Positions 1-64,000 of a DNA stretch of 64,000 nt are shown in pieces; the first letter of the stretch is position 1, and each line of letters opens with the position of its first letter. The notes under the pieces are model-generated. The model was given only the letters and a program-made list of their open reading frames with translations, was not told the origin of the DNA and did not search any database. Position numbers and translations under genes: made by a program. Location: the NCBI GenBank assembly GCA_028282805.1, contig JANQHD010000054.1, forward strand, positions 62,001 through 126,000, read 5' to 3'. This DNA comes from Phycisphaeraceae bacterium. Its GTDB lineage: Bacteria; Planctomycetota; Phycisphaerae; Phycisphaerales; Zrk34.

Positions 1-2498
1 CCGAGGCGCCCGCGGAAGCGACCGAGGCCCCCGAGCCGGCGCAGGCCAAGGCGAAAGCCAAGGCCAAGCCGCGCCCCAAGCCCAAGGCCGAACCCGCGCC
101 CGAGCCGGTCGTCGACGCCGCGCCCACCGCGCCCCCGGCCGAAGCGCCGGCCGAGCCGACCGCCGACCGGTTGGACGTGGCCGCCGAAGCGCCGGCGGCA
201 ACCACCGACGACGGCGCCGCCGCGGAGGTCACCGACGAGGCGGACTCGGGCGTGGCGCAGCCGAACGTGCCGACCCGCCCGGACGTGATCAAGCCCGCCG
301 GCCCGCAGCTGGAGAAGCCCAAGCCTTCCGTGCTCAAGGGCCCCAAGCTCATCCGCCAGGAAGCGCCCGATCACCTGCCGGCCCCGCGTCAGCGCCGCCC
401 CGCGCCGCAGCAGGAGGTGCCGCAGGACCAGATGATCCGTTCGCGCGGCCCGCAGCGCGGCCGGGGCGCCGGCGCAGGACCCGTCGACGAAGACCCCAAC
501 AAGCGCCGACGCAGCCGCACCTCGCGCCGCGGGCGCAGCGGCGACGCCGACATGTTCACCGGCGGCCGGCACCGATTCAGCGAACAGGACATCCGCGAGC
601 GCGAGGAACGCCTCAACCGCGCCGGCGGCTTCCTCAAACGCCGACGCCGCGACATGACCCGCCGCGCCGCCGGCGGGCCGCAGACCGAGATGCCCGTCGA
701 CGTCGGCGGCAAGGTCGAGATCGCCGAGCCGTTCACCATCAAGGACCTGTCGGCGACGACCGGCATCAAGGGCGCCGAGATCGTCGGCTTCCTGTTCAAG
801 GAAAAGGGCCTGATGGTCAACATCAACCAGGGCATCAGCGTCGAGCTCGCGCAGGAAGTGTGCCTGGAGTACGACATCGAGCTGGTGGTGAAGGAAGCCC
901 AGTCGGCCGAGCAGAAGGTCGAAAAGCAGATCGACGACCGCCAGCGCACCGACGTGCGCCGCCGCCCGCCGGTCGTGGCCGTGCTCGGTCACGTCGACCA
1001 CGGCAAGACGTCGCTGCTGGACAAGATCCGCCAGGCCGACGTCGCCGCGGGCGAGGCCGGCGGCATCACCCAGCACATCGGCGCCTACCGCGCCACCATC
1101 CCCGGCTCCGACGGCAACGAGCGCACGGTCGTGTTCCTCGACACGCCGGGCCACGAGGCGTTCACCACCATGCGCGCCCGCGGCGCGAACCTGACCGACG
1201 TGGTGGTGCTGGTCGTGGCGGCCGACGACGGCGTGATGCCGCAGACCATCGAGTCGATCAACCACGCCAAGGCGGCCGGCGTGCCGATCGTCATCGCGCT
1301 GAACAAGATCGACGTGCCCCAGGCGACCGACGAGAACATCAACAAGATCTACGGCCAACTCGCCGAGCACGGCCTAAACCCCCTCGAGTGGGGCGGCGAC
1401 ACCGAGATCATCAAGACCTCGGCCGAGACCGGCCAGGGCATCACCGAGATGATCGAGATGCTCGACTACCAGGCCGACCTGCTCGAGCTGACCGCCGACT
1501 ACGGCGGGCGGGCGTACGGCCAGGTGATCGAGGCGGAGCTGAGCGAGGGCCGCGGCCCGGTGGCGCGCGTGCTGCTGCGTGAGGGCCAGCTGGCGATCGG
1601 CGACTTCATCGTGATCGGCCGGGCGTTCGGCCGCGTGCGCGACATGATCGACGACCGCGGCAACAACATCGAAGAGGCCGGCCCGGCGACCCCGCTGGAG
1701 CTCAGCGGCATCGACCAGGTGCCCGACGCCGGCGACAAGTTCTACATCACCGACTCGCTCAAGCAGGCCGAGGAGATCGCCAACGACCGCCGCGACCTCG
1801 AGCGCAAGGCGGAGCTGGCGTCCAAGAGCAAGGTCACGCTCGACAACGTGTTCGAGCAGATGCAGACCGCCGACGTCAAGGAGCTGCGCATCGTGCTCAA
1901 GGCCGACGTGCAGGGCTCGGTCGAGGTGCTCCGCAAGAGCCTCGCGGAGGTCGGCGAAGACAACGAGGAGGTCACCGTCAACGTGCTGCACGCGGCGGTG
2001 GGCGGCATCACCGAGTCCGACGTGCTGCTGGCCGAGGCGTCCGACGCCGTGATCGTCGGCTTCCAGGTCATCGCCTCGCAGCACGCCCGCAGCGAAGCAG
2101 AGAAACGCGACGTCGACATCCGCCTCTACCGCGTGATCTACGACATCGTCGACGACGTGAAGAACGCGCTGGAGGGCATGCTCGCCCCCGAGAAGCGCGA
2201 GGAGGTCATCGGCCACGCCGAGGTCCGCGACGTGTTCCGCGTGTCGAAGGTCGGCATGGTCGCCGGCTGCTACGTCACCGACGGCACCATCGAACGCAAC
2301 GCGATGGTCCGCGTGACCCGCGACGACATCGTCATCGAGCACGACCGCGTGCTCCAGACGCTCAAACGGTTCAAGGACGACGCCAAGGAAGTGCGCTCCG
2401 GCATGGAGTGCGGCATGAGCATCGAGGGCTACGACGACATCCGCGCCGGCGACATCCTCGAATGTTACCGCTCGACGGAGGTGGCGAAGAAACTCTAA
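1..2498 (+). CDS. infB: Translation initiation factor IF-2 (5' end outside window)
   Basis: This GTPase delivers initiator tRNA to the 30S subunit. The frame is open from base 3, so the true start lies upstream and the TTG at 171 is internal. The visible N-terminal part is a long disordered Ala/Pro/Glu/Lys stretch followed by a basic region. An IF2_N-like segment comes next, then the G domain with G1 GHVDHGKT, G3 DTPGHE and G4 NKID, then beta-barrel domains and the C-terminal fMet-tRNA-binding part. The context infB-DUF503-rbfA is the usual nusA-infB-rbfA neighbourhood. The gene ends in TAA at 2496-2498, right before a heptad-repeat spacer. Confidence 0.97.
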
Positions 2499-2499
2499 C

Positions 2500-2562
2500 G
2501 AATGTGGATTGCGGGATGTGGAGTGATCACTCCAAAATCCGCACTCCGAACTCCGAACTCGA
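2500..2562. repeat. Heptad fold-back repeat A (infB/DUF503 spacer)
   Basis: Nine consecutive 7-base units fill the whole spacer: GAATGTG, GATTGCG, GGATGTG, GAGTGAT, then CACTCCA, AAATCCG, CACTCCG, AACTCCG, AACTCGA. The second half is roughly the reverse complement of the first. The switch point is a perfect 14-base palindrome, GGAGTGATCACTCC, at 2520-2533. The tract runs from just after the infB stop to one base before the ATG of the next gene. No T-run follows it, so it is not a standard terminator. Confidence 0.8.
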
Positions 2563-2563
2563 G

Positions 2564-2854
2564 ATGATCGTCGGCATCCTCCAGGTCGAACTGCACATCG
2601 GCGACGCGGCGTCGTTGAAAGACAAGCGCCGGGTCGTCGCGAGCCTGAAGGATCGGCTCCACCGCGAGCACCAGGTCGCCGTCGCCGAGGTCGACAAGCA
2701 GGACGCCCACCGGTCCGCCGTGCTCGGCGTCGCCGCGGTCTCGAACTCCGCCCGGCACGTCCAGGGCCTGCTGGACCGCATCGTCGAGCAGCTGAGGGCC
2801 AACCCGAAGATCGTGCTGACCGACCACGCGATCGAAGTGTTGAAAGGGCATTGA
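2564..2854 (+). CDS. DUF503 (YlxP-like) protein
   Basis: A 96-residue protein opening MIVGILQVELHIGDAASLKD and containing the DUF503 core KDKRRVVASLKDRL. Family members are small ferredoxin-like proteins encoded next to infB and rbfA in many bacteria (YlxP in Bacillus). They have been linked loosely to ribosome maturation, but no biochemical role is firmly established. The ATG at 2564 matches the family N-terminus; the frame is open further upstream, but that part would overlap infB. The spacers on both sides are heptad repeats, so no ordinary Shine-Dalgarno sequence precedes this gene or rbfA. Confidence 0.9.
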   Translation: MIVGILQVELHIGDAASLKDKRRVVASLKDRLHREHQVAVAEVDKQDAHRSAVLGVAAVSNSARHVQGLLDRIVEQLRANPKIVLTDHAIEVLKGH

Positions 2855-2859
2855 ACAAT

Positions 2860-2928
2860 CTGCGATGTCCGATCTTCGATCTGCGATCGAAAAGATCGGA
2901 CATCGCACATTGAAGATCGAAGATAGAA
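2860..2928. repeat. Heptad fold-back repeat B (DUF503/rbfA spacer)
   Basis: The spacer reads as 7-base units: CTGCGAT, GTCCGAT, CTTCGAT, CTGCGAT, CGAAAAG, ATCGGAC, ATCGCAC, ATTGAAG, ATCGAAG. Four NNNCGAT units are followed by units of the reverse-complement type ATCGNNN. Bases 2856-2876 and 2892-2912 form a 21-bp stem with one mismatch and a 15-base loop. The last bases abut the rbfA ATG, so the ribosome-binding region lies within the repeat. There is no U-tract. Confidence 0.85.
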
Positions 2929-3339
2929 ATGTCGCATCGCACCGAACAGCTCGAATCCACGCTCCAGCGGGCGATCGGACAGGTCCTCGCCGCGGGGCTG
3001 GCCGACCCGCGCTGCAAGGGCATGATCTCGGTGACGGGCGTGTCGGTGGCCGCCGACCGGCGCAACGCGACGGTGAAGGTCTCGATCCTGCCGGAGTCCG
3101 CGGCGCCGGCGACCATGGCGGCGCTGCGGCACGCCACCGGCTACGTGCAGCACGAGGCGGGTGAGCGCATCCGCGTCCGCCGCATGCCCGAGCTGCGGTT
3201 CGAGCTCGACGAATCTTTGAAGAAACAAGCCGACGTGCTCGGCGCCATCCACGACGCGATGGCCGCCACCGGCACGCCGGAACCCGACGACGGCGAAGGG
3301 GAACAGCCAACCGGTTCCAGTGGGGATACGAACCCGTGA
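2929..3339 (+). CDS. rbfA: Ribosome-binding factor A
   Basis: RbfA binds the 30S subunit and assists 16S rRNA 5'-end maturation and cold adaptation. The 136-residue product has the single KH-like domain, with DPRCKGMISVTGVSVAADRR in the first half and an RMPELRFELDES motif near the end, as in the family. The C-terminal tail (about 25 residues) is acidic and probably disordered. Its TGA overlaps the GTG start of the next gene (GTGA, 3336-3339), which suggests translational coupling. Confidence 0.96.
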   Translation: MSHRTEQLESTLQRAIGQVLAAGLADPRCKGMISVTGVSVAADRRNATVKVSILPESAAPATMAALRHATGYVQHEAGERIRVRRMPELRFELDESLKKQADVLGAIHDAMAATGTPEPDDGEGEQPTGSSGDTNP

Positions 3340-4067
3340 AAAACGCGACCGAACACGCCAAGAAACTGCGCTCTTTGCTCCGCCGGACCAAGGCCGCGCC
3401 CGAGCCCACCGCCCAGCCGCAGGAACTGCTGGACCTGATGGTCTATGCCTTCCTGTTGTGGGAGACCACGACCCGCCAGGCCGACGCGGCCTACAACCGC
3501 CTCATGCGCCAGGTCGTCGACCTCAACGACCTGCGCGTGACCGACCCCGACGACCTGATGCTGATGGTCGGCGAACGTTACTCGATGCTCGAGCAACGCA
3601 TCGACCACCTCCGCCGGGCGCTGCACGCGGTCTACCTCTCCGAGCACGCGATGTCGCTCGAACGCATCAACGCCCTGGGCAAACGCGAGTCGCGCGCCTT
3701 CATCGAAGGCCTCGACGGCATGGTGCCCTTCGTCTCCGCCTACCTGCTGTTGCACGGCCTGGGCGCGCACGCGATGCCCGTCGACGAAACGCTGCACGCC
3801 AAGCTCGTCCGCGAGGGCGCCGTGCACGAGGACGCGACCATCGAAGACGCGCAGGGCTTCCTCGAGCACCAGGTCAAGGCCGCCGACGGGCCGAAGGTCG
3901 CCCTGCAGCTGCGCACCATCGGCGAGACCGGCGGCTCGCGCCCCGCCAAGAAGGCCGCCCCGGCGAAGAAGACGACCAAAAAGACCACAAAGAAGAAGAC
4001 GGCGAAGAAGACCGCCAAGAAAACCACGAAGAAGAAGACATCGAAGAAGACCACCAAACGCCGCTGA
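3336..4067 (+). CDS. HhH-GPD (endonuclease III)-like protein with histone-H1-like lysine tail
   Basis: A 243-residue protein with a GTG start coupled to the rbfA stop. Residues about 30-200 resemble the DNA-glycosylase fold of endonuclease III. The segment GLDGMVPFVSAYLLLHGLG fits its helix-hairpin-helix, and MPVDETLHAKLVREGAV fits the following VDTHV region with the conserved Asp. The catalytic Lys expected inside the hairpin is absent and no iron-sulfur cysteine cluster is seen. Residues about 205-243 form a tail of KKT/KKA repeats, like histone H1 or bacterial HU-like tails. A non-catalytic DNA-binding role is inferred from remote similarity only. Confidence 0.6.
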   Translation: MKNATEHAKKLRSLLRRTKAAPEPTAQPQELLDLMVYAFLLWETTTRQADAAYNRLMRQVVDLNDLRVTDPDDLMLMVGERYSMLEQRIDHLRRALHAVYLSEHAMSLERINALGKRESRAFIEGLDGMVPFVSAYLLLHGLGAHAMPVDETLHAKLVREGAVHEDATIEDAQGFLEHQVKAADGPKVALQLRTIGETGGSRPAKKAAPAKKTTKKTTKKKTAKKTAKKTTKKKTSKKTTKRR

Positions 4068-4100
4068 GCACGCGTTCGCGGCGCACCGAAGACGACCACC

Positions 4101-4988
4101 ATGATCAAGCGCAGCAAGGACGAAATCCTCCGTATCGGCTTGCCCAAAGGCTCGCTACAGAGCAGCACCGTGGACCTGTTTGCCAAGGCCGGCTACCACG
4201 TCCGCGTGCCCGACCGCAGCTACTTCCCCGAGATCGACGACCCGACGCTGTCGTGCGTCATGTTCCGCGCCCAAGAGATGAGCCGCTACGTCGAGGACGG
4301 CGTGGTCGACTTGGGCATCACCGGGTACGACTGGGTCATCGAGAACGGCTCGGACGTGCACGAGGTGTGCGAGCTGGTCTACTCGAAGGCGACCAGCCGG
4401 CCGGCGCGTTGGATTTTGGCCGTGCCGAATGAGTCGAACGTCACCAAGCCCGAAGAGCTGGCGGGCGGCATCGTCGCCTCGGAGCTGGTCAACACCACCC
4501 GCAAGTATTTCGACGACAAAGGTATCGACGTGAAGGTCGAGTTCAGCTGGGGCGCGACCGAGGTCAAGGCCCGCCTGCTCGACGCGATCGTCGACGTGAC
4601 CGAGACCGGCTCGTCGCTCAAGGCCAACAACCTGCGCGTGATCGACGAGATTTTGTCGTCGACGACGCGGCTGATCGCCAACAACGAAGCGTGGAAAGAC
4701 CCCCAGAAGCGGGATAAGATCGAATCGTTGGCGTTGCTGCTGCGTGGCGCGATCAACGCGCGACGGAAGGTCGGCCTGAAGATGAACGTGCCGCGCGACA
4801 AGATGGACGCCATCGTCGGCTTGCTGCCGTCGGAGAAGAGCCCGACCATCAATAACCTCGCGGACGAACAATGGGTGGCCGTGGAAGTCATCGTCGAAGA
4901 GCAGACCGAGCGCGAACTCGTGCCGCAGCTGCACCGCGCGGGGGCGACCGGCATCATCAGTTACCCGCTGAACAAGGTGATCCCCTGA
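4101..4988 (+). CDS. hisG: ATP phosphoribosyltransferase, long form
   Basis: Catalyses the first step of histidine synthesis, joining ATP and PRPP. The 295-residue length and a C-terminal ACT-like regulatory domain (about residues 215-295, ending GIISYPLNKVIP) mark the long, hexameric, histidine-inhibited HisG-L form, which does not need HisZ. The PRPP-binding area is visible as DVTETGSSLKANNL. The N-terminal catalytic part has RIGLPKGSLQ and DLGITGYDWV. No other his gene is nearby. The TGA stop overlaps the probable start of the following lipoprotein gene. Confidence 0.96.
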   Translation: MIKRSKDEILRIGLPKGSLQSSTVDLFAKAGYHVRVPDRSYFPEIDDPTLSCVMFRAQEMSRYVEDGVVDLGITGYDWVIENGSDVHEVCELVYSKATSRPARWILAVPNESNVTKPEELAGGIVASELVNTTRKYFDDKGIDVKVEFSWGATEVKARLLDAIVDVTETGSSLKANNLRVIDEILSSTTRLIANNEAWKDPQKRDKIESLALLLRGAINARRKVGLKMNVPRDKMDAIVGLLPSEKSPTINNLADEQWVAVEVIVEEQTERELVPQLHRAGATGIISYPLNKVIP

Positions 4989-7900
4989 GCCGCGCGCCCG
5001 GCCAAAGCGTTTTCGGCCGAGCGTGGCGCGGCGTGACGCTCGCCGTATTGGTCGGCGTGCTCGGCGCTTGCGCCGCCGCCGAACGCGAGGGCGGCGACGC
5101 GATCGTACACAAACCATTGATCGGCCCGCGCGACGCGGTGCGGCAGGACCTGTTGCCACCCGCGAGCCTGGCCGGCGCGAAGCTGGAGCTTTGGGACGAA
5201 GAACAGCTCGCCCGCGCCGACCTGCCCAAGGGCGAGGCGGTGGCGCAGCTGCCGGTGCCCGGCTACTTGGCCGAGGGGATCGAGTTTGTAAAACAGAACC
5301 CGCCCGACCCGCCCGACCCGCCCGACCCGCTCGACCAGCCGACCGGCGCGGCGGTGAAGCACTACCTCGCCGGGCGTGACGCGTTCCACCGGGGCCGGCG
5401 CGACGAGGCGGTCGAGCAGCTCACGCTCGCCCTCGAACACGACCCGCGATCGGCGCACACCCTGGCGTTGATGGGGCGGGTGCGGTTCAATCCGGCGAAT
5501 ACCGACCGGGCACGCGGGCTGTTCGAACGCGCGTTGCGCATCGACCCCGACCAGCCCGACGCGCTGTTTTACAACGGCCAGATCGCTTACCGGGAACAAC
5601 ATTACCAAGAGGCCGCGGTGTTGCTGGATCGGTTGGCGAACCTCGAAGGCCGGCCGGTCGATGCGGGGCTGAGGTACATGGGCTCGTACTACGTGGGCCT
5701 GGCGATGGCCCGGCAGGGGTACGACCGCGCGGCGGTCGAGCACCTGTCGGTTTACCTGCAAGAGCCCGAGCGCTTCACCGGCAACACGCGGATGGTGCGG
5801 CAGGTCGCGGCGATCGGCCGTCAACGCGGCGCGGTGCAGCTGCAAACGGGCGACATGCTGCTGCGGCTCGGCCGCGTGCGGCAGGCGTTGGCGTATTACG
5901 GGCAGGCCGAGCAAACCGAACGCCTGCGCCCGGAGCTGGTTAACCGTCGGCGGGTGTACGCGGCGCTGCTGCTGGGGCGCAGCGAAGACGCCGAGCGGGC
6001 CGTGTTGAACGAACTGCTCCGCGAGAAGGCGGACCACAAGTCGCTGCCGCTGGTCGGTTACGTGCGTCGGCACACGGACGACGCCCACCGCTTTGCGGCG
6101 AAGCTGCGCGACGCTTATGAGACACACGATCGGCGTGCGCTGCTGGCGAGCGCCGCGATGGCGGCGATGGACAGCGACGCCTCGGCCGACGCGTTTTTAG
6201 TCGACGTGATCGCCGCGGACCCGTCGCGGGTCGACGTGTTCGAATCGTGGCGGCAGCGGGTGGGCGACGGCGACCCGGCGCGCGTGCTGGCGGCGACGTT
6301 GAGCCTGGTCGAACGCGTGCCCGGCGAGGCGCGTGCGATCGTCGGCGTGCTGCTCGATAACCGGGGCGATGTGCAAGCCTTGTTAAACACGATCGCCACG
6401 CTCGACGAAGCGTCGCGCGACAAGGCGTCGACGTTGTACGTGCGCGGCATGTGCCAGGCTTACTTGGGCGAGCTGGATCGGGCCGAAGCTTCGCTCGACG
6501 CCGTGCTCGACCGCGACCCGGATTATGCGCCTGCGCTGCTGGCGATCGTGGACCTGGCGGTGCGAAGGGGCGAGCACGACAAGGCGTTGGCGATCATCCG
6601 TTCACACAGCACCGACGAAATGCCGCGCCTCAAGCTCTACCACGTGGTGGTGTTGCAGCAGAAGGCGACCCTTGCGTTGCGCACGGGCCAGGCCGACCAG
6701 GCGCTCGCGGTGCGGCGGCAAGCGATGGGCATGGTCGACGAGTTGATCGCCGCCGACCCGGAACAGGGCGAGTACCGCATGGCCAAGGCCGGGTTGCTCC
6801 GGGGCGCGAAGGACTTCGCGGGCGCCGAGCGTGAGTTGCTGGCGATACTGAACCGCGATTCGAAGTACGAGCCGGCTTACGAGCTGCTGTTCACCGTGTA
6901 CGAGAAGGACCTTGCCGACCGGGATAAGTTCGCGCAACTGTTGGGTCGGGCGCGGCGGTCGGCGCCGAACGCGCGCATCACGCGGCTACGGGTCGCGCAG
7001 GTGCACCGCTACCGCAGCGAGTTCAGCGAGGCCGAGAGCCTGTACCGCTTGCTGTTGCGCGACAACTCACGCGACGGGGCGGCCCTGCGTGACATGGTGC
7101 TGCTGTACCAGCAGCAGCAGCGCATGGGCGATGCGCAGGCGTTTTTGGTTGAGCTGCTCGAGCGTGAGCCCGACAACGCGCCCGCGGTCGAGCTGCTCCG
7201 CCAGGTGGCCAAGCAGACCGGCGACACCGACGCCTACTACGCGCGGTACGAGGCGTACTTGGGCTTCGTCCGCAACGACATCGACAAGCACCGCAGGCTG
7301 GCGCAGCTCTACGCGGAGTGGGGCAAGACGGACCTTCAGGTCGCGGCCCTCGAAGCGGCGCTGGCGATCGACGCGACCAACGCCGAATCGATCTACCTGC
7401 AACTCGCGCTGGCGCACCACCAGGCCGAGCGCTTCGACGAGGCGCTGGCCGCGACCGACCAGGCGATCGCGCTCAAGCCGAAGGACGTCGTGGGTTACGC
7501 CACGAAGGCTTACCTGCTGATGCAGCAGGAGCGCGGCGACGACGCGGTGGCGCTGCTCGACGACGCGATCCGCGCGGGCACCGCCAACCGCCTGGAGCTG
7601 CGCGAGGTGTTGGCCGACGTGCATTTCAAGCTCGGCCGGCTCGACGAAGCGCTGGCGGAGCTCGAGCGTGTGATCGCCGGCTCGCCCAAACGCAAGGTGG
7701 CGTTGCGCTACCGCCAGGCGAACTACGCGTACGGCGACCCGCCGCGTGCCGAGGGTTACTTGAAACAGGTGCTCGCGCTCGACCCGGATCACGTGGGCGC
7801 GAACAACGACCTGGCGTACGCGTGGGCCGAGGAGGACCGCAACCTGGCGAAGGCCGAGCAGATGGCGCGGAAGGCCGTCAGCGCCGAGCCGACGCGCCCG

Positions 7901-8266
7901 GCGTACATCGATTCGCTGGGCTGGGTGCTGTACAAGCGGGGCCGGTTCGTGCGGGCCGCGGCGTTGTTGCAAAAGGCGTACGAGCTGCCCGACGGCAAGG
8001 ACGCGGTGATCATCGATCACTACGGCGATGCGCTGTGGCGTGCGGGCATGCAGGCCCAGGCCGAGGCACGTTGGCGCGAGGCGCTGGCCACGTTCGACCA
8101 GCGCACGACCGACCAACCCCTGCTCGCCGATGAGCAGACGCTGCGCCGCGCCCTCGAGGCCAAGCTCGAAGCGGTCGAGGCCGGCCGCCAGCCGCCCATC
8201 GCCACCGTGCCGACGGCGGTCGAGGAAGACGAGCCGCCCGACCCGCCGCTGCCGGGCGTGCAGTAA
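4985..8266 (+). CDS. Large tetratricopeptide-repeat lipoprotein
   Basis: About 1093 residues made mostly of TPR repeats, so a scaffold for protein-protein contacts, probably at the cell envelope. A hydrophobic N-terminal segment ends in LGAC, a lipobox. No ATG fits. A CTG at 4985 overlapping the hisG stop (CTGA) gives a normal lipoprotein signal of about 28 residues with two arginines. The alternative GTG at 5033 would leave only about 12 uncharged residues before the Cys. Residues about 100-115 carry a Pro-Pro-Asp repeat encoded by direct DNA repeats at 5309-5333. Typical TPR motifs such as ALEHDPRSAHTLALMGRVRF recur to the end. Substrate and partner are unknown. Confidence 0.85.
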   Translation: MSRAPGQSVFGRAWRGVTLAVLVGVLGACAAAEREGGDAIVHKPLIGPRDAVRQDLLPPASLAGAKLELWDEEQLARADLPKGEAVAQLPVPGYLAEGIEFVKQNPPDPPDPPDPLDQPTGAAVKHYLAGRDAFHRGRRDEAVEQLTLALEHDPRSAHTLALMGRVRFNPANTDRARGLFERALRIDPDQPDALFYNGQIAYREQHYQEAAVLLDRLANLEGRPVDAGLRYMGSYYVGLAMARQGYDRAAVEHLSVYLQEPERFTGNTRMVRQVAAIGRQRGAVQLQTGDMLLRLGRVRQALAYYGQAEQTERLRPELVNRRRVYAALLLGRSEDAERAVLNELLREKADHKSLPLVGYVRRHTDDAHRFAAKLRDAYETHDRRALLASAAMAAMDSDASADAFLVDVIAADPSRVDVFESWRQRVGDGDPARVLAATLSLVERVPGEARAIVGVLLDNRGDVQALLNTIATLDEASRDKASTLYVRGMCQAYLGELDRAEASLDAVLDRDPDYAPALLAIVDLAVRRGEHDKALAIIRSHSTDEMPRLKLYHVVVLQQKATLALRTGQADQALAVRRQAMGMVDELIAADPEQGEYRMAKAGLLRGAKDFAGAERELLAILNRDSKYEPAYELLFTVYEKDLADRDKFAQLLGRARRSAPNARITRLRVAQVHRYRSEFSEAESLYRLLLRDNSRDGAALRDMVLLYQQQQRMGDAQAFLVELLEREPDNAPAVELLRQVAKQTGDTDAYYARYEAYLGFVRNDIDKHRRLAQLYAEWGKTDLQVAALEAALAIDATNAESIYLQLALAHHQAERFDEALAATDQAIALKPKDVVGYATKAYLLMQQERGDDAVALLDDAIRAGTANRLELREVLADVHFKLGRLDEALAELERVIAGSPKRKVALRYRQANYAYGDPPRAEGYLKQVLALDPDHVGANNDLAYAWAEEDRNLAKAEQMARKAVSAEPTRPAYIDSLGWVLYKRGRFVRAAALLQKAYELPDGKDAVIIDHYGDALWRAGMQAQAEARWREALATFDQRTTDQPLLADEQTLRRALEAKLEAVEAGRQPPIATVPTAVEEDEPPDPPLPGVQ

Positions 8267-8344
8267 GCTCATATCCATTACAATCAACACCCCGCACGAC
8301 GCCAAACCCGGGCGCGCGTGGTTTTAAGGAACACGGAGGATCAC

Positions 8345-9097
8345 ATGGCCGGTCACAGCAAGTGGGCGAACATCAAGCACCGCAAAGCCCGTCAGGACGC
8401 CAAGCGCGGCAACGCCTGGAGCAAGTGTTCCAAGGCGATCATCGTCGCCGCCAAGAACGGCGGCGGCGACCCGGAGATGAACCTCACCCTTCGCTACGCC
8501 ATCGAAGAGGCCAAGGCCGCCAACATGCCCAAGGACACGATCGCCAAGGCGATCAAGAAGGGCACCGGCGAGCTCGAGGGCGAGAGCTACGAAGAGGCGA
8601 CCTACGAGGGCTACGGGCCCAACGGCGTGGCGGTGTTCGTCGAGTGCTTGACCGACAACCGCTCACGCACCGCGCCCGACGTGCGCCACATCTTCTCCAA
8701 GCACGGCGGGAACCTCGGCACCGACGGCTCGGTCGCGTTCGTGTTCGATTCGAAGGGTCTGATCACGATCAAGAAGGACGCGGCCGACGAAGAGAAGATC
8801 ATGGAGGTCGCGCTCGAGGCCGGCGCCGACGACGTGACCGACGAGGGCGACTGCTGGCAGGTGCTCACCGCGCCCGGCGACTTCCACGCCGTGAAGACCG
8901 CGATCGACGCCGCGGGCCTGGCCACCGAGGTCGCCGAGCTGACCATGATCGCCAACAACACCGTCGCCTGCGCGGGCGCCGATGCGCAGAAGGTGTTTAA
9001 CCTGATCGAGGCGTTGGAGGAATGCGACGACGTGCAGAAGGTGCACACCAACGCCGACATCCCCGAGGAAGAACTCAACGCGCTCGCCGGCGGCTAG
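8345..9097 (+). CDS. YebC/PmpR family protein
   Basis: A 250-residue member of the YebC/PmpR/TACO1 family, starting with the signature MAGHSKWANIKHRKARQDAK. Family members act either as transcription regulators (PmpR) or as translation factors that relieve polyproline stalling. Both roles are reported, and the sequence alone does not separate them. The start at 8345 has a good ribosome site (GGAGG, 8336-8340). A TACAAT hexamer about 60 bases upstream may be its promoter. Confidence 0.95.
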   Translation: MAGHSKWANIKHRKARQDAKRGNAWSKCSKAIIVAAKNGGGDPEMNLTLRYAIEEAKAANMPKDTIAKAIKKGTGELEGESYEEATYEGYGPNGVAVFVECLTDNRSRTAPDVRHIFSKHGGNLGTDGSVAFVFDSKGLITIKKDAADEEKIMEVALEAGADDVTDEGDCWQVLTAPGDFHAVKTAIDAAGLATEVAELTMIANNTVACAGADAQKVFNLIEALEECDDVQKVHTNADIPEEELNALAGG

Positions 9098-9148
9098 CCG
9101 GCGGCATACCTGCCGCCGGTCCGGGACCGGCACCAAGTATGGTGCCGG
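9098..9148. repeat. Two tandem hairpins after yebC
   Basis: Two perfect 9-bp stems follow the yebC stop codon directly: CCGGCGGCA/TGCCGCCGG (9098-9106 and 9111-9119, loop TACC) and CCGGCACCA/TGGTGCCGG (9127-9135 and 9140-9148, loop AGTA). Neither is followed by a T-run on either strand. They separate two convergent genes, so they may slow RNA decay or help end transcription, or they may be REP-like repeats. Confidence 0.6.
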
Positions 9149-9181
9149 CTAACCTCATCGGGGCGGGGCGATCGGTGAGGT

Positions 9182-9334
9182 TCACAGCACCCGCATGATC
9201 ACCGCGATCATCGCGAACACCATGGCCACGCTGCCCATGAGCACGCCGTACACGACCAGGAACGCGAACCAGGGCGGCACGTCTTCGATCCACTCGCCGT
9301 CTTCGTAGTGTGGGTTGTGGTGGAACAGGCCCAT
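9182..9334 (-). CDS. Small membrane protein, 50 residues
   Basis: A short frame from ATG (9334) to TGA (9182). The product opens with a charged, aromatic stretch (MGLFHHNPHYEDGEWIEDV) and then has one hydrophobic segment from about residue 21 to the end (PWFAFLVVYGVLMGSVAM...). This predicts a single-pass membrane peptide with a cytosolic N-terminus rich in His and acidic residues. It fills an otherwise empty gap between yebC and the next gene. No family recognised. It is supported only by composition and by fit to the gap. Confidence 0.55.
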   Translation of the reverse strand: MGLFHHNPHYEDGEWIEDVPPWFAFLVVYGVLMGSVAMVFAMIAVIMRVL

Positions 9335-9441
9335 ACCACATTATCCCGCCGCGCACGGGCCGATCGCGGGGAAAAACGTGATTATGCCGGTTTCGGTTCG
9401 TTCGTCGGGGGCCTTGCCGATCGGGGCGCTGCGCACGCCGA

Positions 9442-10638
9442 TTACTTGCCGTAAAGGAACAGCACCGCTTCGTCGAAGCGGTCGGCCCAGTCGGGCTCGC
9501 GGTTCTCATCGGGCGCCGCTTCGATCCACAGGTACTGTTCGCCGGCGGTCATGCCCGCTTGCTTGAACGCCTCGGCCAGCTCCTTGACGTCGACCACGCA
9601 GCGCACTTGGTTCAGCTTCAACGCCAGCGCGTTCAGGTCGCCGAGCATTTCGACCTTACCGTCCCAGTCCCACGGGTTGAACGCGATCACGTGGCCGAAC
9701 GTTTGCGGTTGGGTCGCGGCGGCGTGCAGCGCGGCGATCGCGCCCAAGCCCGCGCCGCCCACGGCGGTGTGCGCCCGGTCCGGCATCGTGCGGTAACGCG
9801 AATCGATGAACGCCTTGACCTCCGTGGCGATCATCTTCGCGTGCAGTTCGCCCCGCCCGCCGCCGTCGGCCGTCGCGGCCTTGGGCACGAACTCGAACGC
9901 GCGGTCGGGCGAGTTGTACACGCCCACCACGATGATCGGCTCGACGTTGCCCGCCGCGATCAGCGTCTGCAGCGTTTCGTCGACGCGCCACTCGTTGCCG
10001 TTGTACGACGTCGACTCGTCCATCAGGTTCTGCCCGTCGTGCATGTACAGCACCGGGTAGCGCGCACCGCTTTCGTCGTAGCCCGGCGGCAGGTACACCA
10101 CCAGGTCGCGGTCGAGCTCGAGCAGCTTGCTGCGGAACAGCTTGTGCATGCGCACGTCGCCGGTCACCGTGATCCGGCCGGGCACGCTCAGGCCCCTGTC
10201 GCGCCACGCGGCGACGGTGATGTCGACCTCGGCCTCGCCGTCGACGACGAGCGGGCGGTCTTCGATGTCCTTGTCGTCCTCGGTGGTTTCTACGGTGCCC
10301 CACGTGCCGCGCGTGACCTTGTAGCCGTACTTGATGCCGCTGAGCACGTGCACGTCGCAGTGGTACGCGCCGTCTTCGCCGCGCACGAGCGCCACGCCCG
10401 CGCCGTCCCAGTTGCCCAGGTTCGGCGAGCTGCCCGACAGGTACAGCACCTGGTCTTCGGGCGTGCCCTCGGGCACGTGCACGCGCACGTGCACGGTGAC
10501 TTCCTTGGCCTGCTCGCTCAGCTCGCGCAGCCGGTCGGCTTCGTTCTTCGCGTTCAGCGCGTACATCGCCAGCAGCGCGATCACGCCCAACGCCACAACC
10601 ACGATGATGCTGACAGATGTGGCCACGGTCTTCTTCAT
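9442..10638 (-). CDS. Membrane-anchored CBM20-like/esterase-fold protein, probably catalytically dead
   Basis: 398 residues. An N-terminal membrane anchor (about 6-28) precedes a starch-binding-like module (about 45-150, with SPNLGNWD and YGYKV) and a putative-esterase domain (PF00756 type; YPVLYMHDGQNLMDE, IIVVGVYNSPDR). In active relatives the nucleophile sits in a GSSLGG-type elbow; here the segment reads GGAGLGA (about residues 293-299), so the Ser is Gly. The catalytic His expected in a GAEHNEAAW-like segment is replaced in APDENREPDW (about 376-385). The fold is intact, which suggests a binding rather than hydrolytic role in the periplasm. Start ATG with AGGCATGAC upstream. Confidence 0.75.
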   Translation of the reverse strand: MKKTVATSVSIIVVVALGVIALLAMYALNAKNEADRLRELSEQAKEVTVHVRVHVPEGTPEDQVLYLSGSSPNLGNWDGAGVALVRGEDGAYHCDVHVLSGIKYGYKVTRGTWGTVETTEDDKDIEDRPLVVDGEAEVDITVAAWRDRGLSVPGRITVTGDVRMHKLFRSKLLELDRDLVVYLPPGYDESGARYPVLYMHDGQNLMDESTSYNGNEWRVDETLQTLIAAGNVEPIIVVGVYNSPDRAFEFVPKAATADGGGRGELHAKMIATEVKAFIDSRYRTMPDRAHTAVGGAGLGAIAALHAAATQPQTFGHVIAFNPWDWDGKVEMLGDLNALALKLNQVRCVVDVKELAEAFKQAGMTAGEQYLWIEAAPDENREPDWADRFDEAVLFLYGK

Positions 10639-10776
10639 GTCATGCCTCCGTCGAATGGTGAGACCTGGCCCGGACCGGCCACCATTATAAGCACCACGCC
10701 GCGCGCAGCGTTAGCGGTTTCGCCGAAAACCGGGCGAAACGTGGCGTTTAACAGCGTTTAACAGAGCCGGGTCGCG

Positions 10777-11277
10777 TTAGCCCGCGGCGCTGTCGGCGGT
10801 GGGGCCGTACGTCTCGGGCACCGGCACGTCGATCAGGCGCAGGTACACCCCGAGCTGCGCGCGGTGGTGGATGGTGTGGTTGATCAGCATCATGCGGATC
10901 ACGTTCTGCCGGGGGCACTGCATGGCGACCTGCCCGTTCATCGTCATCGTCCACGTCGCGCCCATCGCCCCGTCGGAAACCTCGGCGATCTTGGCCAGCG
11001 CCGCGGCGAGGTTGGCGTCGTGCTTGGCGAGCAGGTCGTCCTTCGCCTCGGCCACGTAGGGCGTCCACTGCGCCGGGTCGAAGTCGAAGTCGTCGGTGTC
11101 GGTCATGCTGCCGATCCAGCTGAAGGTGTCGACGATGTGCGAGGCGACCTGGCGGATGCTGAACGACTTGTCGTGGGCCTTGAACTCCCACCGGTCTTCG
11201 TCGATGACCTCGAGCATGGCGCGCGTGGCGTGCGAGTCCTGTTCGATCTCGGCGCAGAGCTGTTGGGCGATGGTCAT
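10777..11277 (-). CDS. DinB-like four-helix metalloprotein
   Basis: 166 residues of the DinB/YfiT family, four-helix bundles that bind a divalent metal and often act as thiol transferases. The metal-binding histidines are present: one in VASHIVDT (helix 2) and the pair in INHTIHHRAQ (helix 4). The ATG at 11277 is preceded by GGGAGG at about 6 bases. The frame is open for 46 more codons upstream, but that part has no ribosome site and an unlikely composition. The substrate is unknown. Confidence 0.88.
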   Translation of the reverse strand: MTIAQQLCAEIEQDSHATRAMLEVIDEDRWEFKAHDKSFSIRQVASHIVDTFSWIGSMTDTDDFDFDPAQWTPYVAEAKDDLLAKHDANLAAALAKIAEVSDGAMGATWTMTMNGQVAMQCPRQNVIRMMLINHTIHHRAQLGVYLRLIDVPVPETYGPTADSAAG

Positions 11278-11366
11278 GGCGACCTCCCTTGGTGTGGGTG
11301 TGATGCCACAAGCATACCGCCCACGCGTGCGTGAGGAAAAGCAGAAACACCCGCGTCGGGGCGGCT

Positions 11367-11711
11367 TCAATCCCGGCGGAACTTGCCCCGCAGCAGGCGC
11401 TGGTCGTCGTACCACAGCTCGACGGCGTCGCCGTGGGCCACGGTGGGCACCTCGTGGCCGTCCTCGGTGGTCAGCTTCTCGCGGGCCGATCCGTTGTGTA
11501 CCGCGAAGGCATGCACGAACGACTCGCCGATGTTGATCACGACCGCCGTGCCGTCGGACAGCTTCAGGCCCTTGAGCTTGATCTTCATCTTGGCGCTGCC
11601 GTCGCCGTAGTGCTTGACCTCGACCTCGCCGCGGTTGCGGCGTTTGAACAAGCCCTTGTCGAGCGTGAACAGGTCGGCCTCGTAATCGGCGGTGACTTGC
11701 TTGAAACCCAT
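11367..11711 (-). CDS. Uncharacterised 114-residue beta-rich protein
   Basis: No family recognised. The product alternates charged and hydrophobic residues (EVEVKHYGDGSAKMKIKLKG, AVVINIGESFVHAFAVHNG), which suggests a small beta-barrel or sandwich. It has no signal peptide or membrane segment. The start at 11711 has GGAG six bases before the ATG; an upstream in-frame start at 11741 lacks one. A TACAAT hexamer lies about 60 bases upstream (minus strand, 11774-11779). It sits between the DinB gene and smc on the same strand. Confidence 0.65.
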   Translation of the reverse strand: MGFKQVTADYEADLFTLDKGLFKRRNRGEVEVKHYGDGSAKMKIKLKGLKLSDGTAVVINIGESFVHAFAVHNGSAREKLTTEDGHEVPTVAHGDAVELWYDDQRLLRGKFRRD

Positions 11712-11807
11712 GCGATGCTCCGGCAACTCGGCGCGACCCAAGCCGGCGACGCGCGACGGCGTCGGTAGTCGGCGTATTGTAACGATTTTGCGCCGGGCCG
11801 CCGTCGG

Positions 11808-14800
11808 TTAATCGGTCTTGATCTCGACGGGGTGGTCGGACTCCAGCATCGCCGCGAGGCGGGCGCGGTTGGATTGCTCTTTCGGCTGATCCCGGTCTTC
11901 GTCGCCTTGCGCCTCAGACGCGGGCTTGGCGGCCTTCTTCTTGATCGAGCCGTCGGTGTTGACGTCGTCGAAGTTGACCGACACCCGCCGCGACACGCCC
12001 CGCTCGGGCATGGTCACGCCGTACAGCGTGTCGGCCGCCTGCATCGTGCGCTTGTGGTGCGTGATAACGATGAAGTGCGACTGGTCGAGGAAGCCGTGGA
12101 TCACGTTGCAGAAGCGTTCGACGTTGGCCTCGTCGAGCGCGGCGTCGACCTCGTCGAGCACGCAGAACGGGCTGGGCTTCGAGCGGAAGATCGACAGCAG
12201 CAGGGCGACGGCGACCATGGTCCGCTCGCCGCCCGACAGCAGGTTGATCGACTGAGGCTCCTTGCCGGGCGGCTTGGCGATGATCTCCACGCCCGACTCG
12301 AGCCAGTCGACGTTGCCCTCCTCGTCGGGGATGAGGTTGATGTTGGCCCGTCCGCCGCCGAACAGCTTGCGGAACATCCCGTCGTTGCCCGCGAAGTGGT
12401 CGCGGATCGTCTCGAACGCCTCCTGGAAGCGCGTGCGGCACTCGTTGTCGAGGTGCTCGATCAGGTCGATCAGCTCGCCGCGCGCCTTGTCGATGTCGGC
12501 CACCTGGTCGCCGAGGTCGCTCTCGCGGCCCTCGAGCTCGGCCAGCTCGCCGATCGCGTCGAGGTTCACGTTGCCCAGCCGGTCGAGCTTGCGGGTCAAC
12601 TCGTCGATCTCGGCCTTGACCGCGTCCCAGTCGGTCTCGGTGTCGGGCTCGTAGGTGTCGTACGCCTCGGCGACGTCGAGCGACAGGTTCTCGTGGGCGC
12701 GCTGGCGGACGCCGTCGATCCGCACGTCGATCTCGCGCTGCGTGATCTGCGTCTCGTGCACGCGCTGGTCGATCTGCTCGGCGGCGCGCCGGTGCTCGGT
12801 AACCGCGCCGTTGTGCTCGGCGACGCGCCGGCCGGCGGCGTCGATCTGTTGCTGGAACGTCGAAAGCTCTTCATCGTAACCGGCGACCTGCTCGTCGGCG
12901 ACGGCGATCTGCTCGTCGGCCTCGGCGGTCTGCCGTTCGAGGTCGGCGATGCGTGAGCGGTGGTGTTCGACCTGTTGGTCGAGTTCGTTGCGCACACGCC
13001 GGGCGTCGGCCCGCGCGATCTCCAGCTGCCGCAGCTGCTTCTGCTCGGCGGTGACCTGCTCGGCGAGCTTGCCCGCGTCGACGCGCGCCTGCGTGAACGC
13101 CTCCTGCGCCGCCTCGGCCGCCGCCTCGTACTGCGCGATCTGCTGTTCGAGTGTTTCGACGCGCGCCTTCGACTCGGTTGATTCTGTTTCGAGCTGCGCC
13201 ACCTGCTCGGTGTGCTCGTGGCGTTTACTGTCGGCCTCGGTCAGCTGGCGGTGGATCTTCTCGACCTCCGCGCTGATCACGGGCTGCTCGGTCTCGATGC
13301 GCTGGATCGACGCGACGACCTGTTCGAGCTTGCTGGTCAGCTCGACCTTGGCGGTCGACGCCTCGTAGATCGCCTGCCGCAGGTCCTGCTGGGTCTTCTC
13401 GTAGTGCGCCGCCCGGTCCGACAGCAGCGTCAGCTCGGTCTGGTCGGCGTTGATGTGGTAGTCGAGCTCGTTGATGCGCTCGGCGAGGTCGGCCAGCTCG
13501 CTGCGCCGGCTGATCAGGCCCGCACCGGCGGCCTCGTGCATGGGCCCGACGATCACGCGGCCGTCGGCTTCGAGCACCTCGCCGGTTTTGGTGACGAACC
13601 GGCAACCGGCCGGTGTGCTGCGCCGCACGCGCTTCGCGTCGTCGAGCGTTTCCACGACGTAGGTGCGCCCCAGCAGCTTCCACACCAGCGGGCCGAGCGT
13701 CGGTTCGTAGGTGATGAGCTGCGCGATGGGCGTGCAACCCACCCCGGCGTGCCGGCCGGGCGCAAACGCGGGCATCTGGTCGACGGCCAAAAACGTCACC
13801 CGGCCCGAAAGCGAATCGGCCAGCACCTCGCTCTTTTGCAAGTCGCCGAGCCGGTCGATCACCAGCGCCTGCTGGTACTCGCCGAGCGCCGCTTCGACGA
13901 TCGTCGCGTCGGCCACGTCGGCGTCGATCAGCTCCGCGAGCAGGCCGCGCACGAAACCGAACGCGCCCTCGCCCTCGTCGGTGGCCTTGCGGGCGAGCAC
14001 GGCCTTGACCGCCTCGTCGACGCCCGATTGCGTGCGCTCGAGCTCGTCGAGCGTGGTCCACCGGCTGTGCAGGCCCGAACGCTGTTCCTTGTGCTCGGCG
14101 AGCCGTTCGGTGAGCTTGCGCTGCTCGCTCGACAGCTCGTCGGCCGCGGCCTTCTGCTCGTCGAGCTGGGCGGTCTCACGCTCGATTAGCGCGTTGGCTT
14201 GGTCGAGCTGGGCCCGGTGTGTGTCGCGGCCCTGAAGCAGACGCTCCAGCTCGCCGCCCAACTCGTCGGCGCGGCTGGTCAACTGGTCGCGGTGGCCGAT
14301 CAGGTGCTTGGCCTGCTGGTCGATCGAGTTGATCTGGTTGGTCAGGTCCGCCGTCGCCCGCAGCAGGTTGACGATGCCGGCCTTCTCGTCTTCGAGCTGG
14401 TTGTTGGCCTCGTTCAAATCGTGTTGGCGGGCCCGCTGCTCGGTCGACGCCGCGGCGATGCGCCCCTCGGCCGCGTCGAGGTCGGCCTGTAGCTGTTCGA
14501 GCGACGCCTCGTTCTGTTCGATCTGCTGTTGCAACTGGTCGGCGCGCTCGGCGAGCTCGCCGCGCCGCTTGCCGTCACGCCCGATCTGCGCGTTCAGCTC
14601 GTCGATGTTCGATAGCGTAAACGTCTTGCGTTGCTCGGCCTGGTCGCGCTGCGATTGCAGCTGCAACCGCCGGTTCTCCAGCTCACGCTGGCGCGACACG
14701 AGGCGCTGCCGCTCGGCCTCGGCGGCGTTGCGCTGCTCTTCGGCGACCGCCAGCTGCTGCATCGATTCGCGCCGGTTGCTCTCCGCCTCCGCGAGCTCGG

Positions 14801-15551
14801 CCTGAAGCTCGCCGGCCTTCGTCCTCAGCTCGTGGTACTCTTGCAGCACGTAGCTCAGCCGCAGCTCGGTCACGCGCGCCGTGTACTCCTGGTACGTCCG
14901 CGCCCGACCGGCCTGCACCTTGACGCTGCGCAAACGCCGCTGCACCTCTTCGAGCTTGTCCTTGCAACGCAGCAGGTTCTGCTCCGTGCGGTCGAGCTTG
15001 CGCAGCGACTCCTTCTTGCGCTGCTTGAACGTGGTGATGCCCGCGGCCTCTTCGAAGATCACGCGCCGCTCGGCCGGCTTGCTCACCAGCATCGCGTCGA
15101 CCTTGCCCTGCTCGATGATCGAGTAGGCGTTGGCGCCGATGCCCGTGTCGTAAAACAGCTCGCGGATGTCGCGCAGGCGCGACTTGTTCTTGTTGATCAG
15201 GTACTCGCTGGTCCCGTCGCGGTAGAGCTGGCGGGTGACGACCACCTCGCCGGCGTCGATCGGCAGAAACCGCGTGCCGTCTTCACGGGTGGGGTTGTCG
15301 AAGTGCAGGCTCACCGACGCCATGCCCGCCGGCTTGCGGGCGGTGGTGCCGTTGAAGATCACGTCCAGCATGGCCCCGCCGCGCAGCGTCTTGGCCGACT
15401 GCTCGCCCAGCACCCACTTGATCGCGTCGACCACGTTCGACTTGCCGCAGCCGTTGGGCCCGACGATGCCGACGATCGGCTCGGCGAACTCGATCGCGGT
15501 CTTGTCGGCGAAGCTCTTGAAGCCGTTGAGGGTAATACGGGCTAAACGCAT
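11808..15551 (-). CDS. smc: Chromosome segregation SMC ATPase
   Basis: 1247 residues, slightly longer than typical SMC (about 1190). It organises and segregates the chromosome as a dimer with ScpA/ScpB. The N-terminus has [18 protein letters not shown] and Walker [10 protein letters not shown]. Coiled coils flank a hinge near residues 520-680 ([17 protein letters not shown]). The C-terminal head has the ABC signature LLSGGERTM and Walker [14 protein letters not shown]. The start at 15551 is fixed by the family N-terminus; the nearest AGGAGG is about 13 bases upstream, farther than usual. scpA and scpB are not in the window. Confidence 0.97.
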
Positions 15552-15663
15552 GGGTGTGGGTCGACCTCCTGTCGAATCCTGCGGCGCGCTCCCAGCGCCG
15601 GGTACTTCGATCATCTTCGTCCGTTCCCCGCCGGGTACGTGAACCTTCGAGCGGCGATGGCGA

Positions 15664-15692
15664 ATTATCGCCCGAAAACGCACATTTCGCAA
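15664..15692 (-). promoter_or_regulatory. Sigma-70-type promoter for smc
   Basis: On the minus strand TTGCGA (15692-15687) is followed after 17 bases by GATAAT (15669-15664), close to the consensus. It would give a leader of about 105 bases before the smc ATG. Called by eye from the consensus only. Confidence 0.55.
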
Positions 15693-15767
15693 CGGTTAAG
15701 TCACAAATTCAGCGCGATTTACCGCACCCGCTCCGCGCGTCACAAACCCCCGTCTTTCAGGCCGATT

Positions 15768-17558
15768 CTAGTCCCGGGGCGCCGCCCCTTCGGTTTCGGG
15801 TCGGCCGCCGGGCGCGCCGGTCTCGGTCCGGGGGATGTCCTGCCGCTTGCGCTGGGTCAGCCGCCGCGTCAGGTCGGTCGGCTGCAGCACCACCGGCGCC
15901 TTGATGTGGCCCTGTTTCTCGAGTTCGTAAAGCGTTCGCACCACCTGGCTGTAGCTCAGGTTGTAGCCGTGCATCGTGTCCATGTGGTTCGGTTCGTGCG
16001 CCAGCAGCAGCACCAGGTTGGCCACGGTCGGCGCGATGCGGTCGGTTTCCCCGCGTGTGCGTTTGGCGTCGCGGTAGCGCACCGCGGCGAACTGCTCGTC
16101 CTCGTTGTAACGCAGCATCAGTTCCAGCTGGCTGTGCACGAACAGCGTGGGCCGGCGGAAGCTCAGCATGTCGTCGAAGATCACGATGCGCGGCGCGTCC
16201 TGCCGCGTGACATAAATCATCGGCTTGCTCGATTGCACGAGCAGCAGGTCGAGCTTCTCGCCGAACGAACGCACCTTCACCGACGCGTCGCCCACGCGCG
16301 ACAGCGCGTCGCACGCGGTCAGGCGGACCAGCACGTCGTCGCTGTCGAGCAGGTCGCGCAACTGGATCGCCAGGCGGAAGTCGTCCACGCGGGTCGCCAG
16401 CAGGGCCCCGAGGTACGCCGTCGCCCGTTCGCCCGTGCCGGCCCGCGCCTCCTTGGCGATCCGGTACAGCGGCTCGGCGGTCTTCGGGTCGCCCAGCCGG
16501 GCGCCGGTCTCCAGCGCCGCGAGGCGCACGACCGGGTCGGCGTGCTCGTAGTGCTCGCGCAGCAGCGGCAACACGCTCCGGCCCATGCCCTCCCACGCCA
16601 GCACGATCCGTGACACGTGGCGCTGGTTCTCTTTTTCTTCGAGACGCTCCAGCAGCATCTGCGCCGTGGCGCGGTTGAAATCGATCGTCGGGTTCATGTA
16701 CAGGTGGCTGGCCAGCTCCAGCAGGCGCGTCGGGTCGGCCTTGTGGCGCGTGGGCACGTTGATCGCGATGGCCTGGTCGTTCTTCGCCACGGCCATGGGG
16801 AACTTGTCGGGCTGCATGTGCTCGAACTTGTTGTTCAGCCGGTCGGCGATGTCGCGGCACCGCCGGTAGCTCGGCTGGTTCAGCACGAAGTTGAGCGGGC
16901 GGTCGCGCGTGACGATGCCGCCGCCGATGACCCGGCCGACGCGCGAGCCGCCCGAGCCGCTGAGCACCGCGTCCGGGTCGATCTGCACGAACGGGTTGAT
17001 GAACAGCTCCCCGCGCCCCACCGCCAGGGGGTGCGAGGTCGGTCGGCCGGGGCTCAGCGTGCCGATGCGCAGCTCGGTCGTGTAGAGCTTGCCGCCGACC
17101 AGGCTGCTCGTCTCGTTGTCCTGCGGCAGGGGGGTGACGACGATGTCGAACCGCGTGCCCTTGGTCGCGCCCGGCGGGATGATGCCCTCGACCATCACCA
17201 CGGTCGTGTTGCGCGAGTTGAGCATCCGCATCGGCGAGAGGTCCGCGTAGTCCCCGCGCCCGATGCCGTGGCGGGCCATGTCGTTGAGCATCCACTGCCG
17301 GATCGACGGCGGCACCGAACCGCTGCCGGTCCCGTTGAGGTTGTGGACCAGGCCGATGCCGCTGACGACCGTGGGCCGGTAGCCGGCCACGTTGGTCATC
17401 GAACCGATCGTGGTCTTCAAAAAGTCGGGCCCGGTGTAGGTTGGCGGCGGCGGGGCGTCGGGCCTACGCACCACGGTCTTGCTGCAACCGGCGAGCCCCA
17501 TGGCCACGACGAAGCAGAGGGACGCCAACGCGATAAGAGTGGGTTTGTGTCGTTTCAT
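15768..17558 (-). CDS. FlgI (P-ring)-like lipoprotein with HEAT-repeat domain
   Basis: 596 residues. A lipoprotein signal ends in LAGC (Cys25). Residues about 55-290 match flagellar P-ring protein FlgI in pattern: VSGIGLVHNLNGTGSGS (FlgI has GYGLVVGLNGTGD), then NTTVVMVEGIIPPGATKGT and SSLVGGKLYTTEL. FlgI is normally a periplasmic ring protein without a lipid anchor. Residues about 310-430 form HEAT-like helical repeats (DPVVRLAALETGARLGD, DVLVRLTACDALSRVGD), followed by a C-terminal mixed domain. No flagellar gene is in the window. An outer-membrane ring or scaffold role unrelated to flagella is possible but inferred. Confidence 0.8.
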   Translation of the reverse strand: MKRHKPTLIALASLCFVVAMGLAGCSKTVVRRPDAPPPPTYTGPDFLKTTIGSMTNVAGYRPTVVSGIGLVHNLNGTGSGSVPPSIRQWMLNDMARHGIGRGDYADLSPMRMLNSRNTTVVMVEGIIPPGATKGTRFDIVVTPLPQDNETSSLVGGKLYTTELRIGTLSPGRPTSHPLAVGRGELFINPFVQIDPDAVLSGSGGSRVGRVIGGGIVTRDRPLNFVLNQPSYRRCRDIADRLNNKFEHMQPDKFPMAVAKNDQAIAINVPTRHKADPTRLLELASHLYMNPTIDFNRATAQMLLERLEEKENQRHVSRIVLAWEGMGRSVLPLLREHYEHADPVVRLAALETGARLGDPKTAEPLYRIAKEARAGTGERATAYLGALLATRVDDFRLAIQLRDLLDSDDVLVRLTACDALSRVGDASVKVRSFGEKLDLLLVQSSKPMIYVTRQDAPRIVIFDDMLSFRRPTLFVHSQLELMLRYNEDEQFAAVRYRDAKRTRGETDRIAPTVANLVLLLAHEPNHMDTMHGYNLSYSQVVRTLYELEKQGHIKAPVVLQPTDLTRRLTQRKRQDIPRTETGAPGGRPETEGAAPRD

Positions 17559-17713
17559 ATGTCATGCGATCCGGTTAGCGTGGGTTTGGCTCGCGGCGGG
17601 AGGGCCGGTGGGCCGCGGGCTGGTATTGTAACGCAAGTCGGCGTCGTGATTAAGGTTCATTTTTGGCCGGCCCCATCAGGCCCGTTGGGCGTGTAGGAGC
17701 GACGCCGCGCCTT

Positions 17714-19396
17714 TCAATACCCGGCCGCGTGGCCGTCTTTGCGGGATTCGCTGGCGCCGATGTACCGGCCCGCCGCGTCGTCGCGTTTGATGGCCTGGTA
17801 GCCCCCGAAGCCGGACGTGCCCCGGCGGACGCGGTGGCCGAGGGCCTCGAGCGCTTCGACCAGCGCATCGGGGTAGCCCGGCTCGAGGTACACGGTGCCG
17901 CCGTCGGTCATCGTGCCGCCGGTGGGTTGCGACGAGCCGGCGTGTCGTACGCGCGGCGCATCGCCCGCGGCTTGCAGGTCCATGCCGAAGTCGATGTGGT
18001 TGACCAGCACCTGCACGTGCCCCTGCGGCTGCATCGCGCCGCCCATCACGCCGAAGCTCATCACGGGCCGGCCGTCTCTCGTGACGAACGCGGGGATGAT
18101 CGTGTGAAACGGCCGCTTGCCCGGCGCGTACGTGTTGAAGTGGCCGGGCGCGAGGTTGAACAGCTCGCCGCGGTCTTGCAGCACGAAGCCCAGGCCGGGC
18201 GGGGTCATGCCCGAACCCATGCCGCGGTAGTTGCTCTGGATCAACGAGACCATGTTGCCGTCTTGGTCGGCGGTGGTCAGGTAGACCGTGTCGCCCGGTT
18301 CGAGCGCGAGGTCGCCGGCGGGGTAACGCTGGGCGGCGCGGTGGGGGTCGATCAGCTTGCGCCGCTCGGCCGCGTATCCCTTGCTGATCAGCTGCGCCAC
18401 GGGGATGCGGTTGAACTCGGGGTCGGCATAAAACTTGGCGCGGTCCTCGAACGCCAGTTTTTTTGCTTCGATCAGCAGGTGCGTGTACTCGGCGCTGCCG
18501 AAGCCCATCGACTTGATGTCGTAGGCCTCGAGGATGTTGAGCATCTGCAGCGCCGCGATGCCTTGGCCGTTGGGCGGCAGCTCCCACACGGTGTGGCCGC
18601 GGTACGTGGTCGACACGGGTTCGACCCACGTCGAGCGGTGCGCGGCGAGGTCTTCTTCGGTGAGGTAACCGCCGTTCGCTTTCATGTATTCGGCGATGAC
18701 GCGTGCGATGTCGCCCTTATAAAAAGCGTCGCGGCCACCGGCGGCGAGGGCTTCGAGCGTGTCGGCCAGCGCGGGGTTGCGGAAGGTTTCACCCGCGCGC
18801 GGGGCGCGGCCGCCGGGCATGAACGTCTGGGCAAAGTTGGGGTAATCTTTCAATGAGCGCACGCTCGCCCGCCAGTGGCCGGCGATGACGGGCGTGAGCT
18901 CGAAGCCCTCGCGCGCGTGGCGGATAGCCGGCGCGAGCACGTCGGCCATGGGCAGCTTGCCGAACCTGTCGTGCAGCTCGAACCAGCCGTCGACGCAGCC
19001 GGGCACGGTCACGGGCAGGGGGCCGAGCGCGGGTATCTTTTTCAGGCCGCGCTTGGCGAACGCGTCGCGTGTCAGCGATTTCGGCGAGCGGCCGGAGGCG
19101 TTGAGGCCGTACAGCTTTTGGGTTTCGGCGTCCCACACGATCGCGAACAGGTCGCCGCCCAGCCCGCAGCCGGTGGGCTCGGTCAGCGCGAGCACGGCGT
19201 TGGCGGCGATCGCCGCATCGACCGCGTTGCCGCCGCGCTTGAGGGTGTCGATCGCCGCTTGGGTGGCCAGCGGCTGGCTGGTGGCGGCCATGCCGTGCGG
19301 CGAGACGACCGGCCGGCGGCGCGGGTGGTCGGCTTGCGCGTTCGGGTCGCTGGCGATGCACATCACGGCGAGGCCTGTCAGCAGGAGCTTGGTCAT
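17714..19396 (-). CDS. ggt: Gamma-glutamyltransferase / Ntn-hydrolase
   Basis: 560 residues with an N-terminal signal-like segment (MTKLLLTGLAVMCIASDPNA). The enzyme cleaves gamma-glutamyl bonds (glutathione) after self-processing into two chains. The small-chain N-terminal Thr is visible in DTVYLTTADQDGNMVSLIQS, where family members have a TTHLS-like motif. The glycine-rich GGAMQPQGHVQ and N-terminal GGNAVDAAIAAN motifs are also typical. Start chosen at 19396; the frame is open to 19486 but crosses the terminator at 19437-19462. Related acylases share the fold, so the substrate is not certain. Confidence 0.92.
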   Translation of the reverse strand: MTKLLLTGLAVMCIASDPNAQADHPRRRPVVSPHGMAATSQPLATQAAIDTLKRGGNAVDAAIAANAVLALTEPTGCGLGGDLFAIVWDAETQKLYGLNASGRSPKSLTRDAFAKRGLKKIPALGPLPVTVPGCVDGWFELHDRFGKLPMADVLAPAIRHAREGFELTPVIAGHWRASVRSLKDYPNFAQTFMPGGRAPRAGETFRNPALADTLEALAAGGRDAFYKGDIARVIAEYMKANGGYLTEEDLAAHRSTWVEPVSTTYRGHTVWELPPNGQGIAALQMLNILEAYDIKSMGFGSAEYTHLLIEAKKLAFEDRAKFYADPEFNRIPVAQLISKGYAAERRKLIDPHRAAQRYPAGDLALEPGDTVYLTTADQDGNMVSLIQSNYRGMGSGMTPPGLGFVLQDRGELFNLAPGHFNTYAPGKRPFHTIIPAFVTRDGRPVMSFGVMGGAMQPQGHVQVLVNHIDFGMDLQAAGDAPRVRHAGSSQPTGGTMTDGGTVYLEPGYPDALVEALEALGHRVRRGTSGFGGYQAIKRDDAAGRYIGASESRKDGHAAGY

Positions 19397-19436
19397 GGTT
19401 CGGCGTTTCTCGTTTGGGCGGCGCCCATCATAAGCA

Positions 19437-19462
19437 AAAAGCCCGGCGTTGGCCGGGCTTTT
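19437..19462 (-). terminator. Rho-independent terminator of the 19520-20482 gene
   Basis: Perfect 7-bp stem GCCCGGC/GCCGGGC (19441-19447 and 19452-19458) with a GTTG loop. On the minus strand it is followed by five or more T residues, and on the plus strand by four, so it could work both ways. Confidence 0.8.
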
Positions 19463-19519
19463 CAGGGCAGGGTCGTGTTGTGACACGCGAGCTGGCGTCG
19501 ACGTGCGAAGCGTGTGCGC

Positions 19520-20482
19520 TCAGAAGACCTGAGAGCCGCCGCCCTCGCCTGAGCTGTCGCCGCCTTCGATGCCCGCCGCGATGTTCGCGGCGTCGGAGAA
19601 CCAGCCGACGATCGTGTCGGCGTTTTCGGTGTAGGTGGTCGACATGCCCTGGGTGCGGATGTTGTAGGGCACCATGTCGCGCAGCTTGGTGAACGAGACG
19701 GAGCCGTCGAGGAAGCTGGTGTTGCCGCCCACGGCGTCGGTGGCGGTCATCGCGTCTTTATCGCCGGCGTAGATCAGGCCGCTGGGGCCGTGCGCGTACG
19801 ACGAGTGCGTCGGCGAGGGGAACCTGGTGCCGCGTTCGTTGAGGTCGGCGCTGACGGCGGTGGTCGCGCCGTCCGACATGGTGTGCGCCACGCGCCAGGC
19901 GCTCATGCCGTGGTCGCCGCTGAGCGGTTTCCAGAAGAAGTTCGACCCGTTCGATTCGGGGTCCCAGATCTTCTTGCCGCTGGGGTTCGCCCACGCGGCG
20001 CGGCCGCCCAGCAGGTAGTAGCCCAACCGGACGCGCGGGATATTCGTGAACTCGTCGGGGCGGACATCGACCAGTTCCTTCGAGCTGGTGTCGCTGAGCA
20101 TGAAGTTGGTCACGTCGGACCGCCCCTTGCGGTTGGGGCAGTTGAACTGCTCGAGTTCCACGCCGGCTTCCACGAGGGTCTGGTACATGTAGCTGTTGAT
20201 CCAAGAGGCGTGGTCGTTGCCGACGTTCTTCTTGAACGCGTCGCGGAGCTTGGTCGGGTTGCGGTCGATCTGGGCCTGGGACGGGTGGAACTTGCCGTCG
20301 CGGTCGTCGGCGATCATGAACTGGGTCTGCGCCAGCCCACGGTTGTTGCTGCCGCAGACGCTGCGCGACGCGAGCTCCTTGGCCTTGGAGATCGCCGGCA
20401 GGAGGATGCTCAGCAGCAGGGCGATGATCGCGATGACGACGAGTAGTTCGACCAGTGTGAACGCGCGGGTTTGGCGACGCAT
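19520..20482 (-). CDS. Prepilin-type N-terminal (DUF1559-like) protein
   Basis: 320 residues beginning with a type IV prepilin signal: basic leader MRRQTRA, then [20 protein letters not shown], with cleavage expected after Ala7. The rest is a large secreted domain. Near the C-terminus [16 protein letters not shown] matches the H-X9-DG motif of the planctomycete pseudopilin-like family, although the His position is Asp. Such proteins are very numerous in planctomycetes and are presumed to be exported by a type II-like system; their function is unknown. It has its own terminator and stands alone. Confidence 0.9.
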
Positions 20483-20743
20483 CTCGGTGCTCCGGTGGGG
20501 GAAGTCGTTTTGGGCGGGTTAACCGCTTGCCTTTCGTGTACTTAAGTCAGTTGCGCCACGGGGGCGTTCGTTAGCAGGCATTGCGGAAAAATGTGCACAG
20601 GCCCCAACTTCTTTGATCGCAGGCGATTATCGAGCGGCGGGGCAGGCGGCTCGGGGCCCCGTCACCACGCGATCAAGCCCCGCTTGCCGGCAGCGGGTCG
20701 GCGGCGGTTGGTCTTGCGCATGATGGCAGGCGCCGGATCGTGT

Positions 20744-21682
20744 TTACAGGTCGATCGCCTCGCCGCTGAGCAGTTGGTAGGCCTCGGTGTAGCGGCGCAT
20801 GGTCTTCGCGATCACCTCGTCGGGCAGCGCGGGGCCGGGGGGCGTCTTGTCCCACTGGCCGTTGTCGCACAGGCCTTGCAGGTAGTTGCGCACGATCTGC
20901 TTGTCGAAGCTGTTCTGGTCGCGGCCGGGCTCGTACTCGTCGGCGGGCCAGAAGCGCGACGAGTCGGGCGTGAGCACCTCGTCGATCAAAATCGGCTCGT
21001 CGCTCGAACCGTCCAGCGGGATGCCCCACTCGAACTTGGTGTCCGCGAGGATGATGCCGCGTTGCTCGGCGTACGCCCGGCCCTCGGTGTAAATCTTCAG
21101 GCTCAGGTCGCGCAGCTTGGTCATCAGGCCCTCGCCGACGATCTCGCACGCCTGGGCGAAGCTGATGTTCTCGTCGTGGCCCTCTTCGGCCTTGGTCGAC
21201 GGGGTGAAGATCGGCTGCTCGATCTTGCTGCACTGCTGGAGCCCGGCGGGAAGCTCGATGCCGCAGACGGTCTGCGATTGCTGGTACTCCTTCCAGCCCG
21301 AGCCGGCGAGGTAGCCGCGCACGATGCACTCGATCGGCACGACCTCGGCCTTGCGGCCGATCATGATGCGGCCGACGAGCTGGGCACGCTGCTCGTCGCT
21401 CAGGCCGGGGATGTCGGCCGGGTCGGTCGAGACCAGGTGGTTGGGCACGAGGTCGGCGAACCGCTCGAACCAGAAGTTGCTGATCTGGGTGAGCACGACG
21501 CCCTTGCCGGCTAGGCCGTTGGCCATGATCACGTCGAACGCGCTGACGCGGTCGGAGGCGACGATGAGCAGGCCCGGCGAGCCGTCGGGCAGGGGTGTGT
21601 CGTAGATGTCGCGGACTTTGCCGCTACGGCGGTTGGGCAGGGGCAGGTCGGTGGTCATCACGGCGGCGGTTGCGGCGGGCAC
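20744..21682 (-). CDS. purC: Phosphoribosylaminoimidazole-succinocarboxamide synthase
   Basis: 312 residues; SAICAR synthetase of purine synthesis, joining CAIR and aspartate with ATP. Family motifs: RSGKVRDIYD at the ATP site, ECIVRGYLAGSGW, ILADTKFEWG and LIDEVLTPDSSRFW. The start is a GTG at 21682 with AAGGAG about 6 bases upstream; an internal ATG at 21658 is an alternative. No other purine gene is adjacent. Confidence 0.97.
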   Translation of the reverse strand: MPAATAAVMTTDLPLPNRRSGKVRDIYDTPLPDGSPGLLIVASDRVSAFDVIMANGLAGKGVVLTQISNFWFERFADLVPNHLVSTDPADIPGLSDEQRAQLVGRIMIGRKAEVVPIECIVRGYLAGSGWKEYQQSQTVCGIELPAGLQQCSKIEQPIFTPSTKAEEGHDENISFAQACEIVGEGLMTKLRDLSLKIYTEGRAYAEQRGIILADTKFEWGIPLDGSSDEPILIDEVLTPDSSRFWPADEYEPGRDQNSFDKQIVRNYLQGLCDNGQWDKTPPGPALPDEVIAKTMRRYTEAYQLLSGEAIDL

Positions 21683-21922
21683 GGGACGCTCCTTGGCTAA
21701 AAAAGTTCGAGGATCGATCGGCGACGCCCGAGTTTAGTGCTTGAACGGGCCGAGTTCCAGCGGATTCAAACGGGAGGGGCCGATTTCATTCGCGTCGATC
21801 TGCCCCAGCGATTAACATGAACCGGCGAGATGCCTTGATGGAGAAAAAGCGACCGGCCAAGCCCGCCAGCCCCCGGTATCATCTATATTTTCATAGGGTC
21901 GGGCCGAGCGCCAGATGCGGTC

Positions 21923-23488
21923 ATGTTGAAGTTTCAGGTCTGTGGCTTAGAGTCGGGTGAGGCGCCATTCGTGTTGCGCAACGCGCACCTGGTCGGTGCG
22001 GACTACATCGGTGTGCGCAGCAACATCCAATACGAAGACGGCGCCATCAACTGCCAGAAGCGCACCACCGGGCCCGCCGCCCTCGCCCTGCAGGTCGAGG
22101 TGCCCGAGGTCGGCGAGATGACGCTGCAGACCTGCCTGCTGCCCGACCGCGTCGAGCCCTACATCCTCACCCTCGAACTCGCCCGCCACCGGTTGATGCT
22201 GCTGTTGAGCAAGCAGGAAGACTGGATGATGTTCGACCTGCCGCTCGACCACCCGGCGATGAAGCGGGCGGCCACGGCCAAGTCGCTCTTCGTCGAAGCG
22301 CTGAACAGGATCAACGAGCCCGAAGAGGCCCACCGCCTGAGCATGGACTGCCTCGCCGCCGCGATCGACGCCTCCGAAGAGCTCGCCCTCGCCCACGCCG
22401 AGCTGCTCTACCGCCGCCGGCTCGAGGCCGGCCAGTTCCACCGCGGCGTGTTCGGCTGCGGCGTGGGGCTCGCCCAGGCCACCGACCCCATCCGCTCTTC
22501 GCTGCAATCGAACTTCGACTACATGGTGCTGCCGTTGCCCTGGTGCCAGCTGCAACCCACGGAAGACTCGTACGACTGGACCGCCGCCGACAGCTGGGCC
22601 GAGTGGGCCTTCCGCAACCGCATGCCCATCCTCGCCGGCCCGGTGCTCAGCTTCGACCGGGGCGTGGCGCCCGACTGGCTGGCCGTGGTCGAACACGACT
22701 ACGAAACCATGCGCGACGTGCTTTACGAGCACGTCGAGAAGGTCGTCACGCGCTACCGCAACGTGGTGACGCTGTGGAACGTGGTCAGCGGCCTGCACGC
22801 CAACGCGGGCTTCGACTTCACCCTCGACCAGCTGATGGACCTGACGCGCATGGCCGTGCTGCTGATCAAGAAGGTGCAGCCCAGCGCCAAAACGCTCGTC
22901 GAAGTCACCCAACCGTTCGGCGAGTACTACGCGTGCAACGCGCGCTCGATCCCGCCGATGATCTACGCCGACATGGTGCTTCAGGCCGGCATCCCCGTCG
23001 ATGCGTTCGGCGTCCGGCTGCTCATGGGCCGGCCCACCGACGGCCAGTACACGCGAGACCTGATGCAGGTCAGCGCCATGCTCGACCGGTTCAACGGCCT
23101 GGGCAAGCCCGTGCACGTGACCGCCGCGGCCGTGCCCAGCGAGCCGATCGGGTTTGAACCCGAACCGATGGTCAACGGCCCCGAGGGCAACGCCAAGGGC
23201 ACGCCCGTCCACCCGCCCGACGGCAACTCCGGCTACTGGCGCAAGCCCTGGTCGCCGCTCGTGCAGAGCCACTGGCTCGAGGCCTTCTACCACATCGCGC
23301 TGAGCAAGCCGTACATCGATTCGGTGGCCTGGCTCGACTTGGCCGACCACGACCAGACCCTGCTGGACCACGGCGGGCTGGCCATGGCCGACTTCAAAGC
23401 CAAGGGCGCGTTCCAGCGCGTCACCTCCCTGCGAAAGGCGTTGCATGCCGACTCCGCCGCCGCCCGCAACAGCCCGACCAGCGCCTAA
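21923..23488 (+). CDS. Glycoside hydrolase 10-fold protein without catalytic glutamates
   Basis: 521 residues with an N-terminal beta domain (about 1-110) and a GH10 xylanase-like barrel (about 170-490). GH10 landmarks can be followed: NFDYMVLPLPWCQLQPTEDS (normally the F-N-x-x-T-x-E-N-x-x-K-W region) and TLWNVVSGLHAN, where active enzymes have WDVVNE (acid/base Glu). The strand carrying the nucleophile ITELD reads VHVTAAAV (about residues 397-404). Both catalytic Glu are therefore missing, yet the fold looks intact. A sugar-binding or structural role is inferred. No signal peptide is visible, so it may be cytoplasmic. Its end overlaps the next gene by 44 bases. Confidence 0.75.
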   Translation: MLKFQVCGLESGEAPFVLRNAHLVGADYIGVRSNIQYEDGAINCQKRTTGPAALALQVEVPEVGEMTLQTCLLPDRVEPYILTLELARHRLMLLLSKQEDWMMFDLPLDHPAMKRAATAKSLFVEALNRINEPEEAHRLSMDCLAAAIDASEELALAHAELLYRRRLEAGQFHRGVFGCGVGLAQATDPIRSSLQSNFDYMVLPLPWCQLQPTEDSYDWTAADSWAEWAFRNRMPILAGPVLSFDRGVAPDWLAVVEHDYETMRDVLYEHVEKVVTRYRNVVTLWNVVSGLHANAGFDFTLDQLMDLTRMAVLLIKKVQPSAKTLVEVTQPFGEYYACNARSIPPMIYADMVLQAGIPVDAFGVRLLMGRPTDGQYTRDLMQVSAMLDRFNGLGKPVHVTAAAVPSEPIGFEPEPMVNGPEGNAKGTPVHPPDGNSGYWRKPWSPLVQSHWLEAFYHIALSKPYIDSVAWLDLADHDQTLLDHGGLAMADFKAKGAFQRVTSLRKALHADSAAARNSPTSA

Positions 23489-23795
23489 GCCCACCGCCGC
23501 GGCCCTGCTGTGCGTGACCGTGGCGTTGGTGGGGTGGGTTTCGTTTCATTACGCACGGGTGCCGCACACCGCCGCGCCGCGCACCGACGGGCCGATCTAC
23601 CGCGTCGACGTCAACGCCGCGCGCGTCGCCGACCTGTTGCACCTGCCCGAGGTCGGCCCGGCCAAGGCCGAGGCCATCCTCGCCGAACGCACCGCCCGCG
23701 GCCCGTTCGCCGGGCCCGATGACCTGCGCCGCGTCAAGGGCATCGGCGCGAAGCTGCCCGAACGCCTGGCCGGCTACCTCCGGTTTGAGAACTAG
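23445..23795 (+). CDS. ComEA-like helix-hairpin-helix protein
   Basis: 116 residues with one membrane segment (about 18-36, AAALLCVTVALVGWVSF) and a C-terminal double helix-hairpin-helix domain (VDVNAARVADLLHLPEVGP, then DDLRRVKGIGAKLPERL). This is the architecture of ComEA, which binds incoming DNA during transformation; short relatives also occur in non-competent bacteria. It overlaps the preceding gene by 44 bases in another frame, so it is probably co-transcribed and coupled. Confidence 0.82.
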   Translation: MPTPPPPATARPAPKPTAAALLCVTVALVGWVSFHYARVPHTAAPRTDGPIYRVDVNAARVADLLHLPEVGPAKAEAILAERTARGPFAGPDDLRRVKGIGAKLPERLAGYLRFEN

Positions 23796-23921
23796 AAGCT
23801 TTTCCGAAAAATTCCATTACTCCCTGCAACTCTTGGTTCAAGGCACCGTCTAGGTCTGTGGCTGGCGCGGTGTCAGCTGTTTTCTGGTGCCACGGCATCA
23901 CTCAATACAGGGAGAGGCGAG

Positions 23922-25205
23922 ATGCGCATCCGGGTTTATTTCACGTTGGGGCTTGTCGGGCTCATGGCTTGGTTTAGTGCGGCCGAGCACAGTTCAGCAG
24001 CGATCTACAACCACAACGAAGATGGGCGCAAGACGCGACTCTACATCCCCGACCACCTCACCAACGTGCGCGGCTTGCTCGTGCTGGGCAACTGGGGCTC
24101 GGCAGACGCGACCCGCCTGGTCAACCGGCCGCACTACCAGGAGTTTGCGCGGCAGCACGGCTTCGGCTTCCTGCTGACCGGGCACTTCACCGCCATGTAC
24201 AACCAGGAGCAATACGACGCCTGGCTCTCCCACGTCGACGCCCTCGCCCTCAAGAGCGGGCACCCGGAGATCGTCCACGCCCCCTTGGCGCCCATCGGCT
24301 TCTCCAACGGCGGCAGCATGTCCTACAACTTCAACATCTTCGCGCCCGAAAAAACCATCGGCTTCGTCATCAACAAGTCGATGGGCATTGCCAACGACCT
24401 GCCCGGTGATGCATCTCTGAAGACGCCGGGGCTGTTCATCACCGGCGAACTCGACTCGGAGTTCACCAGCCAGTACGCCGAGCAGGTGTTTCTCAACAAC
24501 CGCGCTCGCAACGCACCGTGGGCGTGGATCGAGATCCAGAACAAGGGACACCAGAGCGGCGAACTGGAACTGATCCTGCCGTTCATGTCCGAGCTGATCC
24601 GGCGGCGTTACCCCAAGGATCAGCACCCGACCGCGACCTCCGGCGTGACACTGCGCGACGTCAACGAAGAGGACGGCTGGCTCGTCGATCAGAACACCTG
24701 GCGGTCGGGCCTGACCGACGTCTACGCCTACGGCGATGCGCCCGTGGACCCGACGCAACTCGGTTGGCTGCCCAGCCAGGGCCTGGCCAACGCCTACCGG
24801 GCCGTGAGCACATACGACAAGCTGGCCGTGCTCTCGTCGCCCGGGTTGAACGTGATCGAGGAAGACGGACCGATCGAACTGGAGTTCCAGGTCGAACTGC
24901 CCGGCGCGGAATGGCATTTCCTCGAGGTCTTCGACGGGGCACGGCGTGTCTATTTCGAAGAGCAGAAGGACATCATCGTCTTCGAACCCGAAGCGGTGGC
25001 TATCCCCGCGGGCGTTCCGATCCGGCCGTTCGCCCTCGAACTCGACGGCGGGTTCCACACCCTCACCGCGCTGGTCACCATGGACGACGGCACGGTGCAC
25101 ACGTCCAATCTGTCGACGTGGCTCATCGCGCCCGAGCCGGCGAGCGGCGTGATGCTGTTGTGCCTGTCGGCGCTGCTCTGTCGCCGCAGAAGGTTAACGG
25201 CTTAG
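23922..25205 (+). CDS. PEP-CTERM-sorted alpha/beta-hydrolase-like protein
   Basis: 427 residues. A signal peptide (about 1-27, cleaved near SSA/AIY) leads to an alpha/beta-hydrolase-like domain. It has a nucleophile elbow GFSNGGS, a later ITGELDSEF that may hold the acid, and NKGHQSG that may hold the His, as in poly-ester or feruloyl-esterase-like enzymes. After about residue 290 comes a beta-rich domain. The C-terminus is a PEP-CTERM tag: the motif APEPASG, a hydrophobic helix (VMLLCLSALLC) and RRRR. Such tags are processed by exosortase in bacteria that make exopolysaccharide. No exosortase gene is in the window. Confidence 0.82.
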   Translation: MRIRVYFTLGLVGLMAWFSAAEHSSAAIYNHNEDGRKTRLYIPDHLTNVRGLLVLGNWGSADATRLVNRPHYQEFARQHGFGFLLTGHFTAMYNQEQYDAWLSHVDALALKSGHPEIVHAPLAPIGFSNGGSMSYNFNIFAPEKTIGFVINKSMGIANDLPGDASLKTPGLFITGELDSEFTSQYAEQVFLNNRARNAPWAWIEIQNKGHQSGELELILPFMSELIRRRYPKDQHPTATSGVTLRDVNEEDGWLVDQNTWRSGLTDVYAYGDAPVDPTQLGWLPSQGLANAYRAVSTYDKLAVLSSPGLNVIEEDGPIELEFQVELPGAEWHFLEVFDGARRVYFEEQKDIIVFEPEAVAIPAGVPIRPFALELDGGFHTLTALVTMDDGTVHTSNLSTWLIAPEPASGVMLLCLSALLCRRRRLTA

Positions 25206-25210
25206 CGTGC

Positions 25211-27508
25211 TCAGGCTGGCCGGTGGCCGGCCGGTAGGGCCCGGTCGCCGAACGTGCGGCGGACAAAACCCTGCACGGCGTCGGCGTGCTGGTGGAGGTC
25301 GGCCTCGAGTTGGGCCGCGGCGGGAAGGTCGGCCCGGTCGGCGTAACCCAGCCGGCGCGCGAGGTAGGTCAGGTCGGCGGTGCCGGCCTTGGGCACGACC
25401 AGGTCGGTCGCGTTGCCCCGCAGCATCCGCAGGCCGTTGATCAGCCGGCGGTAGAAGTCGTAGCCGGCCCGCAGCCGGTCGGCGTCGTCGGCCCCGAGCA
25501 CGCCCGCGTCGCGCAACGCCCCGATCGCCTCGTGCACACGCGGCGTCCGCACACCCGGGTGAGCGCCGCCGTGCCGCACCTGCAATGTTTGCACCGCGTA
25601 CTCCACGTCCACCAGCGCCCCCAGCGAATACTTGGCGTTGAACCGCAGCCCGCCCGCCTTCTGACGGTGCTGCATTGCGCGCATTTCCCACAACTGCTCC
25701 AAATCGATCGGCCCCGACTCGTAAACCAGCTTGTCGCGCAGCGCGCACACCTTCTCGCCCAGCGCCCCGTCGCCGCCGATCGCGCGCAGCCGAACCAGCG
25801 CCTGCCGTTCGAACGCCTGCGCATCGCCGCCGGGCGCGTAGTACCGCTCGAACACCTCGCGGTGCGCCGCCAGCGGGGCGTTCTTGCCGTACGGCCGCAA
25901 ACGGAAGTCCACGCGGAAGATGCCCTCTTGCTTGGCCTCGATCAGGTTCGCCGCCTCGCGCACCAGCGTGTTGAAGAACTCGCCGGCGTGGATCGGCTCG
26001 GCGCCGTCGGTCTGGCCCACGCCGTCGTACACGAACATCAGTTCGATGTCGGACGCGTAGCCGAGCGCCTCGCCGCCGAGCTTGCCCAGCCCGAACACCG
26101 CCCAGCCGATCACGCGCCTCTCGGCGTCGCGCGGCTGGCCGTGCTTCGTGCGCATCGCCTCGTAGGCCATGTCGAACGCCGCGCCGACCACGGCCTCGGC
26201 CAACGCCGTCAACCGCCCGGCGAACGTGCGGAAGTCCGTGTCGCGCAGCACCTGGTCCAGGTCGATGCGGAACACCTCGCGGTTCTTGAACTTGTTCAGC
26301 GTCTTGCGCTTCTCGCCGTGCGTCTTCGCCTCGGCCAGCGCCCCGGCCAGCCGCTGCGCCACGCCGGGCGAGTCGGCGTACAGCGGCGCGTCGCCGATCT
26401 GGTCGGCGAAGATCGGCATCAACGCCTCGTACTGCAGGCGGATGAACTCTTCCCACAGGTAGTCGCTGGCGCCCAGCAGCCGCGCCAGGTGCTTCATCGA
26501 CCGGGGGTTTTTCAGCATCGCCACCCACTCGCCCGACTCGGGCCGGCGGATCAGGTCTTCGACCATCTGCTCGAAACGCGACAGGGCCGTGTACGGGTCG
26601 GGCGCCTTGTCGAGAAAATACGTGAACTGCTTGGCCAGCAGCGCGGTGAGCTTGATGCGGTTCAGCGCCTCGGCGTCGGTGATCGGCTTGCCCGCGGCGT
26701 CGACGAAGCCGAGCACGTCTTCGACCGCCTCGTCGGTGGTGTTGATGCGCAGCCGTTCGATCGACACGCCCTGCAGCGACAACGCCGTGCTCAGCGCGTA
26801 GAGGAACGCCGGCGTGTCCTGCGCGGTGACCTTCAGCCAGGTGCGCTCGGCGTCGCCCTCGACGGGGTCGATCTGCACGGGGTAGAGCACGGGCTCGTCG
26901 CCGAGCCGCAACGCGCCGAGGCGTTGGGTCACCATCTCGTTGACGCGGTGGCGGGCGGCGCGGGCCGAGGCCTCGTCGCGTCGCTCGAGCAGGCGGATGA
27001 CCTCCGTGAGCGATTCGTCGAGTTGCTCGGCGAACCGCTCGACGCTCAGCCCCTCGGGCAGGGCGCCGACGAAGTGGTCGATGATGCGCCGCCGTCGCGC
27101 CGCGACGTCGGGGCTGTCGCGGCCGTGGCGGTGCTTGCGGACCAGGCGGCGGAAGCGCTTGGCGTCGGTCGGCCCGGCCTGCGGGCGCGTCGCGGTCGTG
27201 CGGTAGGTGAACACCTCGCCGCTGCGCACCACCAGCCCGTTTGCGGCCAACAACCCGGCGATGAGCGCAAACACCCCCGGGTAGTCCGATGCGATCACCG
27301 TCACCGACACGTCCGGCCCGTCCCGGTCGACCACGACCCGCACGGGGCGCTCGCCCGTGAGCTTGCCGATCGCCGCGATGTGGCGGGCGACCTGATCGGC
27401 GTCGAAACGGTTGAAGTACTCCTCGTCCAACCGTTCGAGGTGCTGGTCGATCGCCGCCGGGTTCAGCCCGGTGTCCAATTGCCGCAATTGTGCTTGCGTC
27501 GGCTTCAT
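25211..27508 (-). CDS. GlnE/GlnD-like nucleotidyltransferase with two ACT domains
   Basis: 765 residues. Two ACT-like regulatory domains (about 55-110, with DYPGVFALIAGLLAANGLVV; about 223-285, with TPAFLYALSTALSLQGVSIE) precede a single GlnE-type nucleotidyltransferase domain. Its signature FGLGKLGGEALGYASDIELM lies near residues 474-494; GlnE usually has D-I-D, here D-I-E. A helical GlnE-like C-terminal part follows. Classical GlnE has two transferase domains and no ACT domain; GlnD has ACT domains at the C-terminus. The protein probably adenylylates or de-adenylylates type I glutamine synthetase, encoded 2.4 kb away, under amino-acid control. This is inferred. Confidence 0.78.
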   Translation of the reverse strand: MKPTQAQLRQLDTGLNPAAIDQHLERLDEEYFNRFDADQVARHIAAIGKLTGERPVRVVVDRDGPDVSVTVIASDYPGVFALIAGLLAANGLVVRSGEVFTYRTTATRPQAGPTDAKRFRRLVRKHRHGRDSPDVAARRRRIIDHFVGALPEGLSVERFAEQLDESLTEVIRLLERRDEASARAARHRVNEMVTQRLGALRLGDEPVLYPVQIDPVEGDAERTWLKVTAQDTPAFLYALSTALSLQGVSIERLRINTTDEAVEDVLGFVDAAGKPITDAEALNRIKLTALLAKQFTYFLDKAPDPYTALSRFEQMVEDLIRRPESGEWVAMLKNPRSMKHLARLLGASDYLWEEFIRLQYEALMPIFADQIGDAPLYADSPGVAQRLAGALAEAKTHGEKRKTLNKFKNREVFRIDLDQVLRDTDFRTFAGRLTALAEAVVGAAFDMAYEAMRTKHGQPRDAERRVIGWAVFGLGKLGGEALGYASDIELMFVYDGVGQTDGAEPIHAGEFFNTLVREAANLIEAKQEGIFRVDFRLRPYGKNAPLAAHREVFERYYAPGGDAQAFERQALVRLRAIGGDGALGEKVCALRDKLVYESGPIDLEQLWEMRAMQHRQKAGGLRFNAKYSLGALVDVEYAVQTLQVRHGGAHPGVRTPRVHEAIGALRDAGVLGADDADRLRAGYDFYRRLINGLRMLRGNATDLVVPKAGTADLTYLARRLGYADRADLPAAAQLEADLHQHADAVQGFVRRTFGDRALPAGHRPA

Positions 27509-27669
27509 GCTCTTCTGATATGATATCGGCGTGGGGTCTGACGTTTGACCAGAGATCGCGCCGAGCGTTTCGGGCGACGAAGGGTCGTTTGTTAAGTGGA
27601 CAGGTGGACCGTCCGATGTTTACACAACCTACCGACGTATCCGGGGCGAACGCACCTGGAGACCCCGCC

Positions 27670-27951
27670 TTGGCAAACGTAATCGTAGACGACAAACCCT
27701 TCACGGGCACGCATGTAAAAACCCCCAACGCCGACCTGCTCATGATACAAGGCCCGCGCGGGTTCCTTGGTTGTGGTTACTTCGATGTCGAGACCGCCGA
27801 CAAGATCGGCGACGCCATGGCCGTGGTGCGCGGCGTGTGCACGTTCGACGACATGCTCAAGGCCGAGGTGGTCGACGTGTCCAAGGCCGGCGCCGAACTC
27901 GGCATCGCCCTCGGCATGACCGGCCGCGAGGCGCTGGTCCGCATGGCCTAA
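27670..27951 (+). CDS. DUF1805 (YunC-like) protein
   Basis: 93 residues from a TTG at 27670 with GGAG eight bases upstream. A longer version from ATG 27616 adds 18 residues of low similarity. The core LLMIQGPRGFLGCGYFDVET, with its Gly/Cys turn, and the segment IGDAMAVVRGVCTFDDML fit the DUF1805 family (YunC in Bacillus), whose function is not known. It is divergent from the GlnE-like gene. Confidence 0.8.
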   Translation: MANVIVDDKPFTGTHVKTPNADLLMIQGPRGFLGCGYFDVETADKIGDAMAVVRGVCTFDDMLKAEVVDVSKAGAELGIALGMTGREALVRMA

Positions 27952-28048
27952 AACCCCGCACCCGTTGATGCCCCGTCGATTGGCCCCGCTTCGCCGGCGG
28001 GTAGTATCGTGTGGGCCTGCCGCTTCGATCGCACGTGAGTAACACGCC

Positions 28049-28783
28049 ATGAAAGCTACCCCCACGCCGCTCCCGGCCGCCGGTCATCCCGCAGACAGCC
28101 CGCACCAGGTGCTTGGTGCGCACGGCCAGACCGTCGCCGCGGCCCAGAAATACGAGGGCAAACGCGAGAAAAGCCGGCGGATGCGCAACCTGCACGCCAA
28201 AGAGCTGTCGTTCAGCCGCCGCGCGTTCGAGCGCTTCGGCCCCGACATCCACGTGCTCGACTCGCCCTGCGGCACCGGCCGGTTCCTGCCGGTCTTCTCC
28301 GGCGCCAAGCAGCTGACCCTCGTCGACCTCGCGACCAACATGCTCGAGGTCGCGCGCAGCAAGACCGAGGGCATGGGCCACGTGACCACGCTCAACGAAG
28401 ACATCGGCGACCTGTCGCTGGCCGACGACTCGGTCGACCTCGCCCACTGCATGCGGCTGCTGCACCACTTCGAGACCGACAAGATGCGGTTGCACGTGCT
28501 CAAGGGCCTGGCACGCGTCACCCGCGGGCGCGTGGTGTTCAGCTTCTACACCAGCGACTGCCTGCGCTACAAGTGGCGCAAGCTCCGCGGGACCAACATC
28601 CGCTGCCACTACGTCAGCAAGGCGCACATGGCCGAGCTGTGCGAGCGGGCGGGGCTGCGGGTCATCGACCACGAACCGAAGGTCAACCTCTACGAGCAGC
28701 AGTGCTTCTTCATCTGCGTAAAGTCGCGGCCACCTCGTAACAGGAATCGCCCCTTTGCTGCACATCGAGCCCGCGATTGCTGA
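28049..28783 (+). CDS. SAM-dependent class I methyltransferase
   Basis: 244 residues of the Methyltransf_11 type. Motif I is HVLDSPCGTGRFLPVF, an acidic residue ends the second strand (LTLVDLATNML), and motif IV is DDSVDLAHCMRLLHHF. The substrate is unknown. It overlaps the following kinase-like gene by 29 bases, so the two probably act on the same molecule, perhaps an envelope glycolipid or quinone. The N-terminal 35 residues are extra to the domain. Confidence 0.85.
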   Translation: MKATPTPLPAAGHPADSPHQVLGAHGQTVAAAQKYEGKREKSRRMRNLHAKELSFSRRAFERFGPDIHVLDSPCGTGRFLPVFSGAKQLTLVDLATNMLEVARSKTEGMGHVTTLNEDIGDLSLADDSVDLAHCMRLLHHFETDKMRLHVLKGLARVTRGRVVFSFYTSDCLRYKWRKLRGTNIRCHYVSKAHMAELCERAGLRVIDHEPKVNLYEQQCFFICVKSRPPRNRNRPFAAHRARDC

Positions 28784-29501
28784 ACAGGCCGGCCGCCACG
28801 GGCTGGTGTCGCTGTCGGACTGGCTGGGGGCGCCGGTCGGCGAGGTGATCGCCGACGACGCCGACCGACAGTTGGTGCGGTTGGGCGACTGGTACCTCAA
28901 GCGCATACGCAACGAAAAGCTCGGCCGCGCGCTGCGGCCGCTGGCGCGTTTCATGCCGCCCATGGGCGTGGCCGTGCGCGAGGCGGCGCTGCTCGCTGCG
29001 ATGCGAAAGCGCGACATCGACGCCGCCCGGCCGCTGGCCTGGGGCCAACGCCTCGGCAAGGGCGCTCGCGTGGAAAGCTTCATCGCCACCCTTGCGGTCG
29101 AAGGCCGCGGCCTCGACGCCGTGATCGACACCGACGGCACGCCGCGGTGGTGGTCGCGCCTCGGCACGCTCGTGGGCCGCGCCAACCACGCCGGGTTCTT
29201 CCAGGTCGTGCGGTTGAAAGACGTGATCGTCGCCCCCGCCGATCGGCTGGTGCTCATCGACCGCGAAGCGGCGACCCCCAGGCCCGTTCGCGTCACGCTC
29301 GGCCGGTGCGCCAAGTGCCTGGCGCGTTCTTACGCCAAGCTCACCCGCGACCGCGGCGCGTTGACCGACGAACAGGTTGGTGCGTTTATCGAAGGTTACG
29401 CCGGAGCGCACCCGTGCGATCAAACCCGGTTGCTTGCGGCGATCAACCAACGGCTGTCGCGCATCCGCAAGCACCGGCGTTATCAAACGAAGGCGATCTA
29501 A
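28755..29501 (+). CDS. LPS-kinase-like (WaaP/KdkA/InaA) protein
   Basis: 248 residues resembling lipopolysaccharide core or Kdo kinases, which have a protein-kinase-like fold. Possible landmarks are an ATP-site Lys in VRLGDWYLKRIR, a catalytic-loop-like NHAGFFQVVRLKD and a metal-binding-like LVLIDRE. The classical HGDL/HRDLY loop is degenerate, so activity is uncertain. It starts with TTG at 28755 inside the methyltransferase gene. The C-terminus is very basic. It converges with the next gene; their stop codons overlap. Confidence 0.6.
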   Translation: MLHIEPAIAEQAGRHGLVSLSDWLGAPVGEVIADDADRQLVRLGDWYLKRIRNEKLGRALRPLARFMPPMGVAVREAALLAAMRKRDIDAARPLAWGQRLGKGARVESFIATLAVEGRGLDAVIDTDGTPRWWSRLGTLVGRANHAGFFQVVRLKDVIVAPADRLVLIDREAATPRPVRVTLGRCAKCLARSYAKLTRDRGALTDEQVGAFIEGYAGAHPCDQTRLLAAINQRLSRIRKHRRYQTKAI

Positions 29502-29857
29502 GCCTCGGGCAGCGGCGGGGGAAGGTCCGGCCGCGCCGCGCCGCAGTTCCAGCAGTTGGTGAACTGCCGTTCGATCTGCTCGTCGCACTGCGGGCATGGC
29601 CACGGCGGCGGGTCGGGCGCATCGGAAGGCCCGCCCTTGCCGCCCCGCACGAACCGTTCGAGGATCGGCTTGGCGCGCTCGGCGTCCCGCTCGTCGATCC
29701 AGACCGATGGCATCGTCTCGATGGTGACCGGGATGTCGCCGCGGGCGGCGCCGAGCGTGTCGCCCATCACCGTGGCCTTGACCCGGGCTTGTTCGAGCAG
29801 GCCGCACAGGTGGTGGGCGAGCATCGAGTCGCCGGCGTAAAGCTTGATCAGCGCCAT
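29498..29857 (-). CDS. DUF2007-type protein with C-terminal zinc ribbon
   Basis: 119 residues. The N-terminal part (ALIKLYAGDSMLAHHLCGLLEQARVKATV, split here only by position) has the DUF2007 putative signal-transducing pattern, a small ferredoxin-like fold. A Pro-rich linker leads to a zinc ribbon with two CxxC pairs (CPQC and CWNC). The start at 29857 has GGGAGG upstream. The partner is unknown. Confidence 0.78.
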   Translation of the reverse strand: MALIKLYAGDSMLAHHLCGLLEQARVKATVMGDTLGAARGDIPVTIETMPSVWIDERDAERAKPILERFVRGGKGGPSDAPDPPPWPCPQCDEQIERQFTNCWNCGAARPDLPPPLPEA

Positions 29858-29885
29858 ACGCACCTCCCGCACGATTATACGCACG

Positions 29886-29912
29886 AAAAACGGCCGCGCG
29901 CGAGCGCAGCCG
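29886..29912 (-). terminator. Rho-independent terminator of glnA
   Basis: On the minus strand a 9-bp stem with one G-U pair (CGGCTGCGC/GCGCGGCCG, loop TCGC) is followed by TTTTT. It lies about 26 bases after the glnA stop. Confidence 0.75.
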
Positions 29913-29938
29913 CTTCTTTGTTGATTCGGGGCTATCGC

Positions 29939-31351
29939 TTAGATGTCGTAGTACATCATGAACTCGTAGGGGTGCGGGCGCAGGCGCAGGGCGTCGACCT
30001 CGTTCTCCATCTTGTAGTCGATCCACGTCTCGATCACGTCCTGCGTAAACACGTCGCCCTTGGTGAGGAACTCGTGGTCGTCGTCGAGCGCGTCGAGCGC
30101 CTCTTCGAGGCTGCCGGGCGTCTGCGGGATGCCCGCCGCCTCTTCCGGGTCGAGGTCGTAGATGTTCACGTCGAGCGGCGAGCCGGGGTCGAGCTTGTTC
30201 TCGACGCCGTCGATCGCGGCCATGAGCATCGCGCTGAACGCGAGGTACGGGTTGGCGGTGGGGTCGGGGCAGCGGAACTCGAAGCGCTTGGCCTTGGGGC
30301 TGGGCGAGTACATGGGGATGCGCACCGCCGCCGAGCGGTTGCGCTGCGAGTAGGCGATGTTGACCGGCGCCTCGTAGCCGGGCACGAGGCGTTTGTAGCT
30401 GTTGGTCGAGGGGTTGGTGAAGGCGATCAGCGCCTTGGCGTGCTTGATGATGCCGCCGATGGCGTGCATGGCCATCTCGCTCATGCCCGCGTAGCCGTCG
30501 CCGGCAAACAAGGGCTGGTTGTCCTTCCAGATCGACAGGTGGGTGTGCATGCCCGAGCCGTTGTCGGCGTAGATGGGCTTGGGCATGAAGCAGGCGCTCA
30601 GGCCGTACTTCGCGGCGGTGTTCTTGATGATGTACTTGTACTTCATCATGTTGTCCGCCATGGTCACCAGCGGGCTGAAACGCATGTCGATCTCGCACTG
30701 GCCGCCGCTGGCCACCTCGTGGTGGTGGCACTCGACGTCGATGCCCGCGTCGATCATGTGCAGCACCATCTCGCTGCGCACGTCCATCAGCGTGTCGCTC
30801 GGCGGGCAGGGGAAGTAGCCCTCCTTGTAGCGGATCTTGTGCCCGAGGTTGGGCATCTCGTCGGTGCCGCTGTTCCAGATGCCCTCGATCGAGTCGACCT
30901 GGTAGAACGTGCCGTTGGGCTGCGCGTCGTAACGGACGTCGTTGAACAGGAAGAACTCGGCCTCGGGGCCCATGTAGCACGTGTCGCCGAGCCCGGTGTT
31001 CTGCATGTAAGCGACGGCCTTCTTGGCGATGTTGCGCGGGTCGCGGGTGTAGTCCTCGCGCGTGATCGGGTCCTGGATGTTGCAGATCAGCACCAGCGTG
31101 TTGTTCTCGAGGAACGGGTCGATGAACACCGTGTCCGGCTGGGGCATGAGCAGCATGTCCGACTCGTTGATCGCCTGCCAGCCGCGGATCGACGAGCCGT
31201 CGAACCCGAACCCGTCGCTGAAGCACGCCTCGGTCAGCTCCGAGATCGGGTAGCTGGTGTTCTGCCACATGCCGGGGAAGTCCATGAAGCGCAGATCGAG
31301 GATCTTGCAGTCATGTTCCTTCGCGAGGGCGACGACTTCTTTGGGTGTCAT
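29939..31351 (-). CDS. glnA: Type I glutamine synthetase
   Basis: 470 residues; makes glutamine from glutamate, ammonia and ATP as a dodecamer. Motifs include [46 protein letters not shown] and the C-terminal [12 protein letters not shown]. Tyr398 in [10 protein letters not shown] aligns with the adenylylation site of the enterobacterial enzyme (NLYDLPPEEA), so the activity is probably switched by a GlnE-type enzyme; a candidate is encoded at 25211-27508. The start at 31351 has GGAGG seven to ten bases upstream. Confidence 0.97.
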
Positions 31352-31567
31352 AAGCCTGTACCTCCGTGGGTTGCGAGATGTCGACGTGCAACCGTGCGCG
31401 CGAACGGTTGTCGAAGTGTTTTCCGGTCGAAACGACCCAACGCATGCCCGCGGCCATGACGCAACAGAAATGAGTGCCGGGGCACGCCTTGAGTTTATCA
31501 CACGCATTGTGGGCGCAACAGCAAAATCACGGCGTGGCGCACGGCAAACGCGGTTGCCTCAAATGAA

Positions 31568-31597
31568 AAGGACGCTGCCTAAAAAGGCAGCGTCCTT
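31568..31597 (-). terminator. Rho-independent terminator of the type II glutamine synthetase gene
   Basis: Perfect 13-bp stem AAGGACGCTGCCT/AGGCAGCGTCCTT (31568-31580 and 31585-31597) with a four-base loop. On the minus strand the stem ends in TT and is followed by TTCATTT. It separates this gene from the downstream glnA, so the two glutamine synthetases are probably transcribed separately. Confidence 0.8.
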
Positions 31598-31620
31598 CGT
31601 GGTACGGGTTGTATGCGAGA

Positions 31621-32652
31621 TCAGGCGGTGGCTGCGGCCGCGACGTCGGCGCCCTTGACCGTGCGGATGATCACCGCGGCGACCTTGTACGGGTCGGCGT
31701 TGGAGGCGGGGCGGCGGTCTTCGAGCCAGCCCTTCCAGCCGGATTCGACGGTCGCCACGGGGATGCGGATCGACGCGCCGCGGTCGGAGATGCCGAAGCT
31801 GAACTTGTCGATCGACTGGGTTTCGTGCAGGCCGGTCAGGCGCTGATCGTTCTCGGCGCCGTAGACCGAGATGTGCTCTTTGATGCGGGGCTCGAAGGCC
31901 TTGCAGACCTGCTCGTAGACCTCCTGGCTGCCGCAGGTGCGGAGCAGGGTGTTGGAGAAGTTGGCGTGCATGCCTGAGCCGTTCCAGTCGCCCTTGATCG
32001 GCTTGCAGTGCCAGTCGATCGACAGGCCGTACTCTTCACCGACGCGCTCGAGCAGGTAGCGCGCGACCCAAGTCTCGTCGCCGGCGGACTTGGCGCCCTT
32101 GGCGAAGACCTGGAACTCCCACTGGCCCATCATCACCTCGGCGTTGATGCCCTCGACGTTGATGCCGGCTTCGAGGCACTGGTCGAGGTGCTTCTCGACC
32201 ATCTCGCGGGCGATGGCGTTCTCGGCGCCGACCGAGCAGTAGTAGGGGCCTTGGGGGCCGGGGAAGCCGCCGGAGGGGAAGCCGACCGGGCGGTGGGTCG
32301 AGGGGTCCATGATCACGTATTCCTGCTCGAAGCCGAACCAGAAATCGTCGTCGTCGTCTTCGATGGTGGCGCGGCCGTTCGATTCGTGCGGCGTGCCGTC
32401 GGGGTTGAGCACCTCGGTCATCACCAGCCAACCGTTCTTGCGGGCCGGGTCCGGGAACAACGCCACGGGCTGGAGCAGGCAATCCGAGCTGCCGCCTTCG
32501 GCCTGCTCGGTCGACGAGCCGTCGAACGACCAGACGGGGCATTCTTCGAGCGTGCCGCCGAAGTCGGAGGCGATGCGGGTCTTGCTGCGGAGCGACTGCG
32601 TGGGCTTGTAACCGTCCAACCAGATGTACTCGAGCTTGGCCTTACCACTCAT
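31621..32652 (-). CDS. Type II (eukaryote-type) glutamine synthetase
   Basis: 343 residues, much shorter than GlnA and of the decameric GSII class known from eukaryotes, rhizobia, streptomycetes and some planctomycetes. Motifs: EYIWLDGYKPTQSLRSKTR, the DGSST loop (WSFDGSSTEQAEG), FGFEQEYVIMD, and GDWNGSGMHANFSN. It lacks the adenylylation loop, so it should escape GlnE control. The ATG at 32652 is preceded by AAAGGAA at about 9 bases. The upstream 457 bases are free of genes and hold its likely promoter. Confidence 0.95.
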   Translation of the reverse strand: MSGKAKLEYIWLDGYKPTQSLRSKTRIASDFGGTLEECPVWSFDGSSTEQAEGGSSDCLLQPVALFPDPARKNGWLVMTEVLNPDGTPHESNGRATIEDDDDDFWFGFEQEYVIMDPSTHRPVGFPSGGFPGPQGPYYCSVGAENAIAREMVEKHLDQCLEAGINVEGINAEVMMGQWEFQVFAKGAKSAGDETWVARYLLERVGEEYGLSIDWHCKPIKGDWNGSGMHANFSNTLLRTCGSQEVYEQVCKAFEPRIKEHISVYGAENDQRLTGLHETQSIDKFSFGISDRGASIRIPVATVESGWKGWLEDRRPASNADPYKVAAVIIRTVKGADVAAAATA

Positions 32653-33109
32653 GATGACTGTTCCTTTTTCCCTTATGCAAAAGTACCGTTGAAGGATTGG
32701 GGTGTGCTTCCGTGCCAACTGGGGTGGCCCGTACATCGCCGGTGGATCACCGGCCCGAGCCGTTCCGTGGGCGTGACATAATAGTGCAAGGCCAATGCCG
32801 TGTACAGCGCAAATTAAGCACATTCCTAAAAAGTCGCGTATAAGATGTAGGCATGAGCTGAAAACGGCTCGACTTCATGGCACATGTCACATTTTAGTGC
32901 ATAAATAATAGGCAAATATCCATGCAAAATATGGGCATGGCGCGCTATTTAGGCAGAATCTCACTCGGCACCCCCGATTGCAGCTCGTTATCAGCGGCGG
33001 GTCGATCGTCTCCGCCGGCATTGATCAGCCGCCGATGCCCAACCATTGCGCGGCTGCGCACCGGTGCGAGGCGGGCGCTCGGGCGGTCGTCCGAGTGTGG
33101 TGGGGCGAT
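32653..33109. other. Intergenic control region upstream of the type II glutamine synthetase
   Basis: A 457-base stretch without a gene between two minus-strand genes. Bases about 32815-32960 are clearly A+T-rich against the G+C-rich surroundings. The A+T-rich part contains short inverted repeats such as CCATGC/GCATGG (32920-32925 and 32935-32940). The word AGTGCA recurs at 32783 and 32895. It probably controls the glutamine synthetase gene; no known nitrogen-regulator box could be assigned. The remainder, next to adk, shows nothing recognisable. Confidence 0.5.
32778..32806 (-). promoter_or_regulatory. Possible promoter of the type II glutamine synthetase gene
   Basis: On the minus strand TGTACA (32806-32801), 17 bases, then TATTAT (32783-32778). 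The -10 box is good and the -35 box partial. The leader would be about 120 bases. Confidence 0.35.
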
Positions 33110-33751
33110 TTACGCCGGCGGCAGGTTCAGCGCCTCGCGGATCTGGGCTTGCACCTGTTCCATCGTGCCGTCGCCGTCGACGTGGATGACCAGTTCCTTG
33201 CCCTCGAACAGCTCGAGCGTGGGCTCGGTCTTGGTCTTGTAGTCGTGCAGGCGTTTGCGCAGGGCTTGCTCGGTGTCGTCCTCGCGCGTGACCAGTTCGC
33301 CGCCGCACACGTCGCACACGCCCTCGGTCTCCGGCCGGTGGTGCATGAGGTTGTAATCCAACCCGCACTTGGCGCACTTGCGCCGGGCCAGGGCGCGGGC
33401 GACGACGATGTCGTCCGGCACGTCGATGTGGATCACCGCGTCGACGTCGTAGCTCTCCAGAAAGAACTCGGCCTGCGTGGCGTTGCGGGGGAAGCCGTCG
33501 AGGATGAAGCCGAAGTTCCAGTCGTGCTCGTCGAGGCGGTTTTGGACGATCTGGTCGACGATCTCGTCGTCGACCAGCTTGCCCGCGGCCATGATGCGCT
33601 TGATCTTCGCCGCGAGCTTCGTGTGGGCCTGCACGTTCCAGCGGAAGATGTCGCCCACGGAGATGTGCACGAGGTCGAACGCGTCGGCGAGCATCTTCGC
33701 TTGTGTGCCTTTGCCGCAACCTTGCGGGCCCATGATGATGTACTTGTGCAT
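33110..33751 (-). CDS. adk: Adenylate kinase, zinc-type LID
   Basis: 213 residues; interconverts ATP, ADP and AMP. The P-loop is MGPQGCGKGTQAKML, the NMP-binding motif FILDGFPRNATQAE. The LID carries the four-cysteine zinc site (CAKCGLDYN and CDVCGGE) of Gram-positive-type kinases. ATG at 33751; GGAG lies about 9 bases upstream. It follows ppk2 by 83 bases on the same strand, and both enzymes handle nucleotide phosphates. Confidence 0.97.
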   Translation of the reverse strand: MHKYIIMGPQGCGKGTQAKMLADAFDLVHISVGDIFRWNVQAHTKLAAKIKRIMAAGKLVDDEIVDQIVQNRLDEHDWNFGFILDGFPRNATQAEFFLESYDVDAVIHIDVPDDIVVARALARRKCAKCGLDYNLMHHRPETEGVCDVCGGELVTREDDTEQALRKRLHDYKTKTEPTLELFEGKELVIHVDGDGTMEQVQAQIREALNLPPA

Positions 33752-33834
33752 GACGCGCGGCTCCGTTTGCGGACGGGGTAACCGATAGCATAACGCGGCA
33801 AGCCGCGCCGCTGAATGGGAAAAGTTCCGGGCGG

Positions 33835-34638
33835 TTAATAGATTTCCGGCACGAACGTCTGGTCTTCCAGCGGCGGGCGGACGTAGCCGCCCTCGGTTTG
33901 GCGCTGGGGCAGTTCGATCGGCTCGGGGGTCAGGTCCTCGTAGGGGATCATGCTCAGCAGGTGGTGGATCACGTTCAGCCGGGCCTTGCGCTTCACGTCG
34001 GAGTTGACCACGTACCACGGGGCCTGCTTGATGTCGGTGTGCGCGAACATCACGTCCTTGGCCTTGGAATACTCCGCCCACTTGCTGCGCGACTCGAGGT
34101 CCATCGGGCTCAGCTTCCACCGCTTGGTCGGGTCTTCGATGCGCGACTGGAAGCGGCGTTCCTGTTCCTCGTCGCTGACGGAGAACCAGTACTTGATCAG
34201 GTTGATGCCGCTGCGTATGAGCATGCGTTCGAACTCGGGGCACGAGCGGAGGAACTCCTGGTGCTCGTCCTCGGTGCAGAAGCCCATGACGTGCTCGACG
34301 CCCGCGCGGTTGTACCAGCTGCGATCGAACAGCACGATCTCGCCCGCCGCCGGCAGGTGCGCCACGTAACGCTGGAAGTACCACTGCGTCTTCTCGCGCT
34401 CGGTCGGCGTCGGCAACGCCACGACCTTCACCACACGCGGGTTGCAGCACTCGGTGATCCGCTTGATCGCGCCGCCCTTGCCGGCCGCGTCGCGCCCCTC
34501 GAACAGCACCACCGCGCGGTAGCCCGTGGCCCTGATCCACTCCTGCATCTTCACCAGCTCGACTTGCAGCTTGACCAGTTCGCGTTCGTAATCGCGCCGG
34601 CTGAGCTTGGCGGTGTCCGGTTGGTCGTTTTCGCCCAT
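33835..34638 (-). CDS. ppk2: Polyphosphate kinase 2
   Basis: 267 residues, a one-domain PPK2 that phosphorylates nucleotides with polyphosphate (or the reverse). Walker A is LFEGRDAAGKGGAIKRI, Walker B LFDRSWYNRAGVEHVMGFC, and the lid-like region is RIEDPTKRWKLSP. The enzyme class (ADP- or AMP-phosphorylating) cannot be told with certainty. No clear Shine-Dalgarno sequence precedes the ATG at 34638. Neighbour adk would complete an AMP/ADP/ATP cycle. Confidence 0.95.
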   Translation of the reverse strand: MGENDQPDTAKLSRRDYERELVKLQVELVKMQEWIRATGYRAVVLFEGRDAAGKGGAIKRITECCNPRVVKVVALPTPTEREKTQWYFQRYVAHLPAAGEIVLFDRSWYNRAGVEHVMGFCTEDEHQEFLRSCPEFERMLIRSGINLIKYWFSVSDEEQERRFQSRIEDPTKRWKLSPMDLESRSKWAEYSKAKDVMFAHTDIKQAPWYVVNSDVKRKARLNVIHHLLSMIPYEDLTPEPIELPQRQTEGGYVRPPLEDQTFVPEIY

Positions 34639-34708
34639 AACTTGTCCATCGGCGGAATCGAAGTGAGGGTGTGGTGCAAAACAGAATACCACGTTATCGC
34701 CGGCCCGG

Positions 34709-35584
34709 TCACCCGATCGTCCGCACCGCGCGGGCCGCGATGCCGAGCTCGCCGGCAACGCGGTCGGCCAGCGCCCGCGCGTCGTCGTCGCCCTCGGCCA
34801 CGATGAACATGCCCGCGCCGCTGCCGGTGATGTGCACGACCCGGCCGGTCGCCTGCGCCGCCGACGCCCGCGCTTCGCTGAGCATCGGTTCCACGGCGCA
34901 CGCCGGCTCGGCCAGGTCGTTGAAACACCCGCCCACGCGCACGTCGCCGCTGGCCGCCTTCCGCACCGCCGCCTCGTCGGCCGCACGCTCGACCGGCATG
35001 CAATCGAACATGCGGTACACCGCGCCGGTGTTGCAGTGCAGCCGCGGCGTGATCAGGCACAGGTCGATCGGCTCGTCGAGCGCGTGCGGTTGCAGTTGCT
35101 CGCCCAGGCCCGTCACGATCGCCGACCCGTCGGTAAAAAAGAACGCCAAATCACTGCCAAGCCGTGTGCTCAGCTCGATCAACCGCTCCGTGGGCAACTG
35201 CAAATCGAACAGCTCGTCGATCGTTTGCAGCATCGTCGCGCCGTTGCTCGAGCCGCCCGCCAGGCCGGCGCCCACGGGGATGCGCTTGCGGAACGTGACC
35301 GCGATCGGCAGCGTCCGGCCGGCCTCGGCTTCGAGTAGTTTATGGGCGCGGTAGGCGAGGTCTTTTTCGATGGGCCAATCGATCGTGCTGCGCACCGGTG
35401 CATCGTCGGCCCAGCCGATGTCGAACGTCGTTTCGCCGTCGGTCGGTTCGACGAGCAGGTCGTCGTACAGGTCCACGGCCACCATCCACGACGCGATGGG
35501 GTGGAAGCCGTCGTCGCGCGGCGGGCCGACCGAAAGCGCCAGGTTCACCTTGGCCGGGCAGCGGTAGATGATCGGGTCGGTCAT
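34709..35584 (-). CDS. ispE: 4-(Cytidine 5'-diphospho)-2-C-methyl-D-erythritol kinase
   Basis: 291 residues; GHMP kinase of the non-mevalonate isoprenoid pathway. The N-terminus CPAKVNLALSVG is the family motif 1. The ATP loop is PVGAGLAGGSSNGATML, and motif 3 is HITGSGAGMFIVA (glycine-rich end motif). The ATG at 35584 lies 7 bases after the stop of the upstream DUF1570 gene, so the two are probably co-transcribed. Confidence 0.95.
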   Translation of the reverse strand: MTDPIIYRCPAKVNLALSVGPPRDDGFHPIASWMVAVDLYDDLLVEPTDGETTFDIGWADDAPVRSTIDWPIEKDLAYRAHKLLEAEAGRTLPIAVTFRKRIPVGAGLAGGSSNGATMLQTIDELFDLQLPTERLIELSTRLGSDLAFFFTDGSAIVTGLGEQLQPHALDEPIDLCLITPRLHCNTGAVYRMFDCMPVERAADEAAVRKAASGDVRVGGCFNDLAEPACAVEPMLSEARASAAQATGRVVHITGSGAGMFIVAEGDDDARALADRVAGELGIAARAVRTIG

Positions 35585-35591
35585 GCCGCGG

Positions 35592-36800
35592 CTACTCCAG
35601 CACGACTTTCCACTGCGGGCGTTCGGCCTCGTTGAGCGTCCAGTCGATGCGGACAACCGCCTGCAGGCCCCGGATCACGATGGCGGGGGGGAGCTTGGCG
35701 TCTTTGTTTGGCAGCATCTTGATGCTGCTCGTGCGCCGGCGGTTGGTCGGTTGGGGCGCTTCGAACATCGTGTCGTCGGCCGCGTCGTACACTTCCCTGC
35801 CGCCATGGCTGCGGAGTTCGTACTTGAAGCCGATCGCGCGGAGCTTGGTCTTCAGCTCGTCCATCGACGCGACGGCCTGGTCTTGCGCGTAGAGCCGTTG
35901 CATGCCCGCCGCGAGGAACTCGAGCCGGCGCTGCGCGGTGTAGAGCGGGTCGGCCTCGAGCTGCATGACGTACTGCCGCCACTTTTTCTCGAAGGGCTCG
36001 TAGCTGCCGGGCCCGAACGCTTTTTCGAACGCCTGGGCCGACGACTGGCCCTTGTGGATGTTCGAGAGGTATTGCATGAACGCCTGTTGGTACTTGCCGC
36101 GCTCGCCGTGGACGAGGAAGTGCACGATCGACCACGACTGGGTGTACTGCATGCCGCCGTTGGGCGTGCCCATGTTGGCGTGCCACTGGGCGCTGGACAT
36201 GAGGATCACGTCCTTGAAGGGGATGGCGGTCTTGTTCTCGATCGCGCGTTGCAGGCTTTTGAGGCGTGCCTTGGGCACCTGGCCGGTGACGAACTTGCGG
36301 CCGATGAACGTGCCGGCGCCGAAGTACTCGGCCATGCCCTCGTTGGCCCACACCGGCAGCCGGCCGATCCGCGCGTAGGCGAACTGGTGGAATCCCTCGT
36401 GCTGCACCACGCTCCGCACGCGCGCCTCGTTCTGCCGGCCGACGAACGTGGCCAGCCCGTTCGCCCGCGAGTTGTAGAAGAACATGCCGCCGCTGTGTTC
36501 GCCGTCGATGCCGACGGACTTGAGGAAGGCGACGTAGCTTTGCTTGTCCTTGAACAGGTAGAACGGGAACCGCGTGCTGTTGCGCTGGCGGAAGCCCGCC
36601 TTCGACAGCCGGCGGTCGTACTCGTCGAACACCGCGTCCATGTGCGCCGCGTAGGGCTTGGCCTGTTCGAGAGTCAGGTTGGTGTACACCACGTACCGGC
36701 GCGACTCGAACTTGGTCAGCGCCGGCTTTTGTGCCACGGTTACGACCGCGGGCATCAGCAGGGCGATTACGAGGAACGAAATGGCGGTCCGTGTGCTCAT
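35592..36800 (-). CDS. Secreted DUF1570 zinc-protease-like protein
   Basis: 402 residues with a signal peptide (about 1-23, ending TVA/QKP). The core has a zinc-peptidase motif HEGFH (about residues 133-137 in VVQHEGFHQFAY), followed by WANEGMAEYF, which supplies the third zinc ligand (Glu). This is the DUF1570 pattern, common in planctomycetes. The C-terminal 150 residues are not recognised. Substrates are unknown. A purine-rich AAGGAAAGG lies before the ATG. Confidence 0.85.
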   Translation of the reverse strand: MSTRTAISFLVIALLMPAVVTVAQKPALTKFESRRYVVYTNLTLEQAKPYAAHMDAVFDEYDRRLSKAGFRQRNSTRFPFYLFKDKQSYVAFLKSVGIDGEHSGGMFFYNSRANGLATFVGRQNEARVRSVVQHEGFHQFAYARIGRLPVWANEGMAEYFGAGTFIGRKFVTGQVPKARLKSLQRAIENKTAIPFKDVILMSSAQWHANMGTPNGGMQYTQSWSIVHFLVHGERGKYQQAFMQYLSNIHKGQSSAQAFEKAFGPGSYEPFEKKWRQYVMQLEADPLYTAQRRLEFLAAGMQRLYAQDQAVASMDELKTKLRAIGFKYELRSHGGREVYDAADDTMFEAPQPTNRRRTSSIKMLPNKDAKLPPAIVIRGLQAVVRIDWTLNEAERPQWKVVLE

Positions 36801-36870
36801 GCACCCTTTCCTTGGAACTTTGTCGGTATTTCTTTAGTCGATCAGTGATGCATGAAGGATATACGTACGA

Positions 36871-38157
36871 TTATGATTCTTGCTGGTTCAACTCGGGTAT
36901 GTCCAAGGATTTGGTGTTTAGTTCAAGTTTGGGGACATCTTTGGGTGCGTTGTTGGTGCCGATCGATTCCAACTCTTCAAAACGCCGTGCTTGCGGCAAT
37001 ATTTTCGTTTGAATGGAACGTGCCAGTTTGTCGTATTGTTCGCCGGTTTTGTTGATGGTTGTGCCGAGTTTGACGACGTGCTCTAGCATAACACGTAGTC
37101 GATCGTATAGTTCAATCCCCGCGAGACTGATCTTCCTTGCGTTTTCGGAGATGGATTGTTCTCGCCACCCTAGCGCGACCGTTTTGAGCAGGGCGAGAAG
37201 TAAAGTTGGCGTTGCGATGATGACGTTGTCGGCCATTGCCCTCTCGATCAGGTCCGGGTCACGCTGGACAGCGGCGTAGAGCATTGCTTCGCCGGGGATG
37301 AACATGACAACGAACTCCGGCGAGCCTTTGCACGCCTCCCAATATCCTTTCCGAGATAAGTCCGTGGCCATGCTTTTTATGTTTTTAGAATGGCGGTCCA
37401 GGAGCGCGCTTCGCTTGTCCAAGTCTGTTTCTTCGGCGGCGTCAAGGTACGCGTCGAGGGGAGTCTTGACGTCCACCACGATCACCCGATCATTCGGCAG
37501 ATGTATCGTGAAATCGGGCTTCAATTGTTTGCCATCGGCGGCGTCCACCACCGCTTGGGCGTCGTAATCAACTCGCTCGGTCATCCCGGCCAGCTCAAAT
37601 AGCCGTTCCATCTGAAGCTCCCCCCAGCGCCCCCGGCCTTCCGGCTTACGTAAAGCCCTGACGAGATTCGCGGTTTCCGAGCGCAGCTCCTGCTGTCCGC
37701 TGGATAGCGAGCCGACCTGTTCGGTTAGTTGTGTGTATGCCTTGCCGCGTTTGTCTTCGATGTCTCGCAGCAGCTTGCGGTATTCTTCGAGTTGTTTGCC
37801 GAATGGGGCTAGCTTGGCCTCTGTTTGCTTTAAGAGTTCCCCGCTTGATTCTTTTAGCGTCTCACCTGCGAGAGCCTTGAACCTGTCTTCGGATTGCTTC
37901 AATGCCGTTTCGAATTGTTTTTGATTGGCCTGCTCGCGGGCTTCGATCCCGGCGACTTGTGTTTTCAGGTCGGTGTTTTCTGCTCGCAGCTCATCGATCG
38001 TGGCAAGATGACTCGCGTTAGCGGTTTCGAGTTGATTGCGGTCGCCGCTGATCTGATTGAGTTTGCTGAGAATCAGCAGCTTGGATCGATATAGCCAGAA
38101 CGCGAGTGCGGAAACGCCAACGAGCGCCACGGAAATGATGATAAGCACGGTTTGCAT
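36871..38157 (-). CDS. rmuC: DNA recombination protein RmuC
   Basis: 428 residues. An N-terminal membrane segment (about 3-22) precedes a long coiled coil (about 28-150) and the RmuC nuclease-like domain. Domain landmarks are GRGRWGELQMERLFELAGM, the PD-(D/E)xK-like LKPDFTIHLPNDRVIVVDVK and later FVVMFIPGEAMLYAAVQ. RmuC limits DNA inversions at short repeats in Escherichia coli. The G+C content is visibly lower than that of every neighbour, close to one half, with many AT-ending codons, so recent acquisition is likely. A TATACT box lies 7 bases before the ATG. Confidence 0.95.
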   Translation of the reverse strand: MQTVLIIISVALVGVSALAFWLYRSKLLILSKLNQISGDRNQLETANASHLATIDELRAENTDLKTQVAGIEAREQANQKQFETALKQSEDRFKALAGETLKESSGELLKQTEAKLAPFGKQLEEYRKLLRDIEDKRGKAYTQLTEQVGSLSSGQQELRSETANLVRALRKPEGRGRWGELQMERLFELAGMTERVDYDAQAVVDAADGKQLKPDFTIHLPNDRVIVVDVKTPLDAYLDAAEETDLDKRSALLDRHSKNIKSMATDLSRKGYWEACKGSPEFVVMFIPGEAMLYAAVQRDPDLIERAMADNVIIATPTLLLALLKTVALGWREQSISENARKISLAGIELYDRLRVMLEHVVKLGTTINKTGEQYDKLARSIQTKILPQARRFEELESIGTNNAPKDVPKLELNTKSLDIPELNQQES

Positions 38158-38164
38158 AAGTCAC

Positions 38165-38170
38165 AGTATA
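38165..38170 (-). promoter_or_regulatory. -10 box at the rmuC start (possible leaderless transcript)
   Basis: TATACT on the minus strand, followed by GTGACTT and then the ATG. The usual initiation distance would place the RNA 5' end at the start codon. There is no Shine-Dalgarno sequence. Confidence 0.5.
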
Positions 38171-38195
38171 CCAAGGTGGCGGGTCGGGATGGATG

Positions 38196-38214
38196 CGCTA
38201 AGCCGCGAGCGGCT
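38196..38214. repeat. 19-bp repeat, copy 1
   Basis: CGCTAAGCCGCGAGCGGCT, ending right before the tyrS stop. It matches the reverse complement of 41063-41081 in 18 of 19 positions. It contains the near-palindrome AGCCGC...GCGGCT. Confidence 0.65.
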
Positions 38215-39414
38215 TTAAGCCTTGACCACCTGGCAGACGCGGCGTTTGCCGACTTTCAGGACGGTGGGCGCATCGGTGATCGTCACTTCGGCGACCGGGT
38301 CGTTGAGCTTCTCGTTGCCGAAGCTGACGGCGCCCTGCTTGATCAGGCGGCGGGCCTCGGAGTTGCTCGAGGCGAAGCCGACCTGGGCGATGAGGTTGGC
38401 CAGGCCGATGGGCGACTCGGCGACGGCCACCGTCTGCATGTCGCTGGGCAGGTTGCCCTTGCGGAAGCGTTCGACGAACTCCTTGGAGGCCGCCTGCGCC
38501 GCGGTGGCGTCGTGGTACTCCTCGACGACCGACTGCGCCAGCACGTCCTTTGCTTCGCGGGGGCTGGTGACGCCGGCGTCGCACAGCGAGTGGATGCGGT
38601 CTTCGGGGATGTTGGTCAGCAGCTCGAAGTAGTTGCGCATGAGCGTGTCGGGGATGGACATGACCTTGCCGAACATGTCGTTGGCCTCGTCGGTCAGGCC
38701 GACGTAGTTGCCCTTGGACTTGCTCATCTTCTCGGCGCCGTCGAGGCCGACGAGGATGGGCATGACCATGACGACCTGCCGGGGCTTGCCGTGCTTGGCC
38801 ATCATGTCGCGGCCGCAGAGGTTGTTGAAGGTCTGGTCGGTGCCGCCGAGCTCGACGTCGGAATCGATCATGACCGAGTCGTACGCCTGCATGAGCGGGT
38901 ACATGAACTCGGTGATCATGATCTCCTTGTCGGCGGCGATGCGGTTTTTAAAGTTCTCGCGGTGGAGCATCTGCTGGACGGTCATCTGGCCGGTGAGCCG
39001 GAGCACGTCGGCGAAGGTCAGGCCGGCCAACCACTCGGAGTTGCGGCGGATCTCCAGCTTGTCGGGCGAGGTGTCGAGGACCATGCCCGCCTGGTCGAGA
39101 TACGTCTGCGCGTTTTCGTCGACCTGCTGTTCGGTGAGCACGGGGCGTGTGGTGTCGCGGCCGGTCGGGTCGCCGATGCGGGCGGTGTAGTCGCCGATGA
39201 TGAGCACGGCGGTGTGGCCGAGGTCCTGGAACTGGCGCATCTTTCGGAGCACGACGGAGTGGCCGAGGTGGATGTCGGGGGCGGTGGGGTCGAGGCCGAG
39301 CTTGATGCGCAGGGTCTTGCCGGACTCGAGCTTAGTTTTGAGCTCGGGCCGGGAGTAGATTTCTTCGGCGCCCCGCGCGAGCAGGGCCAATTGGTCGTCG
39401 ATGGTGGCGGTCAT
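38215..39414 (-). CDS. tyrS: Tyrosyl-tRNA synthetase
   Basis: 399 residues from ATG 39414. HIGH-type motif HLGH in LDPTAPDIHLGHSVVLRK, the class I signature KMSKS in GLDGAEKMSKSKGNYV, and a C-terminal S4 RNA-binding domain (SSNSEARRLIKQGAVSFGNE) identify a bacterial TyrRS of the shorter type. An ATG at 39423 is an alternative start. A TAAGAT hexamer exactly 7 bases before 39414 fits the leaderless pattern of this window and favours the later start. Confidence 0.96.
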   Translation of the reverse strand: MTATIDDQLALLARGAEEIYSRPELKTKLESGKTLRIKLGLDPTAPDIHLGHSVVLRKMRQFQDLGHTAVLIIGDYTARIGDPTGRDTTRPVLTEQQVDENAQTYLDQAGMVLDTSPDKLEIRRNSEWLAGLTFADVLRLTGQMTVQQMLHRENFKNRIAADKEIMITEFMYPLMQAYDSVMIDSDVELGGTDQTFNNLCGRDMMAKHGKPRQVVMVMPILVGLDGAEKMSKSKGNYVGLTDEANDMFGKVMSIPDTLMRNYFELLTNIPEDRIHSLCDAGVTSPREAKDVLAQSVVEEYHDATAAQAASKEFVERFRKGNLPSDMQTVAVAESPIGLANLIAQVGFASSNSEARRLIKQGAVSFGNEKLNDPVAEVTITDAPTVLKVGKRRVCQVVKA

Positions 39415-39421
39415 GCGGGGC

Positions 39422-39427
39422 ATCTTA
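39422..39427 (-). promoter_or_regulatory. -10-like box at the tyrS start
   Basis: TAAGAT on the minus strand, 7 bases before ATG 39414; weaker than the other cases (four of six consensus bases). Confidence 0.3.
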
Positions 39428-39461
39428 GCATGGCGGTGGTGGGCTGTTAACGTGCAAGAAA

Positions 39462-39491
39462 TTGGTGCGGGTGGCCGCTCGGCCCTACGAT
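39462..39491 (+). promoter_or_regulatory. Possible promoter of the 39521 gene
   Basis: TTGGTG (39462-39467), 18 bases, TACGAT (39486-39491). The leader would be about 23 bases and contains GGAGG before the ATG. Confidence 0.4.
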
Positions 39492-39520
39492 ACGGCGACG
39501 CCAAGTGATGGAGGAATGTC

Positions 39521-40471
39521 ATGCTGAACCGTTCTCGTCGTGCGTGGTGGGTGGCCGGGGTGTTGGCCGGGGCGTTGTGGTTGATCGCCTGTGGTTACAC
39601 CGGTTCGTCGGCCGACGCGGCGAGACCGGGCAAGACGGTCACCGTCACGCTCGGCGCGTACAACGTCGAGAACTACTTCGACCGCTACAACGACCCGTAC
39701 ACCGACGACCAGGGCACCGCGCCGAAGGAAGCGCACGAGGTCAAACGGCTCGCGCAGGCGATCCGCGCGATGCGGGCGGACTTCGTGGGCGTGGTCGAGA
39801 TGGAAAACGAGGGCGAGCTGTACCGCTTCGCCAACGAGCACCTGCCGGACCTGGGTTACAAGAACGTGTACGTCGGGCACCGCGACTACGGGCGCGGGAT
39901 CAACAACGGCGGCATGACCCGCCTGCCGGTCGGCGGGGTGACGACGCACCGGTTCTGGCCGTTGACCGTGCCGGGCGACGAGCGGCAGTGGCGCTTTGCG
40001 CGGGACGTGATCGAGTTCGAGCTGCGGCCGGCCGAGGGGGTGACGCTGCACGTGTTTGTGCTGCACTTCAAGTCGAAGCGTGACTCGCGGCGCGACCCGA
40101 AGTCGGCTTCGTGGCGTCTGGCCGAGGCGCGCGGCGTGCGGCGGCTCGTCGAGCAGCGGCTCGCCGCGGACCCCGGGGCGCTGATCGCGCTGGTCGGCGA
40201 CTTCAACGACGAGCGCGGCTCGGCGCCGCTCAAGCACCTGCTCGACGAGCGGCCGAGGGTGCTGGTCGACTGCCACAGGAACGTGCCCGCCGCGAGGAAG
40301 ATCACGTACCTGCGCGAGCCGTACCGCAGCCAGATCGACTACATCCTCGTCAGCCCGGCGCTGGCCCGTTGCCTCAAGGCGGGGTCCGCGAAGGTGCCGA
40401 CGACCGCGCTGGAAGGCTCCGACCACGCGCCGGTCGTGGCGACGTTTGAGCTGCCCGTGGGGAGGGAATGA
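39521..40471 (+). CDS. Secreted endonuclease/exonuclease/phosphatase-family protein
   Basis: 316 residues with a lipoprotein-like signal (hydrophobic 10-24, LIACG). EEP-fold residues are all visible: Asn in GAYNVENYFD, the metal Glu in GVVEMENEGELY, Asn/Asp in LVGDFNDERGS, and SDHAPV near the end. The family cleaves phosphodiesters in nucleic acids or lipids; the product is probably periplasmic. GGAGG lies 5-6 bases upstream of the ATG. It is divergent from tyrS. Confidence 0.88.
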   Translation: MLNRSRRAWWVAGVLAGALWLIACGYTGSSADAARPGKTVTVTLGAYNVENYFDRYNDPYTDDQGTAPKEAHEVKRLAQAIRAMRADFVGVVEMENEGELYRFANEHLPDLGYKNVYVGHRDYGRGINNGGMTRLPVGGVTTHRFWPLTVPGDERQWRFARDVIEFELRPAEGVTLHVFVLHFKSKRDSRRDPKSASWRLAEARGVRRLVEQRLAADPGALIALVGDFNDERGSAPLKHLLDERPRVLVDCHRNVPAARKITYLREPYRSQIDYILVSPALARCLKAGSAKVPTTALEGSDHAPVVATFELPVGRE

Positions 40472-40480
40472 CGTTTTAGA

Positions 40481-40611
40481 AAACTCGAAGATCGAAACTC
40501 GAAGGACGAATCAATACCCAATGTCCCAATGACTCAAGCTTGGGGCTGACCGCTGTTTTGGCGTTCAGGCTTCGGCATTCATTCGCCTTTCGAGTTTCGA
40601 TCTTCGAGTTT
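40481..40611. repeat. Heptad fold-back repeat C
   Basis: Left arm: 7-base units ACTCGAA, GATCGAA, ACTCGAA, GGACGAA (40483-40510), then TCAATAC, CCAATGT, CCCAATG. Right arm: TTCGCCT, TTCGAGT, TTCGATC, TTCGAGT (40582-40609). The two arms are nearly exact reverse complements over about 36 bases (40479-40515 with 40577-40613), separated by about 60 bases that are only partly heptad-like. The word GAAGATCGAA is shared with repeat B, 37 kb away. It fills most of the spacer before nuoA. Confidence 0.85.
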
Positions 40612-40629
40612 CCGCGGCCGCGGCCAGAC

Positions 40630-40657
40630 TTGTCGAATCGTCCCTACTCGCTACCAT
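40630..40657 (+). promoter_or_regulatory. Promoter at the nuoA start (possible leaderless transcript)
   Basis: TTGTCG (40630-40635), 16 bases, TACCAT (40652-40657), then 7 bases to the ATG. No Shine-Dalgarno sequence. Confidence 0.45.
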
Positions 40658-40664
40658 ACCCGCC

Positions 40665-41057
40665 ATGTTGGTGACGCTCGCGGACATCTCGCACTACGCC
40701 GCTATCGGGCTGCTGCTGGTCATGGCCATCGTGTTCGGCGCAGCGAACCTCGTCATGACCACCGTGCTCGGCCCCGGCCGGCAGGGCGCGACCAAGGGCA
40801 TGACCTACGAGTCGGGCATGGACCCGTTCGGCACGGCCCGCCGGCGGTTCAACGTGCGGTTCTACATCGTCGCGATGACGTTCCTCGTGTTCGACGTGGA
40901 GATCGTCTTCCTCTACCCGTGGGCGACGGTGTTCCCGAACCTCGCCGACGGCAGCGAGCAGGGCCCGGTGTTCCTCGGCCGCATGCTCTTCTTCATCGGC
41001 ACCTCGATCATCGCCTACGCCTACGCCTGGCGCAAGGGCGTGTTCGACTACGACTGA
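40665..41057 (+). CDS. nuoA: NADH-quinone oxidoreductase subunit A
   Basis: 130 residues with three membrane helices (about 10-32, 65-88, 97-120). The family signature is YESGMDPFGTARRRFNVRFY, and FDVEIVFLYPWA follows in helix 2. NuoA is a membrane subunit of complex I. It is usually first in a nuoA-N operon, but the next gene here is the oppositely oriented rpmB, so it stands alone. The other subunits must be elsewhere. Confidence 0.96.
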   Translation: MLVTLADISHYAAIGLLLVMAIVFGAANLVMTTVLGPGRQGATKGMTYESGMDPFGTARRRFNVRFYIVAMTFLVFDVEIVFLYPWATVFPNLADGSEQGPVFLGRMLFFIGTSIIAYAYAWRKGVFDYD

Positions 41058-41062
41058 TCGCC

Positions 41063-41081
41063 AGCCGCTTGCGGCTTAGCG
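41063..41081. repeat. 19-bp repeat, copy 2
   Basis: AGCCGCTTGCGGCTTAGCG just after the nuoA stop, the inverted partner (18 of 19) of 38196-38214. The following CTTCCG words continue a loose 7-base rhythm. Confidence 0.6.
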
Positions 41082-41102
41082 CTTCCGCTTCCGTTGCGCA
41101 AC

Positions 41103-41131
41103 AAAAAACCGACGCTCGCACTAAGCGTCGG
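41103..41131 (-). terminator. Rho-independent terminator of rpmB
   Basis: Stem CCGACGCT/AGCGTCGG (41109-41116 and 41124-41131); read on the minus strand it is followed by TTTTTT. It lies about 80 bases past the rpmB stop. Confidence 0.75.
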
Positions 41132-41170
41132 CGTTGCCTGTTGCAATGTTGGGTCTAGGTGGGAGCAGGT

Positions 41171-41203
41171 CCCCTCACCCCGGTCCTCTCCCGGGGGGAG
41201 AGG
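41171..41203. repeat. CCCTCACC-type intergenic element
   Basis: CCCCTCACCCCGGTCCTCTC followed by a G-rich half. The inner part CCTCTCCC/GGGAGAGG (41185-41192 and 41196-41203) folds into a hairpin. Elements of this CCCTCACCC...CTCTCCC type are common between genes in many bacteria; the C-rich half also shows a 7-base rhythm. It abuts the rpmB stop. Confidence 0.55.
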
Positions 41204-41212
41204 GGGCATATC

Positions 41213-41497
41213 TCACGCCTCGGCTTCGGCGGCGGCCTTCTGCTTGGCGGTGTAGGCGTACTTGCGCTTCATGGGTTTGACGACCAGGCCGCTCTTGATG
41301 GCCTTGGCCGAGACCTTGATCCGCTTGGGCGCGCCGTCGACCATGGCGGTGACGGTCTGGATGTTCGGCTTGAACTTCCGCTTGGTCTTGCCGGTGATCT
41401 TCTTACCGACGCCGCCGAGGTACTTGGCCTTACCGCGGTACCGCAGGCTGCGGCCGCTGGAGGTCTTCCTACCGGTAAAATGGCATACGCGAGGCAT
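41213..41497 (-). CDS. rpmB: 50S ribosomal protein L28
   Basis: 94 residues opening MPRVCHFTGRKTSSGRSLRY, as in L28, and with FKPNIQTV in the middle. The C-terminal Ala/Glu-rich tail is an addition to the family length of about 60-80. AGGGA lies upstream of the ATG. It is divergent from rpsU. Confidence 0.95.
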   Translation of the reverse strand: MPRVCHFTGRKTSSGRSLRYRGKAKYLGGVGKKITGKTKRKFKPNIQTVTAMVDGAPKRIKVSAKAIKSGLVVKPMKRKYAYTAKQKAAAEAEA

Positions 41498-41604
41498 TGT
41501 CGTTCCCTGCCGATCTGGGTTTTCGGGTCAAAACAAGCGGAGTATCTTAGTGAGGGGGCCGCGGGGCCGCAAGCGGAAAAACCGCGAAAAAACCGCCAGG
41601 GCCC

Positions 41605-41633
41605 TTGAACCGCACCCCGGTTTTCGCAACAAT
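41605..41633 (+). promoter_or_regulatory. Probable promoter of rpsU
   Basis: TTGAAC (41605-41610), 17 bases, AACAAT (41628-41633); a leader of about 52 bases with AAAGGAAG before the ATG. Confidence 0.4.
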
Positions 41634-41692
41634 ACCCCGCTCGGTCGGCCGTGGGGTCGGCGCACCGCAAAGTCAAAGGAAGCTCAAGGCAT

Positions 41693-41887
41693 ATGGCGAT
41701 CCGCATCAAAGCCCGTAACAACGAGTCCGCCGAGCAGATGCTGCGTCGGTTCAAGAAGATGTGTGAAAAAGAGGGCCTGACCAAGGACATCAAGAAGAAC
41801 GCTTATTACGAGAAGCCTTCCGAGCGTCGCCGCCGCGCCGCCCGCAAGGCCGAGAAGCGCCTGATGAAGACCGGTCCGCGCCGCTAA
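41693..41887 (+). CDS. rpsU: 30S ribosomal protein S21
   Basis: 64 residues, MAIRIKARNNESAEQMLRRF, with the basic C-terminal YYEKPSERRRRAARKAEKR typical of S21. S21 helps the 30S subunit engage mRNA by Shine-Dalgarno pairing. AAAGGAAG is the ribosome site. Confidence 0.95.
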   Translation: MAIRIKARNNESAEQMLRRFKKMCEKEGLTKDIKKNAYYEKPSERRRRAARKAEKRLMKTGPRR

Positions 41888-41937
41888 GACCGCCGCCCGC
41901 CGCCACGGCCCGGGCGCACGAGCCCGGGGACACGCAC

Positions 41938-42372
41938 GTGACTTCCTCTCAACCGAAAACCGACACGACCTCGCAGCACGACGCGGAGTATTTCGCGTGC
42001 TGCGTCGCGCGGCTCCTCGCCGACACCCGCTGCGAGTCCGTGCTCGTCATCGACGTCCGCGACCTCAGCCAGGTCACCGACTTCATCGTCATCGCCTCCG
42101 GCACCTCCGAACGGCAGATGCGATCCAGCATCGACGACCTCAAAGAGCTCGGCAAAGAGATGGGCCACCCCATCTACCGCCACGACGGACAGACCGACGC
42201 CCAGTGGGTGGTCGTCGATTTCGTCGACACCATGGCCCACCTGCTCACCCCCGAGCAGCGGGTCTATTACGACCTCGAATCGCTCTGGGGCGATGCGCCT
42301 CGCCTGGACTGGGCCCAGCGCACCGAGCCCGGGCAATTCGCGAGAATCGGCACAAATCGCCGACTGAAATGA
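41938..42372 (+). CDS. rsfS: Ribosomal silencing factor RsfS
   Basis: 144 residues from GTG 41938; binds L14 and blocks subunit joining under starvation. Family motifs: VLVIDVRDLSQVTDFIVIAS, GTSERQMRSS, and WVVVDFVDTMAHLLTPEQR...YYDLESLWGDA near the end. It is 50 bases after rpsU, probably in one transcript. Confidence 0.94.
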   Translation: MTSSQPKTDTTSQHDAEYFACCVARLLADTRCESVLVIDVRDLSQVTDFIVIASGTSERQMRSSIDDLKELGKEMGHPIYRHDGQTDAQWVVVDFVDTMAHLLTPEQRVYYDLESLWGDAPRLDWAQRTEPGQFARIGTNRRLK

Positions 42373-42455
42373 AACCGGCGTCGCCACCGGGCGTCTACTG
42401 CGATAGAATGCCCGCCAACCGCCGGGCCGACACGCGTCCACGAGGACCACAAACC

Positions 42456-42848
42456 ATGCTCCGAAAAGCGCTCTTGGCCAAAATCCACCGCGCCACGGTC
42501 ACCCACTGCGACCTCGACTACGTCGGTTCGATCACCATCGACGCCGACCTGCTCCGCGCCACGGGCCTGCGGCCCAACGAGGCCGTGCTCATCGCCGATT
42601 GCGACAACGGCAACCGCTTCGAGACCTACATCTTCGAGGGCGAGGTCGGCTCCGGCGTCGTCGGCATCAACGGCGCCGCCGCCCACCTCACCGCCGTCGG
42701 CCACAAGATCATCATCATGGCCTTCGCCCAGATGACCGAACAGGAACTCGACCAGCACGAGACCAAGGTCGTCGTCGCCGACGAAAACAACCGCATCGCC
42801 CAGCGGCTGACCTACCCGTCCACGCTCGCCGAGCCCCAGCCGGCCTGA
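42456..42848 (+). CDS. panD: Aspartate 1-decarboxylase proenzyme
   Basis: 130 residues; makes beta-alanine for pantothenate. The self-cleavage site is Gly24-Ser25 in DYVGSITID, which yields the pyruvoyl group. GRFETYIF-like (NGNRFETYIFEGEVGSGVV) and NGAAAHL motifs are present. A TAGAAT hexamer (42404-42409) may belong to its promoter. Confidence 0.96.
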   Translation: MLRKALLAKIHRATVTHCDLDYVGSITIDADLLRATGLRPNEAVLIADCDNGNRFETYIFEGEVGSGVVGINGAAAHLTAVGHKIIIMAFAQMTEQELDQHETKVVVADENNRIAQRLTYPSTLAEPQPA

Positions 42849-42884
42849 CCGGGCCCTGCGCCTCGCACCACGATCTGACCGATA

Positions 42885-42890
42885 TACAAT
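42885..42890 (+). promoter_or_regulatory. -10 box at the 42897 start (possible leaderless transcript)
   Basis: TACAAT, 6 bases before ATG 42897 (3 before GTG 42894). The -35 region is poor. No Shine-Dalgarno sequence. Confidence 0.45.
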
Positions 42891-42896
42891 CCAGTG

Positions 42897-44498
42897 ATGG
42901 CACGTCTACGCATCAGCCTGGCCAACAAGTGCCAACTGCTGTTCGGCTTGGCGGTGGTGTTGATCCTCACCGCCGCGCTGGCCGTGCCGTGGCTGCGCAT
43001 GCAGAAGCTGGTCGACGAGAGCCAGCAGGAGATCGCCGCGGGCATGGCCGGTGACTGGCTGGCCGACCTGGTCGACGACTACGGTGCGCTGCCCGCTTTC
43101 AGCACGCGCGTGCTCGGCGCCGGGCCCGACCAGCCGCACGAGCTGCGCTTCATCCCCGAGAGCCTGTTCACCGACGAGTCCGCCGGCGACGCCTGGCTCA
43201 CCGACAAGCTGCTGGCCCTCAACGTCCGACCCGGCCGCGAGCTGTTCGAGCCCGTGCGCGACCCCGACCGCGGCCGGCTCTACCAATACCTCCGCGCCGT
43301 GCGGCAGAGCGACCTCGACCGCCTCGGCGGCGGGTTCAGCGCCGAGGTGCCCATCTCCACCATCGCCGACCCCGTGCTCGGCGTGGTCATCGTCACCATG
43401 GACGCCCGTTGGGCCGACCGCCAGCTGCTGTTCAACCGCATCTACATCGTCATCGCCGGCCTGCTCGCCGGGCTGCTGGCGATCGTGGCTTTCTGGTTCA
43501 TCACCACGCGCATCATCCTCTCGCCCGTGCGCGTGCTCAGGTCCACCGCCGAGAAGGTCACCGAGGGCGACCTGAACATCCAGGCCGACATCAACACCGG
43601 CGACGAGTTCGAGCAGCTGTCCGACGCGTTCAACGCCATGCTCGCCAACCAGCGCGCCAGCCAGGACCAGATGGCCGCGCTCAACAAGCAGCTCGACCTC
43701 AAGCTCGGCGAGCTGGCCGAGACCAACGTCTCGCTGTTCGAGGCCAACAAGCTCAAGAGCGACTTTCTGGCCAACGTCTCGCACGAGCTGCGCACGCCGC
43801 TGAACTCGATCATCGGCTTCGCCGAGGTGCTCGGCGACCAGCTCAACGGCGGCGACGACGCCGACGAGAAACGCCTGCGCTACGTGAAGAACATCGAGCA
43901 CTCCAGCCGGTCGCTGCTGGTGCTGATCAACGACCTGTTGGACTTAGCGAAGATCGAGGCGGGGCGGATCGACCTGCACGTCGAGCCGATGGTGGTCAAG
44001 GACACCTGCGAAGCGCTGGTCTCGCTGATCCGCCCGCAGGCCGAGGCGAAGCAGATCGAGCTCGACGCGACCGTCGCGCCGGGCTTGCCCGTGATCAACA
44101 CCGACGCGGGCAAGGTGCAGCAGGTGCTGTTCAACTTCCTCGCCAACGCCGTGAAGTTCACCCCCGACGCGGGCAAGGTCGCCCTCATCGCCGAGCCCGT
44201 GCTCGACAGCTCCGACCAGGTGACCGGCGTGCGCTTCAGCGTCGCCGACACCGGCCCGGGCATCGCGTTGGAATACCACGAAGAGGTGTTCGAGAAGTTC
44301 CGCCAGCTCGACCAGGCGCACACCAAGAGCTACGGCGGCACCGGCCTGGGGCTGGCGATCAGCCGCGAGCTGGCGCAGTACCTCAACGCGACGATCGAGC
44401 TCGACAGCGACGCCGGCCGCGGCGCGACGTTCAGCCTTCTCGTGCCGCTGAGCCTCGAGCAGAAGAGCGAACCGCTCATGCCCGACCTGGTCGAGTGA
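42897..44498 (+). CDS. Membrane sensor histidine kinase (HAMP, HisKA, HATPase)
   Basis: 533 residues. Two membrane segments (about 12-32 and 180-205) enclose a periplasmic domain of about 150 residues. HAMP follows (RIILSPVRVLRSTAEKVTEG), then a coiled linker and HisKA with the phospho-acceptor His296 in SHELRTPLNSIIGFAEVL. The ATPase has N-box FLANAVKFTPDAG, G1 DTGPGI and G2 GGTGLGL. No receiver domain or partner regulator is next to it, so its partner is unknown. It is the only gene between panD and a minus-strand gene. Confidence 0.93.
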   Translation: MARLRISLANKCQLLFGLAVVLILTAALAVPWLRMQKLVDESQQEIAAGMAGDWLADLVDDYGALPAFSTRVLGAGPDQPHELRFIPESLFTDESAGDAWLTDKLLALNVRPGRELFEPVRDPDRGRLYQYLRAVRQSDLDRLGGGFSAEVPISTIADPVLGVVIVTMDARWADRQLLFNRIYIVIAGLLAGLLAIVAFWFITTRIILSPVRVLRSTAEKVTEGDLNIQADINTGDEFEQLSDAFNAMLANQRASQDQMAALNKQLDLKLGELAETNVSLFEANKLKSDFLANVSHELRTPLNSIIGFAEVLGDQLNGGDDADEKRLRYVKNIEHSSRSLLVLINDLLDLAKIEAGRIDLHVEPMVVKDTCEALVSLIRPQAEAKQIELDATVAPGLPVINTDAGKVQQVLFNFLANAVKFTPDAGKVALIAEPVLDSSDQVTGVRFSVADTGPGIALEYHEEVFEKFRQLDQAHTKSYGGTGLGLAISRELAQYLNATIELDSDAGRGATFSLLVPLSLEQKSEPLMPDLVE

Positions 44499-44509
44499 CG
44501 CCCGGCCCG

Positions 44510-44797
44510 TCAGATCAGTTTCGGCAGCGCTTGGTCGACCTCGGGGAAGTACCGCCGGATCACGGCGCAATCGAACCTGGGCATGATCTGCGCGGGCGAC
44601 TCGCGTTCGAGTAGAAACCGAAGCACCGCCCGCACGACCCGTTCCGGCGCGACCCGGCCGTGCGACCAGTGGTCGTAGTCGCGCCAGCCGAGCGTCACCG
44701 TGTACCGGTGCTCGGCGCCGTCGTCGCTCAGCTCGACGGTGAACGTCCAACCGCGCTCGTTGTCGACTTCCGTGAGGATGTTGATCGTGTGATCCAT
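44510..44797 (-). CDS. Conserved hypothetical protein, 95 residues
   Basis: No name could be assigned. The N-terminal half is beta-rich (GWTFTVELSDDGAEHRYTVT) with a DYDHWSHG motif. The C-terminal half is helical (PERVVRAVLRFLLERE) and ends in FDCAVIRRYFPEVDQALP. It is a compact, soluble protein with no signal peptide. It is divergent from the rRNA methyltransferase gene with a 23-base gap. Confidence 0.7.
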   Translation of the reverse strand: MDHTINILTEVDNERGWTFTVELSDDGAEHRYTVTLGWRDYDHWSHGRVAPERVVRAVLRFLLERESPAQIMPRFDCAVIRRYFPEVDQALPKLI

Positions 44798-44807
44798 CGG
44801 CGGCGGT

Positions 44808-44813
44808 TACAAT
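44808..44813 (+). promoter_or_regulatory. -10 box at the 44821 start (possible leaderless transcript)
   Basis: TACAAT, then 7 bases, then GTG 44821. The whole gap to the divergent gene is 23 bases, so the promoter must overlap that gene's start. Confidence 0.5.
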
Positions 44814-44820
44814 CGGTTGC

Positions 44821-46098
44821 GTGGCCAAGAGCATATCACAATCGAAATCGGTCAGCCCGGCCCGCGACGCGGCGGTTGACGCGGTGGTGAAACTGGTGCG
44901 CGGCGGGCCGACCCGGCCGATCGCGGTCGACACCGCGAAACTCGACGAGCGCGACGCGCGGTTGGCCGAGTCGATCTACCGCGTGTCGGTGGGGCGGTGG
45001 CTGACGATCGAGCGTGTGCTCAACACGTGCCTGTCGCAGCCGGACGTCGAGCCCGAGCTGCGCGCGGTGCTGGTCGTGGGCGCGGCTCAACTTTTGTTCA
45101 TGGACCGGGTGCCCGCCCACGCCGTGGTCGACACGGCCGTGCAGCAGGCGCGCCACCGCTTGCGCGAGGGCGCCGCGAAGATGACCAACGCCGTGCTGCG
45201 CCGCGCCGCCGACATGGTGCTCGAACGCCGCGCCGACGGCGGGTGGGGGCCGGCCAACAACCTCGTGCCGTGGCGCGGCGGGGCGATCCAACTGGCCAAG
45301 GCCGCGCTGATCAAGGCCAAAGACCCGGTGCGTTACCTGTCGCTGGCCACCAGCCACGACCGCCGGCTCGTCGCGGCGTGGGTCGAAACGTTCGGCCTCG
45401 ACCACGCGATCGAACTGCTCGGCCACAGCCACGTCGAACCCGTGACCTACCTGCACGGCCCCGAGGGGATCAAGCCGTGGCACGGCGGCGGGTTGGCCGA
45501 GAAGATCGGGTCGGCCGGCGATTGCTGGGTGCAGGACCCGACCGCCGCGCGCCCGGTCAAGGCCACGCGCGGCATGCGCTTCGAGCTGATCGTCGATTAC
45601 TGCGCCGGGCTCGGCACGAAGACCCGCCAGCTCGCGCAGGCGCACCCCAAGTCGCGCATCGTCGCGTCCGACACCGATGCGCCGCGGTTCGCCGAGCTGC
45701 GGCGCACGTTCGCCGACCACGCGATGGTGTCGGTCGTCGAGCCCGAGGCGCTGTCGCCGCACACGGGCCGGGCGGATTTGTTGTTGCTGGACGTGCCGTG
45801 CTCGAACACGGGCGTGCTGGCGCGTCGGCCCGAGGCGCGGTACCGCTACACGCCGCGCCACCTCGACTCGCTCGAGCGGTTGCAGCGGCGGATCATCGCC
45901 GAGTCGTTGCCGTTGTTGAGCAAGCGGGGCAAGCTGCTGTACAGCACGTGCAGCATCGAGCCGCGCGAGAACGAGCGCATGGTCGAGTGGGCGGCGGAGG
46001 CGTTCGAGCTGACCATCGAGCGCGACAAGCTCACCCTGCCGGCCGGTGAAGCCGACGCCTACCGCGACGGCGGGTACTACGCGATCCTCAACCGCTGA
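44821..46098 (+). CDS. 16S rRNA cytosine-C5 methyltransferase, RsmB type
   Basis: 425 residues from a GTG. An NusB-like RNA-binding domain (about 1-140) precedes a Fmu/RsmB methyltransferase. The SAM site is in VDYCAGLGTKTRQLAQ; the release cysteine is Cys327 in LLLDVPCSNTGVLARRPE and the catalytic one Cys377 in LLYSTCSIEPRENE. It would methylate a cytosine of 16S rRNA (C967 in RsmB). Confidence 0.92.
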   Translation: MAKSISQSKSVSPARDAAVDAVVKLVRGGPTRPIAVDTAKLDERDARLAESIYRVSVGRWLTIERVLNTCLSQPDVEPELRAVLVVGAAQLLFMDRVPAHAVVDTAVQQARHRLREGAAKMTNAVLRRAADMVLERRADGGWGPANNLVPWRGGAIQLAKAALIKAKDPVRYLSLATSHDRRLVAAWVETFGLDHAIELLGHSHVEPVTYLHGPEGIKPWHGGGLAEKIGSAGDCWVQDPTAARPVKATRGMRFELIVDYCAGLGTKTRQLAQAHPKSRIVASDTDAPRFAELRRTFADHAMVSVVEPEALSPHTGRADLLLLDVPCSNTGVLARRPEARYRYTPRHLDSLERLQRRIIAESLPLLSKRGKLLYSTCSIEPRENERMVEWAAEAFELTIERDKLTLPAGEADAYRDGGYYAILNR

Positions 46099-46105
46099 CG
46101 CGCGA

Positions 46106-47446
46106 TCACCAGCCGTCTTTGGCGCGTTCGGCCTTGTACTTCTCGACGAGCTTCAGCACCACGTCGCGCCGGTCTTGCGCGAGGTTCGTTTGTTCGTTCG
46201 GGTCGGCGGCGAGGTCGTACAGCTGCCACGGTTTGTGGGCGCCGTTGCGCACGATCTTCCAGTCGCCGTCGCGCAGCGCTTCCCAGCGGCGTGGGCCCCA
46301 CACCCAGTAAATCGTGCGCGGCGCGGGCTTGTGTTCGGCGTCGACCAACATCGGCCAGACGTTTTGCCCGTCCCACGCGGGGTCTTGCTCGGGTTTGTAA
46401 CCGACCACGCCGGCGAGCGTGGGCATCCAGTCGACGGCGTGCATCGGCGTCGTCAGCTTGTGCGCGGGAAGCTTGCCGGGGTAGTTGATCAGCGCCGGCA
46501 CGCGGATGCCGCCTTCGTAGGCGGTGGTCTTGCCGCCGCGCAGCGGGGCGTTCGAGCTGAATCCCTTAGCCAGCTTCGTGTCGGGCGGCGGGTAGTTGCC
46601 GCCGGGGTATGCGCCGGCGATGCCGCCGTTGTCCGACGTGAACACGATGATCGTGCGCTTGCGTTGGCCGGTCTTTTCCAGGGCCTCGACCATCCGCCCG
46701 ACCGCCGCGTCCATGTGCGACACCGCCGCGGCGAACAGCCGGCGGTCCGGGTCGGCGATGTGCTTGTTGAGGTGGTGCCACTTCGTGTCGCCCTCGATCA
46801 GCGGCGTGTGCACGGCATGAAACGGCACGTAAAAAAACCACGGCTCGCCCCGGTGTTCGTTGATCCACCTGACCGCCTCGTTGGCCGTCAGGTCGGTCAC
46901 GTGCCCCACCTCGGTGATGAACTCGTGGTTGCGGTGCCAGGTCTGTGTGTACTCGGGCCGGTTCAGGCGGTAGCGGTGGTCGTACATGCCGACCGCGCCG
47001 GCGAGCGAGCCGTGCGAGTAGTCGAAGCCGTGGTGGTTCGGGCCCCACTTCGGCAGCGAACCCATGTGCCATTTGCCCGACATGCCGGTCGCGTAGCCCA
47101 TCGACTTGAACATGTGCGCCATGGTCAGCGTGCCGATGGCGTACGACCGCTCGTTGCTCGCCTGCGTGCAGTGCTTGCCGAACCGGCTGGGGTAACGCCC
47201 GGTCATCAACGCCACACGCGTCGGCGTGCACTGCGGCTGCACGTAGTGCGCATCGAGCTCGACGCCCGCCCTGGCCAGCGCGTCGAGGTTCGGCGTGCGC
47301 AGCTCGGGGTTGTGGTAGCCGATGTCGTTCCAGCCCTGGTCGTCGGAAACGATGAACAGCACGTTGGGCTTGCCGGCAGCGGTCCCGGCCCACACGCCAC
47401 AGCTCATCGACACCACCACGCACGCGATCACGCATATCGTTTTCAT
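46106..47446 (-). CDS. Secreted sulfatase (formylglycine type)
   Basis: 446 residues with a signal peptide (about 1-24). The motif VQPQCTPTRVALMTGRYPSR holds Cys73 in C-x-P-x-R, the site turned into formylglycine. Metal-binding motifs are NVLFIVSDDQGWND, and TSDNGG later in the chain; GKWHMG is typical too. It looks like an arylsulfatase/N-acetylgalactosamine-sulfatase, of the type planctomycetes use on sulfated polysaccharides. The maturing enzyme and other degradation genes are not nearby. A TACAAT box lies 6 bases before the start. Confidence 0.93.
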   Translation of the reverse strand: MKTICVIACVVVSMSCGVWAGTAAGKPNVLFIVSDDQGWNDIGYHNPELRTPNLDALARAGVELDAHYVQPQCTPTRVALMTGRYPSRFGKHCTQASNERSYAIGTLTMAHMFKSMGYATGMSGKWHMGSLPKWGPNHHGFDYSHGSLAGAVGMYDHRYRLNRPEYTQTWHRNHEFITEVGHVTDLTANEAVRWINEHRGEPWFFYVPFHAVHTPLIEGDTKWHHLNKHIADPDRRLFAAAVSHMDAAVGRMVEALEKTGQRKRTIIVFTSDNGGIAGAYPGGNYPPPDTKLAKGFSSNAPLRGGKTTAYEGGIRVPALINYPGKLPAHKLTTPMHAVDWMPTLAGVVGYKPEQDPAWDGQNVWPMLVDAEHKPAPRTIYWVWGPRRWEALRDGDWKIVRNGAHKPWQLYDLAADPNEQTNLAQDRRDVVLKLVEKYKAERAKDGW

Positions 47447-47452
47447 GCTCCG

Positions 47453-47458
47453 ATTGTA
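47453..47458 (-). promoter_or_regulatory. -10 box at the sulfatase start (possible leaderless transcript)
   Basis: TACAAT on the minus strand, then CGGAGC, then ATG 47446. The GGAG is too close to the ATG to act as a ribosome site. Confidence 0.5.
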
Positions 47459-47701
47459 TGGCCCCGCGCCGATCGCACAAAGATTTGCACGCGCGTCCGA
47501 CACCAAGCCGGACCGGAGCGCAGCGCAGGTCCGGATCTCACCCCCGTTCGGTTTGTAACGATCGTGCGGCCTGTGACGGTCGTTCCGCCCGCCCGCCGCG
47601 TTCCCGGCGGCCCCGGCGCAGTTCGCTTGGATCGCCCGGCCGTTCGATTCGATGCAGATTCAGTGCGTTTGTGCGCCGTGATCGCCACGGAGGAGGGCCC
47701 C

Positions 47702-48187
47702 ATGCCTCGGGGACGGAATCGATGCAACCCGCCCGCGCATCGCTGCGCGTTCAGCCTGCTCGAGCTGGTGATTATTCTGGTGACGATCGCGCTGCTGTCG
47801 GCGATTGCCGTGCCGCGGTACGCCGATGCGCTGGTGCGGTACCGCGTCAACCTCGCCGCCGACCGCGTGATGCGCGACCTGCAATGGGCGGCGGCGCACG
47901 CCAAGGCCACCGGGGCCGACGTGGTGTTGGCGTTCGACCTCGCGGACAACGCGTACACCTCCGCCGAGCTCGATGACCCCGATCAGCCCGGCTCCGGTTA
48001 CGCCGTGGCGCTCGGCGAACCGCCTTACGAAGCCGCGATCACCGCCGCCGACTTCGCCGGCAGCGCCCAGGTCACGTTCAATGGCTACGGCACGCCGTCG
48101 GCGTCGGGTTTCATCGCCGTGACGGTCGGCGATCGCACACAAAAGGTCACGCTCGACGCGGCGACCGGCGAGGTGAGCATCCCATGA
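47702..48187 (+). CDS. GspH-like minor pseudopilin (first of four)
   Basis: 161 residues. A basic leader and a prepilin signal with cleavage after Ala16 (CAFSLLELVIILVTIALL), Glu at mature position 5. A short GspH/FimT-type domain follows (ADRVMRDLQWAAAHAKATGA), ending in two beta strands (VTVGDRTQKVTLDAATGEV). The ribosome site is GGAGGAGGG. The stop overlaps the next start as ATGA (48184-48187). As in type II secretion, it would help start or cap a pseudopilus. Confidence 0.88.
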   Translation: MPRGRNRCNPPAHRCAFSLLELVIILVTIALLSAIAVPRYADALVRYRVNLAADRVMRDLQWAAAHAKATGADVVLAFDLADNAYTSAELDDPDQPGSGYAVALGEPPYEAAITAADFAGSAQVTFNGYGTPSASGFIAVTVGDRTQKVTLDAATGEVSIP

Positions 48188-49839
48188 CGTTGACCCGAAA
48201 CAATCCGCCCGCCCGCCGCGCGCTCGGCTACACGCTGGTCGAGGCGACCGTCGCCATCGCGGTGATGAGCGTGCTGCTGGTGGCGATCGGTTCCGTGCTC
48301 GCCATGGCGATGCAAGCCGTGCCGTCGGCCGACGACCCGCTGCTGACCCGCCTCGAAACCACGCAGGCGCTCCAGCAGATCGCCGACGAGTTCCAGTTCG
48401 CCACACACATCGTCGCGCAGACCCCTAACGCCATCACGTTCTCCGTGCCCGATCGCACGGGCGACGGAGCGCCCGACACCATCGCCTACTCGTGGTCCGG
48501 CAACCCCGGCAGCCCCCTGACGCGCATGATCAACAACAGCGCGGCCACGGTGGTCGTGGCGGACGTGCACTCCCTCGGCCTGAACCTGATCAAAACCAAC
48601 GTCGTCGAGACGTACCCCGGGCTGCTGGTCCCGTCGGCCGAACAACAGCTCAGCACCCACCTCGGCAACAGCAATGCGAACGACCAAACGGTCACCCAAG
48701 ACAACTGGCACGGCCAGTCGTTCACCCCCGTGTTCCCTGCGGAAGCGGTCGCCTGGCGGGTCAGCCGTGTGCGCTTCGTGGCCAGGCGGGTCGACATCCC
48801 AACCAGTAACCTGTTCGTGCAATTGTGGCCCGCCGACGCCGCCGGTCGCCCGATCGGCGGTGCCGTGGTGCAGGAAACCGTCCACGAGTCCAGCCTTCCC
48901 GCCTCGATGCAGTGGCACGAGGTGACCATCGGTTCGCCCCTGCGGTTCAACCCGGGTGATTCGGCTTGCCTGGTCTTGGCCGAGAACGACCTGGCCGGTT
49001 ACGCGGCCTCTGTTCGGACCGATGCGGGTGCGGGCCCGGGTTACGTATACACCGGCAACGCTGGCAATTCATGGAGCTTCGATCACGGATCGGCTCTCCA
49101 GCACGAGTTTGTGGGCGTCTACTTCACCCCCGGGCCGGACCAGACGTTGGCCCGATCCTATGTCACCCGCGCCCGCTTGGCACTTACGACCGGCGACCTG
49201 GCCGAAGCCCACGAAGTGACCGTCCGCCCGCTCAACCAACCCGAACTGCTCAGCCGATACTGGCGCCTCGACTTCGACGGCGACCCCACCGCGGTCGATG
49301 CCAACGGCGACGGGCAAGGCGACTGGACCACCGCCAACGGCCAGCCGTTCGACACCGGCGACCTGAGCGATGGCGTGTGGTGCCCCACGAGCACCGACCC
49401 CGCGATCGATAGCCACCCCGACTGCGATTTTGACGAGCCGACGACCGTGGACGTGCGCTTCCGCGCGACGGGCACGGGCTCGGCCGCGACCGTGTGGGTC
49501 AACGCCGACCACGGCGGCGGCAAGTGCGCCACGATCGTCGCCACGCTCACGAAGCAGCCCGGCTCGCAAACGCTGGCCGTCTCCAACATGACCGCGCTGC
49601 ACCACCCCGCGTTGCTCGCCAGCGTCCCCGACCTGTCCCCCGGCATGGTCGAGCTGCGCCTGCTGATCGACCCCGACGCCAACACCATCAACGTCCGCGT
49701 CAACGGCGCCGACGCCGGCACCTACGGCTACGCACGCAGCCTGGCCTACGCCAGCCAGCCCTACATCCGCCTGTTCAGCTCCAACGGCAAGGTCGTGTTC
49801 GACGAGCTGAAGGTGCGCGTGGGAGGCACGGGCGGATGA
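48184..49839 (+). CDS. Minor pseudopilin with long extracellular beta-sandwich domains (second of four)
   Basis: 551 residues, far longer than GspJ (about 200). The prepilin signal is RRALGYTLVEATVAIAVMSV, with cleavage after Gly15. Residues about 150-330 resemble a beta-sandwich of surface proteins (HGQSFTPVFPAEAVAWRVSR, LFVQLWPADAAGRPIG, MQWHEVTIGSPLRF). Residues about 360-550 look like a second, lectin-like sandwich, with a calcium-loop-like DANGDGQGD and the ending GKVVFDELKVRVG. Start and stop overlap both neighbours by four bases. It probably displays a binding head on the pseudopilus. Confidence 0.8.
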   Translation: MTLTRNNPPARRALGYTLVEATVAIAVMSVLLVAIGSVLAMAMQAVPSADDPLLTRLETTQALQQIADEFQFATHIVAQTPNAITFSVPDRTGDGAPDTIAYSWSGNPGSPLTRMINNSAATVVVADVHSLGLNLIKTNVVETYPGLLVPSAEQQLSTHLGNSNANDQTVTQDNWHGQSFTPVFPAEAVAWRVSRVRFVARRVDIPTSNLFVQLWPADAAGRPIGGAVVQETVHESSLPASMQWHEVTIGSPLRFNPGDSACLVLAENDLAGYAASVRTDAGAGPGYVYTGNAGNSWSFDHGSALQHEFVGVYFTPGPDQTLARSYVTRARLALTTGDLAEAHEVTVRPLNQPELLSRYWRLDFDGDPTAVDANGDGQGDWTTANGQPFDTGDLSDGVWCPTSTDPAIDSHPDCDFDEPTTVDVRFRATGTGSAATVWVNADHGGGKCATIVATLTKQPGSQTLAVSNMTALHHPALLASVPDLSPGMVELRLLIDPDANTINVRVNGADAGTYGYARSLAYASQPYIRLFSSNGKVVFDELKVRVGGTGG

Positions 49840-50372
49840 CCCACACACCGACCCATCGTCGCCGCCGGGGCTTCACGCTCGTCGAGGCGGTCATCTGCAT
49901 CGGCATCGTCGGCGTCATGGTCGCGCCCACGCTGTACGTGGTCGGCGCTTCACGCACGACGCGCCTGCGCAGCGAGAACCACGCCCGCGCCGCCAGCCTC
50001 GCCGATGCGCTGCTCGCCGAGGTCATGGCCAAGCCGTACGCCGACCCTGATTCGCCCCACGCGCCGCTCGGGCCCAACGGCGGCGAGGGCTCCGGCGGCG
50101 GCCGGCTGAACTTCGACGACGTCGACGACTTCGACGGCTGGAACGCCTCGCCACCGATCCGCCCCAACGGCGCACCGATCGGCGGCGTCGGCGGCCTGAC
50201 GCGCTGCGTATCGGTGGGGTACGTTTCACCCGATGACATGGACACGTACGTGCCGACCGACACCGGCCTCAAGCGGATCACCGTCGTCGTCAAACGCGGC
50301 GATGCGGTGCTGGCCGAGCTCAACGCCCTGCGCACCAGCGCCCGGCCCGACCCGCAGAGCGAACTGGAGTAA
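49836..50372 (+). CDS. GspI-like minor pseudopilin (third of four)
   Basis: 178 residues. Leader RRRRG with the prepilin segment FTLVEAVICIGIVGVMVAPT, cleaved after Gly12. Then a helix (RAASLADALLAEVMAKPYAD) as in GspI/PilV, an acidic Gly-rich loop, and a short beta part with VKRITV-like strand (TGLKRITVVVKRGDAVLAEL). It starts inside the stop of the previous gene (ATGA at 49836) and ends 3 bases before the next start. Confidence 0.85.
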   Translation: MTHTPTHRRRRGFTLVEAVICIGIVGVMVAPTLYVVGASRTTRLRSENHARAASLADALLAEVMAKPYADPDSPHAPLGPNGGEGSGGGRLNFDDVDDFDGWNASPPIRPNGAPIGGVGGLTRCVSVGYVSPDDMDTYVPTDTGLKRITVVVKRGDAVLAELNALRTSARPDPQSELE

Positions 50373-50375
50373 GCG

Positions 50376-51326
50376 ATGAACCGACCACGCCACCAAACGA
50401 GGCCGAACCGGCGCCGCGGCGGGGCGTACATCCTCGTGCTCGGGGTGGCGATGCTGCTGGCCGTGCTCGGCATGGCGGGCATGATGTCGGCGCGCGTCAC
50501 CCACCGGCAGGCCACCGTCGGCTCCAGCGCCACCGATGCGATGCGCCTGGCCGAGTCGGCCGTCGAGCTGGCGCTGCACGAAATGGCCGGCGACCCGGGC
50601 TGGCGGGACAACCACGCCTCCGGCGAGTGGGCCGCGCCCAAGCCGATCGGCGGCGGCAGCGTGTGGTACGCGCTGGTCGACGTGGGCGACGGCGATCTGG
50701 CCAATGACCCGGACGACCCGGTCCGCATCTACGGCCGGGCCGAGCGCGGTGGCAGCGCCCGCATCATCCGCGCCGATGTCGATGTCAGCACCGTCGAGGG
50801 GGTGGTCGGCCTGACCAACGGCGGCTTCGAGAGCGGCACCGCGCCGTGGTTCACCTACCAGGACTCCGGCGTCGTGATGCCCTGGACCACCGCCCCTCAC
50901 GGCGGCAGCCAGAACGTGATCGTGACCGGCCGCGCCTCGCCCCAGACGTCGCTGGCACAGGACGTGACCGACCAGTTGCAGAACGGCCAGTCGTACAACC
51001 TGCGGGCCTACGTGCAGACGGTTCATTTCTGGGGGGCGACGGTCGTGGGCCTGGCCATCGAATCCGACGACGGGCCCGACCAGCAGTTCACCGTGACCGG
51101 CCCGGCCGGCGTGCTGCCGATTTGGGGCGAGGTGTCGGGCACGGTGACGCCCACCTGGGATGGCGAATTGTTGCAAGCGTATTTCTTCGTCCAGTACACC
51201 GAGAGCAACGTGGACTTCATGGTCGACGACGCGTCGATGTCGGCCGAGGCGGCCAGCACGTTCGAGGTCGATCACGGGTCGTGGCGGCGCGTGCTGGTGC
51301 AAGACGCGCCCGCCCTGAGCGATTAG
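50376..51326 (+). CDS. PilX/GspK-like protein with carbohydrate-binding-like module (fourth of four)
   Basis: 316 residues. A basic leader RRRGG precedes a hydrophobic segment AYILVLGVAMLLAVLGMAGM without the Glu5 of pilins, as in GspK/PilX. The helix ATDAMRLAESAVELALHEMA is typical. Residues about 145-295 resemble a CBM4/9/22 beta-sandwich (NGGFESGTAPW near its start, GQSYNLRAYVQTV in the middle, FMVDDASM at the end). GspK-like proteins sit at the pseudopilus tip, so a sugar-binding module there would face outside. A terminator follows at 51353. Confidence 0.8.
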   Translation: MNRPRHQTRPNRRRGGAYILVLGVAMLLAVLGMAGMMSARVTHRQATVGSSATDAMRLAESAVELALHEMAGDPGWRDNHASGEWAAPKPIGGGSVWYALVDVGDGDLANDPDDPVRIYGRAERGGSARIIRADVDVSTVEGVVGLTNGGFESGTAPWFTYQDSGVVMPWTTAPHGGSQNVIVTGRASPQTSLAQDVTDQLQNGQSYNLRAYVQTVHFWGATVVGLAIESDDGPDQQFTVTGPAGVLPIWGEVSGTVTPTWDGELLQAYFFVQYTESNVDFMVDDASMSAEAASTFEVDHGSWRRVLVQDAPALSD

Positions 51327-51352
51327 CACAAATGAAAAAGCTCACTTACGGA

Positions 51353-51382
51353 AAAGCCCACCCATGGCCATGGGTGGGCTTT
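51353..51382. terminator. Bidirectional terminator between the pilin operon and xerC
   Basis: A perfect 30-base palindrome, AAAGCCCACCCATGG and its complement, with A-run before and T-run after the G+C stem. It serves the pseudopilin operon on the plus strand and the convergent recombinase gene on the minus strand. Confidence 0.75.
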
Positions 51383-51407
51383 GTTGAGCAAACGGTTGCG
51401 GCGCGGC

Positions 51408-52388
51408 TCACGACGCCCGCGGGTGGGCTTGGTCGTAGGCGTCGCGCATGCGCTGGGTGGTCAGGTGGGTGTAGACCTGCGTGGTGCTCAGCGACTGGTG
51501 GCCGAGCAGCTCTTGCACGCTGCGCAGGTCGGCGCCGTTGTCGAGCAGGTGGGTGGCGAAACTGTGGCGGAGGGTGTGGGGGCTGATGTCCGGGTCGAGG
51601 CCCGCCTCGGCGAGGTACTTGTCGAGCTTGCGGCGGACCGACCGGCTGGACAGGCGGCCGCCGGACTTGTTGATGAACAGCGGCGTGGGCTGGCCGGCCT
51701 CGAACTGCGACTTGACCGCGGCGAAGCGCGGGTCGGCGGTGAGGGTGGCGATGTAGTGGTGGATGGCGCGCAGGGCGTGCGAGCCGAGCGGCACGATGCG
51801 CTCCTTCTTGCCCTTGCCGCGGATGGTCAGGGCCTCGCCGATCTCGTCCATGTCGGCCCGGTCGAGCTCGACCAGCTCGCTGACCCGGATGCCCGTGGAG
51901 TAGAGGGTTTCGAGGATGGCCCGGTCACGCGCGCCCAGCGAGGTCTTGTCGTTGGGCGTGGCCAGCAGGCGTTCGACCTGCTCGACGCTGATCGCCTTGG
52001 GCAGCCGCTTGGCCTGCTTGGGCGTGCGGATCAGCAGCATGGGGTTGGCCTCGGACTTGCCGACGCGCGCCAGGTACTTGTAGAAGCTGCGCAACGTGGC
52101 GATCTTGCGCGCCATGGTCGAGGCGGAGTACTCGAACTCGTCGAGGTGCGCCAGGAACCGGCGGATCAGCAGCGCGTCGGCGGTGGTCATGGTCGTCTGC
52201 ACCCGCTCGATGGTGGCCGCGCCGCCGTTGCCCGCCGAATCGGATTCGGCCTCGGCCTCGTTGGTGAGGAACTCGGCGAACTGCCGCAGGTCCGCCCCGT
52301 AACACCGCGCGGTGTAGGGGCTGAAGTGGCGCTCGAGGCGCAGGTAATCGAGGAATTGATTGATGACCGGGACTTCGATGTTATCCAT
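51408..52388 (-). CDS. XerC/XerD-type tyrosine recombinase
   Basis: 326 residues. An N-terminal SAM-like core-binding domain (YLRLERHFSPYTARCYGADL) contains an insert of about 20 residues rich in Glu, Ser and Gly. The catalytic residues are Arg in GIRVSELVEL, Lys in GKGKKERIVP, His and Arg in HTLRHSFATHL, His in LGHQSLSTTQVY and the nucleophile Tyr in QVYTHL. It probably resolves chromosome dimers at dif. Whether it is XerC or XerD cannot be told. It overlaps the preceding small gene by 8 bases. Confidence 0.93.
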   Translation of the reverse strand: MDNIEVPVINQFLDYLRLERHFSPYTARCYGADLRQFAEFLTNEAEAESDSAGNGGAATIERVQTTMTTADALLIRRFLAHLDEFEYSASTMARKIATLRSFYKYLARVGKSEANPMLLIRTPKQAKRLPKAISVEQVERLLATPNDKTSLGARDRAILETLYSTGIRVSELVELDRADMDEIGEALTIRGKGKKERIVPLGSHALRAIHHYIATLTADPRFAAVKSQFEAGQPTPLFINKSGGRLSSRSVRRKLDKYLAEAGLDPDISPHTLRHSFATHLLDNGADLRSVQELLGHQSLSTTQVYTHLTTQRMRDAYDQAHPRAS

Positions 52389-52659
52389 GGTGTCGCTCCG
52401 TCTGCTCATTGCTGGCCTTGCCCTCCGTGGGCGGGTCGGTTTGGCGTTCGAGTTCGGCGCTGATCCGCACGCCCATCTGGTGGCAGAGCACCGCGGCGTC
52501 GAACCAGTCGAAGTTCGTGTTCTGATCACGCGCCGCGTCGGCGATCTGCGACAACACCTCACGCTCGCCGCCGGGCGTGTAGCGGAACACCCAGCGCTGG
52601 CCGTGCTTGACCAGCTCCAGCTGCTTCGGTGCGGTGGTTGTCGTCTTGCTCGACGGCAT
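52381..52659 (-). CDS. Hypothetical protein, 92 residues, upstream of the recombinase gene
   Basis: No family recognised. The middle (VKHGQRWVFRYTPGGEREVL) is beta-like, and the following part (DWFDAAVLCHQMGVRIS) helical, with DAARDQNTNFDW between. No signal peptide. The eight-base overlap with the recombinase gene suggests one transcript, so it may assist it or simply be co-transcribed. Confidence 0.65.
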   Translation of the reverse strand: MPSSKTTTTAPKQLELVKHGQRWVFRYTPGGEREVLSQIADAARDQNTNFDWFDAAVLCHQMGVRISAELERQTDPPTEGKASNEQTERHHG

Positions 52660-52710
52660 CGGCTTACTCGCGGCCCCTGCGTCGGGGCGGCTTAGCCGAA
52701 CCTCGAACGG

Positions 52711-53475
52711 TCAGGGGCGGTTGGTCACGGCTTCGATCTGCCGGCCCCCGGTCAGGCGCTGCCACTCAGCGCTGAACAGGCGGCGGGTCAGCTCGTGACT
52801 GACAAACTCGCTGTACAGGTCCATGTTGAGCAGGTAACGCCGGTTGCCCGACGGGCTGTCGTCGGGCGTGCGGCCCTTGGCGAACGCCATCAGCCGGTAC
52901 ATCACGTCGCCGTTGGCCGCGTCGAAGTAACCGCCGGCCGAGCTGACGGGCTGGTCGTAACGCACCGTGCCCTGGGGCAGCCTGTCGCTCGCCGCGTAGG
53001 TCAGCGACCGGCTGTCGATCCCCGTGCCGCGGTAGACGCCGCGCTTGGCGTACAGCTGGACCTGGGCGCCGATCTTCGGCGGTTCGTAGGGGTCCCACGC
53101 CGTGATGGTGCCCACGACCAGGCCGTCGGCGCCGAGCGTCTGCATCAGGCCCATCGCGTCGGCGACGGTGTTGACCTCCCGCAGCTTCATCGCCGACATC
53201 GCGGCAAACACCCGGTTGACCGGCAGCACGGTGACGCCCTCGACCTGTTGCACCTGCTGGGCCATGCGGTCGGCCATCGCCGCCGAGTCGACCAGCGACG
53301 TGCCCGACTCGTTGCGGAACGGCACGACGGCCCAGACCTTGGGGCCCGGGTAGGGGCTGGTCAGCGTGGTGGGGCGTTCGATACGCTTCGCACACCCAAC
53401 CAGGCTCACCGACACCACCATCGCCGCGACCGCGAGGCACAGCGTCCTGCTCAAGTAGACCTTTTCACTTGTCAT
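52711..53475 (-). CDS. CsgG/PelC-like envelope lipoprotein
   Basis: 254 residues. A lipoprotein signal ends in LVGC (about residue 28). The following strand-helix part VWAVVPFRNESGTSLVDSAA, with LMQTLGADGLVVGTITAWDP later, has the pattern of CsgG/TolB-N-like lipoproteins that assemble as outer-membrane rings. The precise family is not certain. ATG 53475 has AGGA 5 bases upstream; ATG 53490 is an alternative with GGAG. It lies 97 bases downstream of the TolB-like gene on the same strand. Confidence 0.75.
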   Translation of the reverse strand: MTSEKVYLSRTLCLAVAAMVVSVSLVGCAKRIERPTTLTSPYPGPKVWAVVPFRNESGTSLVDSAAMADRMAQQVQQVEGVTVLPVNRVFAAMSAMKLREVNTVADAMGLMQTLGADGLVVGTITAWDPYEPPKIGAQVQLYAKRGVYRGTGIDSRSLTYAASDRLPQGTVRYDQPVSSAGGYFDAANGDVMYRLMAFAKGRTPDDSPSGNRRYLLNMDLYSEFVSHELTRRLFSAEWQRLTGGRQIEAVTNRP

Positions 53476-53513
53476 GGCGTCCTGCCGCATGGATGAGCTC
53501 CGCCCATCGAGTA

Positions 53514-53576
53514 TCGGGGCTCGGGTTTCGGGGCTCGGGCGTGACACCCGGAACCCGATACCCGGAACCCGGTTAT
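53514..53576. repeat. Heptad fold-back repeat D
   Basis: Nine 7-base units: TCGGGGC, TCGGGTT, TCGGGGC, TCGGGCG, TGACACC, CGGAACC, CGATACC, CGGAACC, CGGTTAT. The first four have a G-rich sense and the last four a C-rich, roughly complementary sense, so the tract can fold back. The final unit contains the stop codon of the TolB-like gene (53573-53575); the repeat therefore starts exactly at its end. Confidence 0.82.
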
Positions 53577-54823
53577 GGATCCGTTGGCACGTTGACCGTG
53601 GCGGCCGGCGCATTTTGGTTTGGCGCGGCGGCGGTGTTGACGGGTCGGCCCGTCGCGGGGCGCGTGGCCCAGATGTTGTCGGTGCCCGAGCGGTTGGACA
53701 CGAAGAACAGCGAGCCGTCGGGCCCCCAGGTCGGCTGGAGGTTGACGAACTTGTCGCTGGTCAGCTTCGTGCGACCGGTGCCGTCGACGTTGATGACCCA
53801 CACGTCGGCCTGGCGCGGCCGGCTGTTGGGGTCGTTGGTCGTGGGGTTGACCACGGTGGCGAACGCCAGCCGCTGGCCGTCGGGCGACCAGGTCGGGGTG
53901 ATGACCGCGGCGTTGGAGCTGACGGCGACTTGCGTGGGGCGTCGGCCCTCGCCGTTGGGGTCGAGGTCGAGCGTCCAGATGCTGAACCAGCGCGAGCCGC
54001 GCTGGCGCGCTTTCTGGAAGACGATCTTGTTGCCCGTGGGGTTGAACTCGGGGAACAGCCCGTAGCCGATGAACCGGCGCTGGGCGGGGTTGTTGACGGA
54101 GACGAGCACCATCTCCCACTGGCCGGACTGCTCGCCGAGGGCCGAGCAGATGATGGTCTGGCCGTCGGGCGACCAGCTGGGGTGCAGTTCCTGGGCGGGG
54201 CTGTTGGTGACCTGCCGGGTCTGGCCGCCCTCGATGGGCTTGATGTAGATGTCCCAGTTGCCGTTGCGATCGGAGGCGTAGGCGACGAACTTGCCGTCGG
54301 GGCTGATCGCGGGCATGGTGTCGTTGGCCGGGTCGCTGGTGATCTGGGTGACGGTGGTGCCGTCGATCTTCTTGAGGTACAGGTCGGCGGTGGGGCGGTG
54401 CTGGGTGGAAGCGAAGACGAGCCACCGGCCGTTGGGGGCGATGTCGACGTCGAAGTCGGCGCCGTCCTGCGTGTAACTGACCTGGCGGAGGTTGGCGAGC
54501 TGGTCGCGGGGCAGGCCTTCGGGCGAGCCGGGCATCTCGCCGTAGAGGTTCATGTTGCCGACGAACCGCGCGGGGCGGTCGCCGTCGTTGGCCACGGGCT
54601 TGCCGACGAACTGCGCCTGCTCATCGGTCACCTGTTGGCTGAGCAGGTCGCTGACCGCCTGGGCCCGGGCCGCGTCGTGGGCGGTCTTTTCCTGTTCGGT
54701 GGCCGCGGGCAGGGGCGTGGGGACCGGCCGCATGACGAACGGGCCCGTCCGGCGGCCGCAGCCGGCCATGACGAGGACCGCGATCGCGAGGCTTGCGGCG
54801 AGTTGATATCGGGTTGATGCCAT
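53573..54823 (-). CDS. TolB-like beta-propeller lipoprotein
   Basis: 416 residues with a lipobox VMAGC (about residue 21). Residues about 110-400 carry repeated PD40/TolB blades, such as DTMPAISPDGKFVAYASDRN, ELHPSWSPDGQTIICSA and LQPTWGPDGSLFFVSNRSGT. TolB-type propellers take part in cell-envelope integrity with Pal; here the N-terminal TolB domain is missing and the protein is lipid-anchored. The ATG at 54823 follows a short upstream frame. With the CsgG-like neighbour it forms an envelope gene pair. Confidence 0.85.
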   Translation of the reverse strand: MASTRYQLAASLAIAVLVMAGCGRRTGPFVMRPVPTPLPAATEQEKTAHDAARAQAVSDLLSQQVTDEQAQFVGKPVANDGDRPARFVGNMNLYGEMPGSPEGLPRDQLANLRQVSYTQDGADFDVDIAPNGRWLVFASTQHRPTADLYLKKIDGTTVTQITSDPANDTMPAISPDGKFVAYASDRNGNWDIYIKPIEGGQTRQVTNSPAQELHPSWSPDGQTIICSALGEQSGQWEMVLVSVNNPAQRRFIGYGLFPEFNPTGNKIVFQKARQRGSRWFSIWTLDLDPNGEGRRPTQVAVSSNAAVITPTWSPDGQRLAFATVVNPTTNDPNSRPRQADVWVINVDGTGRTKLTSDKFVNLQPTWGPDGSLFFVSNRSGTDNIWATRPATGRPVNTAAAPNQNAPAATVNVPTDP

Positions 54824-54979
54824 TCCTGTCGCTCCCAACTGTTCGCTCGAACTACAGAACCTTCGGCGATGTGGGCATCCGAGGATGAACCGATAATCGC
54901 ATCAGGCCCTGTAAGCCGTTATCGGACAGGTGCTAGGGGCGACTTTAGATGGGGCGCGGTTAAAAGTGGTCGGTGCGGG

Positions 54980-55456
54980 TCAGCCCGGTTCGCCGAGTCG
55001 GCCCCGCAGGGCGCGGACCTCGTCGCGCAGCTGGGCGTGTTCGACGAACCGGTTCCAGGCCACCGCGAGGTTGACGCGCAGGTCGTCGAGCATGGCCGGC
55101 TTGAGCAGGTAGCCGAACACCCCGGCGAGGTTGGTCTGTTCGACGTAGCGGGGGTCGGAGAAGGCCGAGAGGATGATCACGGGGATCGCGTGCTTCGCGA
55201 ACAGCTCGTTGGCGACCGAAAGCCCGTCGTCACCCGGCAGGCGGATGTCGACGATGGCCAGGTCGGGTTTTTCATCGCGGGCCAACCGCAAGGCCCGCTC
55301 GGCGTTGGGCGCCGGGCCGACGATGTTCAGGCCGAGCTCGCTGAGCGTTTTTTGCAGGTGCATGGCGACCAGGTGCTCGTCTTCCACGATGAGCACGCTG
55401 CGTGGCTCCGCCGGTAGGGACTGGGCTTGACGGTGCGGTTCCGCATCGGACGACAT
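54980..55456 (-). CDS. Response regulator (receiver domain, coiled C-terminus)
   Basis: 158 residues. The receiver domain (about 20-135) has acidic pocket EDE in VLIVEDEHLVAMHL, phospho-acceptor Asp69 in LAIVDIRLPG, and the Lys in GYLLKPAML. A short helical C-terminus (QLRDEVRALRGRLGEPG) resembles the start of an ANTAR coiled coil but ends before its RNA-binding part. It may be single-domain. The start 55456 has GGAGG at 7 bases. It is divergent from a HWE histidine kinase, the likely partner. Confidence 0.9.
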   Translation of the reverse strand: MSSDAEPHRQAQSLPAEPRSVLIVEDEHLVAMHLQKTLSELGLNIVGPAPNAERALRLARDEKPDLAIVDIRLPGDDGLSVANELFAKHAIPVIILSAFSDPRYVEQTNLAGVFGYLLKPAMLDDLRVNLAVAWNRFVEHAQLRDEVRALRGRLGEPG

Positions 55457-55593
55457 GGCCGATCCTCCGTCGATCGCCCCCGATATCGGTAGGTTCGTTC
55501 CGCCGATCAAGCGACTTTAGCATTGTATGGCCCAGAACAAATACCGTCGACTTTGCGGTCGAGCTATGATGGGTGGGGAATATAGGTTGTGCC

Positions 55594-57417
55594 ATGTCGC
55601 AAACACCGCCGAATCCATCCCCCAGCGCTTCGCCTTCGCAAGCCGGCGAGCCCCGCTTCCGGGCGGTGTTCGAGAACATCGGCGTGGGCATGTCGGTCGT
55701 CGACCGCGACGGGCGCTTCCTCGCCGCCAACGCCGTGCTGCAGAACATGTTCGGCTACACCTCGGCCGAGCTCTCCGAGATGACCTTCAGCCAGGTCACC
55801 CACCCCGACGACGCCGCCCGCACCCTCGAGCTCTACCGCGCCATGGTCGAGCGCGGCATCGACCGCTACCAGACCGAGAAGCGCTACGTCCACAAAGACG
55901 GCCGGACCGTCTGGGGCAACGTGATCGTCTCGATCGTGCGCGACGAGCGGGGCGAGGTCGATTACTCGATCGGCCTAGTCGAAGACATCACCGAACGCAA
56001 AACCGCCGAGGCGGCGCTGCGTGAGAGCGAGCAGCGCTACCGCACCCTCTTCCAGGCCACCCCCACCGGGCTGCTCGTCGAAGACGACCGCGGGTTCATC
56101 GTCGACGTCAACCACGCCGTCGAGCGGATGGTCGGCCGCGACCGCGGCGAGCTGATCGGCCGGCACGTGTCGGTGCTCAACCCCGGCTACGAGCACGCCG
56201 CGCAGGCGAACATCGACCGCGTGCTCGCGGGCGAGACGCTCTGCCACGAGGTCGTCAACCAGCACGCCGACGGCTCCGACCGGATCATCGAGCTGATCGA
56301 AACCCGCATCAGCTTGCCGGACGGCCGGCCGGGCATCCTCGTGGTCTCGCAGGACGTGACCGAACGCCGGCGCGCCGACCAGGCGTTGCGCGAGAACCAG
56401 TACCGGCTGGACATGACGATCCAGGGCGCGAACCTGGGCGTGTGGGATTGGGACCTGCGGACCGGCGAGGTGCGGTACGACCAACGCTGGGCCGGGGCGC
56501 TGAGCTTGGTGATGGTGGATATGCCGGCCACCTACGAGTCTTGGGCCGCGACGCTGCACCCCGACGACCGGGCCGAGACCCTGGCCGCCCTGCGCGCGAT
56601 GCTCGACGGCGAGGCCGAGGTCTACCGGTCGGTGTTCCGCCTGCGCAAGAAAGACGGGCGCTGGCGCTGGTTCCTCTCGCACGGGCGGATCGTCGACCGC
56701 GACGCCGAGGGCCAGCCGACGCGCGTCGTGGGCATCTTGCAGGACATCGACGAGACCAAGCGGGCCGAGCTCGCCCTGCGCGCCAGCGAAAAACAGACCC
56801 GCCGGTTGGCCGAGCGGTTGCAAGTGCTGCTCGGCGAGCTCGACCACCGCGTGCGCAACAACCTCGCCGGCCTGGCCACGCTCGTGTCGATGTACGCCCA
56901 GGGCAAGCCCGAGGTCAGGCAGTTCGCCCGCGCCGTCGAGGGCAAGCTCATGGCGATGAAGCGCGTGCACGAGCTGATCGCCACCGGCGACTACCGCTCG
57001 GTCGAGTTCGAGCAGCTGGTCGGCGACCTGCGGGGGATGTTCGGCGTGTCGCCCGGGGCCTGGTGCGTCACCTGCCCGCAGCTGTGGATCACCCCACGCC
57101 AGGCGGCCCCCCTCGCCATGGTGCTCCACGAGATGCTCACCAACAGCCACAAGCACGGCGCGCTCTCGATCGGCGTCGGCGCGATCGACGTCGTCGGCGT
57201 GATCGAAGCCGAAACCGACGACGCCGTGCGCGTCCGGCTCGACTGGAAAGAACAAGGCGCCAACGGCACGCCCCCCGACGACTCCACCGGCCAGGGCCTG
57301 CAGCTGATCCGCGGCCTCGTCGAGTTCGACCTGCGCGGCGCCAGCCGGTTCGACTTCACCCCCGACGGCATGCGCTGCCGGTTGGTCGTCGAACTCGACA
57401 AGCCGAAGCACGTGTGA
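55594..57417 (+). CDS. Soluble PAS sensor histidine kinase (HWE/HisKA_2 type)
   Basis: 607 residues without membrane segments. Three PAS domains, with PAC ends (LVEDITERKTAEAAL, VVSQDVTERRRADQAL, ILQDIDETKRAELAL), precede a kinase core. Its phospho-acceptor His418 lies in GELDHRVRNNLAGLATLVS, the HWE/HisKA_2 signature, and MVLHEMLTNSHKHGAL is the N-box. This family often works with single-domain or anti-sigma-linked regulators; a receiver protein is encoded divergently at 54980-55456. The ATG at 55594 was chosen; a GTG at 55573 in frame is an alternative. Confidence 0.9.
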   Translation: MSQTPPNPSPSASPSQAGEPRFRAVFENIGVGMSVVDRDGRFLAANAVLQNMFGYTSAELSEMTFSQVTHPDDAARTLELYRAMVERGIDRYQTEKRYVHKDGRTVWGNVIVSIVRDERGEVDYSIGLVEDITERKTAEAALRESEQRYRTLFQATPTGLLVEDDRGFIVDVNHAVERMVGRDRGELIGRHVSVLNPGYEHAAQANIDRVLAGETLCHEVVNQHADGSDRIIELIETRISLPDGRPGILVVSQDVTERRRADQALRENQYRLDMTIQGANLGVWDWDLRTGEVRYDQRWAGALSLVMVDMPATYESWAATLHPDDRAETLAALRAMLDGEAEVYRSVFRLRKKDGRWRWFLSHGRIVDRDAEGQPTRVVGILQDIDETKRAELALRASEKQTRRLAERLQVLLGELDHRVRNNLAGLATLVSMYAQGKPEVRQFARAVEGKLMAMKRVHELIATGDYRSVEFEQLVGDLRGMFGVSPGAWCVTCPQLWITPRQAAPLAMVLHEMLTNSHKHGALSIGVGAIDVVGVIEAETDDAVRVRLDWKEQGANGTPPDDSTGQGLQLIRGLVEFDLRGASRFDFTPDGMRCRLVVELDKPKHV

Positions 57418-57423
57418 GGGGGA

Positions 57424-57458
57424 AGGCGTGAGGCTTGAGGGGTGAGGCTTGAGGTTTA
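57424..57458. repeat. Heptad repeat E (single orientation)
   Basis: Five 7-base units, AGGCGTG, AGGCTTG, AGGGGTG, AGGCTTG, AGGTTTA, so also a 14-base direct repeat (57428-57441 and 57442-57455). It fills the gap between two convergent stop codons and ends in the stop of the topoisomerase gene. Unlike the other four tracts it has no inverted half. Confidence 0.75.
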
Positions 57459-58703
57459 GTCGAGCCATTGTTTCTTCTTCATCTTTTCGGGCAGGTACTG
57501 CTCGGTGATGAAGGAGAAGTCTTTGTTGGACAGCGCTTCGAGCTCGAGCTTGACGCCGAGCTTGAGCATGTGCTTGATCTCGCGCTGCCACGGCTTGGAC
57601 TGGAACCACGGGTAGTTGAGGATCTCTTTGGCGCGGCGTTTGTCTTGCTCGTTGAGCGCGATGGTGACCGAGCGGGAGACGTCGAACCGGTCGGCGTCGT
57701 AGCTGGACATGCCGATGAACCGGGCGTCGGGGATGGCCATCCGCTCGGACTCGAACGCGAGGTTGATCGAGCCCTGCTTGACCACGGAGTAGATGTAGTA
57801 GCCCCACGGGTCGTTGTCGACCAGCACGTACACGGGCAGTTTTTTCTCGTGGTGCATGCGGTAGATCAGCCGGCGCACGCCGCGCGGGGGCTGGCCGCCG
57901 CCGTGCACGATCATGCACTTGTGCTTCTCCCAGAACCGGTCTTCGCTGAACCGCCGCCACACCGCGCCCTTCTCGATCAGCAGGATGAACTTCGCCGTGC
58001 ACTTGCCGAACTGGATCACGTGGTCCTCGACGATGCTCGGCACCGCCCACCCGCCCGAGCCCATCTTCGACAGGTCGATCGTGTCGCCGTTGTCGGTGAT
58101 CGTCATCGGCCCGACCATCGCGCCCTTCGGCTCGGCGAACAAACCGAGTTCTTCGCGCAGCGACCCGACGGTGACCTCGAGGTCCTCGATGATCGGGTCC
58201 GACTCGCTCTGCTCGTCGAAGGTGTTCTCCTTCGTGCCGGGGATCGTGTGCTTCGCGTGATAAAAAAGGTCACGGATGGAGGTGGTCTTCTGCTGGTCGC
58301 TGAGGTCCTTGCAGCCCGCGGCCACGAGCATGGTCTGCATGAACTTCTTCGCCTGGCCGAGGTTGAAGAAGCTGCGGCGTTGCGTGTTGTCGCCCATGCG
58401 GATCAGGCCCGCCTTCTTGTCGAAGCTCACGTTCGACAACGCCCGCGTGGGGATGTGCACGCCCGGGTCACGCTCCTGGCCCACCTGGTCGGCGACGTTG
58501 TGCGCCAGGTCGACCAGTTTTGCGCCGGTGTCGCCGCGCCCGTGCGTCCGCTTGCGGCCGGTGCTCTTGCGCCGGCGGGCGGGGGCCTTCTTCGCCGCGG
58601 TCTTCCGCGCGGTCGTGGCGCGCCCGGCGGCCTTCTTGGCCACTTTCTTTTTGACGACCTTCTTCTTCACGATCTTCTTCTTGATGATCTTTTTCTTCGC
58701 CAT
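57456..58703 (-). CDS. DNA topoisomerase VI subunit A (Spo11-like)
   Basis: 415 residues. The subunit cuts both DNA strands. After a lysine-rich N-terminal tail (about 1-55, KKKIIKKKIVKKKVVKK and arginine-rich later) comes the winged-helix CAP domain with catalytic Tyr148 in TSIRDLFYHAKHT. In Spo11/Top6A the motif is usually RDxYY; the second Tyr is the nucleophile and is kept, the first is Phe. The Toprim domain has the Glu in LLIEKGAVWRRF and the DxD in VLVDNDPWGYYIYS. The gene is 65 bases after top6B. The tail is not seen in archaeal enzymes. Confidence 0.9.
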   Translation of the reverse strand: MAKKKIIKKKIVKKKVVKKKVAKKAAGRATTARKTAAKKAPARRRKSTGRKRTHGRGDTGAKLVDLAHNVADQVGQERDPGVHIPTRALSNVSFDKKAGLIRMGDNTQRRSFFNLGQAKKFMQTMLVAAGCKDLSDQQKTTSIRDLFYHAKHTIPGTKENTFDEQSESDPIIEDLEVTVGSLREELGLFAEPKGAMVGPMTITDNGDTIDLSKMGSGGWAVPSIVEDHVIQFGKCTAKFILLIEKGAVWRRFSEDRFWEKHKCMIVHGGGQPPRGVRRLIYRMHHEKKLPVYVLVDNDPWGYYIYSVVKQGSINLAFESERMAIPDARFIGMSSYDADRFDVSRSVTIALNEQDKRRAKEILNYPWFQSKPWQREIKHMLKLGVKLELEALSNKDFSFITEQYLPEKMKKKQWLD

Positions 58704-58768
58704 GATCTGCTTCTGTATGGGCGGCGTGGTCACTTAGGTGACCACGCCGAACGAGGCGCACGCACCTT

Positions 58769-60664
58769 TTAATCGAACAGGCTGTCCTGCTCTTCGTCTT
58801 CCGCCTTCTTCTTCGTGCGTTTGCCCTTCGGGGCCGTCTCGGTCGGCATCGCGTCGACGATCACCGTTGCGTCGTCCTTGGCCAGGCGCGACACCGAGTC
58901 GGCCGGCTGTTTCTTCTTGACCTTGATCGGTTTGCCGTCCTCGTCGAACTCGGTGTCGGCGTACTCCGTGACGTGCTTGGCCACGAGCTCGAACTGCTTC
59001 TTGAGCTTGTTGGGGTTGAGCTTGCCGTCGATGCGGTTCATCGCCTGCACGACCTCGCCGATGTACCGCTCGAACACGCTCCGCCGTTCGCCCTCGCGCT
59101 TGATGCGCTGACGCCGGCGGACGTAGGTGTTCAGCTTCCGCCCGCACTCGCCGAGGGCGAGCTTGATCTGTTTGCGGATCTCGTCGTAGTCGGCGATCGC
59201 CTCCTTCGACTCGCTGGTGAACGGCACCCACACGCTGGCCATGTGCACGAAGATCACCAGCGGTCCCTGCGGCAAAGCGCCGCGCGACTGGCTCAGGCCG
59301 TAGTTCCGCCAGTTGGTTTCGAGCACCGCCTTGAACGCGCAGCACGCCGACTGCTGGTACAGCAACGGCACCCGGTTGGCGAAGCGGATCACGCGGCCCA
59401 ATCCCTCGTTGTCCAGGTCGCCGCCGAACGCCAGGCCGATCTCGATCTGAAACGGGTTGCCCCGGTACACCGCCGGCGGGCGGGTCGCGGCGGTGTAAAA
59501 CTCCGCCTTCACCCCTTTCAGCAGGCCCGCGAGGATCTGCTGCACGCCGATCGGCGACAGGCAATCCGTCGGCGGCGACATGAACCGCGTTTCCTGGATC
59601 GTCTTGTACAGCGCCTCGGCCTGGTGGTGCGTGACCGTGCTGCACCACGTGTTACTGGTCAGGCCCGATTTTTTTGTCAGGTCCGCCGCGACCTTGGCGC
59701 TGATCCGGCAGAAGTCGCCCTTGAGGAAACCGCCGACCTTCTGGTGCTCGGTGTCCTTGAGCATCTTCATCAGCGTGCCCAGCTCGATGCCCAACGGGTG
59801 CGGCTTGATCTCCTTCGGCTCGTGCGGCAACTCGTGAACCGTGCGCGGCAGGATGATCGTGCCGCCGGGCGTGGTCGTCGTGCCGTCGGCGTCTTTGGCC
59901 ACGGTCAGCGCGTGCTCGTAGTCGTCGATGAGCGACGGCATGTCGTCGCCGTTGTCCTCGTCCTTCGACCGACAGGCGGTGGGCGGCTGGTAGATGATCT
60001 GCGCGTGGGGGTTGGCGATGGCGGTCTGTTCCAAATACTCGTCGACGGACTGCCGGCCCTTGTTGTACTTGCCTTCCAACTCAAGCACGACCTCGGTGCC
60101 GGTCACGGGCAGGTGGTCGTAGTCGCGCTCTTCTTCGTCGGAGATCTCGGCCTTGTTCTTCTTGGTGTCGATCGCGAGCACCATGCGGTGGGCGGGCTTG
60201 CGCTTGTGGGGCTTGGTGTGGATGACCATGGGTTTGCCGGTGGTCATCAGGGCGTACATGCCGGCGGCGGCGATGCCGATGCCCTGTTGGCCGCGGCTCA
60301 TCTTCAGGCGATGGAACTTCGAGCCGTACAGCAGCTTGCCGAAGATGTTGGCCACCTGGGCCTTGACGATGCCCGGCCCGTTGTCGCGGACGGTGACTCG
60401 GAAGCGGGTGTCCTTGTCCAGCGGCTCGATGCCCACGAACAGGTCCGGGAGCAGGCCCGCCTCCTCGCAGGCGTCCAGCGCGTTGTCGACCGCTTCCTTG
60501 ATGGTGGTGAGCAGCGCCTTGCGCGGGTTGTCGAAGCCGAGCAGGTGGCGGTTCTTGGCGAAGAACTCGCTGACGGAGATCTCGCGCTGCTTCGACGCCA
60601 TCGACTCGGCGTCGGCACGCGTGCGCTTGGTTTTTTTCGGACGTTTGGCGGTCGTTGGCGGCAT
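58769..60664 (-). CDS. DNA topoisomerase VI subunit B
   Basis: 631 residues; the ATPase subunit. The GHKL motifs are intact: N-box IKEAVDNALDACEEAG, DNGPGI in VTVRDNGPGIVKAQVAN, and SRGQQGIGIAAAGMYALMT. A helix-two-turn-helix region and a transducer domain follow (TNWRNYGLSQSRGALPQGPL, where ANRVPLLYQQSACC is also characteristic). N- and C-terminal ends are basic (KRPKKTKRTR; PKGKRTKKKAEDEEQD). With 57456-58703 it makes a complete two-subunit topoisomerase VI. Such enzymes are usual in archaea and plants, rare in bacteria. Confidence 0.92.
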   Translation of the reverse strand: MPPTTAKRPKKTKRTRADAESMASKQREISVSEFFAKNRHLLGFDNPRKALLTTIKEAVDNALDACEEAGLLPDLFVGIEPLDKDTRFRVTVRDNGPGIVKAQVANIFGKLLYGSKFHRLKMSRGQQGIGIAAAGMYALMTTGKPMVIHTKPHKRKPAHRMVLAIDTKKNKAEISDEEERDYDHLPVTGTEVVLELEGKYNKGRQSVDEYLEQTAIANPHAQIIYQPPTACRSKDEDNGDDMPSLIDDYEHALTVAKDADGTTTTPGGTIILPRTVHELPHEPKEIKPHPLGIELGTLMKMLKDTEHQKVGGFLKGDFCRISAKVAADLTKKSGLTSNTWCSTVTHHQAEALYKTIQETRFMSPPTDCLSPIGVQQILAGLLKGVKAEFYTAATRPPAVYRGNPFQIEIGLAFGGDLDNEGLGRVIRFANRVPLLYQQSACCAFKAVLETNWRNYGLSQSRGALPQGPLVIFVHMASVWVPFTSESKEAIADYDEIRKQIKLALGECGRKLNTYVRRRQRIKREGERRSVFERYIGEVVQAMNRIDGKLNPNKLKKQFELVAKHVTEYADTEFDEDGKPIKVKKKQPADSVSRLAKDDATVIVDAMPTETAPKGKRTKKKAEDEEQDSLFD

Positions 60665-60861
60665 GGGCCTTCCCTGGCTCGGTGCGTGGTGCGCCGGTCT
60701 GGTGCGGCGCGGGGCGGCGAGCGTCGTGCCCGGCGCGCCCGTTTGGTCTGACTGGCTAAGAGAATACGAACCGCACGGGGCGCGGGCAAGCAATTGGCCC
60801 GGCGCGCCGAACTGGCCGATGAAAAAGTACTGGACGGGCCGGTTTGGACCTGTCGATACCG

Positions 60862-60867
60862 TATAAT
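60862..60867 (+). promoter_or_regulatory. -10 box of the cdaA transcript
   Basis: A perfect TATAAT about 58 bases before the cdaA start, in the 260-base divergent region between top6B and cdaA. The -35 side has no good match. Confidence 0.4.
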
Positions 60868-60924
60868 CAAACGTGGGCGTGACTTGCGCCGCGGACCGAC
60901 CCGTCTGGATTAGGGAAACGCCAC

Positions 60925-61857
60925 TTGTTCGAACGACTCGGCCAGCTGATCAAACGACTGAGCGTCTACCTCACGGACAGCCCGTTCGAGGTGTTGATCG
61001 AGTTGGTGCTGATCTGGCTGGTGGTCTACGGCGCGTACCGCTTCCTGCGGGGCACGCGCGCCGCGCGCATGTTCAAGGGCCTGGGCGTGCTGCTGATCAT
61101 CATCGGCCTGTTGATCCTCGTGCTCGCCCGCGAGGACGCGTTCCCCCGCATCGAGTTCCTCTACCGCGGCTTCCTCGCGTTCTCCGTGATCGCCGTGGTG
61201 GTGATCTTCCAACCCGAACTCCGCCGGGCGCTGGTGCGGTTGGGCGAGACCCGGTTCTTTCGGAGCGTGGTCGGTGACGCCGACCCCATGATCGAGGAAC
61301 TGGTCACCGCGGCCGCGGCGCTGTCGCGCAGCAAGATCGGCGCGATCGTCGCCATCGAACGCGAGGTGCCGCTCGGCGGCATCGTCGACGCCGGCACCCG
61401 CCTCAACGCCGAGGTCAGCGCCGAGCTGTTGCAGACCATCTTCTGGCCCGGCACCGCGCTGCACGACATGGGCGTGGTCATCCACGACGAACGCATCCGC
61501 GCCGCCGGCGTGCAGTTCCCCCTCGCCGACGCCCACGACATCAGCCAGGAGCTCGGCTCCCGCCACCGCGCGGCGATCGGCCTGTCCATGGAGTGCGATG
61601 CGCTGGTCGTCGTGGTCAGCGAAGAGACCGGCGCCATCTCCCTGGCCGAGCGCGGCCAACTCATCCGCAAGCTCTCGCCCGAGGCCCTGCGCTCGCTGCT
61701 GCGCAAGGGCCTGAGCCGGACGGCCGAGCCGACCATCGCGATCGAGCCGGCCGACGATCAGGCGGAAGGCAAAAAAGAAAACGAGGACGACGAAGAGTCG
61801 GCCCGAGTCAGGCACGAACGGAGCGAACGCGAACATGCGGCTCGGCAGGTCGGTTAG
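60925..61857 (+). CDS. cdaA: Membrane diadenylate cyclase CdaA-like
   Basis: 310 residues from a TTG. It makes cyclic di-AMP. Three membrane helices (about 20-40, 45-60, 70-90) precede the DAC domain (about 110-265). The ATP-site motif is RHR in ELGSRHRAAIGLS (about 212). The other family motif, DGA in LHDGAV, reads LHDMGV here (residues about 178-183): the catalytic Asp is kept, but Gly-Ala is replaced by Met-Gly. The C-terminus is a charged tail. The gene overlaps the next by 23 bases. Confidence 0.9.
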   Translation: MFERLGQLIKRLSVYLTDSPFEVLIELVLIWLVVYGAYRFLRGTRAARMFKGLGVLLIIIGLLILVLAREDAFPRIEFLYRGFLAFSVIAVVVIFQPELRRALVRLGETRFFRSVVGDADPMIEELVTAAAALSRSKIGAIVAIEREVPLGGIVDAGTRLNAEVSAELLQTIFWPGTALHDMGVVIHDERIRAAGVQFPLADAHDISQELGSRHRAAIGLSMECDALVVVVSEETGAISLAERGQLIRKLSPEALRSLLRKGLSRTAEPTIAIEPADDQAEGKKENEDDEESARVRHERSEREHAARQVG

Positions 61858-63007
61858 ATCGTTTGGCTTGGTGACGCTGATCACGGTGCTGGTCTGGCTT
61901 TACGCCGAGGGCCAGGACGTGACTATCTTCACGCGCGACATCACGGTGGAGCTGCCGGCCAAGGTTGACGACCTGACGGTCATCGAGTTCGCCGACGACG
62001 CGCGTGCGGTGAAGCTGACCGTGGAGTTCCGCGGCGCCAGCGCCCAGCTCAGCGAGCTCAAACGCCAGCTTAAGGGCACGCTGGAGCTGCCCATCGGGCC
62101 CGGGGACCTGCCCGAGAACGCCGAGAGCGTGCCGCTGGACATGGTCGAGCTGCTCAACCGGGCGGTCATCGCCACGGGCGATGAGAACGGGGCGAAGCCG
62201 AAGACCGTCGCGGACCTCGGCGTGAGCGTGGCGAAGGTCGACCCGGCCACGGTCAACGCGCGCGTGGTCAAGCTGGGCGAGGTCGGCGTGCGCGTGGTTA
62301 TCGAAGCCGAGGGCGTGCAGCTGGGGCCCAACCGCAAGAGCGAACCGGGCGAGGTCAGGATCATCGCGCCCGAAACGCTGATCAGCCAGACCGAAGCCAG
62401 CCCCGACGCGGTCCGCGCCTACGCGAAGCTGACGCGCAAGCAGCTGGCGGGCATCCCCGAGGGCATCGAGCAGGTCATCCCCGGCGTGCCGGTCGTGCCG
62501 TCGGAGGTGTTCTCGCGCTCGCGCCACGTGACCGTCGAGCCGACCGCCGTCGACGTGACCTTCACCATCGAGAGCCAGCAGGGCTCGGTCAAGCTCGAGG
62601 CGCCGGTGCCGGTCTGGCGGTTCGGCCAGGTGCTCGGCGAGTACCGCATGGCGTTGGCCGCCGACGACCAGCTGCTCAAGGACGTGCAGATCACCGGGCC
62701 GCGCGAGCTGATCGACCGCATCCGCGCTAAGGACCCGACGCTGCGCATCGTCGCGCGCCTGGACCTGACCGGCGACGACATCCTGCCCGGCACCTATTCC
62801 AAGGAGCTGACGCAGATCGAGGTCCATGAGATGACCAACGGCCTGACGCACGTGCTCTACAGCGTGCCGATCAACCCCGAGGCGCTCAAGCCCGACGCCG
62901 ACCCGACCAGCGCCGACACGCCCGCCTTCTACCTCGCCGCCCCGGCGATCACCGTCACCACCGCCAAGCCCTCGGTCAGCTACACCGTCGGCCAGCGCGG
63001 CGAGTGA
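61835..63007 (+). CDS. YbbR-domain protein (CdaR-like)
   Basis: 390 residues. An N-terminal membrane segment (about 8-25, SFGLVTLITVLVWLYAEGQD) precedes several beta-rich YbbR-like repeats outside the membrane (KVDDLTVIEFADD, AVDVTFTIESQQ and others). In Firmicutes CdaR is encoded next to cdaA and regulates its activity; the overlap here suggests the same partnership. The usual third gene glmM is not present; proA follows 41 bases later. Confidence 0.85.
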   Translation: MRLGRSVRSFGLVTLITVLVWLYAEGQDVTIFTRDITVELPAKVDDLTVIEFADDARAVKLTVEFRGASAQLSELKRQLKGTLELPIGPGDLPENAESVPLDMVELLNRAVIATGDENGAKPKTVADLGVSVAKVDPATVNARVVKLGEVGVRVVIEAEGVQLGPNRKSEPGEVRIIAPETLISQTEASPDAVRAYAKLTRKQLAGIPEGIEQVIPGVPVVPSEVFSRSRHVTVEPTAVDVTFTIESQQGSVKLEAPVPVWRFGQVLGEYRMALAADDQLLKDVQITGPRELIDRIRAKDPTLRIVARLDLTGDDILPGTYSKELTQIEVHEMTNGLTHVLYSVPINPEALKPDADPTSADTPAFYLAAPAITVTTAKPSVSYTVGQRGE

Positions 63008-63033
63008 GCTGGGTTAGCCGGCGGTTCATCGAC

Positions 63034-63039
63034 TACAAT
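63034..63039 (+). promoter_or_regulatory. -10 box at the proA start (possible leaderless transcript)
   Basis: TACAAT, 9 bases before ATG 63049. No Shine-Dalgarno sequence. Confidence 0.45.
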
Positions 63040-63048
63040 GCGCCCACC

Positions 63049-64000
63049 ATGAGTCAAACCACGCAAACCACGTTGGACGTGACCGCGTACTGCGACGGCC
63101 TGGCCGACCGGGCCCTGGCCGCCAGCCGGTCGCTCAACCGCCTCGACGGCCGCGCCCGCAACGCGATGCTCCAAGCGATCGCCGACGGCCTCGACGCGGC
63201 GAGCGCCGAGCTGATCGCCGCCAACGCCAAGGACCTTGCCGCCGCGGAAGCCAACGGCCTGACGCCCGCGATGATCGACCGCCTGCGGCTCGACGACAAA
63301 GGCGTGGCCAAGATCGCCAACGCCGTGCGGCAGGTCGCGGCCCAGACCGACCCGGTGGGGCAGGTGCTCGAGGGTTACGTGCGGCCCAACGGCCTGCGCA
63401 TCGAGCGCCGCCGGGTGCCGATCGGCGTGGTGCTGATCATCTACGAGAGCCGGCCGAACGTGACCGCCGACGCCGCGGCGCTGTGCCTCAAGAGCGGCAA
63501 CGCCACCGTGCTGCGCGGCGGTAAAGAATCGCTGCACTCCAACACCGCGATCGCCTCGGTGATCCGCCGAGCCATCGAATCGGTGGGCGCCGACCCGAAC
63601 ATCGTGCAGCTGGTCGAAACCACCGACCGCGCCGCGGTGGGGGCGCTGTTGAAACAGGTCGGCAAGATCGACTTGGCGATCCCGCGCGGCGGCGAGTCGC
63701 TGATCCGCGCCGTCGTCGAGCAGGCGCACATCCCCGTGATCAAGCACTACACCGGCAACTGCCACGTGTACGTCGACGCCGGCGCCGCGCAGCTGCCCGC
63801 GGGCATGGTGCGCGAGGTCTGCGTCAACGCCAAAACCCAGCGCACCGGCGTGTGCAACGCGGCGGAGACGATGCTGTTTCATGTCGATGCCGCGCCGCTG
63901 CTGGTCGAGGCCTGCCGCGCCCTGGCCGCCGAGGGCGTGGAGCTGCGCTGCTGCGAACGCTCGGCGGAGTTGCTGGCCACGCACGTCGGCGACGGCCAAC
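63049..64000 (+). CDS. proA: Glutamate-5-semialdehyde dehydrogenase (3' end outside window)
   Basis: At least 317 residues are visible. The enzyme (gamma-glutamyl phosphate reductase) carries out the second step of proline synthesis. Family motifs are IERRRVPIGVVLIIYESRPN, LRGGKESLHSN, and the catalytic cysteine in TGVCNAAETMLFH. The start codon ATG at 63049 fits the family N-terminus. Its partner proB is not in the window. It follows the YbbR gene by 41 bases and has its own -10 box, so it may be transcribed on its own. Confidence 0.95.
   Translation, partial: MSQTTQTTLDVTAYCDGLADRALAASRSLNRLDGRARNAMLQAIADGLDAASAELIAANAKDLAAAEANGLTPAMIDRLRLDDKGVAKIANAVRQVAAQTDPVGQVLEGYVRPNGLRIERRRVPIGVVLIIYESRPNVTADAAALCLKSGNATVLRGGKESLHSNTAIASVIRRAIESVGADPNIVQLVETTDRAAVGALLKQVGKIDLAIPRGGESLIRAVVEQAHIPVIKHYTGNCHVYVDAGAAQLPAGMVREVCVNAKTQRTGVCNAAETMLFHVDAAPLLVEACRALAAEGVELRCCERSAELLATHVGDGQ

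Follow-up and report, generated by a model that had tools for sequence, protein, structure and literature searches.

Four linked minor-pilin genes, H, J, I and K, were found in a 64,000-nucleotide stretch (the window) of the genome of a Phycisphaeraceae bacterium, with modules of predicted all-beta fold added to J and K. Our favored interpretation, held with some confidence, is that they encode the complex at the tip of a type IV pilus-like fibre in Phycisphaerae-type planctomycetes, and that these fibres carry interchangeable adhesive tips, which probably bind polysaccharide.

Four minor-pilin genes and their added modules

The genes occupy positions 47702–51326 of the forward strand, preceded by a ribosome-binding-like GAGGAGGG (47690–47697, +). 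H (GspH-like, 161 aa, 47702–48187) matched PF12019 (E 1e-5) and its family profile (202 bits), and J (551 aa, 48184–49839) carries an N_methyl motif and two added modules and matched its family profile (680 bits). I (GspI-like, 178 aa, 49836–50372) matched N_methyl PF07963, its family profile (214 bits) and, weakly, GspI. The last gene, K (GspK/PilX-like, 316 aa, 50376–51326), scored 356 bits against its family profile. Both the H/J and J/I junctions are ATGA overlaps, and three bases separate I from K. The prepilin N-termini AFSLLE (H), GYTLVE (J) and GFTLVE (I), with N_methyl E values of 0.0033, 0.0022 and 1.9e-6, follow the GFxxxE-like pattern of the type 4 filament superfamily; Glu5 is missing from K, a feature of capping subunits (PMC10191384). 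ORF, overlap and profile evidence thus bears out the four linked genes as located and described in the original prediction, and chance is ruled out for the set because its order is kept in many genomes. A perfect, terminator-like inverted repeat (AAAGCCCACCC-ATGGCCAT-GGGTGGGCTTT, 51353–51382) lies between K and a convergent xerC-like gene. A separate prepilin-type protein is encoded outside the operon at 19520–20482 (−).

A divergent sulfatase gene (46106–47506, −; PF00884, E 1.5e-53) neighbors the operon and had been offered as a hint of function. With 93 sulfatase matches in the window genome, and a homologue near 3 of 55 loci at a different place each time, we attribute this proximity to chance and discarded the link.

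The second gene had been predicted to bear two beta-sandwich-like extra domains, with structure prediction proposed as a check. The AlphaFold2 model of J, built with 20 orthologues (pLDDT 87.3, pTM 0.73), is nearly all strand between residues 75 and 546 and contains two all-beta modules, D1 (residues 150–322; 48631–49149, +) and D2 (residues 355–548; 49246–49827, +). These behaved as separate units in profile searches, D2 being present or absent independently among relatives. Because orthologous J proteins at the same operon position span ~155–185 aa and have neither module, the extra residues are genuine additions; model and shorter orthologues together confirm the predicted domains. D1 is common to J and K (profile match E ~1e-49) and forms the K head in two other species (G105 and G114). 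No Pfam family was found for D1 or D2; choice-of-anchor R, considered for D1, was discarded since the weak match lies in D2 and falls below the cut-off. Foldseek matches to the whole J model comprised phage fibre, galectin, concanavalin-type and beta-glucanase-type proteins, the last three of which we assign provisionally to D2, as the output carries no residue ranges. A sugar-type fold for the J modules is suggested by structural similarity of a kind that also occurs in non-binding proteins.

The head of K (residues 146–296; 50811–51263, +) corresponds to the CBM4/9/22-like module expected on the fourth gene. Residues 146–273 match CBM_4_9 (PF02018, E 2.5e-16), and in the AlphaFold2 model (pLDDT 87.4, pTM 0.53; 20 orthologues) this C-terminal domain is a beta-sandwich, the fold of the CBM4/9/22 family, that superposes on CBM22 and CBM16 modules. 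Foldseek TM scores by target were 0.83 for 1h6y, 0.81 for 4xup and 0.81 for 1dyo (rmsd 2.2 for 1dyo); a sequence search with the K family profile also led to these structures (4xup, 2e-16; 1h6x, 1e-5). The predicted fold of the head is of the CBM22/CBM16/CBM4 type. J, with its two modules, and K, with its CBM, each join a pilin to domains foreign to pilus biology, as modular pilins do.

The binding cleft of CtCBM22-2 was compared with window K at five positions. R25 and E138, recognisable as mutated positions in 1h6x and 1h6y, correspond to Y161 and Q273; W53, Y134 and Y136, which we take to be cleft residues, correspond to Q190, Y269 and F271. Two of the five (Y134→Y269 and Y136→F271) are either identical or replaced by another aromatic, so xylan binding like that of CtCBM22-2 is unsupported, and window K probably does not bind xylan in the manner described for that module. 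Of the glycan-binding pseudopilus tip originally proposed, the sandwich modules are present; sugar binding is predicted, with two of five CBM22 cleft residues kept. The loss of most of these residues would also suit heads whose targets are proteins, DNA or the matrix of the cell itself instead of environmental polysaccharide; beta-sandwich folds serve many ligands, and modular pilins that bind DNA or protein have been described (PMC8179133). We nevertheless consider this rather unlikely, since CBM and LamG, unrelated lectin-type folds, recur in the K slot. The same recurrence makes polysaccharide the likeliest class of ligand.

The filament machine and its genomic arrangement

Searches for the four-gene order and for E/F/G-type genes elsewhere, both suggested with the original prediction, were productive. 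The four-gene order recurs in many relatives' genomes, and E/F/G-type genes adjoin it in most relatives of the same order. The operon reads E-F-PilM-PilN-PilO-X-G-H-J-I-K in 12 of the 19 first relatives' loci, and in Phycisphaerae MAGs with public names, whose loci were found by GspG-type alignment. The extension ATPase (E) and platform protein (F) typical of the superfamily are thus linked to H-J-I-K in relatives. In the window genome (G000; 3.9 Mb, 99.8% complete), contig C28 carries H-J-I-K without a motor, and GspF was not found on that contig. E-F-M-N-O-X-G lie on contig C12 (27.4–33.9 kb, locus L094), with no minor pilins after G.

The C12 genes matched T2SSE (E, 1.9e-137) and T2SSF (F, 7.6e-52), followed by the inner-membrane set of type IVa pili (T4aP), comprising PilM (PF11104, 1.5e-7), PilN (PF05137, 2.2e-7) and PilO (PF04350, 1.7e-8). 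X has a weak GspB/PilP-type resemblance (T2SSB PF16537, 2.3e-4). The ATPase contains MshEN with an MshE-type c-di-GMP motif. It is the single member of its family in G000 and the best match there to the relatives' E; orthologues in G025 and G110 are 67–74% identical, and the next paralogue in G000 44%. From complementarity and homology we infer that the C12 and C28 loci cooperate, and on sequence grounds they appear to form one machine over two loci. What had been taken for a self-contained new pseudopilus looks instead like one portion, the tip, of a larger type IV filament apparatus.

The C12 operon is convergent with an MCP-CheW-CheR-CheA-CheX-CheY-FapA cluster. Being present in G000 only, next to FapA, these chemotaxis genes were not used as evidence of pilus signalling. 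At locus L072, a second E-F pair (2510–4261 and 1059–2837) lies immediately downstream of the H-J-I-K operon.

The possibility that H-J-I-K is only part of a normal type II system, raised at the outset, is at odds with the separate PilM, PilN and PilO of the machine and with an operon that encodes no secretin. A type II secretion system (T2SS) encodes its GspD secretin together with its other genes; here no secretin was found in or beside the operon at 54 of 55 loci, and the one exception (L117, 14597–16615) lies downstream of K. G000 has two separate T2SS-like loci (C17 and C53), each combining a GspD-type secretin, E and F with pilins of its own, and a normal T2SS was discarded as the main reading. 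Of the retraction ATPase and secretin expected of a T4aP, the genome has PilT (C32) and a PilQ-like secretin (C47); genes of these types were not found in or near the relatives' operons, apart from the one secretin. Besides C12, about five type IV filament motor loci are present (C17, C32, C47 and two on C53), as well as Tad-like T2SSF pairs at C2, C32 and C52.

A related proposal is that the modules are receptors of a T2SS-like pseudopilus, taking up secreted enzymes (e.g., sulfatases or glycanases) in the periplasm instead of binding external glycans. T2SS HIJK complexes do touch effectors (PMC10191384), G, the major subunit, resembles GspG, and HIJK subunits are common to T2SS and type IV pilus systems. 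We regard this as unlikely given the two other T2SS-like loci, the separate PilM, PilN and PilO of the C12 machine, and heads that differ between species in the manner of adhesin modules.

Modules and tip cassettes among relatives

Among relatives, J is a plain pilin (e.g., L107, L111, L188–L194 and L196), carries D1 (L079, L086, L105, L106, L114, L116, L117, L121 and L203), carries D2 (L185, L186 and L187) or, in a fourth form seen besides the window J, carries both. Full-length J with D1 and D2 is encoded in ~24 of 151 genomes of the order, plus one outside the class (G298); phylum-wide, window-type J is rare (20 of 343 genomes, 11 of the 20 in this order). The K head also varies: CBM, LamG (PF13385), an unnamed module with three members (K96), D1, others or none. 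Several relatives have headless K proteins of 157–221 aa (L186, L187, L197 and L202), so a head is not required, and at L188 and L208 a CBM is located on I. Profile–profile comparison gave no support for a common origin of the five named head modules (best probability 3.8%).

These distributions bear on whether the modules act as structural spacers, or as domains at subunit interfaces, with no ligand. D1 and D2 are indeed fairly conserved (J identity to window J 25–38%) while K heads vary. Such a role is nonetheless quite improbable, as D1 and D2 are missing from otherwise intact operons, D1 moves to K, and lectin folds are needless for spacers.

On the motor ATPase tree (39 rows, 9 of 36 inner branches strongly supported), D1 and D2 each require at least 8 changes and the K head at least 14, counts that are rough because the tree is weakly resolved. 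Better-supported changes place L085 (D1+D2) beside L185 (D2; support 97) and L197 (D1+D2) beside L186/L187 (D2; support 100). Genome G110 has five H-J-I-K cassettes with differing module sets on five contigs (L200, L205, L206, L207 and L208); no motor was found beside any of them over the stretches retrieved, and the genome has a single motor of the C12 family. In G025, two CBM-headed K genes lie away from the motor, and over the stretch retrieved the motor operon was found to lack K. An orphan cassette like that of the window is thus a recurrent arrangement. Judged from gene content, modules are gained, lost and swapped across species and loci are split; by the same measure, the Phycisphaerae-type lineage exchanges heads and whole tip cassettes unusually often.

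Frames of 1300–1500 aa starting with a K-like N-terminus were also seen (G031:C1:540626, G111:C56:10451 and others). They apparently form a paralogous family, some occurring as adjacent pairs.

Proposed tip function and related systems

The reading of H-J-I-K as an adhesive tip builds on the observed gene order, homology to the machine and predicted folds. The C12 locus would supply motor, platform, PilM-PilN-PilO, the GspB/PilP-like protein and major pilin G. Processed by prepilin peptidase, H, J, I and K would prime fibre assembly and stay at the tip, so that D1, D2 and the CBM22-type head of K would form the outermost part of the fibre. Exposed at the cell surface, these modules would hold a ligand, most likely polysaccharide, on a fibre that may extend and retract. 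Tip placement is established elsewhere for H-I-J-K, in pilus and pseudopilus (PMC10191384), and for modular pilins (PMC9934059); display of the modules here would follow by analogy with HIJK complexes (PMC10191384) and Streptococcus sanguinis PilABC (PMC9934059). A bolder and decidedly tentative extension is that in Phycisphaerae one motor serves exchangeable H-J-I-K cassettes, with lectin modules redistributed over J, I and K to suit particular polysaccharides, as an adhesive or capture device behind polysaccharide feeding.

Glycan-binding heads on a pilus tip had been proposed as a new use, but have been described (PMC8179133, PMC9934059). In the S. sanguinis type IV pilus tip, PilA-PilB-PilC, a ConA-like lectin module of PilC binds glycans and PilB carries a vWA module (PMC9934059). 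As in the window set, modules are grafted onto minor pilins; their position at the tip is demonstrated there and would hold here by inference. S. sanguinis is a monoderm with three minor pilins, whereas the window derives from a diderm planctomycete with a full H-J-I-K set, two J modules and a CBM22-type K head; glycan binding is demonstrated for PilC and predicted from fold for K and J. A survey of modular pilins describes a pilin N-terminus joined to an unrelated functional domain, LamG (PF13385) included (PMC8179133). The window set follows this plan, and LamG serves as a K head in relatives, but no Pfam family covers D1 or D2, Glu5 is missing from K, and J, I and K of a single conserved operon exchange modules. 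The Myxococcus Kil/Tad pilus, one filament with four alternative tips (PMC12075869), resembles G110, with its alternative minor-pilin tip cassettes at separate loci; the Kil/Tad pilins are TadEFG-like and window-type cassettes HIJK. With MSHA, T4aP and T2SS the system shares profile-level homology of H-I-J-K, an E with MshEN, and PilM-N-O. Their standard J is short, however, while window-type operons have the order H-J-I-K and, unlike these systems, no secretin, PilT or PilY1 (PilY1 judged by inspection of the gene list). Pilins of modular build, tips that bind glycans and sets of alternative tips have thus each been described (PMC8179133, PMC9934059, PMC12075869); the modularity is less expected.

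No paper on planctomycete minor pilins was found in the literature examined, most subscription journals excepted. Planctopirus and Gemmata, planctomycetes of another class, were shown to bind dextran on pili-like fibres (PMC5394234), and in Fimbriiglobus, likewise of another class, type IV pili are cited as helping chitin adhesion (PMC11131199). Because of this difference in class and the rarity of window-type J in the phylum, we do not claim identity of the H-J-I-K system with those pili. A lineage-wide minor-pilin cassette with lectin-type heads does provide concrete candidate genes for polysaccharide binding in Phycisphaerae. H-J-I-K cassettes moreover offer a clear example from nature of HIJK tip subunits exchanging modules and of several tip cassettes per motor, which makes them useful for asking how tips choose their ligands.
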